NCBI GenBank assembly: GCA_013043165.1
Contig: JABDOQ010000100.1
Location: forward strand, 1 to 64,000
Direction: 5' to 3'
DNA: 64,000 nt
DNA from: Woeseiaceae bacterium
GTDB lineage: Bacteria > Pseudomonadota > Gammaproteobacteria > Steroidobacterales > Woeseiaceae
This document shows, piece by piece, positions 1-64,000 of the stretch (its first letter is position 1; every line of letters starts with the position of its first letter). Below the pieces are notes generated by a model. That model ran no database searches. It saw only the letters and a program-made list of their open reading frames with translations, and had not been told where the DNA came from. The translations under genes and the position numbers were made by a program.

Positions 1-1323
1 GTACACGGTGCCCATGGCGCCGCGGCCGATGCGGCGCTGTATAACGTAGCGGCCGAGTCGCTGCGGCGCACCACCGAGGCTCGCGGCCCGCAAATCACCT
101 TGTGCGTGTCCCGAATGGGTTCGTTTCATCCACTCGAGAACAGCTTCCGCACGCTCCGGTTTGGCCTGCTCCTCGAACGCCAGCGACAGCTTGTACATGA
201 CTGACGCGACAGTTTCAGACGGGTTGCAGCGCCGGAATTCCCCAAAGGCCGGTTCGAGGCGACCGGCCGCAAGAAATTCAGAGCCTCTCTGAAACGCGTT
301 ACTCGACACTTTCTTGATATCGGCCACGAGGAAGACGCTCAGTAGGGCCACGCTGGAAAATATCAGGATGGGCCGGCCGAGGTCGATGCGAACATGCAGG
401 CCGAGCAAAAGAAGTGCTTCCAGCAACAAAAGCGATATCACAGCCGTCACGGCCAGGACAGCAATCTCGTGTCGGTTGCGATCCGGCATGAACAGCACCG
501 AGACGATCGCGAGCAAGACGGGCGCCAGCCACTCCATGGCCCTGGCCCAGGACGGCGCAATAATCATTCGCTCGTTTTCGATATCAGCCAACAGCGCGGC
601 CGTCAATTCTGAGGGCGTAACGAACTGCCCCGACGGCAAAACGGCTTCCGCACCGACCAGCGCGGGGTCCGAGTCGACGAAAACGGTGGCGCCGGCAAAC
701 GACAGACCACCGTCGAATACGTCCGCGACACTTAGTCTCGGAAGCTCTGTGTAATTCGAGAAATAAATGGCATCGTCGGAACTCGACAAATGCGGGGCGG
801 TTGCCGTGTCGGATTCGGCGAGCGCTGCGGCCAAAGGCAATGACGGCGACATGACGCCACCATTCAAGTGCCACAGCTCCGAGCGACGCAACACGCCATC
901 GTCGTCCGCATCGAGGTCGACAAAGCCATCATTCGCCGAAATATCCGCGAGTCGATGACGTGATGGGACGAATACGGGCGTACCCGTCAGCATCAGGTCC
1001 GCCCAGCGCGGCAGCTTGTCGGTTGCCGCAATTTTCGGCGGGTGCGCAAGGATAATTCGCTTGGCCTTGGCGCCCTGCAGCTTCTGTATGACCTTGCCAT
1101 ACTCGTCCAGGATTTCGCCCGGGTCCGCTCTTTGCGGGTTGATACTGACGATGTAGGCGTTGCTGAGAGACTTGCCGGGCAGGTTCCCGGCGAGTTGGTC
1201 GTACAACAGCCGGTCGGCCGCGACAAACCACTGTGCCAAAGGACCGTAGACCAGCAGCAACAGCACGCTTACGAAGCCGAGCGCGATCAGGCGGTTGCGT
1301 TTTGGGTAATTTCCCGTTTTCAA
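1..1323 (-). CDS. CHASE2-domain sensor Ser/Thr protein kinase, partial (runs off left edge)
   Basis: Open minus-strand frame from a TTG at 1323 to base 1, absent from the ORF track because it has no stop in the window. Reads LKTGNYPKRNRLIALGFVSVLLLLVYGPLAQWFVAADRLLYDQL... (CHASE2-like), then several TM segments, a short helical region, then LGRYVIQRRIGRGAMGTVY (kinase glycine-rich loop) at the edge. Confidence 0.82.
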   Translation of the reverse strand, partial: MKTGNYPKRNRLIALGFVSVLLLLVYGPLAQWFVAADRLLYDQLAGNLPGKSLSNAYIVSINPQRADPGEILDEYGKVIQKLQGAKAKRIILAHPPKIAATDKLPRWADLMLTGTPVFVPSRHRLADISANDGFVDLDADDDGVLRRSELWHLNGGVMSPSLPLAAALAESDTATAPHLSSSDDAIYFSNYTELPRLSVADVFDGGLSFAGATVFVDSDPALVGAEAVLPSGQFVTPSELTAALLADIENERMIIAPSWARAMEWLAPVLLAIVSVLFMPDRNRHEIAVLAVTAVISLLLLEALLLLGLHVRIDLGRPILIFSSVALLSVFLVADIKKVSSNAFQRGSEFLAAGRLEPAFGEFRRCNPSETVASVMYKLSLAFEEQAKPERAEAVLEWMKRTHSGHAQGDLRAASLGGAPQRLGRYVIQRRIGRGAMGTVY

Positions 1324-1613
1324 CTTAATTCATGTCCCTGTTTTAAGGGCAAAATTATAAGGAAATGGTGGCACTCGTAATGAGATAGGGTTGGCACTTT
1401 TTATGTAATACAGTTTCTGGAGGCGGTGCTATCATTGGCGGCGTCGCCGATAACGTGAATTTAACAATAATCCGGACGAACGTCGCGCCATTACCAAGTA
1501 AAAGCAAATTAAACCAATATATAACAATAAGTTAGGCGTTGATCTCGTGTGTCCTTCGTGCCGCGTTGCGCGCCTGCGATCCGATCGGCGACGGGATACG
1601 GGGTAGCAGGGCG

Positions 1614-2954
1614 TTGGCGAAGGCGAAAAAAGCCTATGTCTGCACTGAATGCGGCGCCCACAGCGTCAAATGGGCCGGACAGTGCCCCGATTGCCTGATG
1701 TGGAATACGCTCTCGGAGACGACCTTTTCGACCGCGGTTTCGGTGGCTAGCCCCGGTGCCCGGGCACAACGACTCGATGAGCTGGCCGGCGATCTCGAGC
1801 AGCGCTACGTTACGGGATTCGGCGAGTTCGATCGTGTGCTCGGCGGTGGGCTGGTTCCCGGCGCTGTCGTGCTATTGGGCGGTGATCCGGGTGTCGGTAA
1901 GTCGACCCTGTTGCAGCAGGTTTCGGCCAGCCTCGTATCAAACTTGCCGGTCTGCTATGCAACCGGGGAAGAGTCGCTGCGTCAGATCGGGCAACGTTCA
2001 ATGCGGCTGGAGCTCGATGCGTCGGCGATGAACCTCCTCGCCAATACGTCAATCGAAAACGTGTTGGAGCAGGCCTCGCGCTGCAGTGCGAAAGTGCTGG
2101 TCATTGACTCTATCCAGACGATGACCTGCGACCATCTTCCTTCAGCGCCGGGCTCCGTGGCTCAGCTGCGCGAAAGCGTGAGCCGGCTCGTGCAGTTTGC
2201 GAAGCAAAACGAAGTCTCGGTGTTTGTTATTGGCCACGTCACGAAAGAAGGCGCCATCGCAGGGCCACGGGTCGTTGAACACATGGTCGATACGGTACTG
2301 TATTTCGAAAGCGACCCGGCGAGCCGTTACACGATGATCCGGTCGGTGAAGAACCGTTTTGGTGCGAGCGGTGAAATGGGCGTGTTCGCGATGACCGAAA
2401 CCGGTTTTCGAGAGGTTAGCAACCCGTCGGCTATTTTTCTTTCGCGTGATTCGGTCAACGAACCTGGCAGCATCGTGTCGGTGGCCTGGGAAGGCAGCCG
2501 CGCACTACTTGTCGAGATTCAGGCACTCGTTGCCGACGGCAACAGCAATTACGCGAAGCGACTGGCACAGGGCGTCGATCAGAACCGCCTCGCGCTCCTG
2601 CTCGCGGTGCTTCAGCGCCACGGCAGTCTCGACATTGGTGATGAAGACGTATTCGTCAACGTGGTTGGCGGTCTTCGAATTGCCGAAACCGCGGTTGATT
2701 TGCCGACCGTCCTCGCAATTGTCTCGAGTTTTCGTGATCGAGCCTTCCCGGAGCGACTGATCTGTTTTGGTGAAATCGGTCTTGCCGGCGAAATTCGGCC
2801 CGTGCGATTTGGCACAGAGCGCATCGCGGCGGCGGCGAAACAGGGTTTTACACAGGCTATTATCCCGGTAGGTAACGTACCCAAACGAGTACCCGAAGGC
2901 ATGAAGATCATGGGCGTGCGGCGATTGAGCGAGGCTCTCGACTCGGCCTGGTAG
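1614..2954 (+). CDS. radA: DNA repair protein RadA/Sms
   Basis: C4 zinc finger YVCTECGAHSVKWAGQCPDC, Walker A GGDPGVGKSTL, KNRFG motif and Lon-like C-terminus. In-frame TTG at 1614 (LAKAKKAYVC) is a more likely start than 1539. Confidence 0.96.
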   Translation: MAKAKKAYVCTECGAHSVKWAGQCPDCLMWNTLSETTFSTAVSVASPGARAQRLDELAGDLEQRYVTGFGEFDRVLGGGLVPGAVVLLGGDPGVGKSTLLQQVSASLVSNLPVCYATGEESLRQIGQRSMRLELDASAMNLLANTSIENVLEQASRCSAKVLVIDSIQTMTCDHLPSAPGSVAQLRESVSRLVQFAKQNEVSVFVIGHVTKEGAIAGPRVVEHMVDTVLYFESDPASRYTMIRSVKNRFGASGEMGVFAMTETGFREVSNPSAIFLSRDSVNEPGSIVSVAWEGSRALLVEIQALVADGNSNYAKRLAQGVDQNRLALLLAVLQRHGSLDIGDEDVFVNVVGGLRIAETAVDLPTVLAIVSSFRDRAFPERLICFGEIGLAGEIRPVRFGTERIAAAAKQGFTQAIIPVGNVPKRVPEGMKIMGVRRLSEALDSAW

Positions 2955-2967
2955 GTCCCGGCGCCGT

Positions 2968-4236
2968 CTAAGAGATTGTTGGCACTTGCTGCCCGACCCT
3001 GACCGAGCAAATTCGATTGTCGTTGGTCTCCACAATCTCGATCGGGTAACCCTTGATCTTCAGATGCGTGCCGGGCGCAGGAATCGTCTCCAGCATCTCG
3101 ACGATCAGACCGTTAATCGTTTTCGGTCCGTCGGTTGGAAGATCCCAGTTCTGTGATCGATTCAGTTCGCGGATATTGGCTGTCGCATCGACCAGGAAAG
3201 TCTCCGATGTTTCTTTGACAACATCATTTTCTTCGTCGGCCGGGTCGGTTGTGAATTCGCCGACAATTTCCTCGAGGATATCTTCGAGCGTGACGATGCC
3301 CTGGATGTCGCCATACTCATCGACGACCAGCGCGATACGTTCGCGGCGCCGTTGAAACTGAATGAGTTGCGTGCTTAACGGTGTTCCTTCAGGAATGAAG
3401 TAGGGTTCCGAAACCAGGTCCTTTAGGTTGTCCTTGCTTATGTCCTGCTTCGCCATGTTGGCGAGCCTGCGGGAGTGCAAAACGCCGACAACATGGTCGA
3501 TATCGTCCCGATAGACAAGCATGCGAGTATGCTGACTGTCCCTGATGATCGCCTCGATGGCGGCGTTGTCACTGTTGAGATCGATGCCGTTAATCTCGTT
3601 ATGCGGGACCATGACGTCGTCGACCGTCACCTTCTCGAGATCAAGGATGCTGAGCAACATCTTGCGGTAGCGCGGGGAGAGCCTCGCGCCGGCTTCGAAA
3701 ACCAGGGTGCGCAATTCTTCCCGTGTCAGGGACTGCAGTTCGGCTCCATTCTCCCGTACACCGAATAGATACAAAACCGCGTTTGAAGCTGTGTTTGTCA
3801 GCCAGACTATGGGATACGTAATTTTAAGTAACGGGTAGTAAACCAGTGCTGCCGGAAACGCCAGTCGCTCCGGATGCAATGCGGCCAGAGTTTTTGGGGC
3901 CGCTTCGGAAAAAATAAGAACCACGAGTGTCAGGATCAGCGTACCCAATGCAACCGCCGGTTGCCCCCCGATTTCAAACGCGATTACTGCGACGAGCGAT
4001 GCCGCAGAGAAATTTACGAGATTATTGCCCAGCAGGATCAAACCGATGACCCGGTCGGGGCGTCTTAGCAGGCGTTCGGCGAGGCGGGCTCCACGATGGC
4101 CTTCGCGCGCTTTGTGGCGCAGCTGGTATCGGTTGAGGCTCATGAGCGCCGTTTCCGAGCCCGAAAAAAAGGCGGAAAGCAGCAACAAGACAGCAAGCAG
4201 GAAGAAGAGGCTTGCTAGTGGTATGTCGTCGCCCAA
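2968..4236 (-). CDS. CNNM/CBS-domain membrane protein of the HlyC/CorC (YfjD) family
   Basis: N-terminal TM domain FFSGSETALMSLNRYQLRHKA, tandem CBS domains, VVDEYGDIQGIVTLEDILEEIVGEF, CorC_HlyC C-terminus. Confidence 0.92.
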   Translation of the reverse strand: MGDDIPLASLFFLLAVLLLLSAFFSGSETALMSLNRYQLRHKAREGHRGARLAERLLRRPDRVIGLILLGNNLVNFSAASLVAVIAFEIGGQPAVALGTLILTLVVLIFSEAAPKTLAALHPERLAFPAALVYYPLLKITYPIVWLTNTASNAVLYLFGVRENGAELQSLTREELRTLVFEAGARLSPRYRKMLLSILDLEKVTVDDVMVPHNEINGIDLNSDNAAIEAIIRDSQHTRMLVYRDDIDHVVGVLHSRRLANMAKQDISKDNLKDLVSEPYFIPEGTPLSTQLIQFQRRRERIALVVDEYGDIQGIVTLEDILEEIVGEFTTDPADEENDVVKETSETFLVDATANIRELNRSQNWDLPTDGPKTINGLIVEMLETIPAPGTHLKIKGYPIEIVETNDNRICSVRVGQQVPTIS

Positions 4237-4311
4237 AAGAAGGGCACCTCCAAAACAGTCAGGGCAAAATCAGTTCAACAGGCTGCCAGCATGCTGTCAA
4301 GAACTGCCGTC

Positions 4312-5118
4312 TCAACTCCAGCTGCGGTTGAATACCTCTTCGAGGATCAGGCGGCTGCCAAAATAAGCCAGGCAGAGCGTGGCGAAGCCCCAGAGGTAGA
4401 GCTTTACGGCGCGTTTGCCACGCCAGCCCGCCTTGAAACGGCCGGCAAGCAACACGCCGAATACCACCCAGGCCAGCAGCGACAGCGCGAACTTGTGCGC
4501 AAGGTGCTGTTCCACCAGGTCGTTAACAAACGAGAGGCCCGTGGCAATAGCCAGCGTCAGGCCCGCAAAGCCGGCCGCCGATATGCCGATCAGCAGTTTT
4601 TCGGTCGTCTCCAATGGCGCGAACAATCGATTGGCCGGGGTGATCCGCGCCGAATGCAGCCGGCGTTCCTGGGTCAACGCGAACACAGCGACGATTGCAC
4701 CAACCGTCAGCAAGCCGTATGAGAGCAAAGCCACCAATACATGCGCACGAACCTGCCACGTCAATACAACACCCGCACTCGAGTGGTCGGTCGCGCTGAT
4801 CAGCAGTGCGGTTGCGGCCGACAAGATCAGCATGCCGGCGCTCATGCCACGCAGCGATGGCTCGATCGCTGCAAGCAAGGCGATAAGTGCAAGCTCCAGA
4901 CCGATCATCGAGGCCGCGCTCCCCGCCGACAGGGCCAGGCCATCGCCAGGTAGAATCAAATCGAAAAGCACCTGTGAGTGCACGCCGATCCCTGTTGCCG
5001 CGAAGATGCATGCCAGGAGGAAAAAGGGACGGGATCGCTCTGAAAACCGAGGCAGGCGGCTCATCGTGAACCCCGCGGCTGCCAACAGGTAGAGCAAAAA
5101 AATTGTGATTTGAGACAC
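4312..5118 (-). CDS. Cytochrome c assembly family inner-membrane protein (YpjD/CcsA-like)
   Basis: Multi-TM protein located between corC-like and ffh; LTWQVRAHVLVALLSYGLLTVGAIVAVFALTQERRL motif. Confidence 0.8.
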   Translation of the reverse strand: MSQITIFLLYLLAAAGFTMSRLPRFSERSRPFFLLACIFAATGIGVHSQVLFDLILPGDGLALSAGSAASMIGLELALIALLAAIEPSLRGMSAGMLILSAATALLISATDHSSAGVVLTWQVRAHVLVALLSYGLLTVGAIVAVFALTQERRLHSARITPANRLFAPLETTEKLLIGISAAGFAGLTLAIATGLSFVNDLVEQHLAHKFALSLLAWVVFGVLLAGRFKAGWRGKRAVKLYLWGFATLCLAYFGSRLILEEVFNRSWS

Positions 5119-5187
5119 AGAAACCCGGTACGCATTGACCTAACGTCAGATCATCCCATATGCACAAGTTCAAGAGAACCCTCAGTT

Positions 5188-5955
5188 ATGCGAATTCGCG
5201 TGCTTGGTTGCAGCGGCGGTATTGGCGCAGGAGCACGTACCTCCGCGATGCTGGTCGACGATGATGTGCTGATCGATGCAGGCACGGGCATTGGTGATCT
5301 CGAACTTCAGGATCTTGACTCTATTCGCCATGTTTTCCTGACACATGCGCATCTCGATCATATTGCCGGGTTGCCGATGCTGGCCGACCGCGTATTCGAC
5401 GAGAACTATGCAATTCCGTTAACGGTTTACGCGCGCGAAGAAACGCTGCGAGCGGTCCAGGACCATCTGTTCAATGATGTCATCTGGCCGGATTTTTCGA
5501 AATTACCGACGCAGCAAAATCCCATGCTGCGTTACCATGTTTGCAGCCCCGGTGACAAGATCTCGATTGATCACCGGGAATTCCATGCTGTCGATGTCAT
5601 GCATTCTGTTCCTTCGCTGGGATTCACGGTGCAAAACTCGGGTGGCGCGTTTGCAGTCAGCGGTGACACCAAAACGAACGAAACTCTTTGGCCGGTTCTG
5701 AATGCCTGTAACGAACTTCGGGTTCTCGTAATTGAAGTCTCTTTCCCTGACGAAATGCAGGACCTGGCGGCAACCTCCGGACACTACACGCCAAAAACGC
5801 TGACCGAAGACTTGCGCCGCCTCAGGCACAACCCGGAGATTTGGCTGACGGGCATGAAACCAGGCGAAGAAAGCAAGATTTTCGAGCAGGTCAAGAAAGC
5901 GGCACCCGAGAAAAACATCCAAATGCTATCGCGCGGTACCGTTCTCTCCGTTTAG
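5188..5955 (+). CDS. MBL-fold 3',5'-cyclic-nucleotide phosphodiesterase, class II-like
   Basis: THAHLDHIAGLPMLADRVFD metallo-hydrolase motif with PLTVYAREETLRAVQDHLFNDVIWPDFSKLP. ATG at 5188 preferred over track start 5110. Confidence 0.8.
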   Translation: MRIRVLGCSGGIGAGARTSAMLVDDDVLIDAGTGIGDLELQDLDSIRHVFLTHAHLDHIAGLPMLADRVFDENYAIPLTVYAREETLRAVQDHLFNDVIWPDFSKLPTQQNPMLRYHVCSPGDKISIDHREFHAVDVMHSVPSLGFTVQNSGGAFAVSGDTKTNETLWPVLNACNELRVLVIEVSFPDEMQDLAATSGHYTPKTLTEDLRRLRHNPEIWLTGMKPGEESKIFEQVKKAAPEKNIQMLSRGTVLSV

Positions 5956-5964
5956 AATACGCGC

Positions 5965-7326
5965 ATGTTTGACAACCTAAGCGGCCGTTTATCGGACGCG
6001 GCTCGCCAGCTTTCAGGCAAGGGCCGGCTGACCGAAACCAATATCAAAGACACGCTGCGGCAGGTCCGACTGGCCCTGTTGGAAGCAGACGTCGCGCTAC
6101 CTGTGGTCAAGAGTTTCATTGAGCGCATCCGTGAACGTGCGCTTGGCGAAGAGGTTGGCAAGAGCCTGACGCCGGGCCAGTCGCTCGTGAAGATCATTCA
6201 CGCTGAACTGGTTCGTATCCTGGGAAGCGAGTCGGCGCCGCTCGACCTCAGGGCGCAACCGCCCGTTGTTATTTTGCTGGCTGGACTGCAGGGCGCCGGC
6301 AAGACAACGACCGCGGCGAAACTCGCGAAACGGCTTATCGACGTCGAGAAGAAAAAGGTCATGCTGGTCAGTGTTGACGTGCACCGGCCTGCGGCCATAT
6401 TGCAACTGCAAACACTCGCGACCGAAGTCGGCGCATCGCATTGCGCCAGCGAGACAACTGAGAAACCGACGTCGATTGTCGGCCGCGCGCTGGACGAGGC
6501 TCGTCGTTCTCATGTCGACGTGCTCGTTGTTGATACCGCCGGAAGGCTGCATATCGATGGGGAGATGATGCAGGAAGTCATTGACGTCCATAAAAGAGCC
6601 GCACCGCACGAAACGCTGTTCGTGGTCGATAGCATGGCCGGCCAGGATGCCGTCAATTCCGCCACGGCATTCAATGAGAGCCTGCCGTTGACCGGTATCG
6701 TCTTGACCAAGACCGACGGCGATGCCAAGGGCGGTGTTGCCTTGTCGGTTCGCGAAGTGACCGGTAAACCGATTCGGTTTATTGGTATCGGTGAGAAGGT
6801 GGATGCGCTCGAGGCATTTCATCCGGATCGAATGGCGTCGCGCATCCTCGGTATGGGTGATGTGCTGACCCTGGTCGAGGAGATCGAACAGAAGGTCAGC
6901 AAGGATCAAACCGAGAAACTGGCGAAAAAGCTCAAGAAAGGCCGCGGGTTCGACCTGGCGGACCTTCGCGATCAGCTCGAACAAATGATGAATATGGGCG
7001 GACTCGCCGCCATGCTTGAAAAGCTGCCGCTGCCGGGCAACGTCAATCCGGCGGCCCTCAAGGATAGCGCCAACGAAGCGAAGATCCGCCGCCAGATTGC
7101 GATCATAAATTCCATGACCCCGGCTGAGCGTCGCTTCCCCAAGATAATCAACGGCTCTCGCAAGAAACGGATCGCGGGTGGTGCGGGCCAGCAAATCCAG
7201 GACGTCAACCGTCTTCTGAAGCAGCATATGCAGATGGAGAAGATGATGAAAAAGGTGTCCAGGGGCGGCATGAAGAAGTTCATGCGCGGAATGCCGGGAG
7301 GCGGCATGCCGCCAGGAATGCGGTGA
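5965..7326 (+). CDS. ffh: Signal recognition particle protein Ffh
   Basis: GLQGAGKTTTAAKLAK, DTAGRLHID, TKTDGDAKGG, Met-rich M domain MQMEKMMKKVSRGGMKKFMRGMPGGGMPPGM. Confidence 0.98.
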   Translation: MFDNLSGRLSDAARQLSGKGRLTETNIKDTLRQVRLALLEADVALPVVKSFIERIRERALGEEVGKSLTPGQSLVKIIHAELVRILGSESAPLDLRAQPPVVILLAGLQGAGKTTTAAKLAKRLIDVEKKKVMLVSVDVHRPAAILQLQTLATEVGASHCASETTEKPTSIVGRALDEARRSHVDVLVVDTAGRLHIDGEMMQEVIDVHKRAAPHETLFVVDSMAGQDAVNSATAFNESLPLTGIVLTKTDGDAKGGVALSVREVTGKPIRFIGIGEKVDALEAFHPDRMASRILGMGDVLTLVEEIEQKVSKDQTEKLAKKLKKGRGFDLADLRDQLEQMMNMGGLAAMLEKLPLPGNVNPAALKDSANEAKIRRQIAIINSMTPAERRFPKIINGSRKKRIAGGAGQQIQDVNRLLKQHMQMEKMMKKVSRGGMKKFMRGMPGGGMPPGMR

Positions 7327-7428
7327 TTTCGGGCCCAATTGCGGCCTGAAAAGCACGGGATACGGCCGAAATTGCTGACCCATGCGCTAAGGTACCGGAA
7401 TTCCTGACTATTTTCGCCGGCAAAACGC

Positions 7429-7456
7429 TTCACATTTGTCCCAATTGCCGTACAAT
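7429..7456 (+). promoter_or_regulatory. Predicted sigma70 promoter of the rpsP operon
   Basis: TTCACA (7429-7434), 16-nt spacer, TACAAT (7451-7456); each hexamer matches consensus 5/6. Confidence 0.6.
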
Positions 7457-7465
7457 GCGCCGTCT

Positions 7466-7505
7466 ACTCGGGCCGGCCCGAGTCAAGGCATGTCTGCCTT
7501 TCTTT
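7466..7505 (+). promoter_or_regulatory. rpsP leader: perfect 18-bp palindrome followed by a terminator-like hairpin
   Basis: ACTCGGGCC|GGCCCGAGT (7466-7483), then AAGGCA-TGTC-TGCCTT-TCTTT (7485-7504). Confidence 0.55.
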
Positions 7506-7524
7506 ACACATATACGGAAATGTA

Positions 7525-7782
7525 ATGGTTAGTATTCGACTTTCGCGCGCTGGCGCGAAAAAGCGTCCTTTTTACCACCTGGTGGTCACCGACAGCCGCA
7601 ATGGTCGGGACGGCCGATATATTGAGCGCATTGGTTTTTTTAATCCGGTTGGACGGGAGCACGAAGAGAATCTTCGGGTTGATCTCGAGCGCGCTGATTA
7701 CTGGATCGGAAAAGGTGCACAACCGTCAGATCGCGTTGCATCGTTGCTGAAAAAGCATCGCAAGGCCGCCGCGAGCAGCTGA
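7525..7782 (+). CDS. rpsP: 30S ribosomal protein S16
   Basis: [41 protein letters not shown]. Confidence 0.98.
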
Positions 7783-7786
7783 CCTG

Positions 7787-8287
7787 TTGGCACACGAGCC
7801 GATAGTGCTGGGACGTATTTCCGGCGTGTTCGGCGTGCGAGGGTGGGTCAAGGTGTTTTCGTACACCGACCCGCGTGAGGCGGTACTGGATTACGAAAAC
7901 TGGTTGCTCGGCCACAAAGGTAAGTGGCAACCCGCCAAAGTCGCTGAAGGACAGCGGCACGGAAAAACGGTCGTGGTGCGAATCGATGGATTCGACGATC
8001 GCGATCAGGCAGCAACGCTGATTGGCTCTGACATTGGAGTCCCCAGGGCGGCGCTGCCGGAGGCGCAGGAGGGCCATTATTACTGGTCCGATCTCGAGGG
8101 GTTACAAGTCGTGCGGAGCGATGGCTCGGAACTCGGCAAACTGGCATACCTGCTTGAGACCGGCACACACGACGTAATGGTGATACAAGGCGATAAGGAG
8201 CGTTTGGTTCCGTTCGTCAAAAACGAAATAGTACTCGACGTTGATTTTGTGAAAGGCATGATCACCGTCGACTGGGAATGGGACTGA
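7787..8287 (+). CDS. rimM: Ribosome maturation factor RimM
   Basis: [33 protein letters not shown]; between rpsP and trmD; TTG start. Confidence 0.97.
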
Positions 8288-8291
8288 CGAG

Positions 8292-9032
8292 ATGCAGATT
8301 GGCGTCGTTAGCCTGTTTCCGGAATTGATTGCGACGATCGCCGACTATGGTGTCGTAGGCCGTGCGCTGCAGCGTCAGCTGGTTCTGCTGGATATCGAAA
8401 ACCCACGGGATCACACGGATGACGTTCACCGCACAGTTGACGATCGACCGTACGGCGGAGGTCCTGGCATGGTGATGAAGTTTGCGCCGCTCGCCCGGGC
8501 TTTACAGGCGTCACGCGAGCGAATGCCCGGGGGTAGCCCGGTCGTCTGCCTGTCACCGCAAGGCGCGGTGTTTGACCAGGCCGCGGCTGAGCGATTTGCT
8601 GCCTTGCCAGGGCTGATATTGCTGGCTGGTCGTTATGAGGGGATTGACGAGCGGCTGATTGAGTCGCAGGTCGATGAAGAAGTGTCGCTGGGCGATTTCG
8701 TGCTTTCGGGCGGCGAAATCGCAGCGATGGCGGTAATTGATGCCGTGGTGAGGTTGTTGCCTGGTGTGCTGGGTGATGATGAGTCAGCGAAGCAGGACTC
8801 GTTTGTTAACGGGCTGCTGGACTGTCCGCACTACACGCGGCCGGAAGTTGTTGAAGGTAGGTCAGTGCCGGACGTCTTGTTGTCTGGTGACCACGCCAAT
8901 ATCGCCCGGTGGAGGTACAAGCAGGCCTTGGGTCGGACTCATTTGCGACGACCGGACTTGCTTGAAAAACTGGATTTAAGTGATGAGCAACGAACGTTGC
9001 TCGAAGAATTTTTGAAAGAGCAAAGACAATGA
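8292..9032 (+). CDS. trmD: tRNA (guanine37-N1)-methyltransferase
   Basis: [59 protein letters not shown]. Confidence 0.98.
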
Positions 9033-9373
9033 GCAAAATTATCGAAGCGATCGAAAACGAGCAAATGGGCAAGGAAATCCCCAATTTCGCTCCAGGCGAC
9101 ACGATTGTCGTTCAGGTCAAGGTTAAAGAGGGCGAGCGCGAGCGCCTGCAGGCCTTCGAGGGAATTGTGATTGCCAAGCGCAATCGTGGCCTCAATTCGT
9201 CATTCACGGTGCGCAAGATCTCGCACGGCGAGGGTGTGGAGCGCGTGTTCCAGACCTATAGCCCGGTCGTCGATTCAGTAGCGGTCAAACGCCGTGGCGA
9301 CGTGCGGCGCGCCAAGCTGTACTACCTTCGCGGTCGTACCGGTAAAGCGGCGCGCATCAAGGAAAAGATTTAG
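9029..9373 (+). CDS. rplS: 50S ribosomal protein L19
   Basis: [46 protein letters not shown]. Confidence 0.98.
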
Positions 9374-9418
9374 TCTGCCGATCGTTCGTTCTTTCCGACC
9401 TTTGCTGCGCGCGTCGCA

Positions 9419-9455
9419 CAGGGGTCGGTGCGCCACGAGCCCGCACCTCCTGTTT
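9419..9455 (+). terminator. Candidate terminator after rplS
   Basis: Imperfect stem CAGGGGTCGGTGCG...CGCACCTCCTG followed by TTTC. Confidence 0.4.
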
Positions 9456-9534
9456 CAAATTCCGACAATAGTGCACATAATGTGCTCTGTCTGAAAGCTT
9501 TGAACCAATTCCCGGTGACGGGGTCCCTCGTGTC

Positions 9535-10407
9535 ATGAGAACAGTATTTCCCAATTTCGTCCTGAAGGTGGCGTTGCTGCTGGTTTCGAGCAGCGCTATG
9601 AGCGGCTGCACGATTATCGTGTCGTCCGCCGCAACGGGTCTGGCCGACAACCTGTCCGGGGCCATCCTGAACCAGGATGATCCTGAACTCGTACGGGCAG
9701 GGGCGCCGTCCTACCTGCTGCTGCTGGACAGTTTTGTCGAGGGCAATCCGCGTGACGCCGACATCCTGGCCGCGGCGGCCACCCTGTATGCCACCTATGG
9801 CGCTGTTTTTGCCGATGACGAGATCCGTGCGTCGCGACTGACGAAGCGCGCCCGGCGCTATGCGCTGACAGCCATGTGCGAGTCTTACACACCTGCCTGT
9901 GCCTGGCCCGACGCGACCTATGACGAATTCGTTGCAACGCTGAGCGGTATTCGGCCCAGGAAAGCCGAGTTTCTTTATGCCTACGGCTTTGCCTCGCTGG
10001 CCTACCTTAGAGCACATAGCTCTGACGTGAACTCGCTCGCCGAACTGCCGCAGGTCGAAGCTCTTTTTGATCATTATTTGGACATAAGTGGAGACGCAGT
10101 TAACAGTAGCGCCTACACCTATATGGGAATATTGCTGACTCTGCGGCCGCCGGCGCTGGGCGGCGAACCGGAAAAGGCGCGCGAGTACTTTGAGAAAGCC
10201 ATAGCGATGACTGGCGGTAGAGACCTTGGCGCGAAGGTCGAATTCGCTCGAGGCTACGCGAAGAAGTTATACGAACGGGAGATGCACGACCGGCTATTGA
10301 ATGAGGTCATTGCGGCGGATCCCTACCAGGATGGATACACACTGGGTAACGTTCTTGCTCAGGAAGACGCGGCGGTGCTACTTGCCGAAGCAGATGATTA
10401 TTTTTGA
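9535..10407 (+). CDS. TRAP transporter TatT-type TPR lipoprotein
   Basis: Lipobox SAMSGC; helical repeat protein immediately upstream of a DctP-type SBP and QM genes, as in treponemal tatT-tatP. Confidence 0.82.
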   Translation: MRTVFPNFVLKVALLLVSSSAMSGCTIIVSSAATGLADNLSGAILNQDDPELVRAGAPSYLLLLDSFVEGNPRDADILAAAATLYATYGAVFADDEIRASRLTKRARRYALTAMCESYTPACAWPDATYDEFVATLSGIRPRKAEFLYAYGFASLAYLRAHSSDVNSLAELPQVEALFDHYLDISGDAVNSSAYTYMGILLTLRPPALGGEPEKAREYFEKAIAMTGGRDLGAKVEFARGYAKKLYEREMHDRLLNEVIAADPYQDGYTLGNVLAQEDAAVLLAEADDYF

Positions 10408-10417
10408 TGGATAAATC

Positions 10418-11425
10418 ATGAGAAAGCTATTCTTGATTCTTGCAGCGTTGGCGATCAGTCTGCCTGTCCAGGCTGTCACGCTGAAGATTGCAACGGCCAC
10501 GCCTGATGGTACGCAGTGGATGGATGACATGCGCTCGGGCGCGAAAGAAATAAAAGAGCGCACGGAAGGTCGTGTGCAAATCAAATACTATGGCGGTGGC
10601 ATCAAAGGCGACGACAAAAAAGTGTTGGGCCAAATCAGGATCCGGCAATTGCAGGGTGGTGCATTTACTCCGTCGGCGCTCGCATCTCAATACTCTGACC
10701 TGAATCTGTACGGTATGCCGCTGATATTCAATTCCGAAGAGGAAGCGGCCTATGTCCGGAGTCGTCTCGACGCGCGCTTGCAGAAGGGGCTCGAGGACGC
10801 AGGTTTCGTCAATTTTGGATTCGCGACGTCGGGGTTCGCCAATATCATGTCGAACACTCCGGTCAGTTCGCTTGCAGACCTGAAGGGTAAACGCGTGTGG
10901 GTACCTGAAGGGGACCCCATTAGCTACGCATCGATGAAGGCGCTGTCGCTATCCCCGGTTACACTGCCGTTGACGGACGTTCTCACGGGTTTGCAGACGG
11001 GTCTTATCGATATCGTTGCTATTCCTCCTTACGTCGCGCTGATATTGCAGTGGCACACGAAAGTAAAATTCGTCACGCGAGTTCCCCTGGTGTATACGTT
11101 TGGTTTTATGGCCGTGGACAAAAAGGCATTTGAAAAAATAAGTCCCGAAGATCAGGCGATCGTCCACGAAGTGATGGGCAGAATCTATGAGAATTTCAAC
11201 AAGGTGAACCTGGTAGACAACGCTGCGGCATTCGATGCATTGTTGAATGGCGGTATCAAATCCGTCGAGTTCGACCAGGAAGAGTTCATGAAGACGCGCA
11301 AGGTGCTACTCGCATCGAACCGGCAGCTCGGTGAACAAGGTAAATTCAGCTTGGAGCTATACGACGAGATGATGCGCTATCTCGATGAGTATCGCAGCCA
11401 GCACGGTGCCAGCGGCCCCGACTAG
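10418..11425 (+). CDS. TRAP transporter substrate-binding protein (DctP/TatP family)
   Basis: Signal peptide; LKIATATPDGTQWMDDMRSGAKEIKERTEGRVQIKYYGGG; LADLKGKRVWVPEGDP. Confidence 0.92.
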   Translation: MRKLFLILAALAISLPVQAVTLKIATATPDGTQWMDDMRSGAKEIKERTEGRVQIKYYGGGIKGDDKKVLGQIRIRQLQGGAFTPSALASQYSDLNLYGMPLIFNSEEEAAYVRSRLDARLQKGLEDAGFVNFGFATSGFANIMSNTPVSSLADLKGKRVWVPEGDPISYASMKALSLSPVTLPLTDVLTGLQTGLIDIVAIPPYVALILQWHTKVKFVTRVPLVYTFGFMAVDKKAFEKISPEDQAIVHEVMGRIYENFNKVNLVDNAAAFDALLNGGIKSVEFDQEEFMKTRKVLLASNRQLGEQGKFSLELYDEMMRYLDEYRSQHGASGPD

Positions 11426-11427
11426 TC

Positions 11428-11949
11428 GTGTATTACCGATTTATCGCGCTGCTCGAGCGTCTCGAAAGGGCCGGACGCTTTCTGGAAACTGCCGCTCTCG
11501 TAATGCTATTCAGCGCGATGATGCTGCTGGCCGTCGGCCAGATCATTCTCAGGGAAATATTCAATACCGGGTTCGTGTGGGCGGATGAACTCATCAAGTT
11601 GATGGTGCTCTGGCTGGCGATGGTTGGCTCAATCGCAGCAGCCCGGGAGAATCGCCACATACGCATCGATGCGCTTTCTCACGTTCTTCCTGAGCTCGGA
11701 ATTCAGGTTATCAGGATAATCGTCGATTTGTTTGCAGGCTTTGTCTGCGGCGTAATCGCATGGCAGGCATGGCTATACCTGCAGGTTGAGATTGAGTACG
11801 CAGATACGGTACTGGTCAATATCCCGGCCTGGATCGCTCACAGCATCATGCCGGCGGCATTCCTGTTGATCAGCTTTCGTTTTGTTGTGCTGGTCGTGAA
11901 GCAAATTGGCGCTATAGTAACGCGTCCCTTGCCCGGGTCGGGCGCGTGA
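11428..11949 (+). CDS. TRAP transporter small permease (DctQ)
   Basis: FNTGFVWADELIKLMVLWLAMVGSIAAARENRHIRIDAL; four TM segments. Confidence 0.93.
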   Translation: MYYRFIALLERLERAGRFLETAALVMLFSAMMLLAVGQIILREIFNTGFVWADELIKLMVLWLAMVGSIAAARENRHIRIDALSHVLPELGIQVIRIIVDLFAGFVCGVIAWQAWLYLQVEIEYADTVLVNIPAWIAHSIMPAAFLLISFRFVVLVVKQIGAIVTRPLPGSGA

Positions 11950-13205
11950 TTATTCTCAGCGCATTGTTGGTGTTGCTGGCGATCTTCGGGGCCCCTCTGT
12001 TTGCGATCATTGCCGCAAGCGCGATGATCGGTTTTCAAAAAGAGGGAACTGACTTGATGATCATGGCGCTTGAAGTGCAGAGCATTGCCAGCATGCCGTT
12101 TCTCGCAGCCATACCGCTTTTCACGTTTGCGGGTTACCTGCTGAGCGAAAGTGAAGCGCCCAGGCGCCTCGTGAAACTGACGGGCGCGATACTGGGCTGG
12201 ATGCCCGGAGGGCTTGCGCTCGTCTGCCTCGCTGTCTGCGCTTTTTTTACCGCTTTTACAGGCGCGTCCGGTGTAACGATTATCGCGCTCGGGGCAATCT
12301 TGTACCCGGCTTTGAAGCAGGACGGGTACGGCGACAAGTTCAACCTCGGCCTGGTTACCTCAGCCGGGAGCCTCGGGCTATTGTTCGCTCCATCGCTGCC
12401 GCTGATTCTCTATGGCGTCATCGCTGAAGTTCCGGTTGACAACCTGTTCCTGGCCGGCATTTTACCGGGGCTGCTCATGCTGTTGATGCTGTCGGGCTGG
12501 AATCTCTGGGTGAACCGTGCCATTCGTAAGCCGCTAAGTTCCTTCTCCGTTCGCGAGGTAGGTTCGGCGTTGCGCGAATCGATTTGGGAATTGCCGCTCC
12601 CGATCGTTGTGCTGGGCGGCATCTATTCCGGATTTTTCGCGGTTTCTGAAGCAGCTGCCGTCACGGCGCTGTACGTAGTGTTGGTGGAAGTCGTGATTTT
12701 GCGGGAAATCCCCCTGCGCGAGCTGCCGCGCATAATGCGCGCGTCGATGGTGTTGGTTGGAGCGATCCTGATTATTCTGGGCCTGTCGGTTGCGTCGACC
12801 AGTTACATGATCGACGCAGACATTCCGCAGCGCCTGTTTGAGCTCGTCTCGAGTAGGGTCAGCAGCCAGACCTCGTTCCTGATTCTGCTGCTGCTGTTCC
12901 TGCTGGTCCTGGGTGCAATTCTGGATATTTTTTCCGCCATCGTACTCGTCGTACCACTGATCCTGCCTATTGCTGCGGGCTACGGTGTCAATGAGGTGCA
13001 CCTTGGCATCGTCTTCCTGGCCGCGATGCAGCTCGGATACCTGACCCCGCCGGTCGGTCTCAACCTGTTCATAGCGAGCTATCGCTTTGAGAAGCCGATC
13101 ATGCACGTCTACTCGGCGACGTTCCCGTTCCTGATCATCTTGATGGCGTCAGTCGTGATCATCACCTTCTTGCCGGAACTGTCACTCGTATTTCTTTCGG
13201 ATTGA
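11946..13205 (+). CDS. TRAP transporter large permease (DctM)
   Basis: SIASMPFLAAIPLFTFAGYLLSES; AFTGASGVTIIALGAILYPAL; YLTPPVGLNLFIASYRF. Confidence 0.95.
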   Translation: MIILSALLVLLAIFGAPLFAIIAASAMIGFQKEGTDLMIMALEVQSIASMPFLAAIPLFTFAGYLLSESEAPRRLVKLTGAILGWMPGGLALVCLAVCAFFTAFTGASGVTIIALGAILYPALKQDGYGDKFNLGLVTSAGSLGLLFAPSLPLILYGVIAEVPVDNLFLAGILPGLLMLLMLSGWNLWVNRAIRKPLSSFSVREVGSALRESIWELPLPIVVLGGIYSGFFAVSEAAAVTALYVVLVEVVILREIPLRELPRIMRASMVLVGAILIILGLSVASTSYMIDADIPQRLFELVSSRVSSQTSFLILLLLFLLVLGAILDIFSAIVLVVPLILPIAAGYGVNEVHLGIVFLAAMQLGYLTPPVGLNLFIASYRFEKPIMHVYSATFPFLIILMASVVIITFLPELSLVFLSD

Positions 13206-13322
13206 CAGCGTTTCGCAGCGCATCCCATTTACCGTATGAGCCGGAACCGGGGCCACATTTCGGGCCTCATGGTGTAAAGTTCGTGCTCGTCGCGATTTTT
13301 GTAGCTTAGGAATGCAGAGATT

Positions 13323-15176
13323 ATGAGTAAGGGCAATTTGATCCGCCGTATGCTGGCATCGATATGGCGCGGCCTCAACGGACTGCGAAAAGTGCTCCAC
13401 CTGGTACTGATGCTGTTCATTTTCCTGGTGTTTTTCGGCGCTATGTCGGGTACGCCGCCATTGATGCCAAACAAGGCGGCGTTGTTCATTCAACCGTCCG
13501 GCGTGCTTGTAGAGCAGCTGGAAGGTGATCCATTCGACCGCGCGCTGACCGAACTGGTTGGCGATACGCCGCCGCAGACGTTGGTACAGGATGTCATTGA
13601 TGCACTGGAGTTCGCCCGGACCGACGAACGCATCACGGCCGTTCATCTCGAGCTGAGCGTTTTCGCTTCGGGCGGGCTAAACAAATTGCAGCGCGTAGCA
13701 GACGCGATCGATGCCTTCCGGGAGTCGGGAAAACCGGTCGTTGCAAGCGCAGACTATTTTGCACAACAGGGTTACTACCTGGCGGCACACGCCGACGAGC
13801 TGTATCTTCACCCCGACGGCCTGGTGTTTCTGCAGGGTTTCGGATCCTATCGAACCTACTTCAAGGAGGCGATAGACCTGCTGCGAATCGACTGGAATGT
13901 TTTCAGAGTCGGGACCCACAAGTCGTTCGTCGAACCCTACACACGCATGGATATGTCTGCGGAGGACCGGGAGTCCAGGAACCGCTTGATAAATCAATTC
14001 TGGAGCACCTACCAGCAAGACGTAGTTGCTGCGCGCGGGCTGCCTGAAGGCGCCATTGACGACTACGCCCAGAACATGGTTGAGCGTGTCGGAAGCGCCA
14101 ATGGCGATACGGCCGTTGCTGCACGTGACATCGGTTTGGTGGATGATTTACTGACCCGCAATGGCTTGCGCGACCGTATCAAGGAATACGCAGGAGCGGA
14201 TTCGGAGGACGAGACGCTGTACTCGTCAGTGTCGATGCGGGATTACCTCAGTCAAATGCGGCTGTTGCATAAGCCCAGGAAGAAGGCTGAAAACGTTGCG
14301 ATCGTCGTCGCAGCGGGCGAGATACTCGATGGATCGCATCCACCAGGCACTGTTGGCGGCGATTCGACGGCAGCCTTGCTTCGTAAAGCCCGGAACGATG
14401 AGTCTGTCAAAGCCGTCGTGCTTCGCGTCGACAGTCCGGGTGGCAGCGCGTTTGCGTCAGAAGTGATTGCGAACGAGATAGAAGCTTTGCAGGCGGCCGG
14501 CAAACCCGTTGTTGCGTCCATGAGCAGCGTGGCGGCTTCTGGTGGCTACTGGATTTCTGTCGGCGCTGACAGGGTAATCGCCAGCCCGTCGACAGTAACA
14601 GGATCAATCGGTGTCTTCGGCATGATTCCTACCTTCCAGCGCTCGCTTGCGACTGTCGGCGTGGCAACTGATGGTGTCGCCACAACCCCGTGGGTGGGGG
14701 CGCTGCGAGTCGATCGTGAAATGACCGATACTTCGAAACAGCTGGTGCAGATGCTGATCGAAAACATATACGACGATTTTGTTGCACGGGTCTCTGAGCT
14801 CCGCGGCCTCGACGAGCAAACCGTGGACAGCATAGGCCAGGGTCAGGTCTGGACTGGCGCCGATGCGTTGCAGAATGGACTGGTCGATCAGCTTGGCGAT
14901 TTCGATGACGCTGTTACCGTTGCGGCAGAACTCGGTGGCCTCGAGGAAGGAGCTTACAGCAGGAAAACGATCCAGCCGGAGTTATCGCCGACCGAGCAGA
15001 TGATTGTCGATTTTCTGGCGGTTGCGAAAACCGCTGGTGTCGATCCGGCCAGCTTTGTGCGAGACCCGGCGCCGGTCGCGGTATTCGCAAATCAGCTGCA
15101 GAAATTGCTCTCGGCTGTCACGAAGTTCAATGATCCCAGGGGCGTTTATTCGCACTGTTTCTGCGAGATCGACTAG
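13323..15176 (+). CDS. sppA: Signal peptide peptidase SppA, long (67K) form
   Basis: VVLRVDSPGGSAFASEVIANEI; MSSVAASGGYWISVGADRVIASPSTVTGSIGVFG. Confidence 0.96.
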   Translation: MSKGNLIRRMLASIWRGLNGLRKVLHLVLMLFIFLVFFGAMSGTPPLMPNKAALFIQPSGVLVEQLEGDPFDRALTELVGDTPPQTLVQDVIDALEFARTDERITAVHLELSVFASGGLNKLQRVADAIDAFRESGKPVVASADYFAQQGYYLAAHADELYLHPDGLVFLQGFGSYRTYFKEAIDLLRIDWNVFRVGTHKSFVEPYTRMDMSAEDRESRNRLINQFWSTYQQDVVAARGLPEGAIDDYAQNMVERVGSANGDTAVAARDIGLVDDLLTRNGLRDRIKEYAGADSEDETLYSSVSMRDYLSQMRLLHKPRKKAENVAIVVAAGEILDGSHPPGTVGGDSTAALLRKARNDESVKAVVLRVDSPGGSAFASEVIANEIEALQAAGKPVVASMSSVAASGGYWISVGADRVIASPSTVTGSIGVFGMIPTFQRSLATVGVATDGVATTPWVGALRVDREMTDTSKQLVQMLIENIYDDFVARVSELRGLDEQTVDSIGQGQVWTGADALQNGLVDQLGDFDDAVTVAAELGGLEEGAYSRKTIQPELSPTEQMIVDFLAVAKTAGVDPASFVRDPAPVAVFANQLQKLLSAVTKFNDPRGVYSHCFCEID

Positions 15177-15180
15177 CTGG

Positions 15181-15234
15181 ATGGGGACATTCTTAATTTA
15201 ACGTATTAATACGTTAAATTAAGAATGTCCCCAT
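15181..15234. repeat. Perfect 54-bp palindrome between convergent sppA and tdh
   Basis: ATGGGGACATTCTTAATTTAACGTATT|AATACGTTAAATTAAGAATGTCCCCAT; 27-nt arms identical, no loop. Confidence 0.95.
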
Positions 15235-16263
15235 TTATTTGTTCCAGTGCAGGATGACCTTGCCCGTCTGTCCGGACTCCATAAGTTCGAACGCGGGCTG
15301 GAACTCCTCGATATCAAAATGGTGGGTGATGATCGGATCCATGTTCAGGCCGCTTTGCAGCATGCTGGACATCTTGTACCAGGTTTCGAACATCTCGCGA
15401 CCATAGATCCCCTTGATGAACAGCCCCTTGAAAATGACGTCATTCCAGTTGATGGCCGTTTCGCCGGGCGGAATGCCGAGCATGGCGATCTTGCCGCCGT
15501 GGTGCATCGTTCTCAGCATGTCGCGAAACGCCTGCGGATTGCCCGACATCTCCATGCCGACATCAAAACCTTCTTCCATCCCCAGGTCGCGCATGGTGTC
15601 GTCGATCGTCTGCCGGGTCACGTTGAGTGCGCGCGAGGCTCCCATTTTTCGGGCAAGCTCCAGCCGATAATCGTTAACGTCGGTAATGACGATGTGGCGT
15701 GCGCCTGCGAAGCGTGCAATCGCGACGGCCATGACACCGATCGGGCCGGCACCCGTAATCAGAACGTCCTCCCCCACAAGGTCGAACGATAATGCCGTAT
15801 GCGTGGCGTTACCGAGCGGGTCGAGAATCGATGCCATGTCATCGCTGATCATATCCGGCAGTTTGAAAACATTAAATGCCGGGACCGACACGAATTCCGC
15901 AAAAGCGCCTGGCCTGCTGACTCCGACACCGACTGCGTTCATGCACAGGTGACGGCGGCCGGCCCGACAATTTCGACAGTGCCCACAGGTTATATGCCCC
16001 TCAGCCGAGACGCGGTCGCCCAGGCTAAAGCCACGGACCTCGATGCCCATATCCACGATCTCGCCGCTGAATTCGTGCCCAACCGCCATTGGAACGGGGA
16101 TCGTTTTTCGCGCCCAGTCATCCCATTTAAAAATGTGAATATCGGTTCCGCATATCGCCGTGCGTTTGACCTTGACCAGGACGTCGTTGTGGCCAACATC
16201 GGGAACTGCGATGTCTTCCATCCAGATGCCAGGCTCCCGTTTTGCTTTGACCAGTGCTTTCAT
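15235..16263 (-). CDS. tdh: L-threonine 3-dehydrogenase
   Basis: [33 protein letters not shown]; zinc ADH fold; adjacent kbl. Confidence 0.96.
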
Positions 16264-16285
16264 TGTTCTGTCCTGGTGTGCGCGA

Positions 16286-17515
16286 TTAATTAATTACGCC
16301 GAGTTCGCGGCCGACGGCCGTGAATGCATCGATCGCTTTATCGAGTTGCACACGAGTCAGGGCGGCCGACATTTGTGTACGAATTCGCGCCTGTCCCTTC
16401 GGGACCACCGGGAACGAGAAACCAGTCACGTAGATATCGCGAGCGAGGAGTTTGTCGGCCATTGTGGTCGCAAGCCTGGCGTCACCGAGCATCACCGGAA
16501 TAATCGGATGTTCTCCGGGTTTCAGCTCAAAGCCACGCTCAGTCATCTGGCTGCGGAAATACGCCGCATTTTCGTGCAGTTTTTCCTGCAGAGAGTTGTC
16601 GCGTTCGAGCAGGTCGAGAACCGCGATGGACACCGCTGCGATCATTGGCGCGACGGAATTCGAAAACAGGTAGGGACGCGAGCGCTGCCGCAACCAGCCA
16701 ACGATTTCCTTGCGACCGGAAGTGAATCCGCCCGACGCACCGCCGAGCGCTTTGCCCAGCGTACCTGTGATGATGTCGATACGTCCCATCACGCCGTGAT
16801 ATTCGTGCGTGCCGCGCCCGGTTTTGCCGAGGAAACCCGTTGCATGGCAGTCATCGATCATTGTCAGGGCATCAGAATCTGCAGCCAGCTCGCAAATGCC
16901 GACGAGGTCGGCGATCGTGCCATCCATCGAGAAGACGCCGTCCGTGACGATCAGTTTGGTGTTGGCACCGGATGCATCCTGAAGTTGGCTGCCAAGGTCC
17001 TGCATATCGCCGTTGGCATAACGGTAGCGCTGCGCTTTGCAGAGGCGAATACCGTCGATGATGCTGGCATGGTTCAGCGCGTCGCTGATGACGGCATCAT
17101 CGGGTCCCAGCAGCGTCTCGAACAAGCCGCCGTTCGCATCAAAACAGGATGGATACAGGATCGTATCCTCTGTGCCGAGAAAAGCGCTGATCCGAGCTTC
17201 CAGCTCCTTATGAATGGTCTGCGTGCCACAAATAAATCGCACGGATGCCATGCCGTAGCCGTACTGGTCCAGTGCTTTGTGCGCAGCCGCAATGACCTCC
17301 GGATGATTGGCGAGGCCGAGGTAGTTATTCGCGCACAGGTTTAGCACATGCTTTGTGCCGCCATTTGCGCGCACATCAATAGCGGCTTGCTGCGGTCCCG
17401 TAATGAGTCTTTCTGTCTTGAAAAGACCCTCTGATTTCAGCGCCTCGGTCTGTTTGCCGAGTGATTCCAAAAAGGTCGTTGGCACGGGTTTGCTCTCTGG
17501 GTTCGAAGGACGCAA
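16286..17515 (-). CDS. kbl: Glycine C-acetyltransferase (2-amino-3-ketobutyrate CoA ligase)
   Basis: [59 protein letters not shown] at 17482 may be the true start. Confidence 0.96.
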
Positions 17516-17539
17516 AGTATATCAGGAGGCCAAAGGAGA

Positions 17540-17929
17540 TTGGTCGTGTCAAACGACTCACTAAGACTGGATCGGTGGCTCTGGTTCACTCGATTCTACA
17601 AGACGCGGATGGCGGCCAGCGCGGCGGTGCATGGCGGCCACGTTCGTGTTAACGGGGAGCGCGCCCGCGCCGCGACGAGCATACGCATTGGTGACGAAGT
17701 CCAGCTCGTCCGTCAACAATTGACGTACGAGCTAACGGTTCGGGGAGTACCTGCCCGGCGCGGCCCGGCGAAGGAAGCGCAGGCCTGCTACGACGAGTCT
17801 CCCGCAAGCATCGCTCGGCGGCAACAACGGCTTGCCGAGCTGCGGAGGGACCGACTACAAATGCCGATGACGAAGGGCAAGCCGGACAAACACACGCGCC
17901 GACAGCTACGCAATCGAAAAGGCCGATAG
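17540..17929 (+). CDS. S4-domain RNA-binding protein (Hsp15-like)
   Basis: LRLDRWLWFTRFYKTRMAASAAVHGGHVRVNGERARAA; basic C-terminus. Confidence 0.85.
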   Translation: MVVSNDSLRLDRWLWFTRFYKTRMAASAAVHGGHVRVNGERARAATSIRIGDEVQLVRQQLTYELTVRGVPARRGPAKEAQACYDESPASIARRQQRLAELRRDRLQMPMTKGKPDKHTRRQLRNRKGR

Positions 17930-18019
17930 CGATGCCCGTGCGGCCCTGAATACCCTATAATCCCGGCCCGTGTATTCCTTTTTGAGCCCACCGCAAGAGT
18001 GGACGTTTGGAGTTGTTGC

Positions 18020-21000
18020 ATGAGCTTTGTTGATCAGCCGGCTGCGTTGCAGGGCAGTATTCCCGACATCAATGATCTTTATCTCGCGGACGAAGAGAAA
18101 CTTGTCATGGAGCTGGTCCAGGCCGCCGATGCCGGCGGCCCCACTCGCGAGAAAATTCAGTCGACGGCGGCGCAGCTTGTGCGCGCAGTTCGCAAGAACA
18201 CGGCCAGGGACGGCGGCATCGAAGCTTTTCTACAGCAATACGACCTGTCATCGGATGAAGGTGTGTTGCTCATGTGCATCGCCGAGGCATTGCTGCGAAT
18301 CCCGGACGGCGATACGGCCGATCGGCTGATCGCGGACAAGATCACGTCTGCGAAATGGAAGGATCATCTCGGTGAAAGTGACTCTGTGTTCGTTAACGCG
18401 TCGACATGGGGCCTGATGCTGACAGGCCGCATTCTGAGCATGGACGAAGTCGCAACGAGCAATCCCGGACAGGCGCTTGGCCGACTCGTCAGCCGTGCCG
18501 GTGAGCCGTTGGTGCGAACCGCCATGCGTCAGGCAATGAAGATCATGGGACACCAGTTTGTCATGGGACGCACGATCGGGGCGGCTCTGAAACGGGCAAC
18601 AAAAGACGAAAAGCTACCGTACCGTTACTCCTTCGACATGCTCGGCGAATCCGCGCTTACCCGGTCCGATGCGCAGCGCTACCACGAGAGTTACCACCAG
18701 GGCATCGACAGTATTGGCAAGTCTCCGAGAGTTGACGCGGCGGATGTATTTTCGGCACCGGGTATATCGGTCAAGTTATCTGCGCTGCATCCGCGCTATG
18801 AATACACACACGAACGGCGGGTCCTGGATGAGCTCGTCCCGTCGGTCCTGGAGCTTGCCAAACACGCCAGGGACGTTGGTATCGGCCTGACGATCGACTC
18901 GGAGGAGGCGAGCAGGCTCGAAATGTGGCTTGCCATATTCGAGCGCGTCTATCGCGACAATGCGCTAGCCGGATGGGATGGGTTTGGCCTTGCCGTGCAA
19001 ACCTATCAACGCCGCGGCCGAGACACGATGCGTTTTATTGAAGATCTGGCCGGCGACGTCGGGCGTCGAATCCCCGTCCGTCTCGTGAAAGGCGCCTACT
19101 GGGACAGCGAGATCAAGTGGGCGCAGGAGCAGGGAATTTCGAGCTATCCCGTGTTCACACGTAAATCTCACTCTGACGTGTCGTATCTGGCCTGCGCGCG
19201 GGTTGCACTTGCAGCCGGCGACAAGATCTATGGGCAGTTCGCGACGCACAACGCGCATACGTTGGCGAGCGTGTTGCATTTCGCGGGTGCGCGTCGGGAC
19301 TATGAGTTCCAGCGCCTGCACGGCATGGGTGAGGAACTGTACGCCGAAATCGTCGATCCAGAAAAACACGACCGACCTTGCCGCGTCTATGCGCCGGTGG
19401 GTAACCACGAGGATCTGTTGCCATATCTCGTTCGGCGCTTGTTGGAGAATGGTTCCAATACCTCGTTTGTGAACAAGATTATCGACGAGTCCATCGCCGT
19501 AGAGGACATCGTTGCCGACCCGTTGACTGTCGCCGGGCAACACGACTACCTGCCGCATGACCGGATACCAAGGCCGATGGATCTTTTCCAGCCCGAGCGA
19601 GACAACTCACACGGCTTTAATCTTGCGGACCGCAATGTCAGCCGAAAGCTTCTGTCTGATCTGGAGGCAGCCAGCGCGAAGCCATTAACAGCTAAACCGA
19701 TTGTCGGCGGCAGAGAGATGACCGGGGCGGAAGCGCCGTCGCTTAATCCGGCGAAAACCGACGAAGTCGTGGGCATTTGCCATTTGGCGGCAGAAGAGCA
19801 CGTTGATGCGGCGCTGGAACTTTCGGTCAAGGGGCAGTTTGCCTGGGATTGCGTGGGGGCCGACGAACGTGCCAGCATTCTGAATCGTGCGGCGGATCTG
19901 TTCGAAGCGCATCACGCCGAGCTGCTGGCGCTGTGCATCCGTGAGGGTGGCAAAACCATTCCGGACTCGATCTCCGAGCTGCGCGAGGCCGTGGATTTCT
20001 TGCGCTACTATGCCGCCCAGGCGCGGCGACATTTTGGCCAGCCGCTGGTCATGCCCGGGCCGACCGGGGAGCACAATACTTATGGCTTGCGCGGCCGCGG
20101 TGTGTTCGTCTGCATAAGTCCCTGGAATTTCCCGCTGGCGATATTTACCGGCCAGGTAGCGGCCGCACTTGCAGCGGGCAACGCCATACTCGCAAAACCG
20201 GCGGCGCCGACACCTCTGATTGCCTATCGCGCTGTGCAGCTGATGCTCGAAGCCGGCGTGCCGGCAGATGTGCTGCATTTCATCCCAGGTTCTGGCTCCC
20301 TGATCGGAGGCCGCGCGGTTGCAGATCCGCGGGTCGCGGGTGTGGTGTTTACCGGATCGACCGGCGTCGCCCGGACGATCAACCAGACGCTGGCCCATCG
20401 GGACGGCCCGATCGGCACCCTGATCGCCGAGACCGGCGGACAAAACGCCATGTTTGTCGATAGTTCTGCGTTGCCGGAGCAGGTCGTGCACGACAGTGTC
20501 TATTCGGCATTCAACAGTGCGGGTCAGCGGTGCTCTGCCTTGCGCCTGCTGTGCGTGCAGGAGGAGATCGAACCACGAACGCTCGATCTGCTGAAGGGCT
20601 ACATGGATGAACTCGTCATTGGCGATCCACAATACCTTTCAACTGACGTCGGCCCCGCAATTGACGCACCGTCGAGAGCCGTACTTGAAGCACACGTCGA
20701 GAGAATGGAAAAAGAAGCCAGAATCGTCCATCGATGCACTTTGCCTGCCGGACACGAGGTCGGTACATTCTTCGCGCCTACGCTGGTAGAAATAGACGAT
20801 ATCAGCGTCCTGACCGAAGAGGTTTTTGGCCCGATCCTGCACGTGCTCAAGTTCAGGGGCAGCGATCTCGACAAGACTGTCGAGGCGGTCAACGCGACCG
20901 GCTATGGTCTGACCATGGGCTTGCACAGCCGCATAGATTCGCGCGCCCGTGGTCTCGTCAAAGCTTCCGGGGCCGGTAACATCTACATTAATCGTAATAT

Positions 21001-21172
21001 GATCGGCGCGGTCGTTGGTGTGCAGCCTTTCGGCGGCAGAGGTTTGTCCGGTACCGGGCCGAAGGCGGGCGGGCCACACTACGTGCAGCGATTCGGCAGT
21101 GAATACACGGTCAGCAATAACATCTCGGCGGTCGGCGGTAACGCAAGCTTGCTGACACTCGGCTCAGATTGA
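18020..21172 (+). CDS. putA: Bifunctional proline dehydrogenase / L-glutamate gamma-semialdehyde dehydrogenase, without N-terminal RHH domain
   Basis: PRODH domain (GKSPRVDAADVFSAPGISVKLSALHPRYE; RLVKGAYWDSEIKWAQ) fused to ALDH (FVCISPWNFPLAIFTGQ; AETGGQNAMFVDSSALPEQVV; FNSAGQRCSALRLL). Confidence 0.97.
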   Translation: MSFVDQPAALQGSIPDINDLYLADEEKLVMELVQAADAGGPTREKIQSTAAQLVRAVRKNTARDGGIEAFLQQYDLSSDEGVLLMCIAEALLRIPDGDTADRLIADKITSAKWKDHLGESDSVFVNASTWGLMLTGRILSMDEVATSNPGQALGRLVSRAGEPLVRTAMRQAMKIMGHQFVMGRTIGAALKRATKDEKLPYRYSFDMLGESALTRSDAQRYHESYHQGIDSIGKSPRVDAADVFSAPGISVKLSALHPRYEYTHERRVLDELVPSVLELAKHARDVGIGLTIDSEEASRLEMWLAIFERVYRDNALAGWDGFGLAVQTYQRRGRDTMRFIEDLAGDVGRRIPVRLVKGAYWDSEIKWAQEQGISSYPVFTRKSHSDVSYLACARVALAAGDKIYGQFATHNAHTLASVLHFAGARRDYEFQRLHGMGEELYAEIVDPEKHDRPCRVYAPVGNHEDLLPYLVRRLLENGSNTSFVNKIIDESIAVEDIVADPLTVAGQHDYLPHDRIPRPMDLFQPERDNSHGFNLADRNVSRKLLSDLEAASAKPLTAKPIVGGREMTGAEAPSLNPAKTDEVVGICHLAAEEHVDAALELSVKGQFAWDCVGADERASILNRAADLFEAHHAELLALCIREGGKTIPDSISELREAVDFLRYYAAQARRHFGQPLVMPGPTGEHNTYGLRGRGVFVCISPWNFPLAIFTGQVAAALAAGNAILAKPAAPTPLIAYRAVQLMLEAGVPADVLHFIPGSGSLIGGRAVADPRVAGVVFTGSTGVARTINQTLAHRDGPIGTLIAETGGQNAMFVDSSALPEQVVHDSVYSAFNSAGQRCSALRLLCVQEEIEPRTLDLLKGYMDELVIGDPQYLSTDVGPAIDAPSRAVLEAHVERMEKEARIVHRCTLPAGHEVGTFFAPTLVEIDDISVLTEEVFGPILHVLKFRGSDLDKTVEAVNATGYGLTMGLHSRIDSRARGLVKASGAGNIYINRNMIGAVVGVQPFGGRGLSGTGPKAGGPHYVQRFGSEYTVSNNISAVGGNASLLTLGSD

Positions 21173-22539
21173 TGGCTGATCAACGGCCCCTGAGCATATT
21201 CGACATCTTCAAGATAGGCATCGGCCCGTCGAGTTCGCATACGGTCGGGCCAATGAAGGCGGCAAGGGCTTTTGTAACGAGCCTGAATCCCGTGGCTGCG
21301 AATGTCGTCCGAATCGAAGTCACACTGCATGGCTCTCTTGCATGGACTGGCAAAGGCCACGGGACTGATTCCGCCGTGCTACTCGGCTTGTCGGGGTTCA
21401 TGCCCGAGACGATCGATGCGGACGAGATCGACGACCTGCTGGCTGGAATTCGCGCCGACCGACATGTCGAGGCACCAGGCATTGGTCGCCTGCCGTTCGA
21501 TCCGGTAACAGACCTGCTTTTTGATTTTGAGACGGAGTTGCCGAGACACACCAATGGCATGCACTTCGTCGCAACTGCGGCCGACGGCCGGGTATTGCTC
21601 GACGAGAATTACTATTCACTTGGAGGCGGATTCATTGCACGTAGCGACGACCCGGAACCCCTGGCGCAGGAGGGTGAGCCACCTTTGCCGTTCTCAACGA
21701 GTGAGTCCTTGCTAACGACAGCGGCGGAACACGAGCTGAGCATTGCCGAGCTCGTGTTTCGAAATGAAACGCACTGGCGCAGCCGCGAAGAAGTGGACCA
21801 GCGCATCGCGGACATCTGGCAGGCCATGCGCGATTGCATTGAGCGAGGCTTGCGCACGGACGGTGTGTTGCCAGGCAAGATGTCGGTCCTGCGTCGCGCG
21901 CCAAAGCTTTATCGCAGCTTGTCAAAACGCGGTGAGCCGACAGCCTTTGATGCAATGGAATGGGTAAACGCATTTGCGATCGCCGTTAATGAAGAAAACG
22001 CATCGGGCGGCCGGGTGGTCACGTCGCCTACTAATGGCGCCGCCGGAATCATCCCGGCTGTATTAATGTTTTACGACCGCTTTGTTCCCGGCGCGAGCAA
22101 TGAAGGTATTCGAACGTTCATCCTGACGGCCGGTGCCATCGGTATTCTGTACAAGATCAACGCCTCGATTTCCGGCGCCGAGATGGGTTGCCAGGGTGAG
22201 GTCGGCGTCGCGTGCTCCATGGCCGCAGGCGGCCTTGCTGCCGCGCTCGGCGGTAGCAACGATCATATTGAAGAGGCGGCCGAGATCGGTATGGAACACA
22301 ACCTGGGCTTGACCTGCGATCCGATTGGCGGTCTCGTGCAAATACCGTGCATCGAGCGAAATGCTATGGGTGCCGTCAAAGCAATCAATGCGGCCAAGCT
22401 CGCTATGCATGGGGACGGCACGCACAAAGTGACGTTGGACCAGGTTATCAGAACCATGCGCCAGACGGGTCTGGACATGTCAGCACAGTACAAGGAAACA
22501 TCCAGGGGGGGGCTTGCGGTTAACGTCCCGGAATGTTGA
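21172..22539 (+). CDS. sdaA: L-serine ammonia-lyase
   Basis: [67 protein letters not shown]. Confidence 0.97.
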
Positions 22540-22552
22540 GCCGACGGGCTCA
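22537..22552. terminator. Hairpin containing both convergent stop codons (sdaA/sixA)
   Basis: TGAGCC-GACG-GGCTCA; sdaA TGA at 22537-22539, sixA stop (TGA on minus) at 22550-22552; on the + side followed by GATTCCTTTTTT. Confidence 0.6.
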
Positions 22553-23053
22553 GATTCCTTTTTTCGGATAGTCGTAAACAAGCAGCTCCGTCTTGGGTTG
22601 CTCGTAAAGGTTCCAGTCGTCCAGATTGATTTGCACGCAAACAACACCCGCCGTTGGCAGGTTGTTCGTTAGTCCGGGCGATAGAAAATTTGCAAAGTCG
22701 GTCATCCCCGGGTTGTGGCCAACAATCATCAGTTCGTTGAACCTGTTGTCCTGCGCAACGATTACTCCCAAAATCTCACTGAGAGATGCGTGGTACAGGC
22801 TGTCTTCGCGCTGCAGGAATTCAATAGGGTAGGAGATTTCCGCCGCGATCAGCTTCGCCGTAGACCAGGCGCGCTTGGCCGGGCTCGAGATAATCAGTGA
22901 GGGACGGATGCCGTGCCGGAGCATGCGCTTGCCCATTTCGGGGGCGTCACGCTTGCCACGTTTGTTGAGCGGACGATCCCGATCGCTGAGATGCGTATCG
23001 CTCCAGCTGGATTTGGCGTGGCGCACCAGGGTCAGTGTCTTGATCGCCGCCAT
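22550..23053 (-). CDS. sixA: Phosphohistidine phosphatase SixA-like
   Basis: LTLVRHAKSSWSDTHLSDRDRPLNKRGKRDAPEMG; VGHNPGMTDFANFL. Confidence 0.9.
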   Translation of the reverse strand: MAAIKTLTLVRHAKSSWSDTHLSDRDRPLNKRGKRDAPEMGKRMLRHGIRPSLIISSPAKRAWSTAKLIAAEISYPIEFLQREDSLYHASLSEILGVIVAQDNRFNELMIVGHNPGMTDFANFLSPGLTNNLPTAGVVCVQINLDDWNLYEQPKTELLVYDYPKKGI

Positions 23054-23061
23054 GCCGCCGC

Positions 23062-23613
23062 CTACATCAGCCCGGTTTGCAGGCGTGCTTCTTCGCTCAT
23101 CATGCCAACGTTCCAGGGTGGATCAAATACCAGCTCGACATTGACCTCCGAAATTGTCGGAATGATGGCGATCTTTTCGCGGGCGTCCTCCACCAGTACA
23201 TCGCCCATGCCGCAGCCCGGCGCGGTCAGCGTCATTTCCACGGCAACCGAGCGTTGGCCATTACCAAGTGCCCTGACGTCGCATCGATAGACAAGTCCGA
23301 GATTGACGATGTCGACCGGAATTTCCGGGTCATAGCAGGTTTTCAGCTGTTCCCAGATTACGGCTTCGATATCGGCGTCAGTTGCGTTTTCCGGGACCTG
23401 TGGCGGCGGCACCGGTTCTTTACCCAGCGCATCGGCGTCCGCGCCAGAAATGCGGAACAGGTTGCCCTCGACGTACACGGTAAAGCTGCCGCCCAGCGCT
23501 TGCGTGATGAAGCCGTCGGTTCCCGTCCGCAGAGTCACCTGCTCGCCGGCCGGAATAATGATGGCGGACACGTCTTGCGACAGCGTGAACGGTTCATTGG
23601 TATGACCAAACAT
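23062..23613 (-). CDS. sufT: Fe-S assembly-associated protein SufT
   Basis: DUF59/MIP18-like C-term VIWEQLKTCYDPEIPVDIVNLGLVY...MTLTAPGCGMGDVLVEDA with SufT-type N-term; ATG at 23613. Confidence 0.9.
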   Translation of the reverse strand: MFGHTNEPFTLSQDVSAIIIPAGEQVTLRTGTDGFITQALGGSFTVYVEGNLFRISGADADALGKEPVPPPQVPENATDADIEAVIWEQLKTCYDPEIPVDIVNLGLVYRCDVRALGNGQRSVAVEMTLTAPGCGMGDVLVEDAREKIAIIPTISEVNVELVFDPPWNVGMMSEEARLQTGLM

Positions 23614-23621
23614 CGTACTTC

Positions 23622-24116
23622 TTACTCCGTAGTAGCCGGCTGAGCGTCCTGGCGTAAAGCAGAGCGCAGGGCGTGCCAGGCGAGCGTTGCGCATTTCACT
23701 CGTGACGGGAATTCCCGCACGCCATCGAGCGCCCTGATTTTTTCGAGCGGTCTGTCGAGTTCTACGTCGATGTTGCCTGGCTGGCCTTTGCCGCCGTCAG
23801 TCAGCCGTTCGGTCACCGCGCTGAAAATGGTCTCTGCCCTGTCTGCGGACAGCCCGATGATCGCGTCGGTGAGCAATGAGGCCGACGCCACCGAAATCGC
23901 GCAGCCGGAGCCGTCGAAACTGATGGCTTCAATGCGCGCGTTGTCATCGATACAGAGGTAGACGCAAATCTTGTCGCCGCAGAGCGGGTTGATGCCGCGA
24001 GCCTTATGGGTGGCATTCGCGAGGCGACCGAAATGCCGCGGACTGCGCGCATGATCGAGGATCAGCTCACGATACAGGTCAAGGACATCGTCCGTCACGG
24101 CGGCATGCACGTTCAT
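23622..24116 (-). CDS. sufU: Fe-S cluster scaffold, SufU/NifU-like
   Basis: YRELILDHARSPRHFG; NPLCGDKICVYL; FDGSGCAISVASASLLTDA. Confidence 0.93.
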   Translation of the reverse strand: MNVHAAVTDDVLDLYRELILDHARSPRHFGRLANATHKARGINPLCGDKICVYLCIDDNARIEAISFDGSGCAISVASASLLTDAIIGLSADRAETIFSAVTERLTDGGKGQPGNIDVELDRPLEKIRALDGVREFPSRVKCATLAWHALRSALRQDAQPATTE

Positions 24117-25354
24117 TTGAAGACCTGTCTCGCTTTCTCGAGCGCCGCAACCAGGCGATCGACATCGTCGGTATTGTTGTAGAAAGCCAGGGACGCGCGT
24201 GCCGTGCCCGAAATGCCAAAACGCGTCATCACCGGCATAGCGCAGTGGTGCCCCGTGCGAATGGCAACTCCCTGATGATCGAGAATGGTGCCAAGGTCGT
24301 GTGAATGAATGTCGCCGAGAAGAAAAGATTGCACGCTGGCTTTGTTGACGGCAGTGCCAATCAGGTGAATGTCGTCGACTTGCCCGAGCTTCAGCAGCAT
24401 GTACTGGTGCAAGTCAGCCTCATAGGCGGCGATGCGCTGCATGCCAACGGATTGCAGATAGTCGATCGCGGCGCCCAGGCCAACTACGCCGGAGATGTTG
24501 GGCGTTCCGGCCTCGAACTTGTAGGGCAGTTCATTGTAAATTGTGGATTCGAAACTGACCTCGAGAATCATGTCACCGCCACCCTGGTATGGCGGCATCG
24601 AATCCAGCAAAGTCTCGCGACCATAGAGAACGCCAGTCCCTGTCGGGCCGAACATCTTGTGACCTGAGAAAGCGTAAAAATCGCAGTCGAGGTCCTGCAC
24701 ATCGACTGGCATGTGCGGCACCCCCTGAGCCCCATCAACCAGGACCGGTATGCCGCATTGTTTGGCATGTGCAATGATGTCCTTAACCGGGTTCACGGTG
24801 CCGAGCGCATTGGACACGTGGCCGACGGCGAGCAGGAAAACATCCTTCGTCATCATTGAGCGCAATGTCTCCAGCTCAAGTTGACCGTGGTCATCGATAG
24901 GGGCCACGACCAGTTCGGCGCCGGTCTGTTCGCAAACCAGCTGCCACGGCACAATATTGGCGTGATGCTCTAGATGGGTGATCAGTATCTTGTCGCCCGA
25001 CGCAATCCGGGGACGGCAGAAACTTTGTGCCACCAGGTTGATTGACTCGGTGGTTCCACTGGTCAGGACAATTTCCGATCGATTCGCCGCATTGATGAAT
25101 TCGCGAATCTTGTCCCGAGCACCCTCATAGGCATCAGTCGCCCGGTGACTCAGCGTGTGCACGCCACGATGAACGTTGGCATGGTCCTCACGTTGGTAGC
25201 GTGCGACCGCGTCTATGACCGATGCGGGCTGCTGTGCGGACGCGGCGCTATCGAGGTAGACCAGCGGCTGGCCGTTGACCGACTGATTAAGGATCGGAAA
25301 GTCCTTGCGCCAGTCGACGGCTGCCACAGCCGGTTGTCGCTGTGCATGGCTCAC
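24113..25354 (-). CDS. sufS: Cysteine desulfurase SufS
   Basis: VYLDSAASAQQPASVIDA; ILITHLEHHANIVPWQ; YAFSGHKMFGPTGTGVLYG. GTG start at 25354, GTGA overlap with sufD stop. Confidence 0.95.
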   Translation of the reverse strand: MSHAQRQPAVAAVDWRKDFPILNQSVNGQPLVYLDSAASAQQPASVIDAVARYQREDHANVHRGVHTLSHRATDAYEGARDKIREFINAANRSEIVLTSGTTESINLVAQSFCRPRIASGDKILITHLEHHANIVPWQLVCEQTGAELVVAPIDDHGQLELETLRSMMTKDVFLLAVGHVSNALGTVNPVKDIIAHAKQCGIPVLVDGAQGVPHMPVDVQDLDCDFYAFSGHKMFGPTGTGVLYGRETLLDSMPPYQGGGDMILEVSFESTIYNELPYKFEAGTPNISGVVGLGAAIDYLQSVGMQRIAAYEADLHQYMLLKLGQVDDIHLIGTAVNKASVQSFLLGDIHSHDLGTILDHQGVAIRTGHHCAMPVMTRFGISGTARASLAFYNNTDDVDRLVAALEKARQVFK

Positions 25355-26643
25355 GACAACAAATCCGCCGCTGCATCCGCCTCGATAAGTTCCGCAAGGC
25401 GAGCTTCGACGATTGCAGTAATCGCGTCTTTTACTCCGGCGACCGGCGCGCGCAGGACGATGTCGGCTGCAAACGCGTGCGTCAGAATCTGGGTGGCGTG
25501 ACGTTTGTCCAGCCCCCGCGCGCGCAGGTAGAAGAGGGCGGTTTCGTCCAGTTGACCGACGGTCGTACCGTGGCTGCATTTGACCTCGTCCGCGTAGATC
25601 TCCAGCTCCGGCTTCGTATCGATTTCCGCTTTGTCGGACAGCAACAGATTGTGATTGGCCTGGCTGGCATCGGTTCCGTCTGCCCCTTTGTGCACGATCG
25701 CTTTACCGTTCCAGACACAGCGGCAATTGCCTTTGAGTATGCCGCGATATTCCTGTGACGAGGTTGCCGGACCCACGCGGTGATCTACACGTGTGTGATT
25801 GTCGATGTGCTGGCCATCACCGGCGAGGTACAGGCCGTCGAAAGTGATGTCGGCGCCGGGCTCGCTGATGTCGATGTCGACGTCATTACGAATCAGGCCG
25901 CCGCCGAGATCGTAGCTCGCCATACGAAGCCGGGCTTCTCGTCCGGCCGTAATCGAAGTGCGCCCGGTCTGAACGTGTCGAACCGATCGATTTTGAATGC
26001 GAACGTGTCTTACGTCGGCACGGTCGCCCACAGCGATAGACAAGACCGTGTTGGCATAGTGGTCTGCGTCGCCTTCCGAAGCATGGTACTCGATGAAATC
26101 GGCCGAGACCCCGGATCCGACTTCAATCTCGACGCAAGATTGCGCGACGGCGACGCTGTCGCCAGCACGATCAACGATTAGAATTCCGATGGGTTTCTCG
26201 ATCGATTCCGTGACCCGCACGCGCAAGCCGTCTTGCAGTAGTGCCGCGTTGAGGTCGGCAAGCGGTCGCGACATTACGAACTCGGAAGGTGCATCGCTGA
26301 AGCGCGAAACCTCAACACCTTTTTGTTTTAAGGCGCCGACGGACTGCTCGTCGATTGTTCCGTTCGAAATTACGAGCCAGGCTGCATCGATCGAGCTCGT
26401 TATGGCCGCGATGGTTTCGCTTGGCGGCTTGGGCAGCTGTTGCTGGCCTCCCGCTGTCAGCCAGCGATTACTGATATCAACAACTGGCGACAGGTCCGTG
26501 TACTTCCAGTCCTCGTCGCGCAGCGTAGGCAAGCCATGTTCATCGAGATGCGCCACGGCGGCTTCCCGGGACGGCGTCAGCCCGTTTTTGGGCAGAGTCC
26601 TGACAACCTCCCTGAGAGTGTCGATGGAAAGAGACGATTGTTT
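25351..26643 (-). CDS. sufD: Fe-S cluster assembly protein SufD
   Basis: YRGILKGNCRCVWNGKAIVHKGADGTDASQANHNLLLSDKAEIDTKPELEIYADEVKCSHG. Confidence 0.95.
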   Translation of the reverse strand, partial: KQSSLSIDTLREVVRTLPKNGLTPSREAAVAHLDEHGLPTLRDEDWKYTDLSPVVDISNRWLTAGGQQQLPKPPSETIAAITSSIDAAWLVISNGTIDEQSVGALKQKGVEVSRFSDAPSEFVMSRPLADLNAALLQDGLRVRVTESIEKPIGILIVDRAGDSVAVAQSCVEIEVGSGVSADFIEYHASEGDADHYANTVLSIAVGDRADVRHVRIQNRSVRHVQTGRTSITAGREARLRMASYDLGGGLIRNDVDIDISEPGADITFDGLYLAGDGQHIDNHTRVDHRVGPATSSQEYRGILKGNCRCVWNGKAIVHKGADGTDASQANHNLLLSDKAEIDTKPELEIYADEVKCSHGTTVGQLDETALFYLRARGLDKRHATQILTHAFAADIVLRAPVAGVKDAITAIVEARLAELIEADAAADLLS

Positions 26644-27395
26644 CATGCGTTCGCGGCCTCGCGTACCCATTCATAACCTCTTTCCTCGAGCTCGAGTGCA
26701 AGGGACTTGTCCCCTGAGCGGACAATCCGGCCCTGCGACAGCACGTGCACGTAATCGGGCTGAACGTAGTCAAGCAGACGCTGGTAGTGCGTTACGAGAA
26801 TAATGGCGCGTTCCGGGCTTCGCAGAGCGTTGACGCCGGCGGCGACTGCTTTGAGCGCATCAATGTCCAGTCCCGAATCGGTCTCGTCCAGAATGGCGAG
26901 GCTGGGTTCGAGCATCGCCATTTGCAGGATCTCGTTGCGCTTTTTCTCGCCGCCCGAGAATCCTTCGTTTACACCGCGGTTCAAAAACTTGGGGTCCATG
27001 CCGAGCACTGCCATTTTTTCCCGGGCGAGCTTCAGGAACTCGAAAGCGTCAACTTCGCCGAGGCCCTGATGTTTGCGCTTTGCGTTGACGGCTGCCTTCA
27101 ACAAGTAGGCGTTGTTAACGCCCGGGATTTCGACGGGATACTGGAATCCAAGGAATATTCCTTCGCGGGCGCGTTCTTCGGGTTCGAGTTCAAGCAGGTC
27201 GTGGCCTTCGTATGTCACCGTGCCACCCGTGACCTCGTAATCCTCGTGTCCCGCGATGACCTGCGCCAGCGTGCTCTTGCCCGAGCCGTTCGGTCCCATG
27301 ATGGCATGCACTTCGCCGGCTTTGACTGACAGTGACAGCCCGCGCAGTATTTCTGAATCGCCGATACGGCTTTTTAGATCTGTGATTTCAAGCAT
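26643..27395 (-). CDS. sufC: Fe-S cluster assembly ATPase SufC
   Basis: MLEITDLKSRIGDSEILRGLSLSVKAGEVHAIMGPNGSGKSTLAQVIAG; GGEKKRNEILQMA. Confidence 0.97.
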   Translation of the reverse strand: MLEITDLKSRIGDSEILRGLSLSVKAGEVHAIMGPNGSGKSTLAQVIAGHEDYEVTGGTVTYEGHDLLELEPEERAREGIFLGFQYPVEIPGVNNAYLLKAAVNAKRKHQGLGEVDAFEFLKLAREKMAVLGMDPKFLNRGVNEGFSGGEKKRNEILQMAMLEPSLAILDETDSGLDIDALKAVAAGVNALRSPERAIILVTHYQRLLDYVQPDYVHVLSQGRIVRSGDKSLALELEERGYEWVREAANA

Positions 27396-27417
27396 TTCGA
27401 ATTCCTGATATTGCTGT

Positions 27418-28866
27418 TTAACCGACCGCGCCTTCCAGGCTGACGTTGAGCAGCGCCTGCGCCTCAACCGCGAATTCCATTGGCAATTCCTTGAAAACTT
27501 CCTTGCAGAATCCGTTAACGATCATGTTCACTGCGTCCTCTTCCGAGAGACCGCGCTGCCTGCAATAAAACAGCTGATCGGCCGAAATTTTCGAAGTCGT
27601 TGCTTCGTGTTCAACCCTGGCGGACGGGTTCTTGATTTCCATGTAAGGAAATGTGTGCGCGCCGCACTGTTTGCCGATGAGCAGCGAGTCGCACTGCGTG
27701 TGGTTTCGCGCGCCGTGCGCCTGCGGCATGACGCGCACCAGTCCGCGATACGCGTTTTCTGCACGGCCGGCGGAAATTCCTTTCGAGACAATCGTGCTGC
27801 TCGTATTGCGTCCGATGTGAATCATCTTCGTACCGGTATCCGCCTGCTGCATGTTGTTGGCGACAGCGACCGAGTAAAACTCGCCGACAGAATTGTCGCC
27901 GCGCAGCAGGCAGCTCGGATACTTCCAGGTAATAGCCGATCCGGTCTCTACCTGTGTCCATGAAATCTTCGAATTGGCACCCCGACAGTCACCGCGTTTG
28001 GTCACAAAGTTGTAAATGCCGCCAACGCCGTTCTCGTCGCCGGGATACCAGTTTTGCACCGTCGAGTACTTGATTTCGGCGTCTTTTAACGCGATGAGTT
28101 CCACGACAGCTGCGTGCAGCTGGTTTTCATCGCGCATAGGCGCGGTGCAACCTTCCAGGTAACTGACGTGGCTGCCTTCATCCGCGATGATCAGCGTACG
28201 CTCGAACTGGCCCGTATTGGCGGCATTGATGCGGAAATAGGTCGACAGCTCCATGGGGCAGCGCACACCCTTCGGGATGTACACGAACGAGCCATCGCTG
28301 AATACCGCGGCGTTGAGAGCTGCAAAGAAATTGTCACGTCGCGGGACGACGGTACCAAGGTATTTTTGCACGAGGTCAGGATATTCCTGGACTGCTTCTG
28401 AGAAGGAACAGAAAATGACGCCGGCCTCGGACAGTTTTTCCTTGAACGTCGTCGCGACCGAGACGCTGTCAAACACGGCATCCACAGCCACGCCGGCCAG
28501 GCGTGCCCGTTCGTGCAGCGGGATTCCCAGTTTGTCGTAGGTTTCCAGGAGCTTCGGATCAACTTCATCGAGGCTTTTCGGTCGATCTTCATCCGACTTG
28601 GGCGCAGAAAAATAGGATATCTCGTTGTAGTCGATTTTCGGGTAGTGGACATGGGCCCATTTGGGCTCTTTCATCTCGAGCCACTGCCGATACGCCTGCA
28701 GCCGCCACTCGAGCATGAACGGCGGCTCGTGCTTGCGTGCCGAGATCGCACGCACGACATCCTCGTTCAGACCGGGCGGAAGGCTGTCGGTTTCGATGTC
28801 GGTAATGAAGCCGTGTTCGTAGCGTCGATTTACCAGGCTTTCGAGGTTTTCAGATTCAGTTGCCAT
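27418..28866 (-). CDS. sufB: Fe-S cluster assembly protein SufB
   Basis: [66 protein letters not shown]. Confidence 0.97.
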
Positions 28867-28870
28867 AAAT

Positions 28871-29332
28871 TCAGGACTTGCTTTCAATGTTGATCGGCGT
28901 GCCGGCGAAACGGAACTGCGGCACCGGGCTGTGTGACTTCAGCAGATCGCTCAAGCTGATATCGTCCAACGCGCGGCGTATCGCCACGTTGATGCGCTGC
29001 CAAGAACCACCCACGCTGCAAACGCCCTCATGCTCACAGAGGCTGTCAATCGAGCTGCACTCCGTGATTGACACGGGTCCTTCCAGCGCATCGATGACGT
29101 CGGCTGCACTGATCGCTGCCGGGCTTCGCGACAACTCGTAGCCGCCGTTTGCGCCGCGCGTCGATGTGACCAGCCCGGATTTCGCCAGCGACTTGAGCAA
29201 CTTGCTGACGGTCGGCAGCGCTATGCCGGTCGCTGCCGCAACGTCCGCGGCGCTGCATACGCTGGCCGGGTTTGCGGCCAGATGGGCCAGTAAAACTGTC
29301 CCGTAATCGGTGAGTTTGCTTATTCTGAGCAC
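28871..29332 (-). CDS. Rrf2-family regulator of the suf operon
   Basis: [55 protein letters not shown]; downstream Cys residues consistent with a cluster-binding Rrf2 protein. Confidence 0.9.
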
Positions 29333-29358
29333 GGTCCGCTCCGACTCCCGCCAAATAA

Positions 29359-29375
29359 AGGACTATTTTAGTCCT
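29359..29375. promoter_or_regulatory. Rrf2/IscR-like operator upstream of the suf operon
   Basis: AGGACTATTTTAGTCCT inverted repeat; minus strand core GACTAAAATAGTC fits the GACTRWWWYAGTC core of IscR type-1 sites. Confidence 0.65.
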
Positions 29376-29495
29376 ATTTAAGGCCCGAGACCAGTGCCAT
29401 TGCGGATTTCTTGCGCCTCTCGAGGGGTGATTTTGCTATGCTACGCCGTCGCGGAGGGTACGTATGTGCGCCAAGGGCCCCAAAAGAAACAAACA

Positions 29496-30320
29496 ATGAA
29501 GCAGCTGGACGACTCATCCCACAACCTCATAGAGATACGCAATCTCAAGTTCTCTCGGGGTCACCGCGTTATATTCAAGGGGCTCGATCTCGACATCAAG
29601 CGAGGCGAAGTCACGGCATTCATGGGTCCCAGCGGCACCGGCAAAACGACCCTGTTGCGGCTCATCACGCGCCAGCTGATCCCCGAGGAAGGCACTATTC
29701 ACATCGGCGGCATCGATATTGCGACCCTGAACATGGCGGAGCTCTATCGGCTGCGGCAGCGTTTCGGGATGCTGTTTCAGAACGGTGCATTGCTCACCGA
29801 CCTGAACGTATTCGAAAACGTCGCTTTTCCGCTGCGCGAACACACCAAACTTACAAATCGGCTGATTCGGCATGTGGTACTGACCAAGCTGCACGCGGTT
29901 GGCTTGCGCGGGGCAGCCGATATGCTGCCGTCGGAGTTATCCGGTGGCATGGCCCGCAGAGTGGCGCTCGCGCGCGCCATGGTCATGGATCCCGATATCC
30001 TGATTTATGACGAGCCCTTTGTGGGTCTCGACCCGATTTCGATGGGTGTCATAGTGCGGCTGGTACGCCGTATGAACGACACGCTCGGCATTACGAGTAT
30101 TATCGTGAGTCATGACGTCGCCGAGGTGTCGACCGTCGCAGACTGCAGTTTCCTGATCTCCGGCGGCAAGGTGGCGGCTTCCGGTAGCCCCGACGAACTA
30201 CGGACCGCGAAGTCCGAACTTGTTCGTCAATTCATGCATGGCATGGCGGATGGTCCGGTGGCTTTCCATTACCAGGCCCCGGATTACGAAGAACAGTTGC
30301 TCGGACGGGATGCAGAGTGA
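29496..30320 (+). CDS. mlaF: Phospholipid ABC transporter ATP-binding protein MlaF
   Basis: MGPSGTGKTTLLRLITRQL; PSELSGGMARRVALARAMVMDPDILIYDEPFVGLDPIS; followed by mlaEDCB. Confidence 0.95.
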   Translation: MKQLDDSSHNLIEIRNLKFSRGHRVIFKGLDLDIKRGEVTAFMGPSGTGKTTLLRLITRQLIPEEGTIHIGGIDIATLNMAELYRLRQRFGMLFQNGALLTDLNVFENVAFPLREHTKLTNRLIRHVVLTKLHAVGLRGAADMLPSELSGGMARRVALARAMVMDPDILIYDEPFVGLDPISMGVIVRLVRRMNDTLGITSIIVSHDVAEVSTVADCSFLISGGKVAASGSPDELRTAKSELVRQFMHGMADGPVAFHYQAPDYEEQLLGRDAE

Positions 30321-31090
30321 CATCGGTAGTACGCGATCTGTTCAACACCTCGGTCGAATTCGTCCGCACCTTTGGCGCATTTCAGCTGTTTTCGCTGCGA
30401 GTGCTCAGGCACTCTCCCGAGGTCCTGCTCGGTCGCTTCGGTCTGGTGGTCAAACAGGTGTTCAACACGGGTGCGCTGTCGCTGGTCATTATCATGGTCT
30501 GCGGGCTTTTTGTCGGCGGCGTTCTCGGGCTTCAGGGGTACTCCAATCTCGCACGCTTCAATGCCGAGGATTCGATCGGCGTGTTTGCGGCATTCGGTCT
30601 GATCAAGGAACTCGGGCCGGTAATCACGGCATTGCTGTTTGCGGGTCGAGCGGGTACGGCACTGGCGTCGGAAATCGGCCTCATGAAGGCCACTGACCAG
30701 CTTTCGGCAATGGAAATGATGGCTGTGAACCCGGTGCCGCGAGTGCTGGTGCCACGGTTCCTGGGTGGCGTTATTGCGATGCCGCTGCTGGTAGCGGTCT
30801 TCAGCATGATCGGACTGTTCGGCACGCACCTTGTCGCCGTTGAACTGTTGTCTGTTGACGTTGGTGCATTCTGGCAGCAAATACAGATCACGGTCGATAT
30901 GGAGGACATCAACGAGGGTATTATCAAGAGTATTGTATTTGGCGTGGCCGCCAGCATGATCGCCGTCTGGGAAGGTTATAATGCTGTCCCGACGGCCGAG
31001 GGTGTTGGCAGGGCTACGACCCGAACCGTGGTGATTACAGCTATTGCAGTGCTCGTCTTCGATTTCATGATCACGGCAGTGATGATCTGA
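30317..31090 (+). CDS. mlaE: Phospholipid ABC transporter permease MlaE
   Basis: FGLIKELGPVITALLFAGRAGTALASEIGLMKATDQLSAMEMMAVNPV. Confidence 0.97.
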   Translation: MTSVVRDLFNTSVEFVRTFGAFQLFSLRVLRHSPEVLLGRFGLVVKQVFNTGALSLVIIMVCGLFVGGVLGLQGYSNLARFNAEDSIGVFAAFGLIKELGPVITALLFAGRAGTALASEIGLMKATDQLSAMEMMAVNPVPRVLVPRFLGGVIAMPLLVAVFSMIGLFGTHLVAVELLSVDVGAFWQQIQITVDMEDINEGIIKSIVFGVAASMIAVWEGYNAVPTAEGVGRATTRTVVITAIAVLVFDFMITAVMI

Positions 31091-31099
31091 GGAATTAAA

Positions 31100-31570
31100 A
31101 TGCAACAGACACGTTCAGTTGAGATTGGCACCGGTCTATTTGTCCTGCTGGGAGTGGGCGCGCTGTTTTTCCTGACGACACAGACGACGGGCGGCGATGA
31201 TTTCTCGGCCGACGAAATCTACACGATGGAGGCCCGCTTCGAAAATATTGGCAGCCTGCGAACCCGGGCGCCGGTCGCGATGTCCGGAGTCACGATTGGG
31301 CGTGTTACGAGTATTCGGTTTGACCCTGTCACGCTCGAAGCCGTCGTTCAGTTCGTTATTGACAGCCAGTTCGACCAAATCCCGGATGATTCCGATGCGA
31401 GTATTTTGACCTCGGGCATCCTGGGCAGCCAGTATATTGGCCTGCGGGCCGGGGGTTCGGATACCTATTTTGAGGACGGCGGCGAAGTGATGTTTACACA
31501 ATCTGCAATCTTGCTCGAGAACCTGATCGGCAAGTTCCTTGTGAATTCCGGCTCAAAAGACGAAGACTGA
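31100..31570 (+). CDS. mlaD: Outer-membrane lipid asymmetry protein MlaD (MCE domain)
   Basis: Single N-term TM; ARFENIGSLRTRAPVAMSGVTIGRVTSIRFDP; GSQYIGLRAGG. Confidence 0.96.
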   Translation: MQQTRSVEIGTGLFVLLGVGALFFLTTQTTGGDDFSADEIYTMEARFENIGSLRTRAPVAMSGVTIGRVTSIRFDPVTLEAVVQFVIDSQFDQIPDDSDASILTSGILGSQYIGLRAGGSDTYFEDGGEVMFTQSAILLENLIGKFLVNSGSKDED

Positions 31571-31589
31571 TATCGACAGGAGTCTGATT

Positions 31590-32210
31590 ATGCGACGAGC
31601 AATTGCTGCACTGTTACTTGGATTTGTAATGGCTGTTGCGGCTATTGGATTTGCGACTGCGGCCGCGGACTCGCCGAACGCCGTCATAGTGGATTCAATG
31701 GCCGTGCTGGCTGAGAAACTCGATGGTCGGAAGGCAGAGTTGGCTGCCGATCGTAAATCCTTATATGCATTGATCGATGAGATGCTGTTGCCTCGATTCG
31801 ACCGCAAGTTCGCGGCGCAGCTGGTGCTGGCGCGGCACTGGCGCTCGGCCAGCGAGGCGCAGAGAACGCGCTTTATCAATGCATTTTACCAGGCTTTGTT
31901 GCGTCGCTATGCTGACGGGATCCTCGAATTTGATCCGAACAAGATCACGGTGATGCAGTATCGTGGCGACGCGTCGAAACCGCGCACCAAAGTCAGGAGC
32001 ACGGTTGCCCTGGACGATGGCAGCAAGGTTGCCGTCGATTACGACCTGGTCAAGCGCGACTCGGGATGGCTGGTTTATAACGTCGTGATCGAAGGCGTCT
32101 CGTACGTGACCAATTTTCGTGCCGAACTCGATTCCGAGATCCGCAGCACAAGCCTGGATGCCGTAATTGCGCGCCTCGAAAAAGAAGCCGACATGCCTGC
32201 AGATGAATGA
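31590..32210 (+). CDS. mlaC: Periplasmic phospholipid-binding protein MlaC
   Basis: Signal peptide; LPRFDRKFAAQLVLARHWRSASEAQRTRFINAFYQALLRRYADGI. Confidence 0.94.
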   Translation: MRRAIAALLLGFVMAVAAIGFATAAADSPNAVIVDSMAVLAEKLDGRKAELAADRKSLYALIDEMLLPRFDRKFAAQLVLARHWRSASEAQRTRFINAFYQALLRRYADGILEFDPNKITVMQYRGDASKPRTKVRSTVALDDGSKVAVDYDLVKRDSGWLVYNVVIEGVSYVTNFRAELDSEIRSTSLDAVIARLEKEADMPADE

Positions 32211-32538
32211 CTTCACTCTCGAGGATAACGGCGACGGCTGCTTTGCGGTCAGCGGTGAGATGACGTTCGATACGGCGGAGAGAATATTGAAGGCGAGTGG
32301 GGATCCGTTCGAGCAACACTCGCAGCTCGAGATCGATCTCTCGGGTGTTACAGTCTGCGACTCCGCGGGCTTGGCCCTGCTGCTCGAGTGGGTCACATGG
32401 GCGAACCACACTGTGCGTGAAATTCGATTTAACGGGATGCCGGAGCGCATCATGGCGATCGCGAAAACCACGGAAGTAGACCAATTGCTGACGCGGGGCG
32501 AGCGCTGGGCCGGATTTATCGAGGCCCCGGAAGCCTGA
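32203..32538 (+). CDS. mlaB: STAS-domain protein MlaB
   Basis: LEIDLSGVTVCDSAGLALLLEWVTWA; terminal gene of mla operon. Confidence 0.9.
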   Translation: MNDFTLEDNGDGCFAVSGEMTFDTAERILKASGDPFEQHSQLEIDLSGVTVCDSAGLALLLEWVTWANHTVREIRFNGMPERIMAIAKTTEVDQLLTRGERWAGFIEAPEA

Positions 32539-32539
32539 A

Positions 32540-33310
32540 TTAGTTGCCGGCGCCTTCGTCGGAAACTTCATCCTCAAGAAATTCGTCGAGAAAGGCATCG
32601 TCCTCGGGCGGGTAGCCGTCGTACACCTCATATCTTCGATTTTGCAAATAGGATTCGCGAGTCGTGATGTACTTGTCTTTGGAGCCTTCCAGAAGTTTGT
32701 CGACCGCTAACAGACGATAGCGCAGGTCGATTATGCGCAGCACGGTCAATTTGTCACGAACGGACGTTACCTCGTAGTGATACAGCGGATTCGACAGGAT
32801 ATCGAGAGGTCGCATTAGCGCATCGCGCAGCGTGCTGGGCCCCAGCAAAGGCAGCATGACATAGGGTCCTGGCGGTACACCCCAGACCGCTGCCGTCTGG
32901 CCGAAGTCCTCGCGACGTGCCTCGATCCCACCGGTGGTGGCGACGTCAAAAAGACCGGCGATTCCCAGCGTGCTGTTGAACACGAATCGCGCAAGTTCAG
33001 TAAAACCGTAGGCCGGCTTCCACTGCAGGAAATTATTCAGCGCAGAAGCGGGCGTGACGAGATTGTCCATGAAATGACTGACGCTGTTTCTCACCGGCCG
33101 TGGCATAACCTTGTCATAGCCCTTGGCCAACGGTTTCAGGCTGACTGTGTCGACGGCCGTGTTGACGCTATACAGCGTCCGGTTAAGCGGCTCCCATGGA
33201 TCACTGTCCGTGCGTTGTTCCTCAGGAATGCTTGCACAGGCGCCCAGCAAGGCTGCCAGCAGCACGACGTTGGCGGCAGTCGCGACTCGCAAAATATTCG
33301 GTCCCGGCAC
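32540..33310 (-). CDS. mlaA: MlaA/VacJ lipoprotein
   Basis: Lipobox LLGAC; DPWEPLNRTLYSVNTAVDTVSLKPLAKGYDKVMPRPVRNSVSHFMDNL; VPPGPYVMLPLLGPSTLRDA. Confidence 0.96.
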   Translation of the reverse strand: MPGPNILRVATAANVVLLAALLGACASIPEEQRTDSDPWEPLNRTLYSVNTAVDTVSLKPLAKGYDKVMPRPVRNSVSHFMDNLVTPASALNNFLQWKPAYGFTELARFVFNSTLGIAGLFDVATTGGIEARREDFGQTAAVWGVPPGPYVMLPLLGPSTLRDALMRPLDILSNPLYHYEVTSVRDKLTVLRIIDLRYRLLAVDKLLEGSKDKYITTRESYLQNRRYEVYDGYPPEDDAFLDEFLEDEVSDEGAGN

Positions 33311-33312
33311 GC

Positions 33313-34815
33313 CTAGGTACCGCTACGCAGGGAGATGCCGACGGGCCTGTCGCGCTGCATCATATTGAGCTGCTCCTCGGTCATGAATTCGCGTATGAAA
33401 TCGATGCGGGCTTCGAAACGAATGCGTTGGATCTCCTGCAATTCTGGCAGACGCAGCGCCTGTTGCAAATAGCCGATACCGCCGGTCAGGTCGCCAATCA
33501 TGAGGCGGTACTCGGCGAGGTAATAATAGGCCTCGGCATTCTCGCCCGCCTCATTGGCGGCGCGGGCAATGAGGCGCACCTGTTCCGGAGTGGGGGGCAC
33601 ATTGTTCATCAGGTCGAGCAACATCGTATGCGCTTTGCCGGCCTGGCCCAGCTGCAGCAGGTGCTCACCGTAGTCGAGAACAAGCGGCACATTGCGCGGA
33701 AACAGCCCGACGGCGCGCTCATAGGTCTCAAGCGCTTCACGCGGTTGATCCAGGGCGACAAGGGTTTGGCCGAGGCCAATGTGGTAAGCGATAATGGATT
33801 TATCGTTCCTGAGCAATTCCCGAAAAATATCGAGCGCTTCCCAGTACTGGCCGGCGCGTTGGTAGGCAACTGCACGGCCGTAGCGTTCCACATCGGTCTG
33901 ATTCTCATACGGGCGATTTTCAAAGTAGGCGACCGCTTCCTTTGGGGTATCGAATCGCGCGACGATCATCCGCGCGCGTGCAATGCCGTAGCTGCTTGAA
34001 TCGTTGCTTCGAATAACCGGGTATTCGCGAGCCCGATTGCGCGATTCTGCGATGCGCGCAGTCGTCACCGGGTGAGTGCGCAGGAACTCCGGCGCACGCA
34101 TCTCCGGACTGGTCGTTGTTTGTCGCGACATGACCTCAAAAAAAGACGCCATTCCGTAAGGATCGAAACCCGCGTCGGCGAGCGCCGCGATGCCGACGCG
34201 ATCCGCCTCGTATTCATTGGTTCGCGTGAAATTGATCTGTTGCTGAACGGCCGTGCCCTGGGCCACGGCGATGGCTCCCTGCACGGCTTCGGAGCTGCCA
34301 CCTGCGGCCGCAACAACAATCGCACCGAGCATCATTGCCGTACTCAGAATACTCTGCCGTGAGTTCGCGTGGATTGCCCTGGCGATATGGCGCTGCGTGA
34401 CGTGAGCGACCTCGTGTGCAACGACACCGGCCAGTTCGTCTTCGCTGCGCGTGGCTTCAATGAGTCCTGTGTGCACGCCGATATAGCCGCCTGGCAGTGC
34501 AAACGCATTTATCCGCGAATCATCGACGACGAAGAACGTGAATTTATGGTCGCCGTCATTTGTCTGAGCCACGATGCGGCTGCCGATTTCGTTGATGTAC
34601 TCCGTTATGAGCGGGTCTTCCACCACCTGGCCACTGCGGCGGATATCGCGCATGATCAGGCGCCCCAGCTGCGACTCATCGTTGCTCGACAAAACGGCAT
34701 CCGCAGGGCTGCCCATGTCGGGAAGTTTGATATCGTCGGCACCGGCGCCGCTGACAAAAACCAGCGATGCGAGTACCAGCGCTGTAAGCGCGCGTTTGAG
34801 GAAGCCTGAAATCAT
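33313..34815 (-). CDS. bepA: M48 metalloprotease with TPR, BepA-like
   Basis: VVAHEVAHVTQRHIARAI (HExxH), RTNEYEADRVGIAALADAGFDPYGMASFF, C-terminal TPR region. Confidence 0.92.
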   Translation of the reverse strand: MISGFLKRALTALVLASLVFVSGAGADDIKLPDMGSPADAVLSSNDESQLGRLIMRDIRRSGQVVEDPLITEYINEIGSRIVAQTNDGDHKFTFFVVDDSRINAFALPGGYIGVHTGLIEATRSEDELAGVVAHEVAHVTQRHIARAIHANSRQSILSTAMMLGAIVVAAAGGSSEAVQGAIAVAQGTAVQQQINFTRTNEYEADRVGIAALADAGFDPYGMASFFEVMSRQTTTSPEMRAPEFLRTHPVTTARIAESRNRAREYPVIRSNDSSSYGIARARMIVARFDTPKEAVAYFENRPYENQTDVERYGRAVAYQRAGQYWEALDIFRELLRNDKSIIAYHIGLGQTLVALDQPREALETYERAVGLFPRNVPLVLDYGEHLLQLGQAGKAHTMLLDLMNNVPPTPEQVRLIARAANEAGENAEAYYYLAEYRLMIGDLTGGIGYLQQALRLPELQEIQRIRFEARIDFIREFMTEEQLNMMQRDRPVGISLRSGT

Positions 34816-34879
34816 AAGATGAAGTTCAATGTTGCGTGTAACAGTGTCCGACTGGGCACAAGTCCGGGTGTTCCCTGAA

Positions 34880-35347
34880 TTATAGTGCTTTGACGGCCGC
34901 AAGCACTTCCTCGGCGTGGCCACTGACCTTGACCTTGCGCCATTCCTTGCGGAGCTTGCCGCCGGAATCGATCAGAAAGGTGCTGCGCTCGATACCCATA
35001 AACTTGCGACCGTACAGCGATTTCTCGTGAATGACGTCGAATGCCTTGCATAGTCTCTCGTCCGGATCGGAAATCAGATCGAAAGGAAATCCCTGCTTTT
35101 CGCGAAATTTTTCGTGTGACGCGATACTGTCTCGTGAGACACCCAGAATGACCGTTTTCTGTCGCCGAAACCGGGCGTGCAGCTGGCCGAAGTCGCGGCC
35201 CTCGGTCGTGCAGCCCGGGGTGCTGTCCTTCGGGTAGAAGTAAATAACCACGTTTTGGCCGCGCAGCTCCTTCAGCCGAATCTTCTTGTTTCGGGTCGCT
35301 TCAGCCGTGAAATCGGGCACGACTCGGTTCAGTTTGGGTGCACTCAT
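34880..35347 (-). CDS. bcp: Thioredoxin-dependent thiol peroxidase (Bcp/PrxQ)
   Basis: VVIYFYPKDSTPGCTTEGRDF; GVSRDSIASHEKFREKQGFPFDLISD. Confidence 0.95.
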   Translation of the reverse strand: MSAPKLNRVVPDFTAEATRNKKIRLKELRGQNVVIYFYPKDSTPGCTTEGRDFGQLHARFRRQKTVILGVSRDSIASHEKFREKQGFPFDLISDPDERLCKAFDVIHEKSLYGRKFMGIERSTFLIDSGGKLRKEWRKVKVSGHAEEVLAAVKAL

Positions 35348-35383
35348 AGCGTTTTCCTTACGGGATCCTTGCAGGGCGCCGGA

Positions 35384-35914
35384 TCAGGATTTGACGGGTT
35401 CGAGTATCGCGTCCAGGTTCAGGCGGTCGCAGACCTCGAGGAATTCCTCGCGCAGCTGGGCGATGTGGATGGACGAGGGCACGTTCACGGCCATTTGCAC
35501 AGCAAACATCGGTGCGCCCGTGTGCGCCGCCGAGTAGCTGCGGGTCGCAACGTCAGCGATTTCGATGTCCCGCGACGAGAAAAACTCTGCAAGATTGTAG
35601 ACGATGCCCTGTTGGTCGAGAGCGACCACATCGACCGCATATGGCATGCGGTCTTCAGCGGCGGGCTTGATGTCGGTCTTGCGAATCGCAATCGATAGCT
35701 GACCGCCCACGCAGAGCTTGTCGAGCCCCTGTTCGAGACGATTCAGCGTGTGCCAGTTGCCGGACACCAGCAGCAACATCGCAAATTCCGAGCCCAGCGT
35801 TGTCATGCGGCTTTCCTCGATGTTGCCGCCGCAGGCAAGAATGACCTTCGTCAGATCCTGCACCACGCCAGTTCTATCGGAACCAACTGCTGAAATTACA
35901 ATGAGTTGTGACAT
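35384..35914 (-). CDS. gcvR: Glycine cleavage system transcriptional repressor-like, tandem ACT domains
   Basis: VISAVGSDRTGVVQDLTKVILACGGNIEESRMTTLGSEFAMLLLVSG; canonical position next to dapA and bcp. Confidence 0.88.
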   Translation of the reverse strand: MSQLIVISAVGSDRTGVVQDLTKVILACGGNIEESRMTTLGSEFAMLLLVSGNWHTLNRLEQGLDKLCVGGQLSIAIRKTDIKPAAEDRMPYAVDVVALDQQGIVYNLAEFFSSRDIEIADVATRSYSAAHTGAPMFAVQMAVNVPSSIHIAQLREEFLEVCDRLNLDAILEPVKS

Positions 35915-36062
35915 CTTTCAATAATCGACTTTATATAATTATGGGAGCTTTCCTGCCCTGCTGGCGCAGTGGCAACCGACTCTTCAGCTGCCGGTCACCA
36001 GTCCTTGCCAGCACCGGACATGAACAGTAACATCGCCGCCTCATTTGTGGCGAGGTACATTT

Positions 36063-36953
36063 GTGTTCCAAGGCAGCCTGGTCGCGCTTGTAACGCCGTT
36101 CGATGGCAATAATCGGGTCGATTACACGAGTCTCAAGCGCCTGATCGATTTCCATGTGGAACAGGGCACCGACGGACTTGTCATCGCCGGGACTACGGGC
36201 GAGTCGGCCACGCTCAGGCGATCTGAGCATGTTGATCTGATTGCCAGGGCCGTCGAAATCGCCGCAGGCCGCCTGCCGATCGTCGCAGGCACGGGATCGA
36301 ATTCCACGGCGCAGACGATTGAACTGTCGCTTGCGGTTGCTGATACCGGCATAGCCGCCTACCTGGTCGTCGTGCCGTATTACAACAAACCAACGCAGCA
36401 AGGCCTGATTCAGCACTTTACGGCAGTTGCGGATGCCGTGGAAAAGCCGGTCATGATGTACAACGTGCCGGGCCGAACCGTCGCAGACATGTTGCCCGAT
36501 ACCGTGGGGCGCCTTGCAAGGCACAACAATATTTTTGCGATCAAGGAAGCGACAGGCAGCATTGGACGCCTGAAGGAAATCCAGGCGCTGGTCGCTGAGG
36601 ATTTCCGGCTTTACAGCGGTGACGATTTCACACTGTTGCCGTTTATTGAGCAGGGCGGGCATGGCGTCGTAACGGTCAGCGGCAATGTGGCCCCGCGGCA
36701 GGTGTCACGGCTGTGTAAATTGGCACTGGACGGAGAACATGCCGAAGCAGCAGAGCTCGACAATACGCTGCAGCCTTTGAACAAGGCGCTGTTCGTGGAG
36801 TCGAACCCAATACCCGTGAAATGGGCTGTCAGTCAATTGGGCCTGATGGCGCCGCATATTAGACTGCCTCTGACGCCTTACTCAGAGCAGTATCATGAAC
36901 AAATGCGATCGGCGATGCGTAACGCAGGCGCCGGTCTGGAGAAAAGGGCATGA
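36063..36953 (+). CDS. dapA: 4-hydroxy-tetrahydrodipicolinate synthase
   Basis: GSLVALVTPFDGNNRVDYTSLKRLIDFHVEQGTDGLVIAGTTGESATL; MYNVPGRTVADM; IKEATGSIGR. GTG start at 36063. Confidence 0.97.
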   Translation: MFQGSLVALVTPFDGNNRVDYTSLKRLIDFHVEQGTDGLVIAGTTGESATLRRSEHVDLIARAVEIAAGRLPIVAGTGSNSTAQTIELSLAVADTGIAAYLVVVPYYNKPTQQGLIQHFTAVADAVEKPVMMYNVPGRTVADMLPDTVGRLARHNNIFAIKEATGSIGRLKEIQALVAEDFRLYSGDDFTLLPFIEQGGHGVVTVSGNVAPRQVSRLCKLALDGEHAEAAELDNTLQPLNKALFVESNPIPVKWAVSQLGLMAPHIRLPLTPYSEQYHEQMRSAMRNAGAGLEKRA

Positions 36954-37213
36954 CCATGGTTCGACTCATAGCCTCCCTGGCGATGCTGGCTGGTTTGGCC
37001 GCTTGCGGCGGCGGCGATGTAATCAAACAGTCCTGCGATGAGCCGCAGCGGTATCAAAGTGTCGTGGCTGGAAAGAGAGTAGAAGCGCCCGAGGGCCTGG
37101 ATGCACTCAACGAGTTCGCCGAGATGCCGATCCCAAAGGCCGAGGGTGCGCCGGTTCGACCTCCCGGCTCACGCTGCATTGAATTGCCGCCCGCGGCAGG
37201 CACGAGCAAATAA
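36950..37213 (+). CDS. Small lipoprotein (87 aa), BamC N-terminus-like candidate
   Basis: Lipobox LAGLAAC; ...YQSVVAGKRVEAPEGLDALNEFAEMPIPKAEG...; ATGA-type overlap with dapA. Confidence 0.75.
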   Translation: MTMVRLIASLAMLAGLAACGGGDVIKQSCDEPQRYQSVVAGKRVEAPEGLDALNEFAEMPIPKAEGAPVRPPGSRCIELPPAAGTSK

Positions 37214-37237
37214 CACCGGGCAACTGCAATGAATTTC

Positions 37238-37328
<91 letters not shown>

Positions 37329-37336
37329 AAAACAAG

Positions 37337-37365
37337 AAGGCCCCTTTATGGGGCCTTTCGTTTTT
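37337..37365 (+). terminator. Rho-independent terminator after tRNA-Ser
   Basis: AAGGCCCC-TTTAT-GGGGCCTT-TCGTTTTT. Confidence 0.85.
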
Positions 37366-37392
37366 GGGAGAGGGTATGGGCTTTCGATCCGA

Positions 37393-37466
37393 GCGCAACG
37401 AAGTTGCGCGACAGACGCGCGCAGCGCGAGGCGCCAACGGCGCCGTTCCACCCTGTTCGATGGGTG
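37393..37466. repeat. Hairpin-rich intergenic element following tRNA-Ser
   Basis: GCGCAAC-GAA-GTTGCGC (37393-37409), GGCGCC-AAC-GGCGCC (37430-37444), CACCC...GGGTG (37449-37466) in close succession. Confidence 0.6.
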
Positions 37467-37584
37467 CAAAGCCGAAATCCCCTGTACGCCGTTTGCCGAT
37501 AAATATTAAGATGCTCCCCGCTTACGGCGGGTCCTGGCTGGACCATGGCGTTACCTGCACCTGTTTCCGAGGAGGCCTGCACCA

Positions 37585-39681
37585 ATGCGTCACACATACA
37601 ACGCACTGACCTATATCACTTTTTTCGTATCGTCTGTGGTTTTCCTGTGGGCTTCGCCTGCCGTGTCGGATCAAGCTGACTGGATAACTGCATCTGTTGC
37701 GACGCTCGAGACCGAACTGGTTGCGGAGCACGGCGATGAACAGCGCCAACGGATTCAGCGCGGCCTTGACCAGGTCGCGGATTTCTGGCGCGAGGAAGAC
37801 GGTGGGCGCGATGCATTCGAGGCGTTCATAAAGCGGCACTTCGCGGGCGACGAGGCGACACTCGAGATGATGTTCGCCCGCTACGAGAAACTGCTCGAGC
37901 AATTGGACGGTCACTCCCTCGAGATCTTGCTGGCATTCCGAGAGCAGTCTGATCTCGACCTTGGTCCGATCATGCCGTATGACGAAATATTCGCTGCGTA
38001 CGATCCCTTCGCACATTTCAGCGATGATTTTTTTGCCAATAAACTGGCATTCGTCGTCCTGCTGAATTTCCCGATCACATCGCTCGCCGAGCGCCTCGAA
38101 GTAGGGGATTCCTGGAGTCGGACCCAGTGGGCGCAGTCGCGTCTGGCGGATCGCTATGCGAAGCGGATACCGGCCGACGTTCAGCAGGCAGTATCGTCGG
38201 CAGGCGCGATCGCCGACCAGTACATTGCTGAGTACAATATTTTTATGCACCACCTCGTCACAGAAGACGGCGAGCGACTGTTCCCGGCCGGCATGAAGCT
38301 GCTGTCGCACTGGAATTTACGCGATGAGATCAAGGCCAACTACAGTAGCGGTGACGAGGCGGGACTCGCGCGCCAGCGCATGGTGCAGAAAGTGATGGAG
38401 CGGATCGTCGACCAGACAATCCCGAACGCCGTTATCAACAACCCGCATGTCGACTGGAACCCGTATAGCAACGACGTGCGAGCGGCAGTTGTTTCCGATA
38501 CTGAAGAGCCGGCGCCGGCCGATCTTTCGGTCACCAATGCACCCGAGCCGGATAAACGTTATGAGGTTTTACTCGGTACCTACCGGGCGGCGCGCCAGGT
38601 TGATCCGTACTCGCCGACCGCGCCAACGCACATCGATCGAAGTTTCAGTGAGGGTCGTGAGATCCCCGAGAAGCGCGTTATCGAGATGTTCGAGTCGGTC
38701 CTCTCGTCAGATCTGCTGGAACGTACCGGACGGCTCATCGAGACGCGCCTGGGTCGGCCGCTGCAACCATTCGATATCTGGTACAACGGTTTTCGGGCAC
38801 GCGGCGCCTACAGCGAAGCCGACCTGGACGCGATTACGAGGAAACGATACCCGACGGCGGCCGCCTTCGAGGCGGACATGCCGAATCTGCTCGTCGGACT
38901 CGGGTTCGACAAGGACCGCGCGCAGGAGCTGGCCGCAAATATCGTCGTTGAACCGGCGCGCGGTTCGGGGCACGCCTGGGGTGCAGGCATGCGCGATGCG
39001 AAGACGCATTTGAGAACGCGCGTGGGTGCGGATGGGATGGACTACAAGGGCTTCAACATTGCCGTTCACGAAATGGGACACAACGTCGAACAGACGATTT
39101 CGCTCAACGACATTGATCACTACATGCTGCAAGGTGTGCCCAATACGGCCTTTACCGAAGCACTTGCCTTCGTGTTCCAGGCACGTGATCTGGAACTGCT
39201 TGGCCTTGCGTCGCCTGGTGATGAAGCGCGGGCACTGGCTACGCTGGACGACTTCTGGGGCACCGCCGAAATCGCCGCCGTCGCGCTCGTCGATATTGGG
39301 GTCTGGCACTGGATGTACGAGAACCCCGAGGCGACGCCTGCTCAGCTGAAGGCGGCAACGCTCAGAATTTCGACAGACGTCTGGAATCGCTACTATGCGC
39401 CGGTGTTTGGCGTCGAGGACGTGACGCTGCTTGGCATCTACTCGCACATGATCCACTCGTTCCTGTACCTGCCCAATTACCCCGTCGGCGGCATGATCGC
39501 GCACCAGATCGAGGAGCAGATCGCAAAATCCGGCGATCTCGGCGCCGAGTTCGAACGCATGTGCCGTGCCGGAAACATTGCGCCGGACCTGTGGATGAAA
39601 AATGCCACGGGCCAGGCGGTGGGACCTGATGCGCTATTAAACGCAACGGCCAGTGCACTGCAGACTGTCGCCGGGCAATAG
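37585..39681 (+). CDS. Secreted putative zinc metallopeptidase (HEMGH; M3-like gluzincin arrangement)
   Basis: N-term signal peptide; NIAVHEMGHNVEQTISLNDIDHYMLQGVPNTAFTEALAFVFQA. Confidence 0.7.
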   Translation: MRHTYNALTYITFFVSSVVFLWASPAVSDQADWITASVATLETELVAEHGDEQRQRIQRGLDQVADFWREEDGGRDAFEAFIKRHFAGDEATLEMMFARYEKLLEQLDGHSLEILLAFREQSDLDLGPIMPYDEIFAAYDPFAHFSDDFFANKLAFVVLLNFPITSLAERLEVGDSWSRTQWAQSRLADRYAKRIPADVQQAVSSAGAIADQYIAEYNIFMHHLVTEDGERLFPAGMKLLSHWNLRDEIKANYSSGDEAGLARQRMVQKVMERIVDQTIPNAVINNPHVDWNPYSNDVRAAVVSDTEEPAPADLSVTNAPEPDKRYEVLLGTYRAARQVDPYSPTAPTHIDRSFSEGREIPEKRVIEMFESVLSSDLLERTGRLIETRLGRPLQPFDIWYNGFRARGAYSEADLDAITRKRYPTAAAFEADMPNLLVGLGFDKDRAQELAANIVVEPARGSGHAWGAGMRDAKTHLRTRVGADGMDYKGFNIAVHEMGHNVEQTISLNDIDHYMLQGVPNTAFTEALAFVFQARDLELLGLASPGDEARALATLDDFWGTAEIAAVALVDIGVWHWMYENPEATPAQLKAATLRISTDVWNRYYAPVFGVEDVTLLGIYSHMIHSFLYLPNYPVGGMIAHQIEEQIAKSGDLGAEFERMCRAGNIAPDLWMKNATGQAVGPDALLNATASALQTVAGQ

Positions 39682-39786
39682 GGCGCGGCACGGAATATCG
39701 TACTCAATAGGCAATACTCCGTATTTCGGGCAAGTAAAAATTGGCGGACAATGCGGCATAATGTTAACGCCAACGCGGGTGAGATC

Positions 39787-40719
39787 ATGACAGATAGCAA
39801 GCAAAGCCAGCCGAAAACCGTTGTTTCGATGCCCAAATCGGATACGGACTCGAGTGACAAAGCAGAATCCCCCGCACATATTTTCGGCACGATGCGCCAC
39901 GATCCGGAGAAGATCAAAGAGCTATTCCGTAACGGCACCTACCCGTACAAGACCAAGATCCGTAAGGCCGCCTATGAACGACATAAGGAAGAGCTGCAGG
40001 TCGAGCTTCTCAAGGTGCAAAGCTGGGTAAAGGAAACCGGCCAGCGAATTGTCGTTATTTTCGAGGGTCGCGATGCGGCGGGTAAAGGCGGTACGATCAA
40101 GCGTTTCATGGAACATCTTAATCCACGTGCTGCACGCACCGTGGCATTGGAAAAACCGACGGAACACGAGCTGGGCCAATGGTACTTCCAGCGCTACATC
40201 CAGCATCTGCCGACAGAAGGCGAAATGGTCTTTTTCGATCGCTCCTGGTACAACCGCGCAGGTGTCGAGCGCGTCATGGGTTTCTGCGATTCACTTCAGT
40301 ACCTCGAGTTCATGCGCCAGGTGCCGGATCTCGAGCGTATGCTGGTTCGCTCGGGCATTCGCCTGTTCAAATACTGGTTCTCGGTTACTCACGAAGAGCA
40401 GCAGCGGCGTTTCAAGGCACGCAGTCTGGATCCGCTGAAACACTGGAAGCTCAGCCCGATCGACCAGGAGTCGCAGGGAAAGTGGGCGGAGTACACGGAT
40501 GCGAAAGAGGCGATGTTCTTCTACACGGACACGGCCGATGCGCCCTGGACGATCGTCAAATCGGATGACAAGAAACGCGCCCGGCTGAACTGTATGCAGC
40601 ATTTCCTGTCCGTCCTGGACTATTCACGCAAGGATGCTCGCGTGTTGCACGGCCCGGACCCCCTGATCGTGGGCTCGTCGTCGCAAGTCATCGAAAAAGA
40701 CCGCCACCTCTGGGGTTGA
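39787..40719 (+). CDS. ppk2: Polyphosphate kinase 2 family protein
   Basis: VVIFEGRDAAGKGGTIKRFMEHLNPRAARTVALEKPTEHELGQWYFQRYIQHLPTEGEMVFFDRSWYNRAGVERVMGFC. Confidence 0.95.
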   Translation: MTDSKQSQPKTVVSMPKSDTDSSDKAESPAHIFGTMRHDPEKIKELFRNGTYPYKTKIRKAAYERHKEELQVELLKVQSWVKETGQRIVVIFEGRDAAGKGGTIKRFMEHLNPRAARTVALEKPTEHELGQWYFQRYIQHLPTEGEMVFFDRSWYNRAGVERVMGFCDSLQYLEFMRQVPDLERMLVRSGIRLFKYWFSVTHEEQQRRFKARSLDPLKHWKLSPIDQESQGKWAEYTDAKEAMFFYTDTADAPWTIVKSDDKKRARLNCMQHFLSVLDYSRKDARVLHGPDPLIVGSSSQVIEKDRHLWG

Positions 40720-40775
40720 CGGATTTCCTCACAATCACGTTGTGCTGAGGTCGGCTAGCGGCGATAATCCCCGCC

Positions 40776-40881
<106 letters not shown>

Positions 40882-40934
40882 ACTTACGTTACACTGTGTG
40901 ATTCTCACCGAGCCCGACAGGCTGCTGAAGTTCT

Positions 40935-42551
40935 ATGAGCTATCTCGTGCTGGCCCGCAAATGGCGGCCCAAAGACTTCTCGGATACGGTTGGCCAGGAG
41001 CACGTGCTCCAGGCCCTCATCAATGCCCTCGACTCAGGTCGATTGCACCATGCGTACCTGTTCACCGGTACGCGTGGCGTCGGCAAGACAACCATCGCGC
41101 GCATTCTTGCGAAAGCTCTCAACTGCGAAAAGGGCATCACGTCAGAGCCGTGCGGCGAATGCAGTGCCTGCCGGGAAATCGACGAAGGTCGATTCGTCGA
41201 TTTAATTGAGGTCGATGCTGCCTCCAAAACCAAGGTAGATGATACGCGGGATCTGCTCGACAACGTGCAGTACGCACCGGCGCGCGGCCGTTACAAGGTG
41301 TACCTCATAGACGAGGTGCACATGTTGTCCAAGAGTTCCTTTAATGCGCTTTTGAAGACGCTCGAAGAGCCGCCGCCCCATGTCAAGTTCCTGCTGGCCA
41401 CGACGGATCCGCAAAAGCTGCCGGTAACGGTTCTGTCCCGGTGTCTGCAATTCAATTTGAAGCGCATGACGCCGCGCCTGATGTCGGATCGGCTCGCGCA
41501 TATTTGCGAAGCTGAAGCGATTGAATTCGATGCGGCCGCGCTGGCGCTGCTGGCCCGTGCCGCCGACGGCAGCATGCGTGATGCCCTCAGCCTGCTCGAC
41601 CAGGCGATAGCGTACTGTGGAGGCAAGATCGATGCAGCGCAGGTCGCGCTGATGCTTGGCACTATCGATCGGCAGCACGTGTCGCGCCTGTTGCGATTGC
41701 TGGCCGAAGACGACGCGAAAGGCATCATTGATGCGATTCGGGAGATTGATGAGCAGTTTCCGGACTACTCGCGCCTGCTCGATGACCTGGCGCGTGATTT
41801 GCAGCGTATCGCGGTTTTCCAGGTTGTTGGTACCTGTGACAGCGATGACGATATCGGCGAACAGGAATGCGCCGAGCTCGCCGAGGCACTGCCAGCCGCC
41901 GATGTGCAGCTTTTTTATCAAATTGCCGTAATGGGTCGACGCGATTTACCGCTTGCGCCGGACCCGCGCAGCGGCGCGGAAATGACATTTCTCAGGATGC
42001 TCGCGTTTCGGCCGACGTCCGGTGATCTGCAACTGTCGTCGGGCGGTGAGGCGAACAGCGCTGGCAGACCGCATAAGGCCAGGCAGCGAAAACCGGCGCG
42101 GGCCAAGCCGGCAGCAGCGACTGGCGTTCAGCCGCAAGCGTGGCAGGATCCCGACTGGAGTCAGCTGGTAGCAGAGCTTGGCCTGGCCGGCGCCGTGCGC
42201 CTGCTGGCGGTCAACTGTGCGTTTCTGCGTCGTGAGGGCAACACCGTCCACCTGGGACTCGACCCGAGATCCGAGTCCCTGCTGACCAGGCAACGAAAAG
42301 ACGCGCTGGCGACGAGCCTGTCTCAAAAATTCGGCGAGCAACTTGACGTCAAGATCGCGGTCGAAGCTACTGTCGGTGCCGAGACGCCGGAGACACCGGT
42401 ACAGGAAGAATCGCGCATGGCTGATGAACGCATGGAGGCCGAGAGGCAAAAACTCGAAGCGGATCCTAACGTGCAGGCGATGAAAGACATATTCGGCGCT
42501 GAAATAAAAACGGAATCGATTCAGTTGATCAATCCGTCGCAGTCAGATTGA
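40935..42551 (+). CDS. dnaX: DNA polymerase III subunit gamma/tau
   Basis: [48 protein letters not shown]; zinc module [32 protein letters not shown]. Confidence 0.97.
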
Positions 42552-42573
42552 CCACGAGGTCGGGAGAAGACAA

Positions 42574-42897
42574 ATGAAAGGTGGTATCGGCCAGTTGATG
42601 AAACAGGCTCAGCAGATGCAGGCCGACATGAAAAAGGCGCAGGAAGAAATGGCGTCGATTTCAGTGACCGGAGAGTCCGGTGCGGGAATGGTGCGCATAA
42701 CAATGACGTGCCAGCACCAGGTGCAAGCCGTAAATATTGATGATTCGCTGCTTGACGACGACAAGGAAATGCTTGAGGACCTGATAACGGCAGCATTCAA
42801 CGATGCAATTCGAAAAGTTGAAAAGACCGTGCAGGAAAAGTTCTCCGGGATGACGGCCGGCATGCAATTGCCACCGGGAATGAAGCTGCCATTCTGA
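42574..42897 (+). CDS. ybaB: YbaB/EbfC nucleoid-associated protein
   Basis: [44 protein letters not shown]; between dnaX and recR. Confidence 0.96.
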
Positions 42898-42910
42898 GTT
42901 CATACTAACG

Positions 42911-43510
42911 ATGTCCTATTCACCGCTGCTCGTGCGTCTGATCGACGGACTCCGCTGTATGCCCGGCGTCGGGCAGAAGTCGGCACAACGCATTGCGTTT
43001 CATCTTCTCGAGCGAGATCGGGATGGAGCGAGCAACCTGTCAGCGGCGCTGCAGGAAGCGGTCGCCGCTATCGGGCATTGCGGCCGCTGCCGCATGTTCA
43101 CGGAGCACGAGTTGTGTTCGATCTGCTCTGCAAGCGGGCGGGACGGTTCGCAGTTATGTGTGGTCGAGTCGCCGGCTGACGTAATGGCAATTGAAGATGC
43201 CACGGGATTTCGCGGACTGTATTTTGTGCTGATGGGGCATTTATCGCCGTTGGACGGTATTGGTCCTGATGAACTGGGCCTCAGCCAACTTGAAGACTGG
43301 CTGCAGGAAGGCGAAGTCAGGGAGCTGATCATTGCCACCAATCCTACCGTCGAAGGTGACGCCACGGCGCACTACCTTGCGGAACTGGCCGCTAAACAGG
43401 CAGTACAGGCGAGCCGCATTGCGCACGGTGTGCCGTTGGGCGGCGAGCTCGAATACGTTGACGGCGGCACGCTGTCGCACGCATTTTTTGGTCGACGCGC
43501 TGTCGATTAG
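42911..43510 (+). CDS. recR: Recombination protein RecR
   Basis: [21 protein letters not shown]4 region [16 protein letters not shown]; Toprim domain. Confidence 0.97.
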
Positions 43511-43522
43511 GAGGAGAACTGG

Positions 43523-43873
43523 ATGGCGGACAAAGATTGCCTTTTCTGCAGGATCCTTGATGGAGACATCCCGGCCGATATCGTCTACGAATCAGATACG
43601 GCAATCGCGTTCCGAGATATTAATCCCCAGGCGCCAACGCACGTCGTCATCATTCCGCGCAAACATATTGCGACGATAAACGATATTGACGCGGATGATC
43701 AGGCGATCGTGGGCAGCCTGTATACGGCTGCCAGCACAATCGCGCGGGAGGAAGGATTTTCGGAACAGGGCTATCGCGCTGTCATGAATTGCAACAAAGC
43801 GGCCGGTCAGACGGTGTTTCACATTCACCTGCATCTGTTGGGCGGTCGAGTTCTCACCTGGCCACCGGGTTAG
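43523..43873 (+). CDS. hinT: HIT-family (HinT-like) protein
   Basis: DCLFCRILDGDIPADIVYE...HVVIIPRKHIATIND...GQTVFHIHLHLLGGR. Confidence 0.95.
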   Translation: MADKDCLFCRILDGDIPADIVYESDTAIAFRDINPQAPTHVVIIPRKHIATINDIDADDQAIVGSLYTAASTIAREEGFSEQGYRAVMNCNKAAGQTVFHIHLHLLGGRVLTWPPG

Positions 43874-43877
43874 GGCC

Positions 43878-44783
43878 CTAATTGTGGCGGCCGTTTGACA
43901 GTTGTTTGGTCAAATTGACAATGCGCTTGTAGCTTTCATATCGACGAGCTGAGATTGTCTCGACTTCCACGGCCCGCTTAACTGCACATCCCGGCTCACG
44001 CAAATGTTGGCAATTCGCGAACCTGCAGTGCTGTGCCGCAGCCGTAATCTCGCGAAACCCTTGTGCCGCGATGCTGGACGACTCTAGCGCCGGGGCATAA
44101 TCGCGGACGCCGGGCGAATCAATCACCGATCCACCGCCAGGCAACGGAATCATCACGGAATTGACGGTTGTATGGCGGCCTTCACGCGTCTTGTCGGACA
44201 CGGCCGAGGTGGGCTGCGTCGCGTCGCCGACAAGTTGATTGATAATGCTCGATTTCCCCACGCCTGATTGGCCGACGATAATGGCGCAGCGGTTCTTGAG
44301 TAAGTCTTCGATATCGGCTGTTCCGTGTCCTTCTTTGGCGCTGCATTGAATAACGTCATAGCCGATGCGCGCGTAATCAGCGAGCTCTTTGGCAGTGGAT
44401 GATGCACTTGTATCCAGGTCAATCTTGTTGAATACAACGGCCGCCGCAATGCCCATTAGTTCGGCGGCGCAGAGGTATCTATCCACGATGTACCAGTCAG
44501 CTTTGGGCTCAGCCGCAGCAACCACGACAAGGTAGTCGAGGTTCGCCGCGAGCACCTCGATCTGTCCGCGCATGTTTGGGCGGGCAAGCTCATTTTCCCG
44601 TTCCACGATAGCAGTGATCAGCCACTCAGACTCATTGGCTAACGATTCTGCAATGACCCGATCGCCGCACACAGGCTTTATTCGCTTGCCCTTGATGCGA
44701 GCATCGACTTCGATGCCGCTCGCAAGTCGCAGTCGCATGCGGCGGCTGTAGGTGGCGATTACGGTCGCCGTTTCGTTTTTCAT
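43878..44783 (-). CDS. rsgA: Ribosome small subunit-dependent GTPase RsgA
   Basis: VFNKIDLD; IIVGQSGVGKSSIINQLVG; DKTREGRHTT; DSPGVRDYAP; C-terminal Cys/His zinc site. Confidence 0.96.
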   Translation of the reverse strand: MKNETATVIATYSRRMRLRLASGIEVDARIKGKRIKPVCGDRVIAESLANESEWLITAIVERENELARPNMRGQIEVLAANLDYLVVVAAAEPKADWYIVDRYLCAAELMGIAAAVVFNKIDLDTSASSTAKELADYARIGYDVIQCSAKEGHGTADIEDLLKNRCAIIVGQSGVGKSSIINQLVGDATQPTSAVSDKTREGRHTTVNSVMIPLPGGGSVIDSPGVRDYAPALESSSIAAQGFREITAAAQHCRFANCQHLREPGCAVKRAVEVETISARRYESYKRIVNLTKQLSNGRHN

Positions 44784-44893
44784 GTCGGGAGGACGATTGC
44801 CTGGGTCATTCAGAGTATGCCGCCAAGCGGGCAGCCTTGCACATAGAAGACATGTAAACTACGACGGATCACTATTGCCGGAATAAAACGCGT

Positions 44894-45475
44894 ATGTCGA
44901 CATCAGCAGCGGATCGCCTGACCAACCTGATCTGGATAGACCTTGAGATGACCGGTCTCAGCCCGGAAACCGACACCATTATCGAGATTGCGACTATTGT
45001 TACTGATAAGCATCTCAATGAACTCGCGGTAGGCCCGGTTCTTGCCGTCAGACAGTCGCCGGCAACGATGGATGCGATGGACGAGTGGAATCGGCGCCAG
45101 CATGGGGGGTCCGGATTGACAGCGCGGGTCCTGGACAGCGAGGTCGGCGCTCACGACGCGGAGCACGCGACTCTCGCATTTCTGCAAGAGTGGGTCGATG
45201 AGAATGCGTCGCCGATGTGCGGAAACAGCATTTGTCAGGATCGGCGTTTTCTTGCGCGCGAAATGCCGGAACTCGAGCGTTTTTTTCACTACCGCAACCT
45301 CGATGTCAGCACCCTCAAGATTCTCGCACAGCAATGGGCACCCGAAGTCGCCAGGGGTTTCGTCAAGGAGTCCGCGCATCTCGCTTTGTCTGATATTCGG
45401 GATTCCATCGAGGAACTCGCATGGTACCGCGATAAGCTGCTGAACAGCGCCGTGCTGGAATCTGCGGATGCCTGA
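44894..45475 (+). CDS. orn: Oligoribonuclease
   Basis: [65 protein letters not shown]. Confidence 0.97.
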
Positions 45476-46079
45476 GAAGCCCTACGCCGAGTACGCTCAG
45501 CGCAATGCTTTGCCAATACTCGAGGTGCTGCGACACGAACTCCGGGGCCATACCGAAGTTCTGGAAATAGGTTCCGGTACGGGCCAACACGCGATTCGAT
45601 TTGCCGCTGACCTTGTTCACGTGCAATGGCAGACGAGCGATGTTGACGAGAATCACGAGGGTATCAGCTTCTGGATTGCCGAGGCGGGGCTGCCGAATGT
45701 CCGTCAGCCGCTGTCACTCGATGTAACGACAGCCGAAGTGTCGGATGCATCCTACGACGCCGTTTACTCATCGAATACGGCGCATATCATGAGCCCAGGC
45801 GCGGTCAAGGCGATGTTCAGGCTCGTGGGCAGGGTCCTGCGACCCGACGGGCTTTTTATACTATATGGTCCGTTCCGCCGGGCCGGCAGATTCAATACAC
45901 AAAGTAATGCGGACTTCGATGCTGATCTGCGGTCGCGGGATCCATCGATGGGAATACGGGATCTTGACGTGCTGGATATACTGGGCATCGAAAACGGATT
46001 GCGGCGTGTAAACTTGTACGCTGTTCCGTCGAACAACTTTGTGGCTATATGGCAAAAATCGCAAGCGAGCGTTCAATGA
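45468..46079 (+). CDS. DUF938 SAM-dependent methyltransferase-like protein
   Basis: [78 protein letters not shown]. Confidence 0.9.
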
Positions 46080-46459
46080 CGACGCACAAAGGCAGTTGTC
46101 ACTGCGGCCAGGTTCGATTCGAAGTCGATGCACCGGCGACTATTCGCGCCGATGACTGCAATTGCAGCATTTGCCGCAAGTCGGGCTTTTTGCACCTGCT
46201 TGTGTCTGCGGCTGACTTCCGGTTGCTGCAGGGCGAGGACGAGTTGAGCAGCTACACGTTCAACACCGGTGTCGCGAAGCACTATTTCTGCCGACATTGT
46301 GGCATCAAGTCTTTCTATATTCCGCGCTCGCATCCGGAGGGCGTCAGCGTCAATGTGCATTGTCTCGAAATGGAAACCATCGAATCCATAGAAGTTACGC
46401 CGTTTGACGGTCAAAACTGGGAGCAGAATGTCTCGAAATTGTCTCCGATAAGCGACTGA
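46076..46459 (+). CDS. GFA-family (CENP-V/GFA domain) protein
   Basis: GSCHCGQVRFEV; CNCSICRKSGFLHL; KHYFCRHCGIKSFYIPRSHP. Confidence 0.93.
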   Translation: MTTHKGSCHCGQVRFEVDAPATIRADDCNCSICRKSGFLHLLVSAADFRLLQGEDELSSYTFNTGVAKHYFCRHCGIKSFYIPRSHPEGVSVNVHCLEMETIESIEVTPFDGQNWEQNVSKLSPISD

Positions 46460-46540
46460 TTTGACTGATTATTGGCTGGCGAGAAGAGCAGCCTTCGCTT
46501 ATAGTTGCGTCTTTCGGATCGGGCCCCTGACGAGAATACA

Positions 46541-47212
46541 ATGAAGATGACGGTACGGGTTGCACTGGTATTCAGTTTTTTCGCGGCGGCGGCGGCGTCC
46601 GCCGCGCCGGCGTGGGTGAGCGACCAGTTCGAAATCACGCTGCGCACCGGACCCAGCACCAGCAACTCGATTCAGCTCATGCTCGACAGTGGACTTCGCC
46701 TCGAAGTTCTCGAACGTGATGCTGACACGGGTTATTCCCGGGTCCGCACGCCAGGCGGGACAGAAGGATGGGTGCTCAGCCGGTATCTCATGAATGAGCC
46801 GAGCGCGCGCGAGCAACTTCAGAAGTTAAGCAGCCAACTAACGAGCGCGAATTCGCGCGGCAGCTCGCTGGATTCCCAAATGAAGGCGGTCACTGCCGAG
46901 TACGATTCCGCCAACCGAAAAATCAAGGAACTCGAGCGCGCGAAGGCGGCCGTAGAAAAAGAGCTGGCCGAAATCAAACGCACGGCCGCTAATGTGCTCG
47001 CCATCGATAAACAGAACAAGACGTTGATGGACCAGCTGGCGGCGGCCCAGATTCGTGCAGACACGCTCGACCAGGAAAACCGCCAGCTCAGCAGCCAGAC
47101 GACTCGCTACTGGTTTGTGGCCGGTGCCCTGGTTCTGCTGGTCGGCATTATTCTCGGCATCTGGCTGCCGCGGGTGCGATGGCAGAGACGCTCGCGTTAC
47201 GACCGATTCTAG
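46541..47212 (+). CDS. TIGR04211-type SH3 domain / coiled-coil / C-terminal TM protein (YgiM-like)
   Basis: WVSDQFEITLRTGPSTSNSIQLMLDSGLRLEVLERDADTGYSRVRTPGGTEGWVLSRYL; coiled coil; TM near C-term. Confidence 0.9.
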   Translation: MKMTVRVALVFSFFAAAAASAAPAWVSDQFEITLRTGPSTSNSIQLMLDSGLRLEVLERDADTGYSRVRTPGGTEGWVLSRYLMNEPSAREQLQKLSSQLTSANSRGSSLDSQMKAVTAEYDSANRKIKELERAKAAVEKELAEIKRTAANVLAIDKQNKTLMDQLAAAQIRADTLDQENRQLSSQTTRYWFVAGALVLLVGIILGIWLPRVRWQRRSRYDRF

Positions 47213-47227
47213 AAACGTCAAATCGTT

Positions 47228-49591
47228 TCAAATAGTTTCGCCTGCGAGAAACATCCAGGTTTCGACGACCGTGTCCGGATTCAGGGACATGCTCTCGATG
47301 CCCTGATCGAGCAACCAGCGAGCCAGGTCAGGGTGATCAGACGGACCCTGGCCACAGATTCCAATGTATTTGCCTTGCTTCTTACAGGCTGAAATGGTCA
47401 TTGCGAGCAACGCTTTTACAGCGTCGTCGCGCTCATCGAAAGTGTCGGCGACGAGCGCCGAGTCGCGATCAAGGCCCAACGTAAGCTGTGTCATGTCGTT
47501 CGATCCGATCGACATGCCGTCAAAATATTGCAGGTATTGGTCCGCAAGCAGTGCGTTGGTCGGCAGCTCCGACATCATGATGACTTTGAGATCGTCCTTG
47601 CCACGCTCCAGGCCGTTCCTCGCCATCAGGTCGATAACATCCCGGGCCTGTTTGACCGAACGGACAAACGGGATCATGACCTGCACGTTGGTCAGTCCCA
47701 TGTCATTGCGCACGCGACGCAATGCCCGACATTCCAGTTCAAAACAGGGCTGGAAACTTTCGGCGAGATAGCGGGCGGCGCCGCGGAAGCCGATCATCGG
47801 ATTCTCTTCGTCGGGCTCATATTTCTGGCCGCCGATCAGATGGGCATACTCATTTGACTTGAAGTCCGACAGGCGCACAATCACTGGCTCTGGTGCGAAC
47901 GCGGCCGCAATGGTCGCGACGCCTTCCGTGAGTTTGCTGACGAAGAATTCAATCGGATCGGGATACCCGGCCATTTGTTCATCGACGGCGGCTCGCGTCG
48001 CGTCGTCAAGCGCGTCGTACTCTAGCAGCGCCTGCGGGTGCACGCCGATCATGCGATTGATAATGAACTCCAGGCGCGCAAGGCCGACGCCTCGGTTCGG
48101 AATAATTGCAAAGTCGAAGGCGCGATCAGGATTGCCGACGTTCATCATGATTTTTACCGGAATATCCGGCAACGAGTCCAACTCGATCAGGGTCTGCTCG
48201 AATTCAAGATTGCCGCGGTAAACCACGCCTTCGTCACCTTCAGCACAACTCACCGTGATATCCATTCCATCTGCAATGAGGTCAGTGGCGTTGCCGCAAC
48301 CGACAACGGCGGGGATGCCTAGCTCACGGGCAATGATCGCCGCATGGCAAGTGCGGCCACCGCGATTCGTCACGATCGCCGCGGCGCGCTTCATCACCGG
48401 CTCCCAGTCGGGATCCGTCATATCCGAAACCAATACGTCCCCTGTTTGAACGCGATTCATCTCCGCCACCGAGCGAATAACCTTGGCCGTACCTGCGCCG
48501 ATCTTATGGCCGATACTGCGGCCGGTTATAACGATGTCGGAGTGGCCTTTCAGGGTATAACGCTGGATGGTCTGACCGCTCTGGCTTTGCACTGTTTCGG
48601 GACGGGCTTGCAGGATGTAGATCTTGCCGTCGTTACCGTCCTTGCCCCACTCAATGTCCATCGGGCGCGCATAATGCTTCTCGATGGTGACCGCCATCTT
48701 TGCCAGTTCGATTATGTCGTCGTCGCTGATCGAGAAGGCGAGGCTATCGCGCTCATCGACGTCAACCGTTGCCACGGTCTTGCCTGGCGTCGAATCATCG
48801 CTGTAGATCATCTTGATGGCCTTACTGCCGAGGTTTTTGCGCAGAATCGGATGCTTGCCTGCGGCGAGCGCGGGTTTGTAGACGTAGAATTCGTCGGGAT
48901 TCACGGCGCCCTGAACGACAGTTTCACCGAGGCCGTAAGACGATGTGATAAAAACAGCGTCACGGAAACCGGTTTCCGTGTCGAGTGTGAACACCACTCC
49001 GGATGCGCCGATGTCGCTGCGTACCATCGTTTGAACGCCGGCGGAGAGTGCTACCTGGCTGTGATCGAAGCCCTGATGAACCCGGTACGCGATGGCACGG
49101 TCGTTGAACAATGAAGCGAAAACCTGGTGCATCGCCACGACGAGATTGTCGAGGCCGCGAACGTTCAGGAAGGTTTCCTGCTGCCCGGCGAAGGAGGCGT
49201 CGGGAAGATCCTCAGCAGTAGCCGAAGAACGCACAGCCACGGCGATATCCTTGCCGTCACTCATCGTGTTCCAGGCCGCGCGCACCGCATCCATCAAGCG
49301 GTCCGGAAGCGGCGTCTCCATAATCCAGCTACGGATTTTGCCCCCTGCGAGCGTCAGCGCAGTTATGTCGTCGACATCAAGCTCATTCAGCAAGTCTGCA
49401 ATTTTTTTGTCAAGTTTGTTGGTGGCAAGAAAGTCGCGGTAGGCGGCCGCTGTTGTGGCAAACCCGCCCGGCACCGTGACGCCGAGGCTGCTGAGGTTGC
49501 TGATCATTTCTCCGAGTGATGCGTTCTTTCCGCCGACGATCTCGATATCGTCTATGCCGAGCTCCTCGAGCTTGATGACATATGGCTCCAA
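47228..49591 (-). CDS. ppsA: Phosphoenolpyruvate synthase (pyruvate, water dikinase)
   Basis: [70 protein letters not shown]. Confidence 0.97.
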
Positions 49592-49637
49592 GACATACTC
49601 CCTTGTGTTCCTGGGCAGGACATGGAGAATCCCACCA

Positions 49638-50462
49638 ATGAAAGAGCGCGCTGTATATTTTCTATCGGATCAGACCGGTGTCACGGCTGAGGCCCTTGGG
49701 CATAGTCTCATTTCGCAATTCACCGGACAGAATTTTCGGCAGATGACTTTGCCATTTATAGATTGCGAAGACAAGGCGCGTGAAGCCGTCCGGACAATCA
49801 ATGCTGCGTGCAAAAAGAACTCCCTTCGGCCTGTCGTTTTCTCTACGCTCGTACAGCCGGAACTCAGAGAGATTGTAAAAAACGCGGAGGGCCTGCACCT
49901 CGATATTTTTGACGTGTTCCTGGACCCCCTGGCGGTTGAGCTCGATGAGACGCCATCATTTGCGCTGGGCGGCGCGCATGGCATGAGCGATATAGAAACG
50001 TACATGAGACGCATGGAAGCGACCAATTTCGCGCTTGCCAATGACGATGGCGGGGTCAGTCGTAATTACGATGCGGCCGATGTCATTCTGGTCGGCGTCT
50101 CGAGGTCCGGCAAAACACCCACATGCCTGTATCTTGCATTGCAATATGGCGTGTACGCGGCCAATTACCCGTTGACCGACGAAGAGCTCGAAAATGGTAC
50201 CTTGCCGGACTTTCTGGTCGAGCAGAAACAAAAGCTGTATGGCCTGACAATCACGCCCGAGCGTTTACAGCAAATACGCAAGGAGCGACGACCCCTGGGA
50301 AAATATTCGTCAGCGCAGCAAGTGAGGTTTGAATTACGCGAGGCGGCGAAGATCTTTCGCCGCTATGGCATTCCTCACGTCGACACGACGTCGTTCTCTA
50401 TCGAAGAAATTTCGAGCCGAATCCTGAATAGTACCGGTGTTGAACGTCGAGTACGACCTTGA
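49638..50462 (+). CDS. ppsR: PEP synthase regulatory kinase/phosphorylase
   Basis: [60 protein letters not shown] at 49638; divergent from ppsA. Confidence 0.96.
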
Positions 50463-50495
50463 TATTTACGCAGAACTGCGTGTTATATTGAACGC

Positions 50496-50951
50496 ATGTT
50501 ACTCGACTCTTATCTTGTTCCGCAGGCCATAGTAAAGCCACGCAGCTTCATCGGCCTGATGACGCTTTACGAAAGCAACTACCTGCGCCTCCTGCGGCTT
50601 ATCCCGGAAATCGCAAGGCTCGATGGCTGTTTTCGGTCGCGGGTAGCCGGTGACTGCGACCTGCATATCGAAATTCTGGAACGTTGTCGCTACACGGTCA
50701 CGCTCTCATTGTCATATCACCTGGAAACCGATGAGGGGCTGCTGATTGATCCGGACATGACGATCCGCGTCTACCTCGACGGCCAGCTGGCAGAAGCGAT
50801 GAGCATCGACGAAAGCCAGCGTCACGCCGCGCTCCGCCAGCTTATCGGTGCGCACCGGCGCGTACTGGACCTCCGATGGCAGCGAAATATCGTATTGAAC
50901 AAGTGGCTCGAATATCTCTCGGAGCAGGGTCACCTGGTCCTCGAACGCTAA
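50496..50951 (+). CDS. DUF1249 (YqiB-like) protein
   Basis: LMTLYESNYLRLLRLIPEIARLDG...LHIEILERCRYTVTLSLSY...KWLEYLSEQGHLV. Confidence 0.88.
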   Translation: MLLDSYLVPQAIVKPRSFIGLMTLYESNYLRLLRLIPEIARLDGCFRSRVAGDCDLHIEILERCRYTVTLSLSYHLETDEGLLIDPDMTIRVYLDGQLAEAMSIDESQRHAALRQLIGAHRRVLDLRWQRNIVLNKWLEYLSEQGHLVLER

Positions 50952-51066
50952 ATCCCGGCTGCCTGCTGTTTGCCGAAACTGTCGATTCGGTCAGAGTTTG
51001 TCCGCGGTTCCGTTGTCATCATGTGCTTGAGTCTTTAGTCGGGCAAACGGCTGCCCGGCGCTTATT

Positions 51067-52116
51067 ATGTTAAGAGGCGCTGCATTGGCGAGTTTGACAA
51101 CAATTTTCAAGAGCGGATCAACTGATACTCAGGAGACGGACAAACTTGTCGATCTCTTCAGGAATCGTTCCGAGCTGAAAAAAGAATTTGCGTCGCTGCG
51201 CAACGAAAAATATCAGTTACAGGATCGAATCAAACAGCACGAGGGGAATACGGCTCGGGTTCAGCAACAGTTGCTGCACCTGGAAAGCCTCTTGCTGGAC
51301 CCGGAATGGGTCCATAACGTGGTCGCATTCTACCAGTTGCGCGGCATGGCAACACACTGCATCGAGCAGCTGAGCCGGTTTGCCGAACAGCTCAAGCAGC
51401 AACGTGAACAGCGTGTCCATCACAAAGCTCTCGTGTCATGGAATCAGGAACGTCAGCAGAAAACGGAGCGCATAGAAAGTCGCATTGGCGAGCACCGCCT
51501 GGCATCGCAATTGCTGGAAGATCAATTGCAGTCGGAGCGACACAAGCTAATGACCATGAATGGCTTCGTCAAACTATTTCGTGGCAGGGCGCTCGGTGTG
51601 CAAATAGACGACATCGTGTCACGCTTGGAGGCTGGCCAGCAGCAGGAGCAGGAATTCCTGCACGAGCTCGAGTCTGTTCAGGGGATGGATCCGCCGGATC
51701 AGACGGGCCTCGACATTGACACAAAGCGGTCCATCAATTTCATGATTCTTTCGTTCGCGCAGCACCTGTATCTTCATCTTGAAGAGGACAGTCTTGTTGA
51801 TTTGGCGAAAGAGGCCAGCGAAAAGAGCGTTGGGGCAATCAACTACGGCAATAAGTCGGAATGCGACGCGATCCTGAAGCTACTGGCACGGAAAAGAAAA
51901 GAAGCCGAAGCCGAGACTGACCTGGCTGAGGTCCTGAAAAAACGAGCGAAGTTAATCGCTGATGATAGTCAGTTTCGGCATGAACATGACGCTGTGCCAG
52001 TGCCGAACTCTGTGGCGACGATCTTCGCGATCGATGCCAATGGCGTCGTTCAAAAACAACACGCCGACCTTCTTGGCGACAATTATTTTGCGTTAGCGAA
52101 GGTCCTGAGCCGCTAG
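51067..52116 (+). CDS. Hypothetical coiled-coil protein
   Basis: Intact 349-aa ORF rich in heptad-like Glu/Gln/Arg/Leu segments; no recognised domain. Confidence 0.7.
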   Translation: MLRGAALASLTTIFKSGSTDTQETDKLVDLFRNRSELKKEFASLRNEKYQLQDRIKQHEGNTARVQQQLLHLESLLLDPEWVHNVVAFYQLRGMATHCIEQLSRFAEQLKQQREQRVHHKALVSWNQERQQKTERIESRIGEHRLASQLLEDQLQSERHKLMTMNGFVKLFRGRALGVQIDDIVSRLEAGQQQEQEFLHELESVQGMDPPDQTGLDIDTKRSINFMILSFAQHLYLHLEEDSLVDLAKEASEKSVGAINYGNKSECDAILKLLARKRKEAEAETDLAEVLKKRAKLIADDSQFRHEHDAVPVPNSVATIFAIDANGVVQKQHADLLGDNYFALAKVLSR

Positions 52117-52124
52117 ATGCGAGA

Positions 52125-52478
52125 TCAGATGTCTTTGCGGTACATTCGTCGCTTATAGCGAATTAACTGGTCGTCAGAAATGCCCGGCACACGGGTCGTC
52201 ATCGCGGGACGCTTCAAGCCCACAGAGTCGTCGATGTCGTCGAGTCGCGCTGCCGGATCTTTGAAAATTTTGCGGAGTGCGGCCTCGACTCTGGGTGCCA
52301 GGGAATGGCTCGGCGACATCGCCTCAAACTCGCTTGCTGATGTCGTTACGCCGTCACTGCCCAGCGGCGTATTGGACGAGGCACTTGCCGGACCGGCTAG
52401 CGACAGCAAGAGCAACGCGAACGCGGCGCCAGCCGCAGATGGCTTGCCTTGTCTCGACATTGGACGCCGTCCTGCCAT
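52125..52478 (-). CDS. Hypothetical secreted protein
   Basis: N-terminal signal-like AAFALLLLSLAGPASA; charged C-terminus. Confidence 0.5.
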   Translation of the reverse strand: MAGRRPMSRQGKPSAAGAAFALLLLSLAGPASASSNTPLGSDGVTTSASEFEAMSPSHSLAPRVEAALRKIFKDPAARLDDIDDSVGLKRPAMTTRVPGISDDQLIRYKRRMYRKDI

Positions 52479-52580
52479 AGTCTCTCCGGTCGACGTGACG
52501 GCTTCGAAGAATCCGCCCGAATCAACGCTGCACCTCTACTCGAGTATAGCACCCGATGTTACTGCCGCAAGGCGCGACGA

Positions 52581-54695
52581 TCAGGGTTCGATTCGCGCTG
52601 TTTGCTCTGGTTTGGTCGCGATCTGGCGCATTGTGGCGAGGTCGGTAACGATTCCGGCCGCCTGATCCAGCAGCACGTCCGGCATCTCGTCATCCTCGAT
52701 ATCATCGAGGCTTTCCACGGGTTCGAGGCCCAGTGCCGTGCGGCGTTCATTTTCACGCTTGAGGCGTCTGTCGAGGTCGTCTTGGCGTTCTGCGCGACGA
52801 GCGTCGATATTCAGAGAAATCGTTTTCTGTGAACGCATCTTCTCGGCGGCACGAATCATATCCACCTGGTACTGGTAATTTGGATCATCTTTCGAACGTT
52901 CCGTGTGGCTGGCCGTCAGGGACTGAATCGTGCTGTCGAGTGGTTTTCCCGCTCTGAATCGCGTGGTCTGAACCGTATCCCAGGGTAGCGCGCTGTCCCG
53001 GACGCTCTCTCCAAACATTTCTGCATCGATGCCCGATGGCAGCGAAATATCCGGATCGACGCCGCGATGCTGTGTGCTCTCGCCGGTGACGCGATAGTAC
53101 TTGCCTATCGTCAGAGTAAGTTGACCAAATCCGGTGTCGCCATCTGGTCTCAGGTATTGATCCAGGTAGTAGAGGTTTTGCACCGTTCCCTTGCCAAAAG
53201 TCTGTTGTCCTACGATTACGCCACGAGCATAGTCCTGGATGGCCGCCGCGAAGATCTCGGAAGCGGATGCACTGGAGCGGTCGACGAGCACCGCGAGTGG
53301 GCCGTTGTAGGCGACGCGGGCCACAGGATCAGGGTCATCAAGACGGCTGATTCGACCGTTCGCGTTGCGCAGCTGCACAACAGGGCCGTTGTCGATAAAC
53401 AATCCCGATAATGCCGTCGCCTCGGTGAGGTGGCCGCCACCGTTCCCACGCAGGTCGATGACCAGACCATCGATACCTTGCTGTTCGAGTTCGGAGATGA
53501 GGCGCTTTACGTCTTTCGTCGTACTGGTGTAGTTCTTGTCGCCGTTGCTGAGTGCACGGTAGTCGCGGTAAAAGCTCGGCACGTCGATCACACCAATGGA
53601 CCATTCACGCCCATCACGTGGTATTTTTACAATCTTGCTCTTCGCTGCCTGTTCCTCGAGTTTCACCTGGTCACGGATCAGTTTGACGATTTTTTTCGGG
53701 CTGCCCGGTGGGGCATTTGCAGGAATAATTTCGAGGCGAACGACCGAATCGGCGGGTCCGCGTATCAGGTCGACGACATCATCAAGACGCCAGCCGATTA
53801 CATCTTCTACGTCACCTTCGAGACCTTGCGCGACGCCTGTTATGCGATCGTTAGGCTGCAGTTTGCCATCTATTGCCGCCGGGCCGCCCGGGATTATGCC
53901 AACAATTTTTACGAAATCATCTTCGGTCTGCAGGGATGCTCCGATGCCGAAATACGACAAACTCATCTGAATTCGATATTCCTCGGAGTTCCGCGGCGAA
54001 AGGTAGCTGGAGTGAGGATCGAGCGTGTGCGCAAAGGCGTTCATGAAGCGCTCGAAAACATCGTCGTTGTTGACTTGATTGAGGCGCTTGATGAAACCTG
54101 AATACCTCGACGTAAGGACCTTCTGGATTTTTTCCCAGGGCTCGTCTTCAAGTGCGAGATTCAAAGCATCGTTAACAACCCGGCGCCGCCAGATTTCGTC
54201 AAGTTCCTCTGTGCTGGACGCCCAGGGAGATTCGGAGCGATCAAATACGTATTCTTCCTGCAACTGGTAGTTCGGTTCCGATTCGAGTTGTGTCAGTGCG
54301 AACGCCAGGCGCTCGCGGACACGCGTTTGGTAGACTGCGAATAGCTGATACACCGGATCCATCGGTTTGCTCTTGACGATGTCGTCCAGCTCATGGCGAT
54401 ACGTGTTGAAATATTCGATGTCGCTGGCGAGAAGGTATATTCGGTTGCGGTCCAGAGATTCGATGAAAACGTCCATTACACGCGAGGACAAATCGTCATT
54501 CACGGCAATGTGCATGTAGTGAGATTTCTGGATGAACTGCGTAACCAGTTCGCCAATTTTTTCGTGGCGCGGTTCCGGATGGAGAAATTGTTCTTCCGTG
54601 GTCGCCGTCGTGTTACCAAAGGCCGGCAGCGCTAGCAGAGTCAGGCCTGCAGCGGCGAGCCAATGAGTTCGGCGATTCTCTGTTTTTCTCAACAT
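52581..54695 (-). CDS. prc: Tail-specific (carboxy-terminal processing) protease, S41 family
   Basis: PDZ IGASLQTEDDFVKIVGIIPGGPA; GLVIDLRGNGGGHLTEA; VLVDRSSASASEIFAAAIQDY; GQQTFGKGTVQ. Confidence 0.95.
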   Translation of the reverse strand: MLRKTENRRTHWLAAAGLTLLALPAFGNTTATTEEQFLHPEPRHEKIGELVTQFIQKSHYMHIAVNDDLSSRVMDVFIESLDRNRIYLLASDIEYFNTYRHELDDIVKSKPMDPVYQLFAVYQTRVRERLAFALTQLESEPNYQLQEEYVFDRSESPWASSTEELDEIWRRRVVNDALNLALEDEPWEKIQKVLTSRYSGFIKRLNQVNNDDVFERFMNAFAHTLDPHSSYLSPRNSEEYRIQMSLSYFGIGASLQTEDDFVKIVGIIPGGPAAIDGKLQPNDRITGVAQGLEGDVEDVIGWRLDDVVDLIRGPADSVVRLEIIPANAPPGSPKKIVKLIRDQVKLEEQAAKSKIVKIPRDGREWSIGVIDVPSFYRDYRALSNGDKNYTSTTKDVKRLISELEQQGIDGLVIDLRGNGGGHLTEATALSGLFIDNGPVVQLRNANGRISRLDDPDPVARVAYNGPLAVLVDRSSASASEIFAAAIQDYARGVIVGQQTFGKGTVQNLYYLDQYLRPDGDTGFGQLTLTIGKYYRVTGESTQHRGVDPDISLPSGIDAEMFGESVRDSALPWDTVQTTRFRAGKPLDSTIQSLTASHTERSKDDPNYQYQVDMIRAAEKMRSQKTISLNIDARRAERQDDLDRRLKRENERRTALGLEPVESLDDIEDDEMPDVLLDQAAGIVTDLATMRQIATKPEQTARIEP

Positions 54696-54835
54696 TGTCT
54701 CCAGTACTGCCAGATACAGTTCTACAACACGGATAATTGGGCTAGGCTAGTTGTCGGGCGGCCCCGGATCAAGGGCACATTCGCCATAATCCGAATTGTC
54801 TCGTAGATTAATTTTACCGTTATGGAAAATACTTG

Positions 54836-55120
54836 ATGCGACCCCTGACTGCAATCAACCTGATCATCCTCGGGTCTTGTTTTGCAATTACGTTTAGTCT
54901 TGCGGCGGTTCTCATCGTCGTACTCGTCCTCGGTGATGACTATCCGCGCTTGCAGAGTGAGTTTGAGCCACTCCTCAAGAGCTTCTTTATCTTTCTCGGT
55001 ATGACAACGTTATCGGCGGCAAGTTTCTACAGTCTTGTCCGACTGCACCGCTTGCGGTTCTGGGCGCAGGGCGCGATGTGGCTTGGCCTGGTCGCTACCG
55101 GCTGGTTTTACTGGCCCTAG
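54836..55120 (+). CDS. Hypothetical small membrane protein
   Basis: Short ORF with three predicted hydrophobic segments. Confidence 0.55.
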   Translation: MRPLTAINLIILGSCFAITFSLAAVLIVVLVLGDDYPRLQSEFEPLLKSFFIFLGMTTLSAASFYSLVRLHRLRFWAQGAMWLGLVATGWFYWP

Positions 55121-55134
55121 CGCGCCGCAGCCCT

Positions 55135-55695
55135 CTACCTGAGAATACCCGGACCGCCTTTGCGGCGGCGGCGCATGCGCGACTGCAGTGCTTTCCGCCT
55201 GTCCTGAAGCCATCCCGCCCGGCTGACGTCGGCTTTTTGCCCTTGCTCGGTCAAGGTACGGTCACGAAAGTCACAGAAGTCCTGGTAAGCCTCGATCTCA
55301 TGCTTGAGTTCGCGAACCACGAGTTCGATCATGATCGCGTCATCGAGAAATCCGAGGCCCGGAATATGGTCGGGAATAAGGTCCTCGGGGTCCGCAAAAT
55401 AGGCGAGGGCGTTGAGAACGCGTCCGGCTTCCTGATGCGGTAGTCGCCATTCGATATCGGAAAGCATATTGATCATGAGCCGAAGCTTGTGAATGCGATC
55501 GACGATAAATCCTGGAGCACTGGATTCCGTGACGTCCTTGAACAGATGCTCGGCGCCCGCGACAATGTCTTCCGGGGCCATTCGGCCAGCGGTCTTGCGA
55601 GCCTCGGCCATAATCAATTGAAAGTGCTTTAGGTCGCTTTCGTCCAGCTCAAAAGAGATACGCAGGGTCACGTCGGTGCCAGCTCCATGAAACAA
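55135..55695 (-). CDS. DUF1232 (YkvA-like) protein
   Basis: NALAYFADPEDLIPDHIPGLGFLDDAIMIELVVREL. Confidence 0.82.
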   Translation of the reverse strand: MFHGAGTDVTLRISFELDESDLKHFQLIMAEARKTAGRMAPEDIVAGAEHLFKDVTESSAPGFIVDRIHKLRLMINMLSDIEWRLPHQEAGRVLNALAYFADPEDLIPDHIPGLGFLDDAIMIELVVRELKHEIEAYQDFCDFRDRTLTEQGQKADVSRAGWLQDRRKALQSRMRRRRKGGPGILR

Positions 55696-55738
55696 ACAGA
55701 GCCGCAGATTATCACGCTGGTGTGAATTTGGCCCGGCG

Positions 55739-56116
55739 CTACTTGCGGAAGCGCTGATCCCATTTTTTTGAGCGATCGAATTTACCGGTATTGTACGGGT
55801 CCATCCCGGTTTCCTCGCCAGAATCGACGATCGAGTCGTCCAGAATCTTGAGCGTTTCGTGAGTCCCGGTATCTTCGCGGACGTATCGATTGCGGATTAG
55901 TACGTTCTTGCCGGGGCCCTGGCTCTCGATTTTGCCCTCTACGCTTGGCTCAATTGCAACCATTTCCGGCGCAGGGGGTGGTTGCGCGACTTTCTTTTTT
56001 GGCGCGCCCACCGGACGCGGGCCGATATAGCCGGCCTTACTCAGGCTCTTCGGCTTCTTCACGTCTGCGGAGGATAAATGATCCTGCAGCCAGTTTTTGA
56101 TCTTCTCAATCGACAT
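55739..56116 (-). CDS. Hypothetical protein (proline/lysine-rich linker)
   Basis: Intact ORF on the same strand as DUF1232 gene; no known domain recognised. Confidence 0.55.
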   Translation of the reverse strand: MSIEKIKNWLQDHLSSADVKKPKSLSKAGYIGPRPVGAPKKKVAQPPPAPEMVAIEPSVEGKIESQGPGKNVLIRNRYVREDTGTHETLKILDDSIVDSGEETGMDPYNTGKFDRSKKWDQRFRK

Positions 56117-56298
56117 TGCTTACCAATAAATGACGCCCTTGCGCCGAGGCAAGGGCAAATTCGGTTTCACCTATTGGACAGAATGCCCCAACCAGGAGCC
56201 TTTTGCTATAGAAATTAAAGAATTAGCGACACATGCAACACCGAAAATGTGACGTATTTCACAGTTTCCGGGCCGAACTTCGATGCTTCGATCGCGGA

Positions 56299-56589
56299 TC
56301 ATGTCGTGCGGCCGAAGTAGCGCCAGGCCAATGCCGTCAATCGCAGGCACTGCCAAACGAGGTAAGGAGAAAGCACCAGAAACCATGCGACACCATCGCC
56401 GCTGCGAATCTTCTCACTGATAGTGCCAAAAAAATCGCTGTAGCCCTGACCGCCATAGGCACCGAAGAGGCTTTGCCCCACCCAAAAAATTGCTACAGGC
56501 ATCAATACGAAGCCAACAAACAGCAGACCGACGAACAAGCCCAGCTCCCTGCGAATGCCTCTCTTGACTATAGATGGGTTTTCGGTCAC
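56299..56589 (-). CDS. Hypothetical small membrane protein
   Basis: Two hydrophobic segments; short ORF. Confidence 0.5.
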   Translation of the reverse strand: MTENPSIVKRGIRRELGLFVGLLFVGFVLMPVAIFWVGQSLFGAYGGQGYSDFFGTISEKIRSGDGVAWFLVLSPYLVWQCLRLTALAWRYFGRTT

Positions 56590-56670
56590 CGCTGGCGCCT
56601 GGGTAATCTGAACGGGACTGCTATCCTTGCGCAGCCGTCAATTGGCGTCAAGCTTGAAAAGGGAACTCGG

Positions 56671-57003
56671 CTATGGGGTGTCTTCGAGTTGCCGCCTCGT
56701 ACTCCTGTGACGCCGCCGATACACGATTACGGCAAGATGGATGCATACGATCGAGAACAACAGGTAATGCGGTAGAACCCAAAACCATTCGGTGATGTAG
56801 AGCGTCGCGAAAAAAGCGGCGAGACCGGACGCCAGGTAGAAGTAGGGAAGTGCATCGTAAAGCAGCTTCGGCAGCCAGATTTTCCTGGCCATCAGGCGTC
56901 GCTTACGACGCGTACCATGCCTCGTTTCATTGAGGCCTGTCGCTTTCCCTGCGGCTGTGCCCAACATCCTTGTGACTCGATTCCCTGTCAGAAAATCGAG
57001 CAT
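56671..57003 (-). CDS. Hypothetical small membrane protein
   Basis: Basic N-terminus, two predicted TM segments. Confidence 0.45.
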   Translation of the reverse strand: MLDFLTGNRVTRMLGTAAGKATGLNETRHGTRRKRRLMARKIWLPKLLYDALPYFYLASGLAAFFATLYITEWFWVLPHYLLFSIVCIHLAVIVYRRRHRSTRRQLEDTP

Positions 57004-57068
57004 AGTCCGGATGGACAGGAAAGACCGTGAATGCCCTCACAAATTGCGTTTGTCTTGCCAGGTGTGAA

Positions 57069-58991
57069 TCAGGCTTCCCGCTTCGGGCGTTCCTCGTAGC
57101 GAAATTTCACGTTGCCGATAGCGACTATGTCGCCATTCGACAGAATCTGCTCTTTGACGCGATCAGAATTGACAAAAACACCGTTTTTGCTGCCCCAGTC
57201 AATGACCCGGGTGGCATCGCCCTCTGTCACGATAACCGCGTGGCGGCGACTGATGTACGTGGTCTTCAATTTAATGTCATTGTCTTCGTTTCTGCCGATG
57301 GTCAGTCGATCCTTGAACAGAGGGAAACGCAGTTCCTGGCTGCCGAAGCTACCGATCAGGACGCGCGTAACCCGATCTCGATCGGCAGATTCCTGTGCTA
57401 AATCCGCCTTTGAATTCTGATTCATGTCCCGATCGTCAAAGCGCTCGGACATTCGATTGTCGATTTCCTGAATAACGTTTTCGATTTCGCCGATAGAATC
57501 GATTTGCTCGGATTTTTTCGCCAACTCGCCAAGCAGGACATTAATGGTGTTGCTCTTCGTTTCCAGTTTTTGCTCAAGATCTTCGATCGTTTCGCTCAGT
57601 CCGCTGAGTTGTTTCTCAAGATCCTTTAAACGACCCTGTGCCGACTCGTCGTTCTCATGCAGCATCCGCTCGAGCTCTTGTTTGAAGCTGCGCGCTTCTA
57701 GGAGATCGGTGGTGAGTTCGCAGTTCAGCTCGCCGGTCTGCGTAGCCGTGCTTTGTGCTTCTCCCAGTTCAAAGCGCAGCGTGCGGATCTCCTGCTCGTG
57801 ATCATCGTGCTGCTGTTTAAGAGCCGCCTGCAGCTCGATTATCGACGCGCCGGCGGCTTCCAGGTCCTCAGACAATTGCCAATTGCGTTCCGAGACTTGT
57901 TCCAGCGTTTCGTTCAGGCGGTCGCGTTCTCTTGACCGTTGAGATTGAGATTCAATCAGGTCCTGTAATTTATACCGCAGCGTGTCCGCGTATTTTTCAG
58001 CTCCGGCAAGCTGCGCCTTTGCGTCCTTGATAGCCGTGCTACTTGTCTGTTGTGTTCGTATTAGCTCCGCGGCGCTTTGGCTTTCAACGGTCAGGAGCGT
58101 GGAATGCATTTTCTCCAACTCGAGTTCTTTTTCTTCGAGCGACGCAGTCCTTTCCGCAAGTTGCCGTTCAAGTTCAGTACGTTCGTGCTCGAGGAGCCCC
58201 TGGACCTCGCCTTGCTGCCCCTTTTCCGATGTCAGCGATGCGATCTTTTGCTGAGCGGCTTCGAGCTGCGAGTTGGCCTGCGCCAGCTCGCGTTTATTTT
58301 TCGCAAGCGCCGCGACATTGTGGTCGAGCCGCTCTTCAAGTTCGGCCTGTTGCTGCTCGAGCAGTCCGTTGGTCTCGTCACGTGCCCCGATCTCTGACTT
58401 GAGGGACTCAATTTCATCCTGCGCCGTTTTGAGCCCCGTGTGCATCTTCTCCAGCTCGCGACTGGCGTCATCGAGCGCTGAGACATTGTCGGCGTCAGTC
58501 GAACGCTGTGCATCGAGTTGTTGCTGCACTTCGACGTGCTGTTGTTCCAGTAAAGCCTGCGTTTCGTCGCGCTGTTTTATATCTGACTTCAGGGACTTAA
58601 TGGTTTTTGTGCGCTTCTTGAGCAGCTTGTCCTTGCGAGATACTTCTGTTTTCAGACCATCAACGTCTCGCAACAGGTTAGTGACAATTTCCTCACGCGC
58701 CTCTATCTCGGTTTCCAGGCCGAGCCACTTCGCACGCAGCTGCTCAATGTCGTACTGCAGACGGCCGATCGTCTGCGTGCGCCTCTCGAGATCCGATCTT
58801 AGCTCGGGTATGGATTGGCCGGACGATGAGGCATCGTCGTTGTTGCCAAATCCGTAGGTATTCGAATCAGATTCGAGCTCAACATCGTCAACGTCGAAGC
58901 GCTGAAAGTTCAGGACTTCCAGCTCCGAGGTCGGGTCATCGTCATTCGAGACTAATTCATTTATGTTTTTGTTTTCATTAGCCATACACAC
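57069..58991 (-). CDS. Long coiled-coil protein with C-terminal FHA domain
   Basis: C-term LTIGRNEDNDIKLKTTYISRRHAVIVTEGDATRVIDWGSKNGVFVNSDRV (FHA); about 450 aa of coiled coil with internal repeats. Likely start ATG at 58985. Confidence 0.88.
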   Translation of the reverse strand: MCMANENKNINELVSNDDDPTSELEVLNFQRFDVDDVELESDSNTYGFGNNDDASSSGQSIPELRSDLERRTQTIGRLQYDIEQLRAKWLGLETEIEAREEIVTNLLRDVDGLKTEVSRKDKLLKKRTKTIKSLKSDIKQRDETQALLEQQHVEVQQQLDAQRSTDADNVSALDDASRELEKMHTGLKTAQDEIESLKSEIGARDETNGLLEQQQAELEERLDHNVAALAKNKRELAQANSQLEAAQQKIASLTSEKGQQGEVQGLLEHERTELERQLAERTASLEEKELELEKMHSTLLTVESQSAAELIRTQQTSSTAIKDAKAQLAGAEKYADTLRYKLQDLIESQSQRSRERDRLNETLEQVSERNWQLSEDLEAAGASIIELQAALKQQHDDHEQEIRTLRFELGEAQSTATQTGELNCELTTDLLEARSFKQELERMLHENDESAQGRLKDLEKQLSGLSETIEDLEQKLETKSNTINVLLGELAKKSEQIDSIGEIENVIQEIDNRMSERFDDRDMNQNSKADLAQESADRDRVTRVLIGSFGSQELRFPLFKDRLTIGRNEDNDIKLKTTYISRRHAVIVTEGDATRVIDWGSKNGVFVNSDRVKEQILSNGDIVAIGNVKFRYEERPKREA

Positions 58992-59061
58992 AGTCTACCA
59001 TGTGCGGCGCGGCGCTCAAGCGCCATGGGCTGCCGGTATCTTGAATTAAGTCAAACCGTAT

Positions 59062-60552
59062 TTAGTCGCAGGGAACAGTTCTACCAGCCGCCCAATCGCG
59101 CAGGATCGAGATTTTCTCGTTCATTACCACTGAAAGGGGCTGTGTCTGGCCTATTTCTTCCAGAATATGCTGCGTGGTCAACTGTTTATTTTGCGCGTGT
59201 GCGGCATACAGTGCCGAAACCACAGCTTGTTCTACCTCGGCGCCGGAAAAGCCGTCCATAGCATCCGCCAGCGCCTCGATGTCGAAATTCGTGAGTGGCT
59301 GCTTTCGATTCGACAGGTGAATGGCCAGGATAGAAGCACGGATCTTACTTGCCGGGAGGTCGACGAAAAAGATTTCGTCGAAACGGCCCTTGCGAACGAG
59401 TTCCGGCGGTAGTTTGCTGATGTCATTTGCAGTCGCGACTATGAAGACCTGGCTTGTTCGTTCGGCCATCCATGTCAGGAAGGTGCCGAGCACGCGCTGC
59501 GTAGTTCCGGTTTCTCCACCGCGTCCGGCGATGCCTTTTTCAATTTCGTCAATCCAGAGAACGCAAGGCGACATCACGTCTGCAGTCTGCAACGATTCTC
59601 GTAGCTTGCGCTCTGTTTCGCCGTGGTACTTGTCGTAGACCGCACCGAAATCGAGACGCAATAGCGGTACGCCGAAGATACCGGCGGTGGCTTTCGCGGC
59701 CAGGCTCTTGCCGCAACCCTGCACACCAAGAAGAAGGATGCCTTTGGGCGCGTCGAGGTGAGATGCGCTTGCCTCACGTCGAAAGGCAGGTTTCCTTTGC
59801 GTCAGCCATTTCTTCAGTCGTGACAGCCCGCCGACGTCGCTGAAATGCGCGGTATCGTACTCGAACTGCAGCGCGCCACCCCGGTTGAGCAATTCGTACT
59901 TTGCCTGCATGACTCCAGGCAAGTCGTTCTTCGTGATAGCGCCATCAAGATAGATTGCGTTTCGTGCCAATCGCTCCGTGTCGGCGTAGGTGAGACCCGC
60001 GAGATTTTGCACAAGCAGGTCGTGTGCCGTTGGGTCGATCTCGACTCGATGTCCCGGATTATCCTCGCCGTATTCATTGACCGTGCGGCTGACTATGCGT
60101 CCTCGCTCCCGACTGGACGGCAGATCCATGTTGAAACGTGCGCAGAACGTTTCGAGCTCACTGGGTATCTTTATGCTGTGACTGATCAGGATTAGCTGTC
60201 GCTGCACGTCCTTGTAATGGATGCAAATGTCTTTAATCAGTCGCACGTGAACGGCGTCATCGATAAATGGATGAAAGTCGAGCAGAACATAAATTCCCGG
60301 TTTTGACACGGCTCGAATGTGCTTGAGCACATCGGTCGGTGCTGAATTCAGTGCTTGCGCTTGCAGCGAAATGTCGAGCCGCTGCAACCCGTCGGTAAGA
60401 GTCCAGCGGAACAGGGGCAGGTAGCTGTCGGCTAAACTGCGGATCGCGATTGACTGAAGTAGTTCGAGCACGCGAGCTTCGTCACGCGATTCTATGACGA
60501 TGATCGGCGTGCGTGATCTCAGTATCAGTTCGAGGTCGTGACTTCCGTCCAT
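59062..60552 (-). CDS. AAA+ ATPase, Ycf46-like
   Basis: [83 protein letters not shown]-term [19 protein letters not shown] typical of Ycf46 proteins. Confidence 0.88.
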
Positions 60553-60560
60553 GTGCGGTT

Positions 60561-61886
60561 TCAGCTGCTGTGTTTGCCTGACGTCATTCTAGGGCAGCCG
60601 GGTAGCTTATCGATGTGAAGTACGTCGGAAGGTGCGCCGATAATGTCGGCGGCGAGGGCCTGGAGTCTGGAAACGCCGATCGGAGCTTTGTTCAGGAGCA
60701 GCTGCCGTAACAGCTCATCCAGGTCGCCGGCGCCGCCGGTTTTGTCGTGAATCTCCTGGTTTAGCGCGTCGAACACGCCGACGGCGAGGGCCGTCGTCGC
60801 GCCTGTTGACCTTGTGCCGCACAGCGAATCCGCCTCTGTCGCCCACTTCGCCTGTTCGGCGAGAGCGATTCTGTGACGTCGGGCTGAAATCGCGCCGCCG
60901 CGCTTGAGTAATTCGAGGCCGTAATATTCGGCGAGGCCTTCGGTAATCCAGTCAGCATCATCCTCGCTGCGTATCGACAAGGCCGTATGAACTACCTCAT
61001 GCATTAAGGGGCTTGTCCCGTTTTCGCTAATTAGCGGCCGGTCTGCATGGACATACAGAGAGGCCGGTGCGGAAAGGCCGCCGCGCCACATCGGCTTTCC
61101 GGCACTGACAATGGTAAGTCGCGGCAACGGCTGCGGCAGCAGGGCGATCAGTTCCGGCAAAGTCCAGTTGAGCAGTGCCAGCATGTCCATGCGCCGCACG
61201 GCGTGACCCTGCGGCCCGGCTACGGCGACCCTGACGCCAGCGATTTTTTCGCGGCGGACGCCGATGTCGCCTACGGCGATCCAGCCGGTCGGCTGATCGA
61301 AGCGCCTGTCCGGTCGTACGATTTTGATCGGTTCGCTGATACTCGAGTACTCCGTCACTGACGACCAGCCATTCGGCAGATCAAGAGACAGTGTGGTATT
61401 CGATGTCGAACCCTTGAGGGCGCGGGTTTTCGCCCGCGGGATGATGTCCTCGGCGCGGAATATGCCCCAGGCCGGCCCAAGCCACGCGTCATAGCCGTCA
61501 CCTGCCCGTCGGTGTGCGACATGCACTCGCCAGCGCAGCTTCCCGCCCTTGGCCGGCGGCAACCAACGCAGGGTGCCGTGGCTAACCTGCAGTTCACCAT
61601 CGCCGCTGTAGTTGCTAAGTGTGTCGCGTAGAAACGTGAAACTCAGTTCCCGCAACAAGTGGCGCGGTTGCCGAATTTCCAGTACCACTTCGACGCTGGA
61701 TTGCTCCGGAATCACCTTGACCGAGTAGTGCGCGCCGTAGTCGCGGGCCGCCGGCGCAGCGGCTGACTCGGACGATTCTACGTCGCACGCGGCAATGGCA
61801 ATGAGGACCAGGAAAGATGCCCATCGACGTATACGAGTCAGTGCCGGTGACAGGGAGCGGGCTCCCAATCCTGAGATGCAGTTCAT
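60561..61886 (-). CDS. Putative lipoprotein, M61/gluzincin-like peptidase
   Basis: Lipobox-like LIAIAAC; MHEVVHTALSIRSEDDADWITEGLAEYYGLELL. Confidence 0.68.
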   Translation of the reverse strand: MNCISGLGARSLSPALTRIRRWASFLVLIAIAACDVESSESAAAPAARDYGAHYSVKVIPEQSSVEVVLEIRQPRHLLRELSFTFLRDTLSNYSGDGELQVSHGTLRWLPPAKGGKLRWRVHVAHRRAGDGYDAWLGPAWGIFRAEDIIPRAKTRALKGSTSNTTLSLDLPNGWSSVTEYSSISEPIKIVRPDRRFDQPTGWIAVGDIGVRREKIAGVRVAVAGPQGHAVRRMDMLALLNWTLPELIALLPQPLPRLTIVSAGKPMWRGGLSAPASLYVHADRPLISENGTSPLMHEVVHTALSIRSEDDADWITEGLAEYYGLELLKRGGAISARRHRIALAEQAKWATEADSLCGTRSTGATTALAVGVFDALNQEIHDKTGGAGDLDELLRQLLLNKAPIGVSRLQALAADIIGAPSDVLHIDKLPGCPRMTSGKHSS

Positions 61887-61938
61887 ATTGAATTAAGGCC
61901 CCATGCCGTATGGTGGAACGGTTCCGCGAGTCAGAGTG

Positions 61939-62448
61939 ATTCGGATGATAGCGCAGCCAGCTCGCATAATTCGCATTTTTGCCTTAGCAATCACCATGTT
62001 GGGGTTGGCATCGGCGTGCTCTTCGATGCCGGCGTCGACCTGGTATCCGGCGCCAGCGAGCACCTCGTCGGACTCTTACGGCAGTGTCGGTGCGAAGGCC
62101 GCGGCGATCGCTGTGGATCAGGTTGGCGTGCCGTACCGTTACGGTGGTAGTAGCCCGCGTGGCTTCGATTGCAGTGGGCTGGTGCAGTATTCCTATTCCC
62201 GGGCCGGCAAGCAAGTGCCCAGAACAACCGGGCAACTCTGGTCCTCGACAGCGGCTGTCGGGCGACACGAGCTGCGCATCGGCGATGTGCTGTTCTTCAG
62301 GATCGCAGGCAAGATATCGCACGTTGGTTTGTACCTGGGCGGGCGACGCTTCGTACACGCGCCGTCGTCCGGCCGCACGGTCGCCGTGGCGTCACTGGAT
62401 TCGCCGTTTTATAAAGATACTTTCTTGCGAGCCGGGCGCCCGCAATAG
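61939..62448 (+). CDS. NlpC/P60 family cell-wall hydrolase lipoprotein
   Basis: VGVPYRYGGSSPRGFDCSGLVQYSYSRAGKQVPRTTGQLW; GDVLFFRIAGKISHVGLYLGGRRFVHAPSSG. Confidence 0.93.
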   Translation: MRMIAQPARIIRIFALAITMLGLASACSSMPASTWYPAPASTSSDSYGSVGAKAAAIAVDQVGVPYRYGGSSPRGFDCSGLVQYSYSRAGKQVPRTTGQLWSSTAAVGRHELRIGDVLFFRIAGKISHVGLYLGGRRFVHAPSSGRTVAVASLDSPFYKDTFLRAGRPQ

Positions 62449-62474
62449 GCCAACGGCAAAAACGGATTTTTGAG

Positions 62475-63146
62475 CTACTGAATGATGAACGCCTTTAGCT
62501 GCTGTGCAAGACCCTTGCACGCGGCGGCCTGCGTCCTGGCAATGAGCGGAATAGGAATAACCAATGCGGGCAGAAACGATGTGCCGCTGAAGTCGGCCGT
62601 AACCGTTCCGGCCGATTCGTAGCCTTCAAGATCCCAAACAGACGCCTCGTAGTCTGCGTCTTTCTGCCACCAGGCGAATCCGAAACAGCCGCCCCCTCCG
62701 GGACCTGCGGCGCAGGACAGGCTGCCGCCCTGCGCGACGGTTTCTGTGTCACCATCCAGCCATACGATATACCGCACCCCGAGGTCCTCGACAATTTGAG
62801 CCACGCCAGGCCGCCCCATCAATTTAGTTAGCCCTTTTGTCTCGGCCGGCGCCGTGCGTGGTTCGAACCACGGAAACAGTGAGTCGACAAACTGCTGCCT
62901 TGGAATGACCCGCAGACCCTTTGAACCACGTCCCAGCGCATTCTCGATGCAACTGACGTAGTCCGATTCCGTTTCATTTCCCTGGTGATAACTTTTCGCC
63001 ATGATGACAACGGCCTCACCCTCGCCGAGCCCGGTTACGTTTTCCCGGGCATCTTCAACGCGCGACGTAACGCAGCCGCCCAGGCAGAAGAGGAGAATCC
63101 CGAAAACCGCAATTAACTGCGCGCGCTGCCGCGGATGACTCTCATT
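62475..63146 (-). CDS. Predicted lipoprotein
   Basis: Lipobox LFCLGGC; ATG at 63146. Confidence 0.65.
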   Translation of the reverse strand, partial: NESHPRQRAQLIAVFGILLFCLGGCVTSRVEDARENVTGLGEGEAVVIMAKSYHQGNETESDYVSCIENALGRGSKGLRVIPRQQFVDSLFPWFEPRTAPAETKGLTKLMGRPGVAQIVEDLGVRYIVWLDGDTETVAQGGSLSCAAGPGGGGCFGFAWWQKDADYEASVWDLEGYESAGTVTADFSGTSFLPALVIPIPLIARTQAAACKGLAQQLKAFIIQ

Positions 63147-63978
63147 CATCGTCAATTCCTCCAATGGCGAAAACACCAAAGTCGTCTTCGGAGTCGTCCT
63201 GCGCCGAATTCACGTCGGTATCGGCAGCCATCCTGGCTGCGCGCACCGATGGTTCCGCGAGAGCGCCACCGGCCAGCTTGCTGATGCTGGTCGCTTTGTC
63301 CATTTGCAGAATGATCAAAGCGGCGGCATCGCGCATGGCCAATACGGCCGCCCTTCGCAGTGAGTCCGAACCCCTGAGCCCCTGTTTCCGGCTTTTGCCG
63401 TATGCGCTGACGGTCCAATTTGACGCGTTGTTGCCCTCCCGGTCAAAAATCCTGAAACGATATCGAATCCAAACCGCGAATGCCTCGGTCTTGCTTTGGT
63501 TCGGAACCGAGAATTCGAAGCCGTCAATGGTGGGTTCGATGAGTGCATCGAATTGGAAATCGCGTGCATCGTCACCGGGTCCGATAATTGTCAAACCGTC
63601 GAACAGATGTCCAAAAAGTTGCGTGAAGAATGTCGCGTTCGCGCGACCAAGATCAATAGTCCAGGACTCCTTGCCCAGTACGTTTTCCTCATGCACGAAA
63701 TGCTCGAACTCCTCGGGGATACGGAGCGCTACCTTTACCGGAATTTTCGCGACGCGCGGAGCCGGAATCGTCGGCTCGTCCATGGTTACGTTGGCGCTAC
63801 AGCCTGCGAGCCCAACGACGAGCAGACAGACAGGAAGCGTGGCGCGTATCGTGGCGATCAAATGAGTGAAATCCGCACGTCGGGTTTGGGGTGACTTGTA
63901 TATCAGAGCCTTTCGGCCTCGCAGAGTTCCAATGAATTGACCTGATTCTAATGCCGAACCACTGTAGTTGCAGTGCAT
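63142..63978 (-). CDS. Predicted lipoprotein
   Basis: Lipobox LVVGLAGC preceded by hydrophobic stretch; overlaps downstream lipoprotein gene by 5 bp. True start probably downstream of 63978. Confidence 0.6.
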   Translation of the reverse strand: MHCNYSGSALESGQFIGTLRGRKALIYKSPQTRRADFTHLIATIRATLPVCLLVVGLAGCSANVTMDEPTIPAPRVAKIPVKVALRIPEEFEHFVHEENVLGKESWTIDLGRANATFFTQLFGHLFDGLTIIGPGDDARDFQFDALIEPTIDGFEFSVPNQSKTEAFAVWIRYRFRIFDREGNNASNWTVSAYGKSRKQGLRGSDSLRRAAVLAMRDAAALIILQMDKATSISKLAGGALAEPSVRAARMAADTDVNSAQDDSEDDFGVFAIGGIDDE

Positions 63979-64000
63979 GTCCAGTGCAAATCGATATCCG

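Follow-up and report, generated by a model that had tools for sequence, protein, structure and literature searches.

A loop-free palindrome between sppA and tdh in a Woeseiaceae bacterium as a solo copy of a repeat family probably dispersed by a TIRYT-type transposase

Introduction

The closest described relatives of the repeat reported here are the TIRtrons or TIRYTs, in which a Y1 transposase gene lies between terminal inverted repeats (TIRs) of the form GGGGWSAS that are unrelated to GTAG (Di Nocera et al. 2013, PMC3733652). These TIRs also form dispersed families, some of them self-complementary or double palindromic (PMC3733652). The family we describe likewise brackets a Y1 transposase gene and is scattered between genes without a GTAG tag, but each TIR is here a near-perfect, loop-free 50-bp dimer, and all dispersed copies are full dimers. 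REPINs (Bertels and Rainey 2011, PMC3116915) are similar in being dispersed, extragenic inverted doublets that form hairpins and have a cognate RAYT, whereas our repeat has TIRYT-type TIRs, no spacer between its arms and ~27 copies rather than hundreds. With the REP/REPtron systems of E. coli and Stenotrophomonas, in which one REP class is perfectly palindromic (Corneloup et al. 2021, PMC8266576), it shares the pairing of a HuH/Tyr TnpAREP enzyme with a cognate palindrome; it differs in lacking the GTAG tag, in its symmetric ends and in having a transposase of another subclass. Finally, the IS200/IS605 elements have the same transposase fold, palindromic ends and, presumably, the same single-strand chemistry, although the RAYT studied here is single-copy of its type and the dispersed unit carries no gene.

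No RAYT group is larger than subclass 2.1 of TnpAY1 (RAYT group 1), around whose genes the main survey of these proteins reported no REP-like sequences (Quentin et al. 2018, PMC6006769). What is of interest in the present family is its loop-free symmetry and its fixed dimer unit, found with a transposase of that subclass. A literature search for the string GGGGACA gave no relevant match.

A perfect palindrome in a convergent gene gap

The window is the whole 64,000-nucleotide stretch of DNA that was analysed, and the features under study are collected in the table below. A first-pass annotation of the sequence had pointed to a 54-bp palindrome with 27-nt arms, without mismatch or loop, and the stretch indeed equals its own reverse complement at 54/54 bases. 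Its placement was also given correctly, with the palindrome reaching from 4 bp past the end of sppA to the edge of the tdh stop triplet, as the gene ends at 15176 and 15235 confirm. The next gene after tdh is kbl by NCBIfam naming. The second-longest perfect palindrome of the window has 10-bp arms (20 bp in all), and the number of palindromes with 27-bp arms expected by chance at the window's base composition is ~6e-12, which bears out the annotation's view that a random origin is very unlikely. Rfam models searched over the window matched an SRP RNA and a tRNA and nothing else.

Table. Positions in the window of the palindrome, its parts and the two flanking genes
Feature	Position	Strand	Remarks
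Solo family copy, a perfect palindrome without a loop	15181..15234	.	Equals its own reverse complement
50-bp family core, GGGGACATTCTTAATTTAACGTATT / AATACGTTAAATTAAGAATGTCCCC	15183..15232	.	Common to 25 other copies in the genome
GGGACATTC	15184..15192	+	Mirror at 15223-15231; unvarying in the 26 fifty-bp copies (52 arms)
T-rich tail, TTATTTGT	15235..15242	+	Could make a hairpin terminator for sppA only
sppA, signal peptide peptidase, upstream convergent gene	13323..15176	+	NCBIfam SppA, TIGR00705
tdh, L-threonine 3-dehydrogenase, convergent	15235..16263	-	NCBIfam TIGR00692; stop codon abuts the palindrome

A dispersed family of inverted dimers

The source genome (G000, 3.19 Mb, with contigs given as C numbers) was searched by patterns and stretches. 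The arm GGGGACATTCTTAATT has 60 matches in it at two or fewer mismatches, and the reversed-pattern control has none. Twenty-six pairs at one fixed spacing, which defines the 50-bp core and includes the window copy, account for 52 of these matches; a single 58-bp version at C61:6036 takes up two more and a degenerate pair on C34 another two, and the last four come from different GGGGACA families, on C96 and C100. The family thus totals ~27 copies, 26 with the 50-bp core and one of 58 bp, so that the palindrome is not the single-copy sequence that the first-pass annotation had said would favour a simple terminator. Lone arms of the family were not seen among the 60 matches, every copy being a full inverted pair, and the dispersed unit is therefore an inverted dimer. 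The core of the window copy has no difference from those of the C81 and C95 copies, and this identity suggests that the family has spread recently.

The arms start with GGGGACATTC and contain no GTAG. The ends of the repeat read GGGGACAT, which fits GGGGWSAS at seven of eight positions (the last is T where C or G is expected), and relatives with GGGGACAG match it throughout. The repeat probably belongs to the GGGGWSAS terminal-inverted-repeat branch of RAYTs, and it is not a GTAG-tagged REP. Within the family, the two arms of one copy are more alike than shuffled arms (P = 0.0006 with all copies counted, 0.02 with distinct ones only), and 5 of 23 base pairs have changes on both sides, a number equally high in 6 of 500 shuffles.

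The GGGACATTC segment is unvarying across the 52 arms, whereas the middle of the arm varies, although this invariance is partly due to the way in which the copies were found. Such strong constraint might be expected of a protein-binding site, for example a nucleoid or a replication and segregation motif, that was spread by selection and is linked with the RAYT only by coincidence. We give this explanation almost no weight, given that the sequence of the repeat tracks the RAYT clade and that the family is present in only 12 of the 198 genomes searched. Each of the 26 fifty-bp copies has stop codons in three frames on both strands, but so do 38% of random palindromes with matching composition, and we do not claim selection for translational stops.

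A transposase gene bracketed by the palindrome

The genome has two Y1_Tnp genes, at C91 and C99. The C91 gene (G000:C91:6439-7104, minus strand, 221 aa) has one copy of the palindrome on each side, the transposase flank that the first-pass annotation had proposed to look for. The two copies stand in inverted orientation, trivially, as a palindrome reads alike both ways, and the TAA stop of the gene lies inside the downstream copy (GGA CAT TCT TAA). The protein matches Pfam Y1_Tnp (3.4e-12) and, as its best relative of solved structure by phmmer, the E. coli TnpAREP in complex with a REP hairpin (4er8, 1.7e-7); 4er8 is also the best PDB match by fold to its AlphaFold model (pLDDT 90). The HuH histidines H60/H62 and the tyrosine Y120 are unvarying in 40 homologues. 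Its motifs (NHFH 59-62, WQ 99-100, YVERNP 120-125) and length fit TnpAY1 subclass 2.1 or RAYT group 1 (NH[FY]H, W[EQ] and Y..NP type; ~238 aa), a placement made by motifs and length. For a C-terminal HTH there was no Pfam match even at E 10; the model has confident C-terminal helices at 175-187, 194-203 and 207-210 that are HTH-like by eye only. Among plasmid records, RAYT relatives are all distant, at below 60% identity (24-38% in the rows listed).

With its RAYT gene between two palindromes, the C91 locus is laid out like an insertion sequence of 0.8 kb, and each solo palindrome might in principle be a passive scar of a whole TIR-RAYT-TIR element that once occupied the site. We consider this very unlikely. 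Against only one RAYT of the C91 type in the genome stand ~25 near-identical solo copies of fixed length, no RAYT debris was seen at these copies, and the scar reading needs an exact deletion each time, so that dispersal of a REPIN-like dimer is simpler.

The second RAYT, at C99 (L057 1531-1983, minus strand), lies between GTAG-type REPs, GTAGGAGCGCGCCCCAGCGCGC on one side and the inverse on the other, and it forms with them a separate, canonical system. The window has no significant copy of the GTAGGAGCGCGCCCCAGCGCGC GTAG-type REP.

Repeats and transposases that vary together

In many phyla, homologues of the C91 RAYT lie between inverted repeats that start with GGGGACA, the null for inverted repeats around distant RAYTs being conservative because the same TIR occurs at different loci. 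Whether TTC or GGC follows GGGGACA requires one change on the RAYT tree, where shuffles require ~13 and none of 500 was as low. Within the genus of the window, the RAYTs of G023, G028, G043 and G055 carry GGGGACATTCTG(C/G)TTTTT. The sister TIR GGGGACATTCTGCTTTTT, at one mismatch or fewer, has 30+29 matches in G023, 15+12 in G028, 7+7 in G043 and 20+17 in G055, and none in the source genome. It peaks in G023, G055 and G028, whose RAYTs bear GGGGACATTCTGCTTTTT or a one-base variant. Some genomes, such as G013 and G044, also have GGGGACATTCTGCTTTTT though no RAYT of this kind was found in them, so the strong association is not an exclusive one. Overall, related RAYTs carry related repeats.

Genomic placement and the terminator question

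Stop codons are a preferred neighbourhood of the family. By a rough gene model, 13 of 27 copies overlap a stop codon or lie within 10 bp of one, where ~9% would be expected for random intergenic positions (P ~2e-7, or 1e-4 without the overlapping copies), in agreement with the description of REPs by Di Nocera et al. (PMC3733652). The same model called both neighbours for 19 copies, and 8 of these are placed between converging genes. Predicted reading frames enter the palindrome and have their stop codons inside it at C54:20095, C111:96971 and C111:111449, as does the RAYT gene.

This placement raises the question of whether the palindrome is a terminator of sppA and tdh that is kept for its function, with its repetition reflecting reuse of a good terminator. 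The palindrome forms a hairpin of high stability (-42.6 kcal/mol, z -11) and folds very stably on either strand, the sppA direction has its T-rich tail, the gap has no other content, and the share of copies between converging genes would suit such a role. However, the tdh direction has no U-tract, at least five T in eight are found in only 10 of 52 tails across the family, several copies adjoin a separate terminator-like hairpin (C61:3359, C72:27564), the gap contains no hairpin in most relatives that have this gene pair, and two of the copies flank a transposase gene. We thus regard this explanation as unlikely. The bidirectional terminator offered by the first-pass annotation is weak on the same grounds, with a U-rich tail on the sppA side only, tails that are not conserved in the family and a site that is empty in relatives. 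Termination of sppA is plausible as a by-product of the repeat, but not as the cause of its presence.

Filled and empty sites in sister species

The sppA-tdh gap is empty in the two closest sisters, where the matched flanks, 84-91% identical, are separated by 5 bp (ACCCC) in G036 and by 15 bp in G009. The conservation in every relative that, by the first-pass annotation, would favour a simple terminator is therefore absent. Against a late entry of the palindrome, CCCCAT beside tdh in the G036 gap could be a trace left by loss and not ancestral. In two other species the sppA-tdh gap contains hairpins of other kinds, one of GGGGACATTCTG type in G023 and a third type, GAGTGACAGTGACCTTAATT, in G003, each from a family dispersed in its own genome.

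Other sites of the family vary in the same manner. At C61:6036, G036 has a copy and G009 an empty site; C107:22716 is likewise empty in G009, while the sites at C54, C72:23815, C72:101218, C97, C107:19124 and C111:96971 are common with a sister. Given both shared and filled or empty sites, copies last long and also come or go. It counts against dispersal by a RAYT that G009 and G036 have 8-13 copies of the family, but no close RAYT was found in these drafts (93% and 76% complete), in which it may be lost or unassembled.

Proposed origin and movement

We conclude that the palindrome is, very probably, a solo non-autonomous copy of a family dispersed by the TIRYT-type RAYT at C91. The first-pass annotation had suspected a REPIN-like element tied to a Y1/RAYT transposase, and the dimer build, the ~27 copies, the empty site in the closest sisters and the RAYT flanks largely uphold its reading, which is refined in that the TIRs are closest to the GGGGWSAS (TIRYT) type and not GTAG. 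The repeat is REPIN-like in build without being a strict REPIN.

The unit is an inverted dimer of the transposase terminal repeat GGGGACATTCTTAATTTA, fused without a loop, so that either strand can fold to a hairpin of 25-27 bp. The HuH/Tyr transposase might bind this hairpin while the region is single-stranded, as it would be on the lagging-strand template, then read the conserved GGGACATTC foot and cut. We propose that the cut unit is joined elsewhere without target duplication, at junctions that are blurred at 80-90% identity. Copies survive mostly just past stop codons. The sppA-tdh interval would be a safe gap between converging genes, and the window copy presumably entered it after the lineage had parted from its sequenced sisters. 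The case for mobility rests on the comparison of species; movement by the C91 RAYT, a single-strand route and the polarity of each site are inferred.

A more general possibility, which we find slightly short of probable, is that TIRYTs (RAYT group 1) in Woeseiaceae-type Gammaproteobacteria run a REPIN-like system of their own, in which a loop-free, symmetric TIR dimer is mobile, co-evolves with each RAYT and homes to gene ends, three such families in three species having hit the sppA-tdh gap. In several species of the genus a RAYT can be recognised together with a cognate palindrome particular to that species, and filled sites are clearly told from empty ones, and thus both repeat-transposase specificity and dispersal are directly testable. 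A symmetric substrate without a GTAG tag also poses the question of how the enzyme chooses the strand and the end to cut.

Other repeats and segments

Several further repeats were seen in the genome. At C100:1610-1790 (L056 about 610-800), another GGGGACATTCCTGATTACTGCCCC repeat occurs three times in direct tandem and once inverted. On C112 of the source genome (L053 601, 4128 and 7695), three palindromes ~3.5 kb apart have a common 3' flank, AAGTGCCC, which perhaps represents a shared target or a longer unit. Nearby, L053 7492-7556 is another repeat of ~65 bp, with many copies in G036. Finally, a ~680-bp segment that includes the C61:3359 palindrome (L038 about 584-1263) is missing from both sister genomes.
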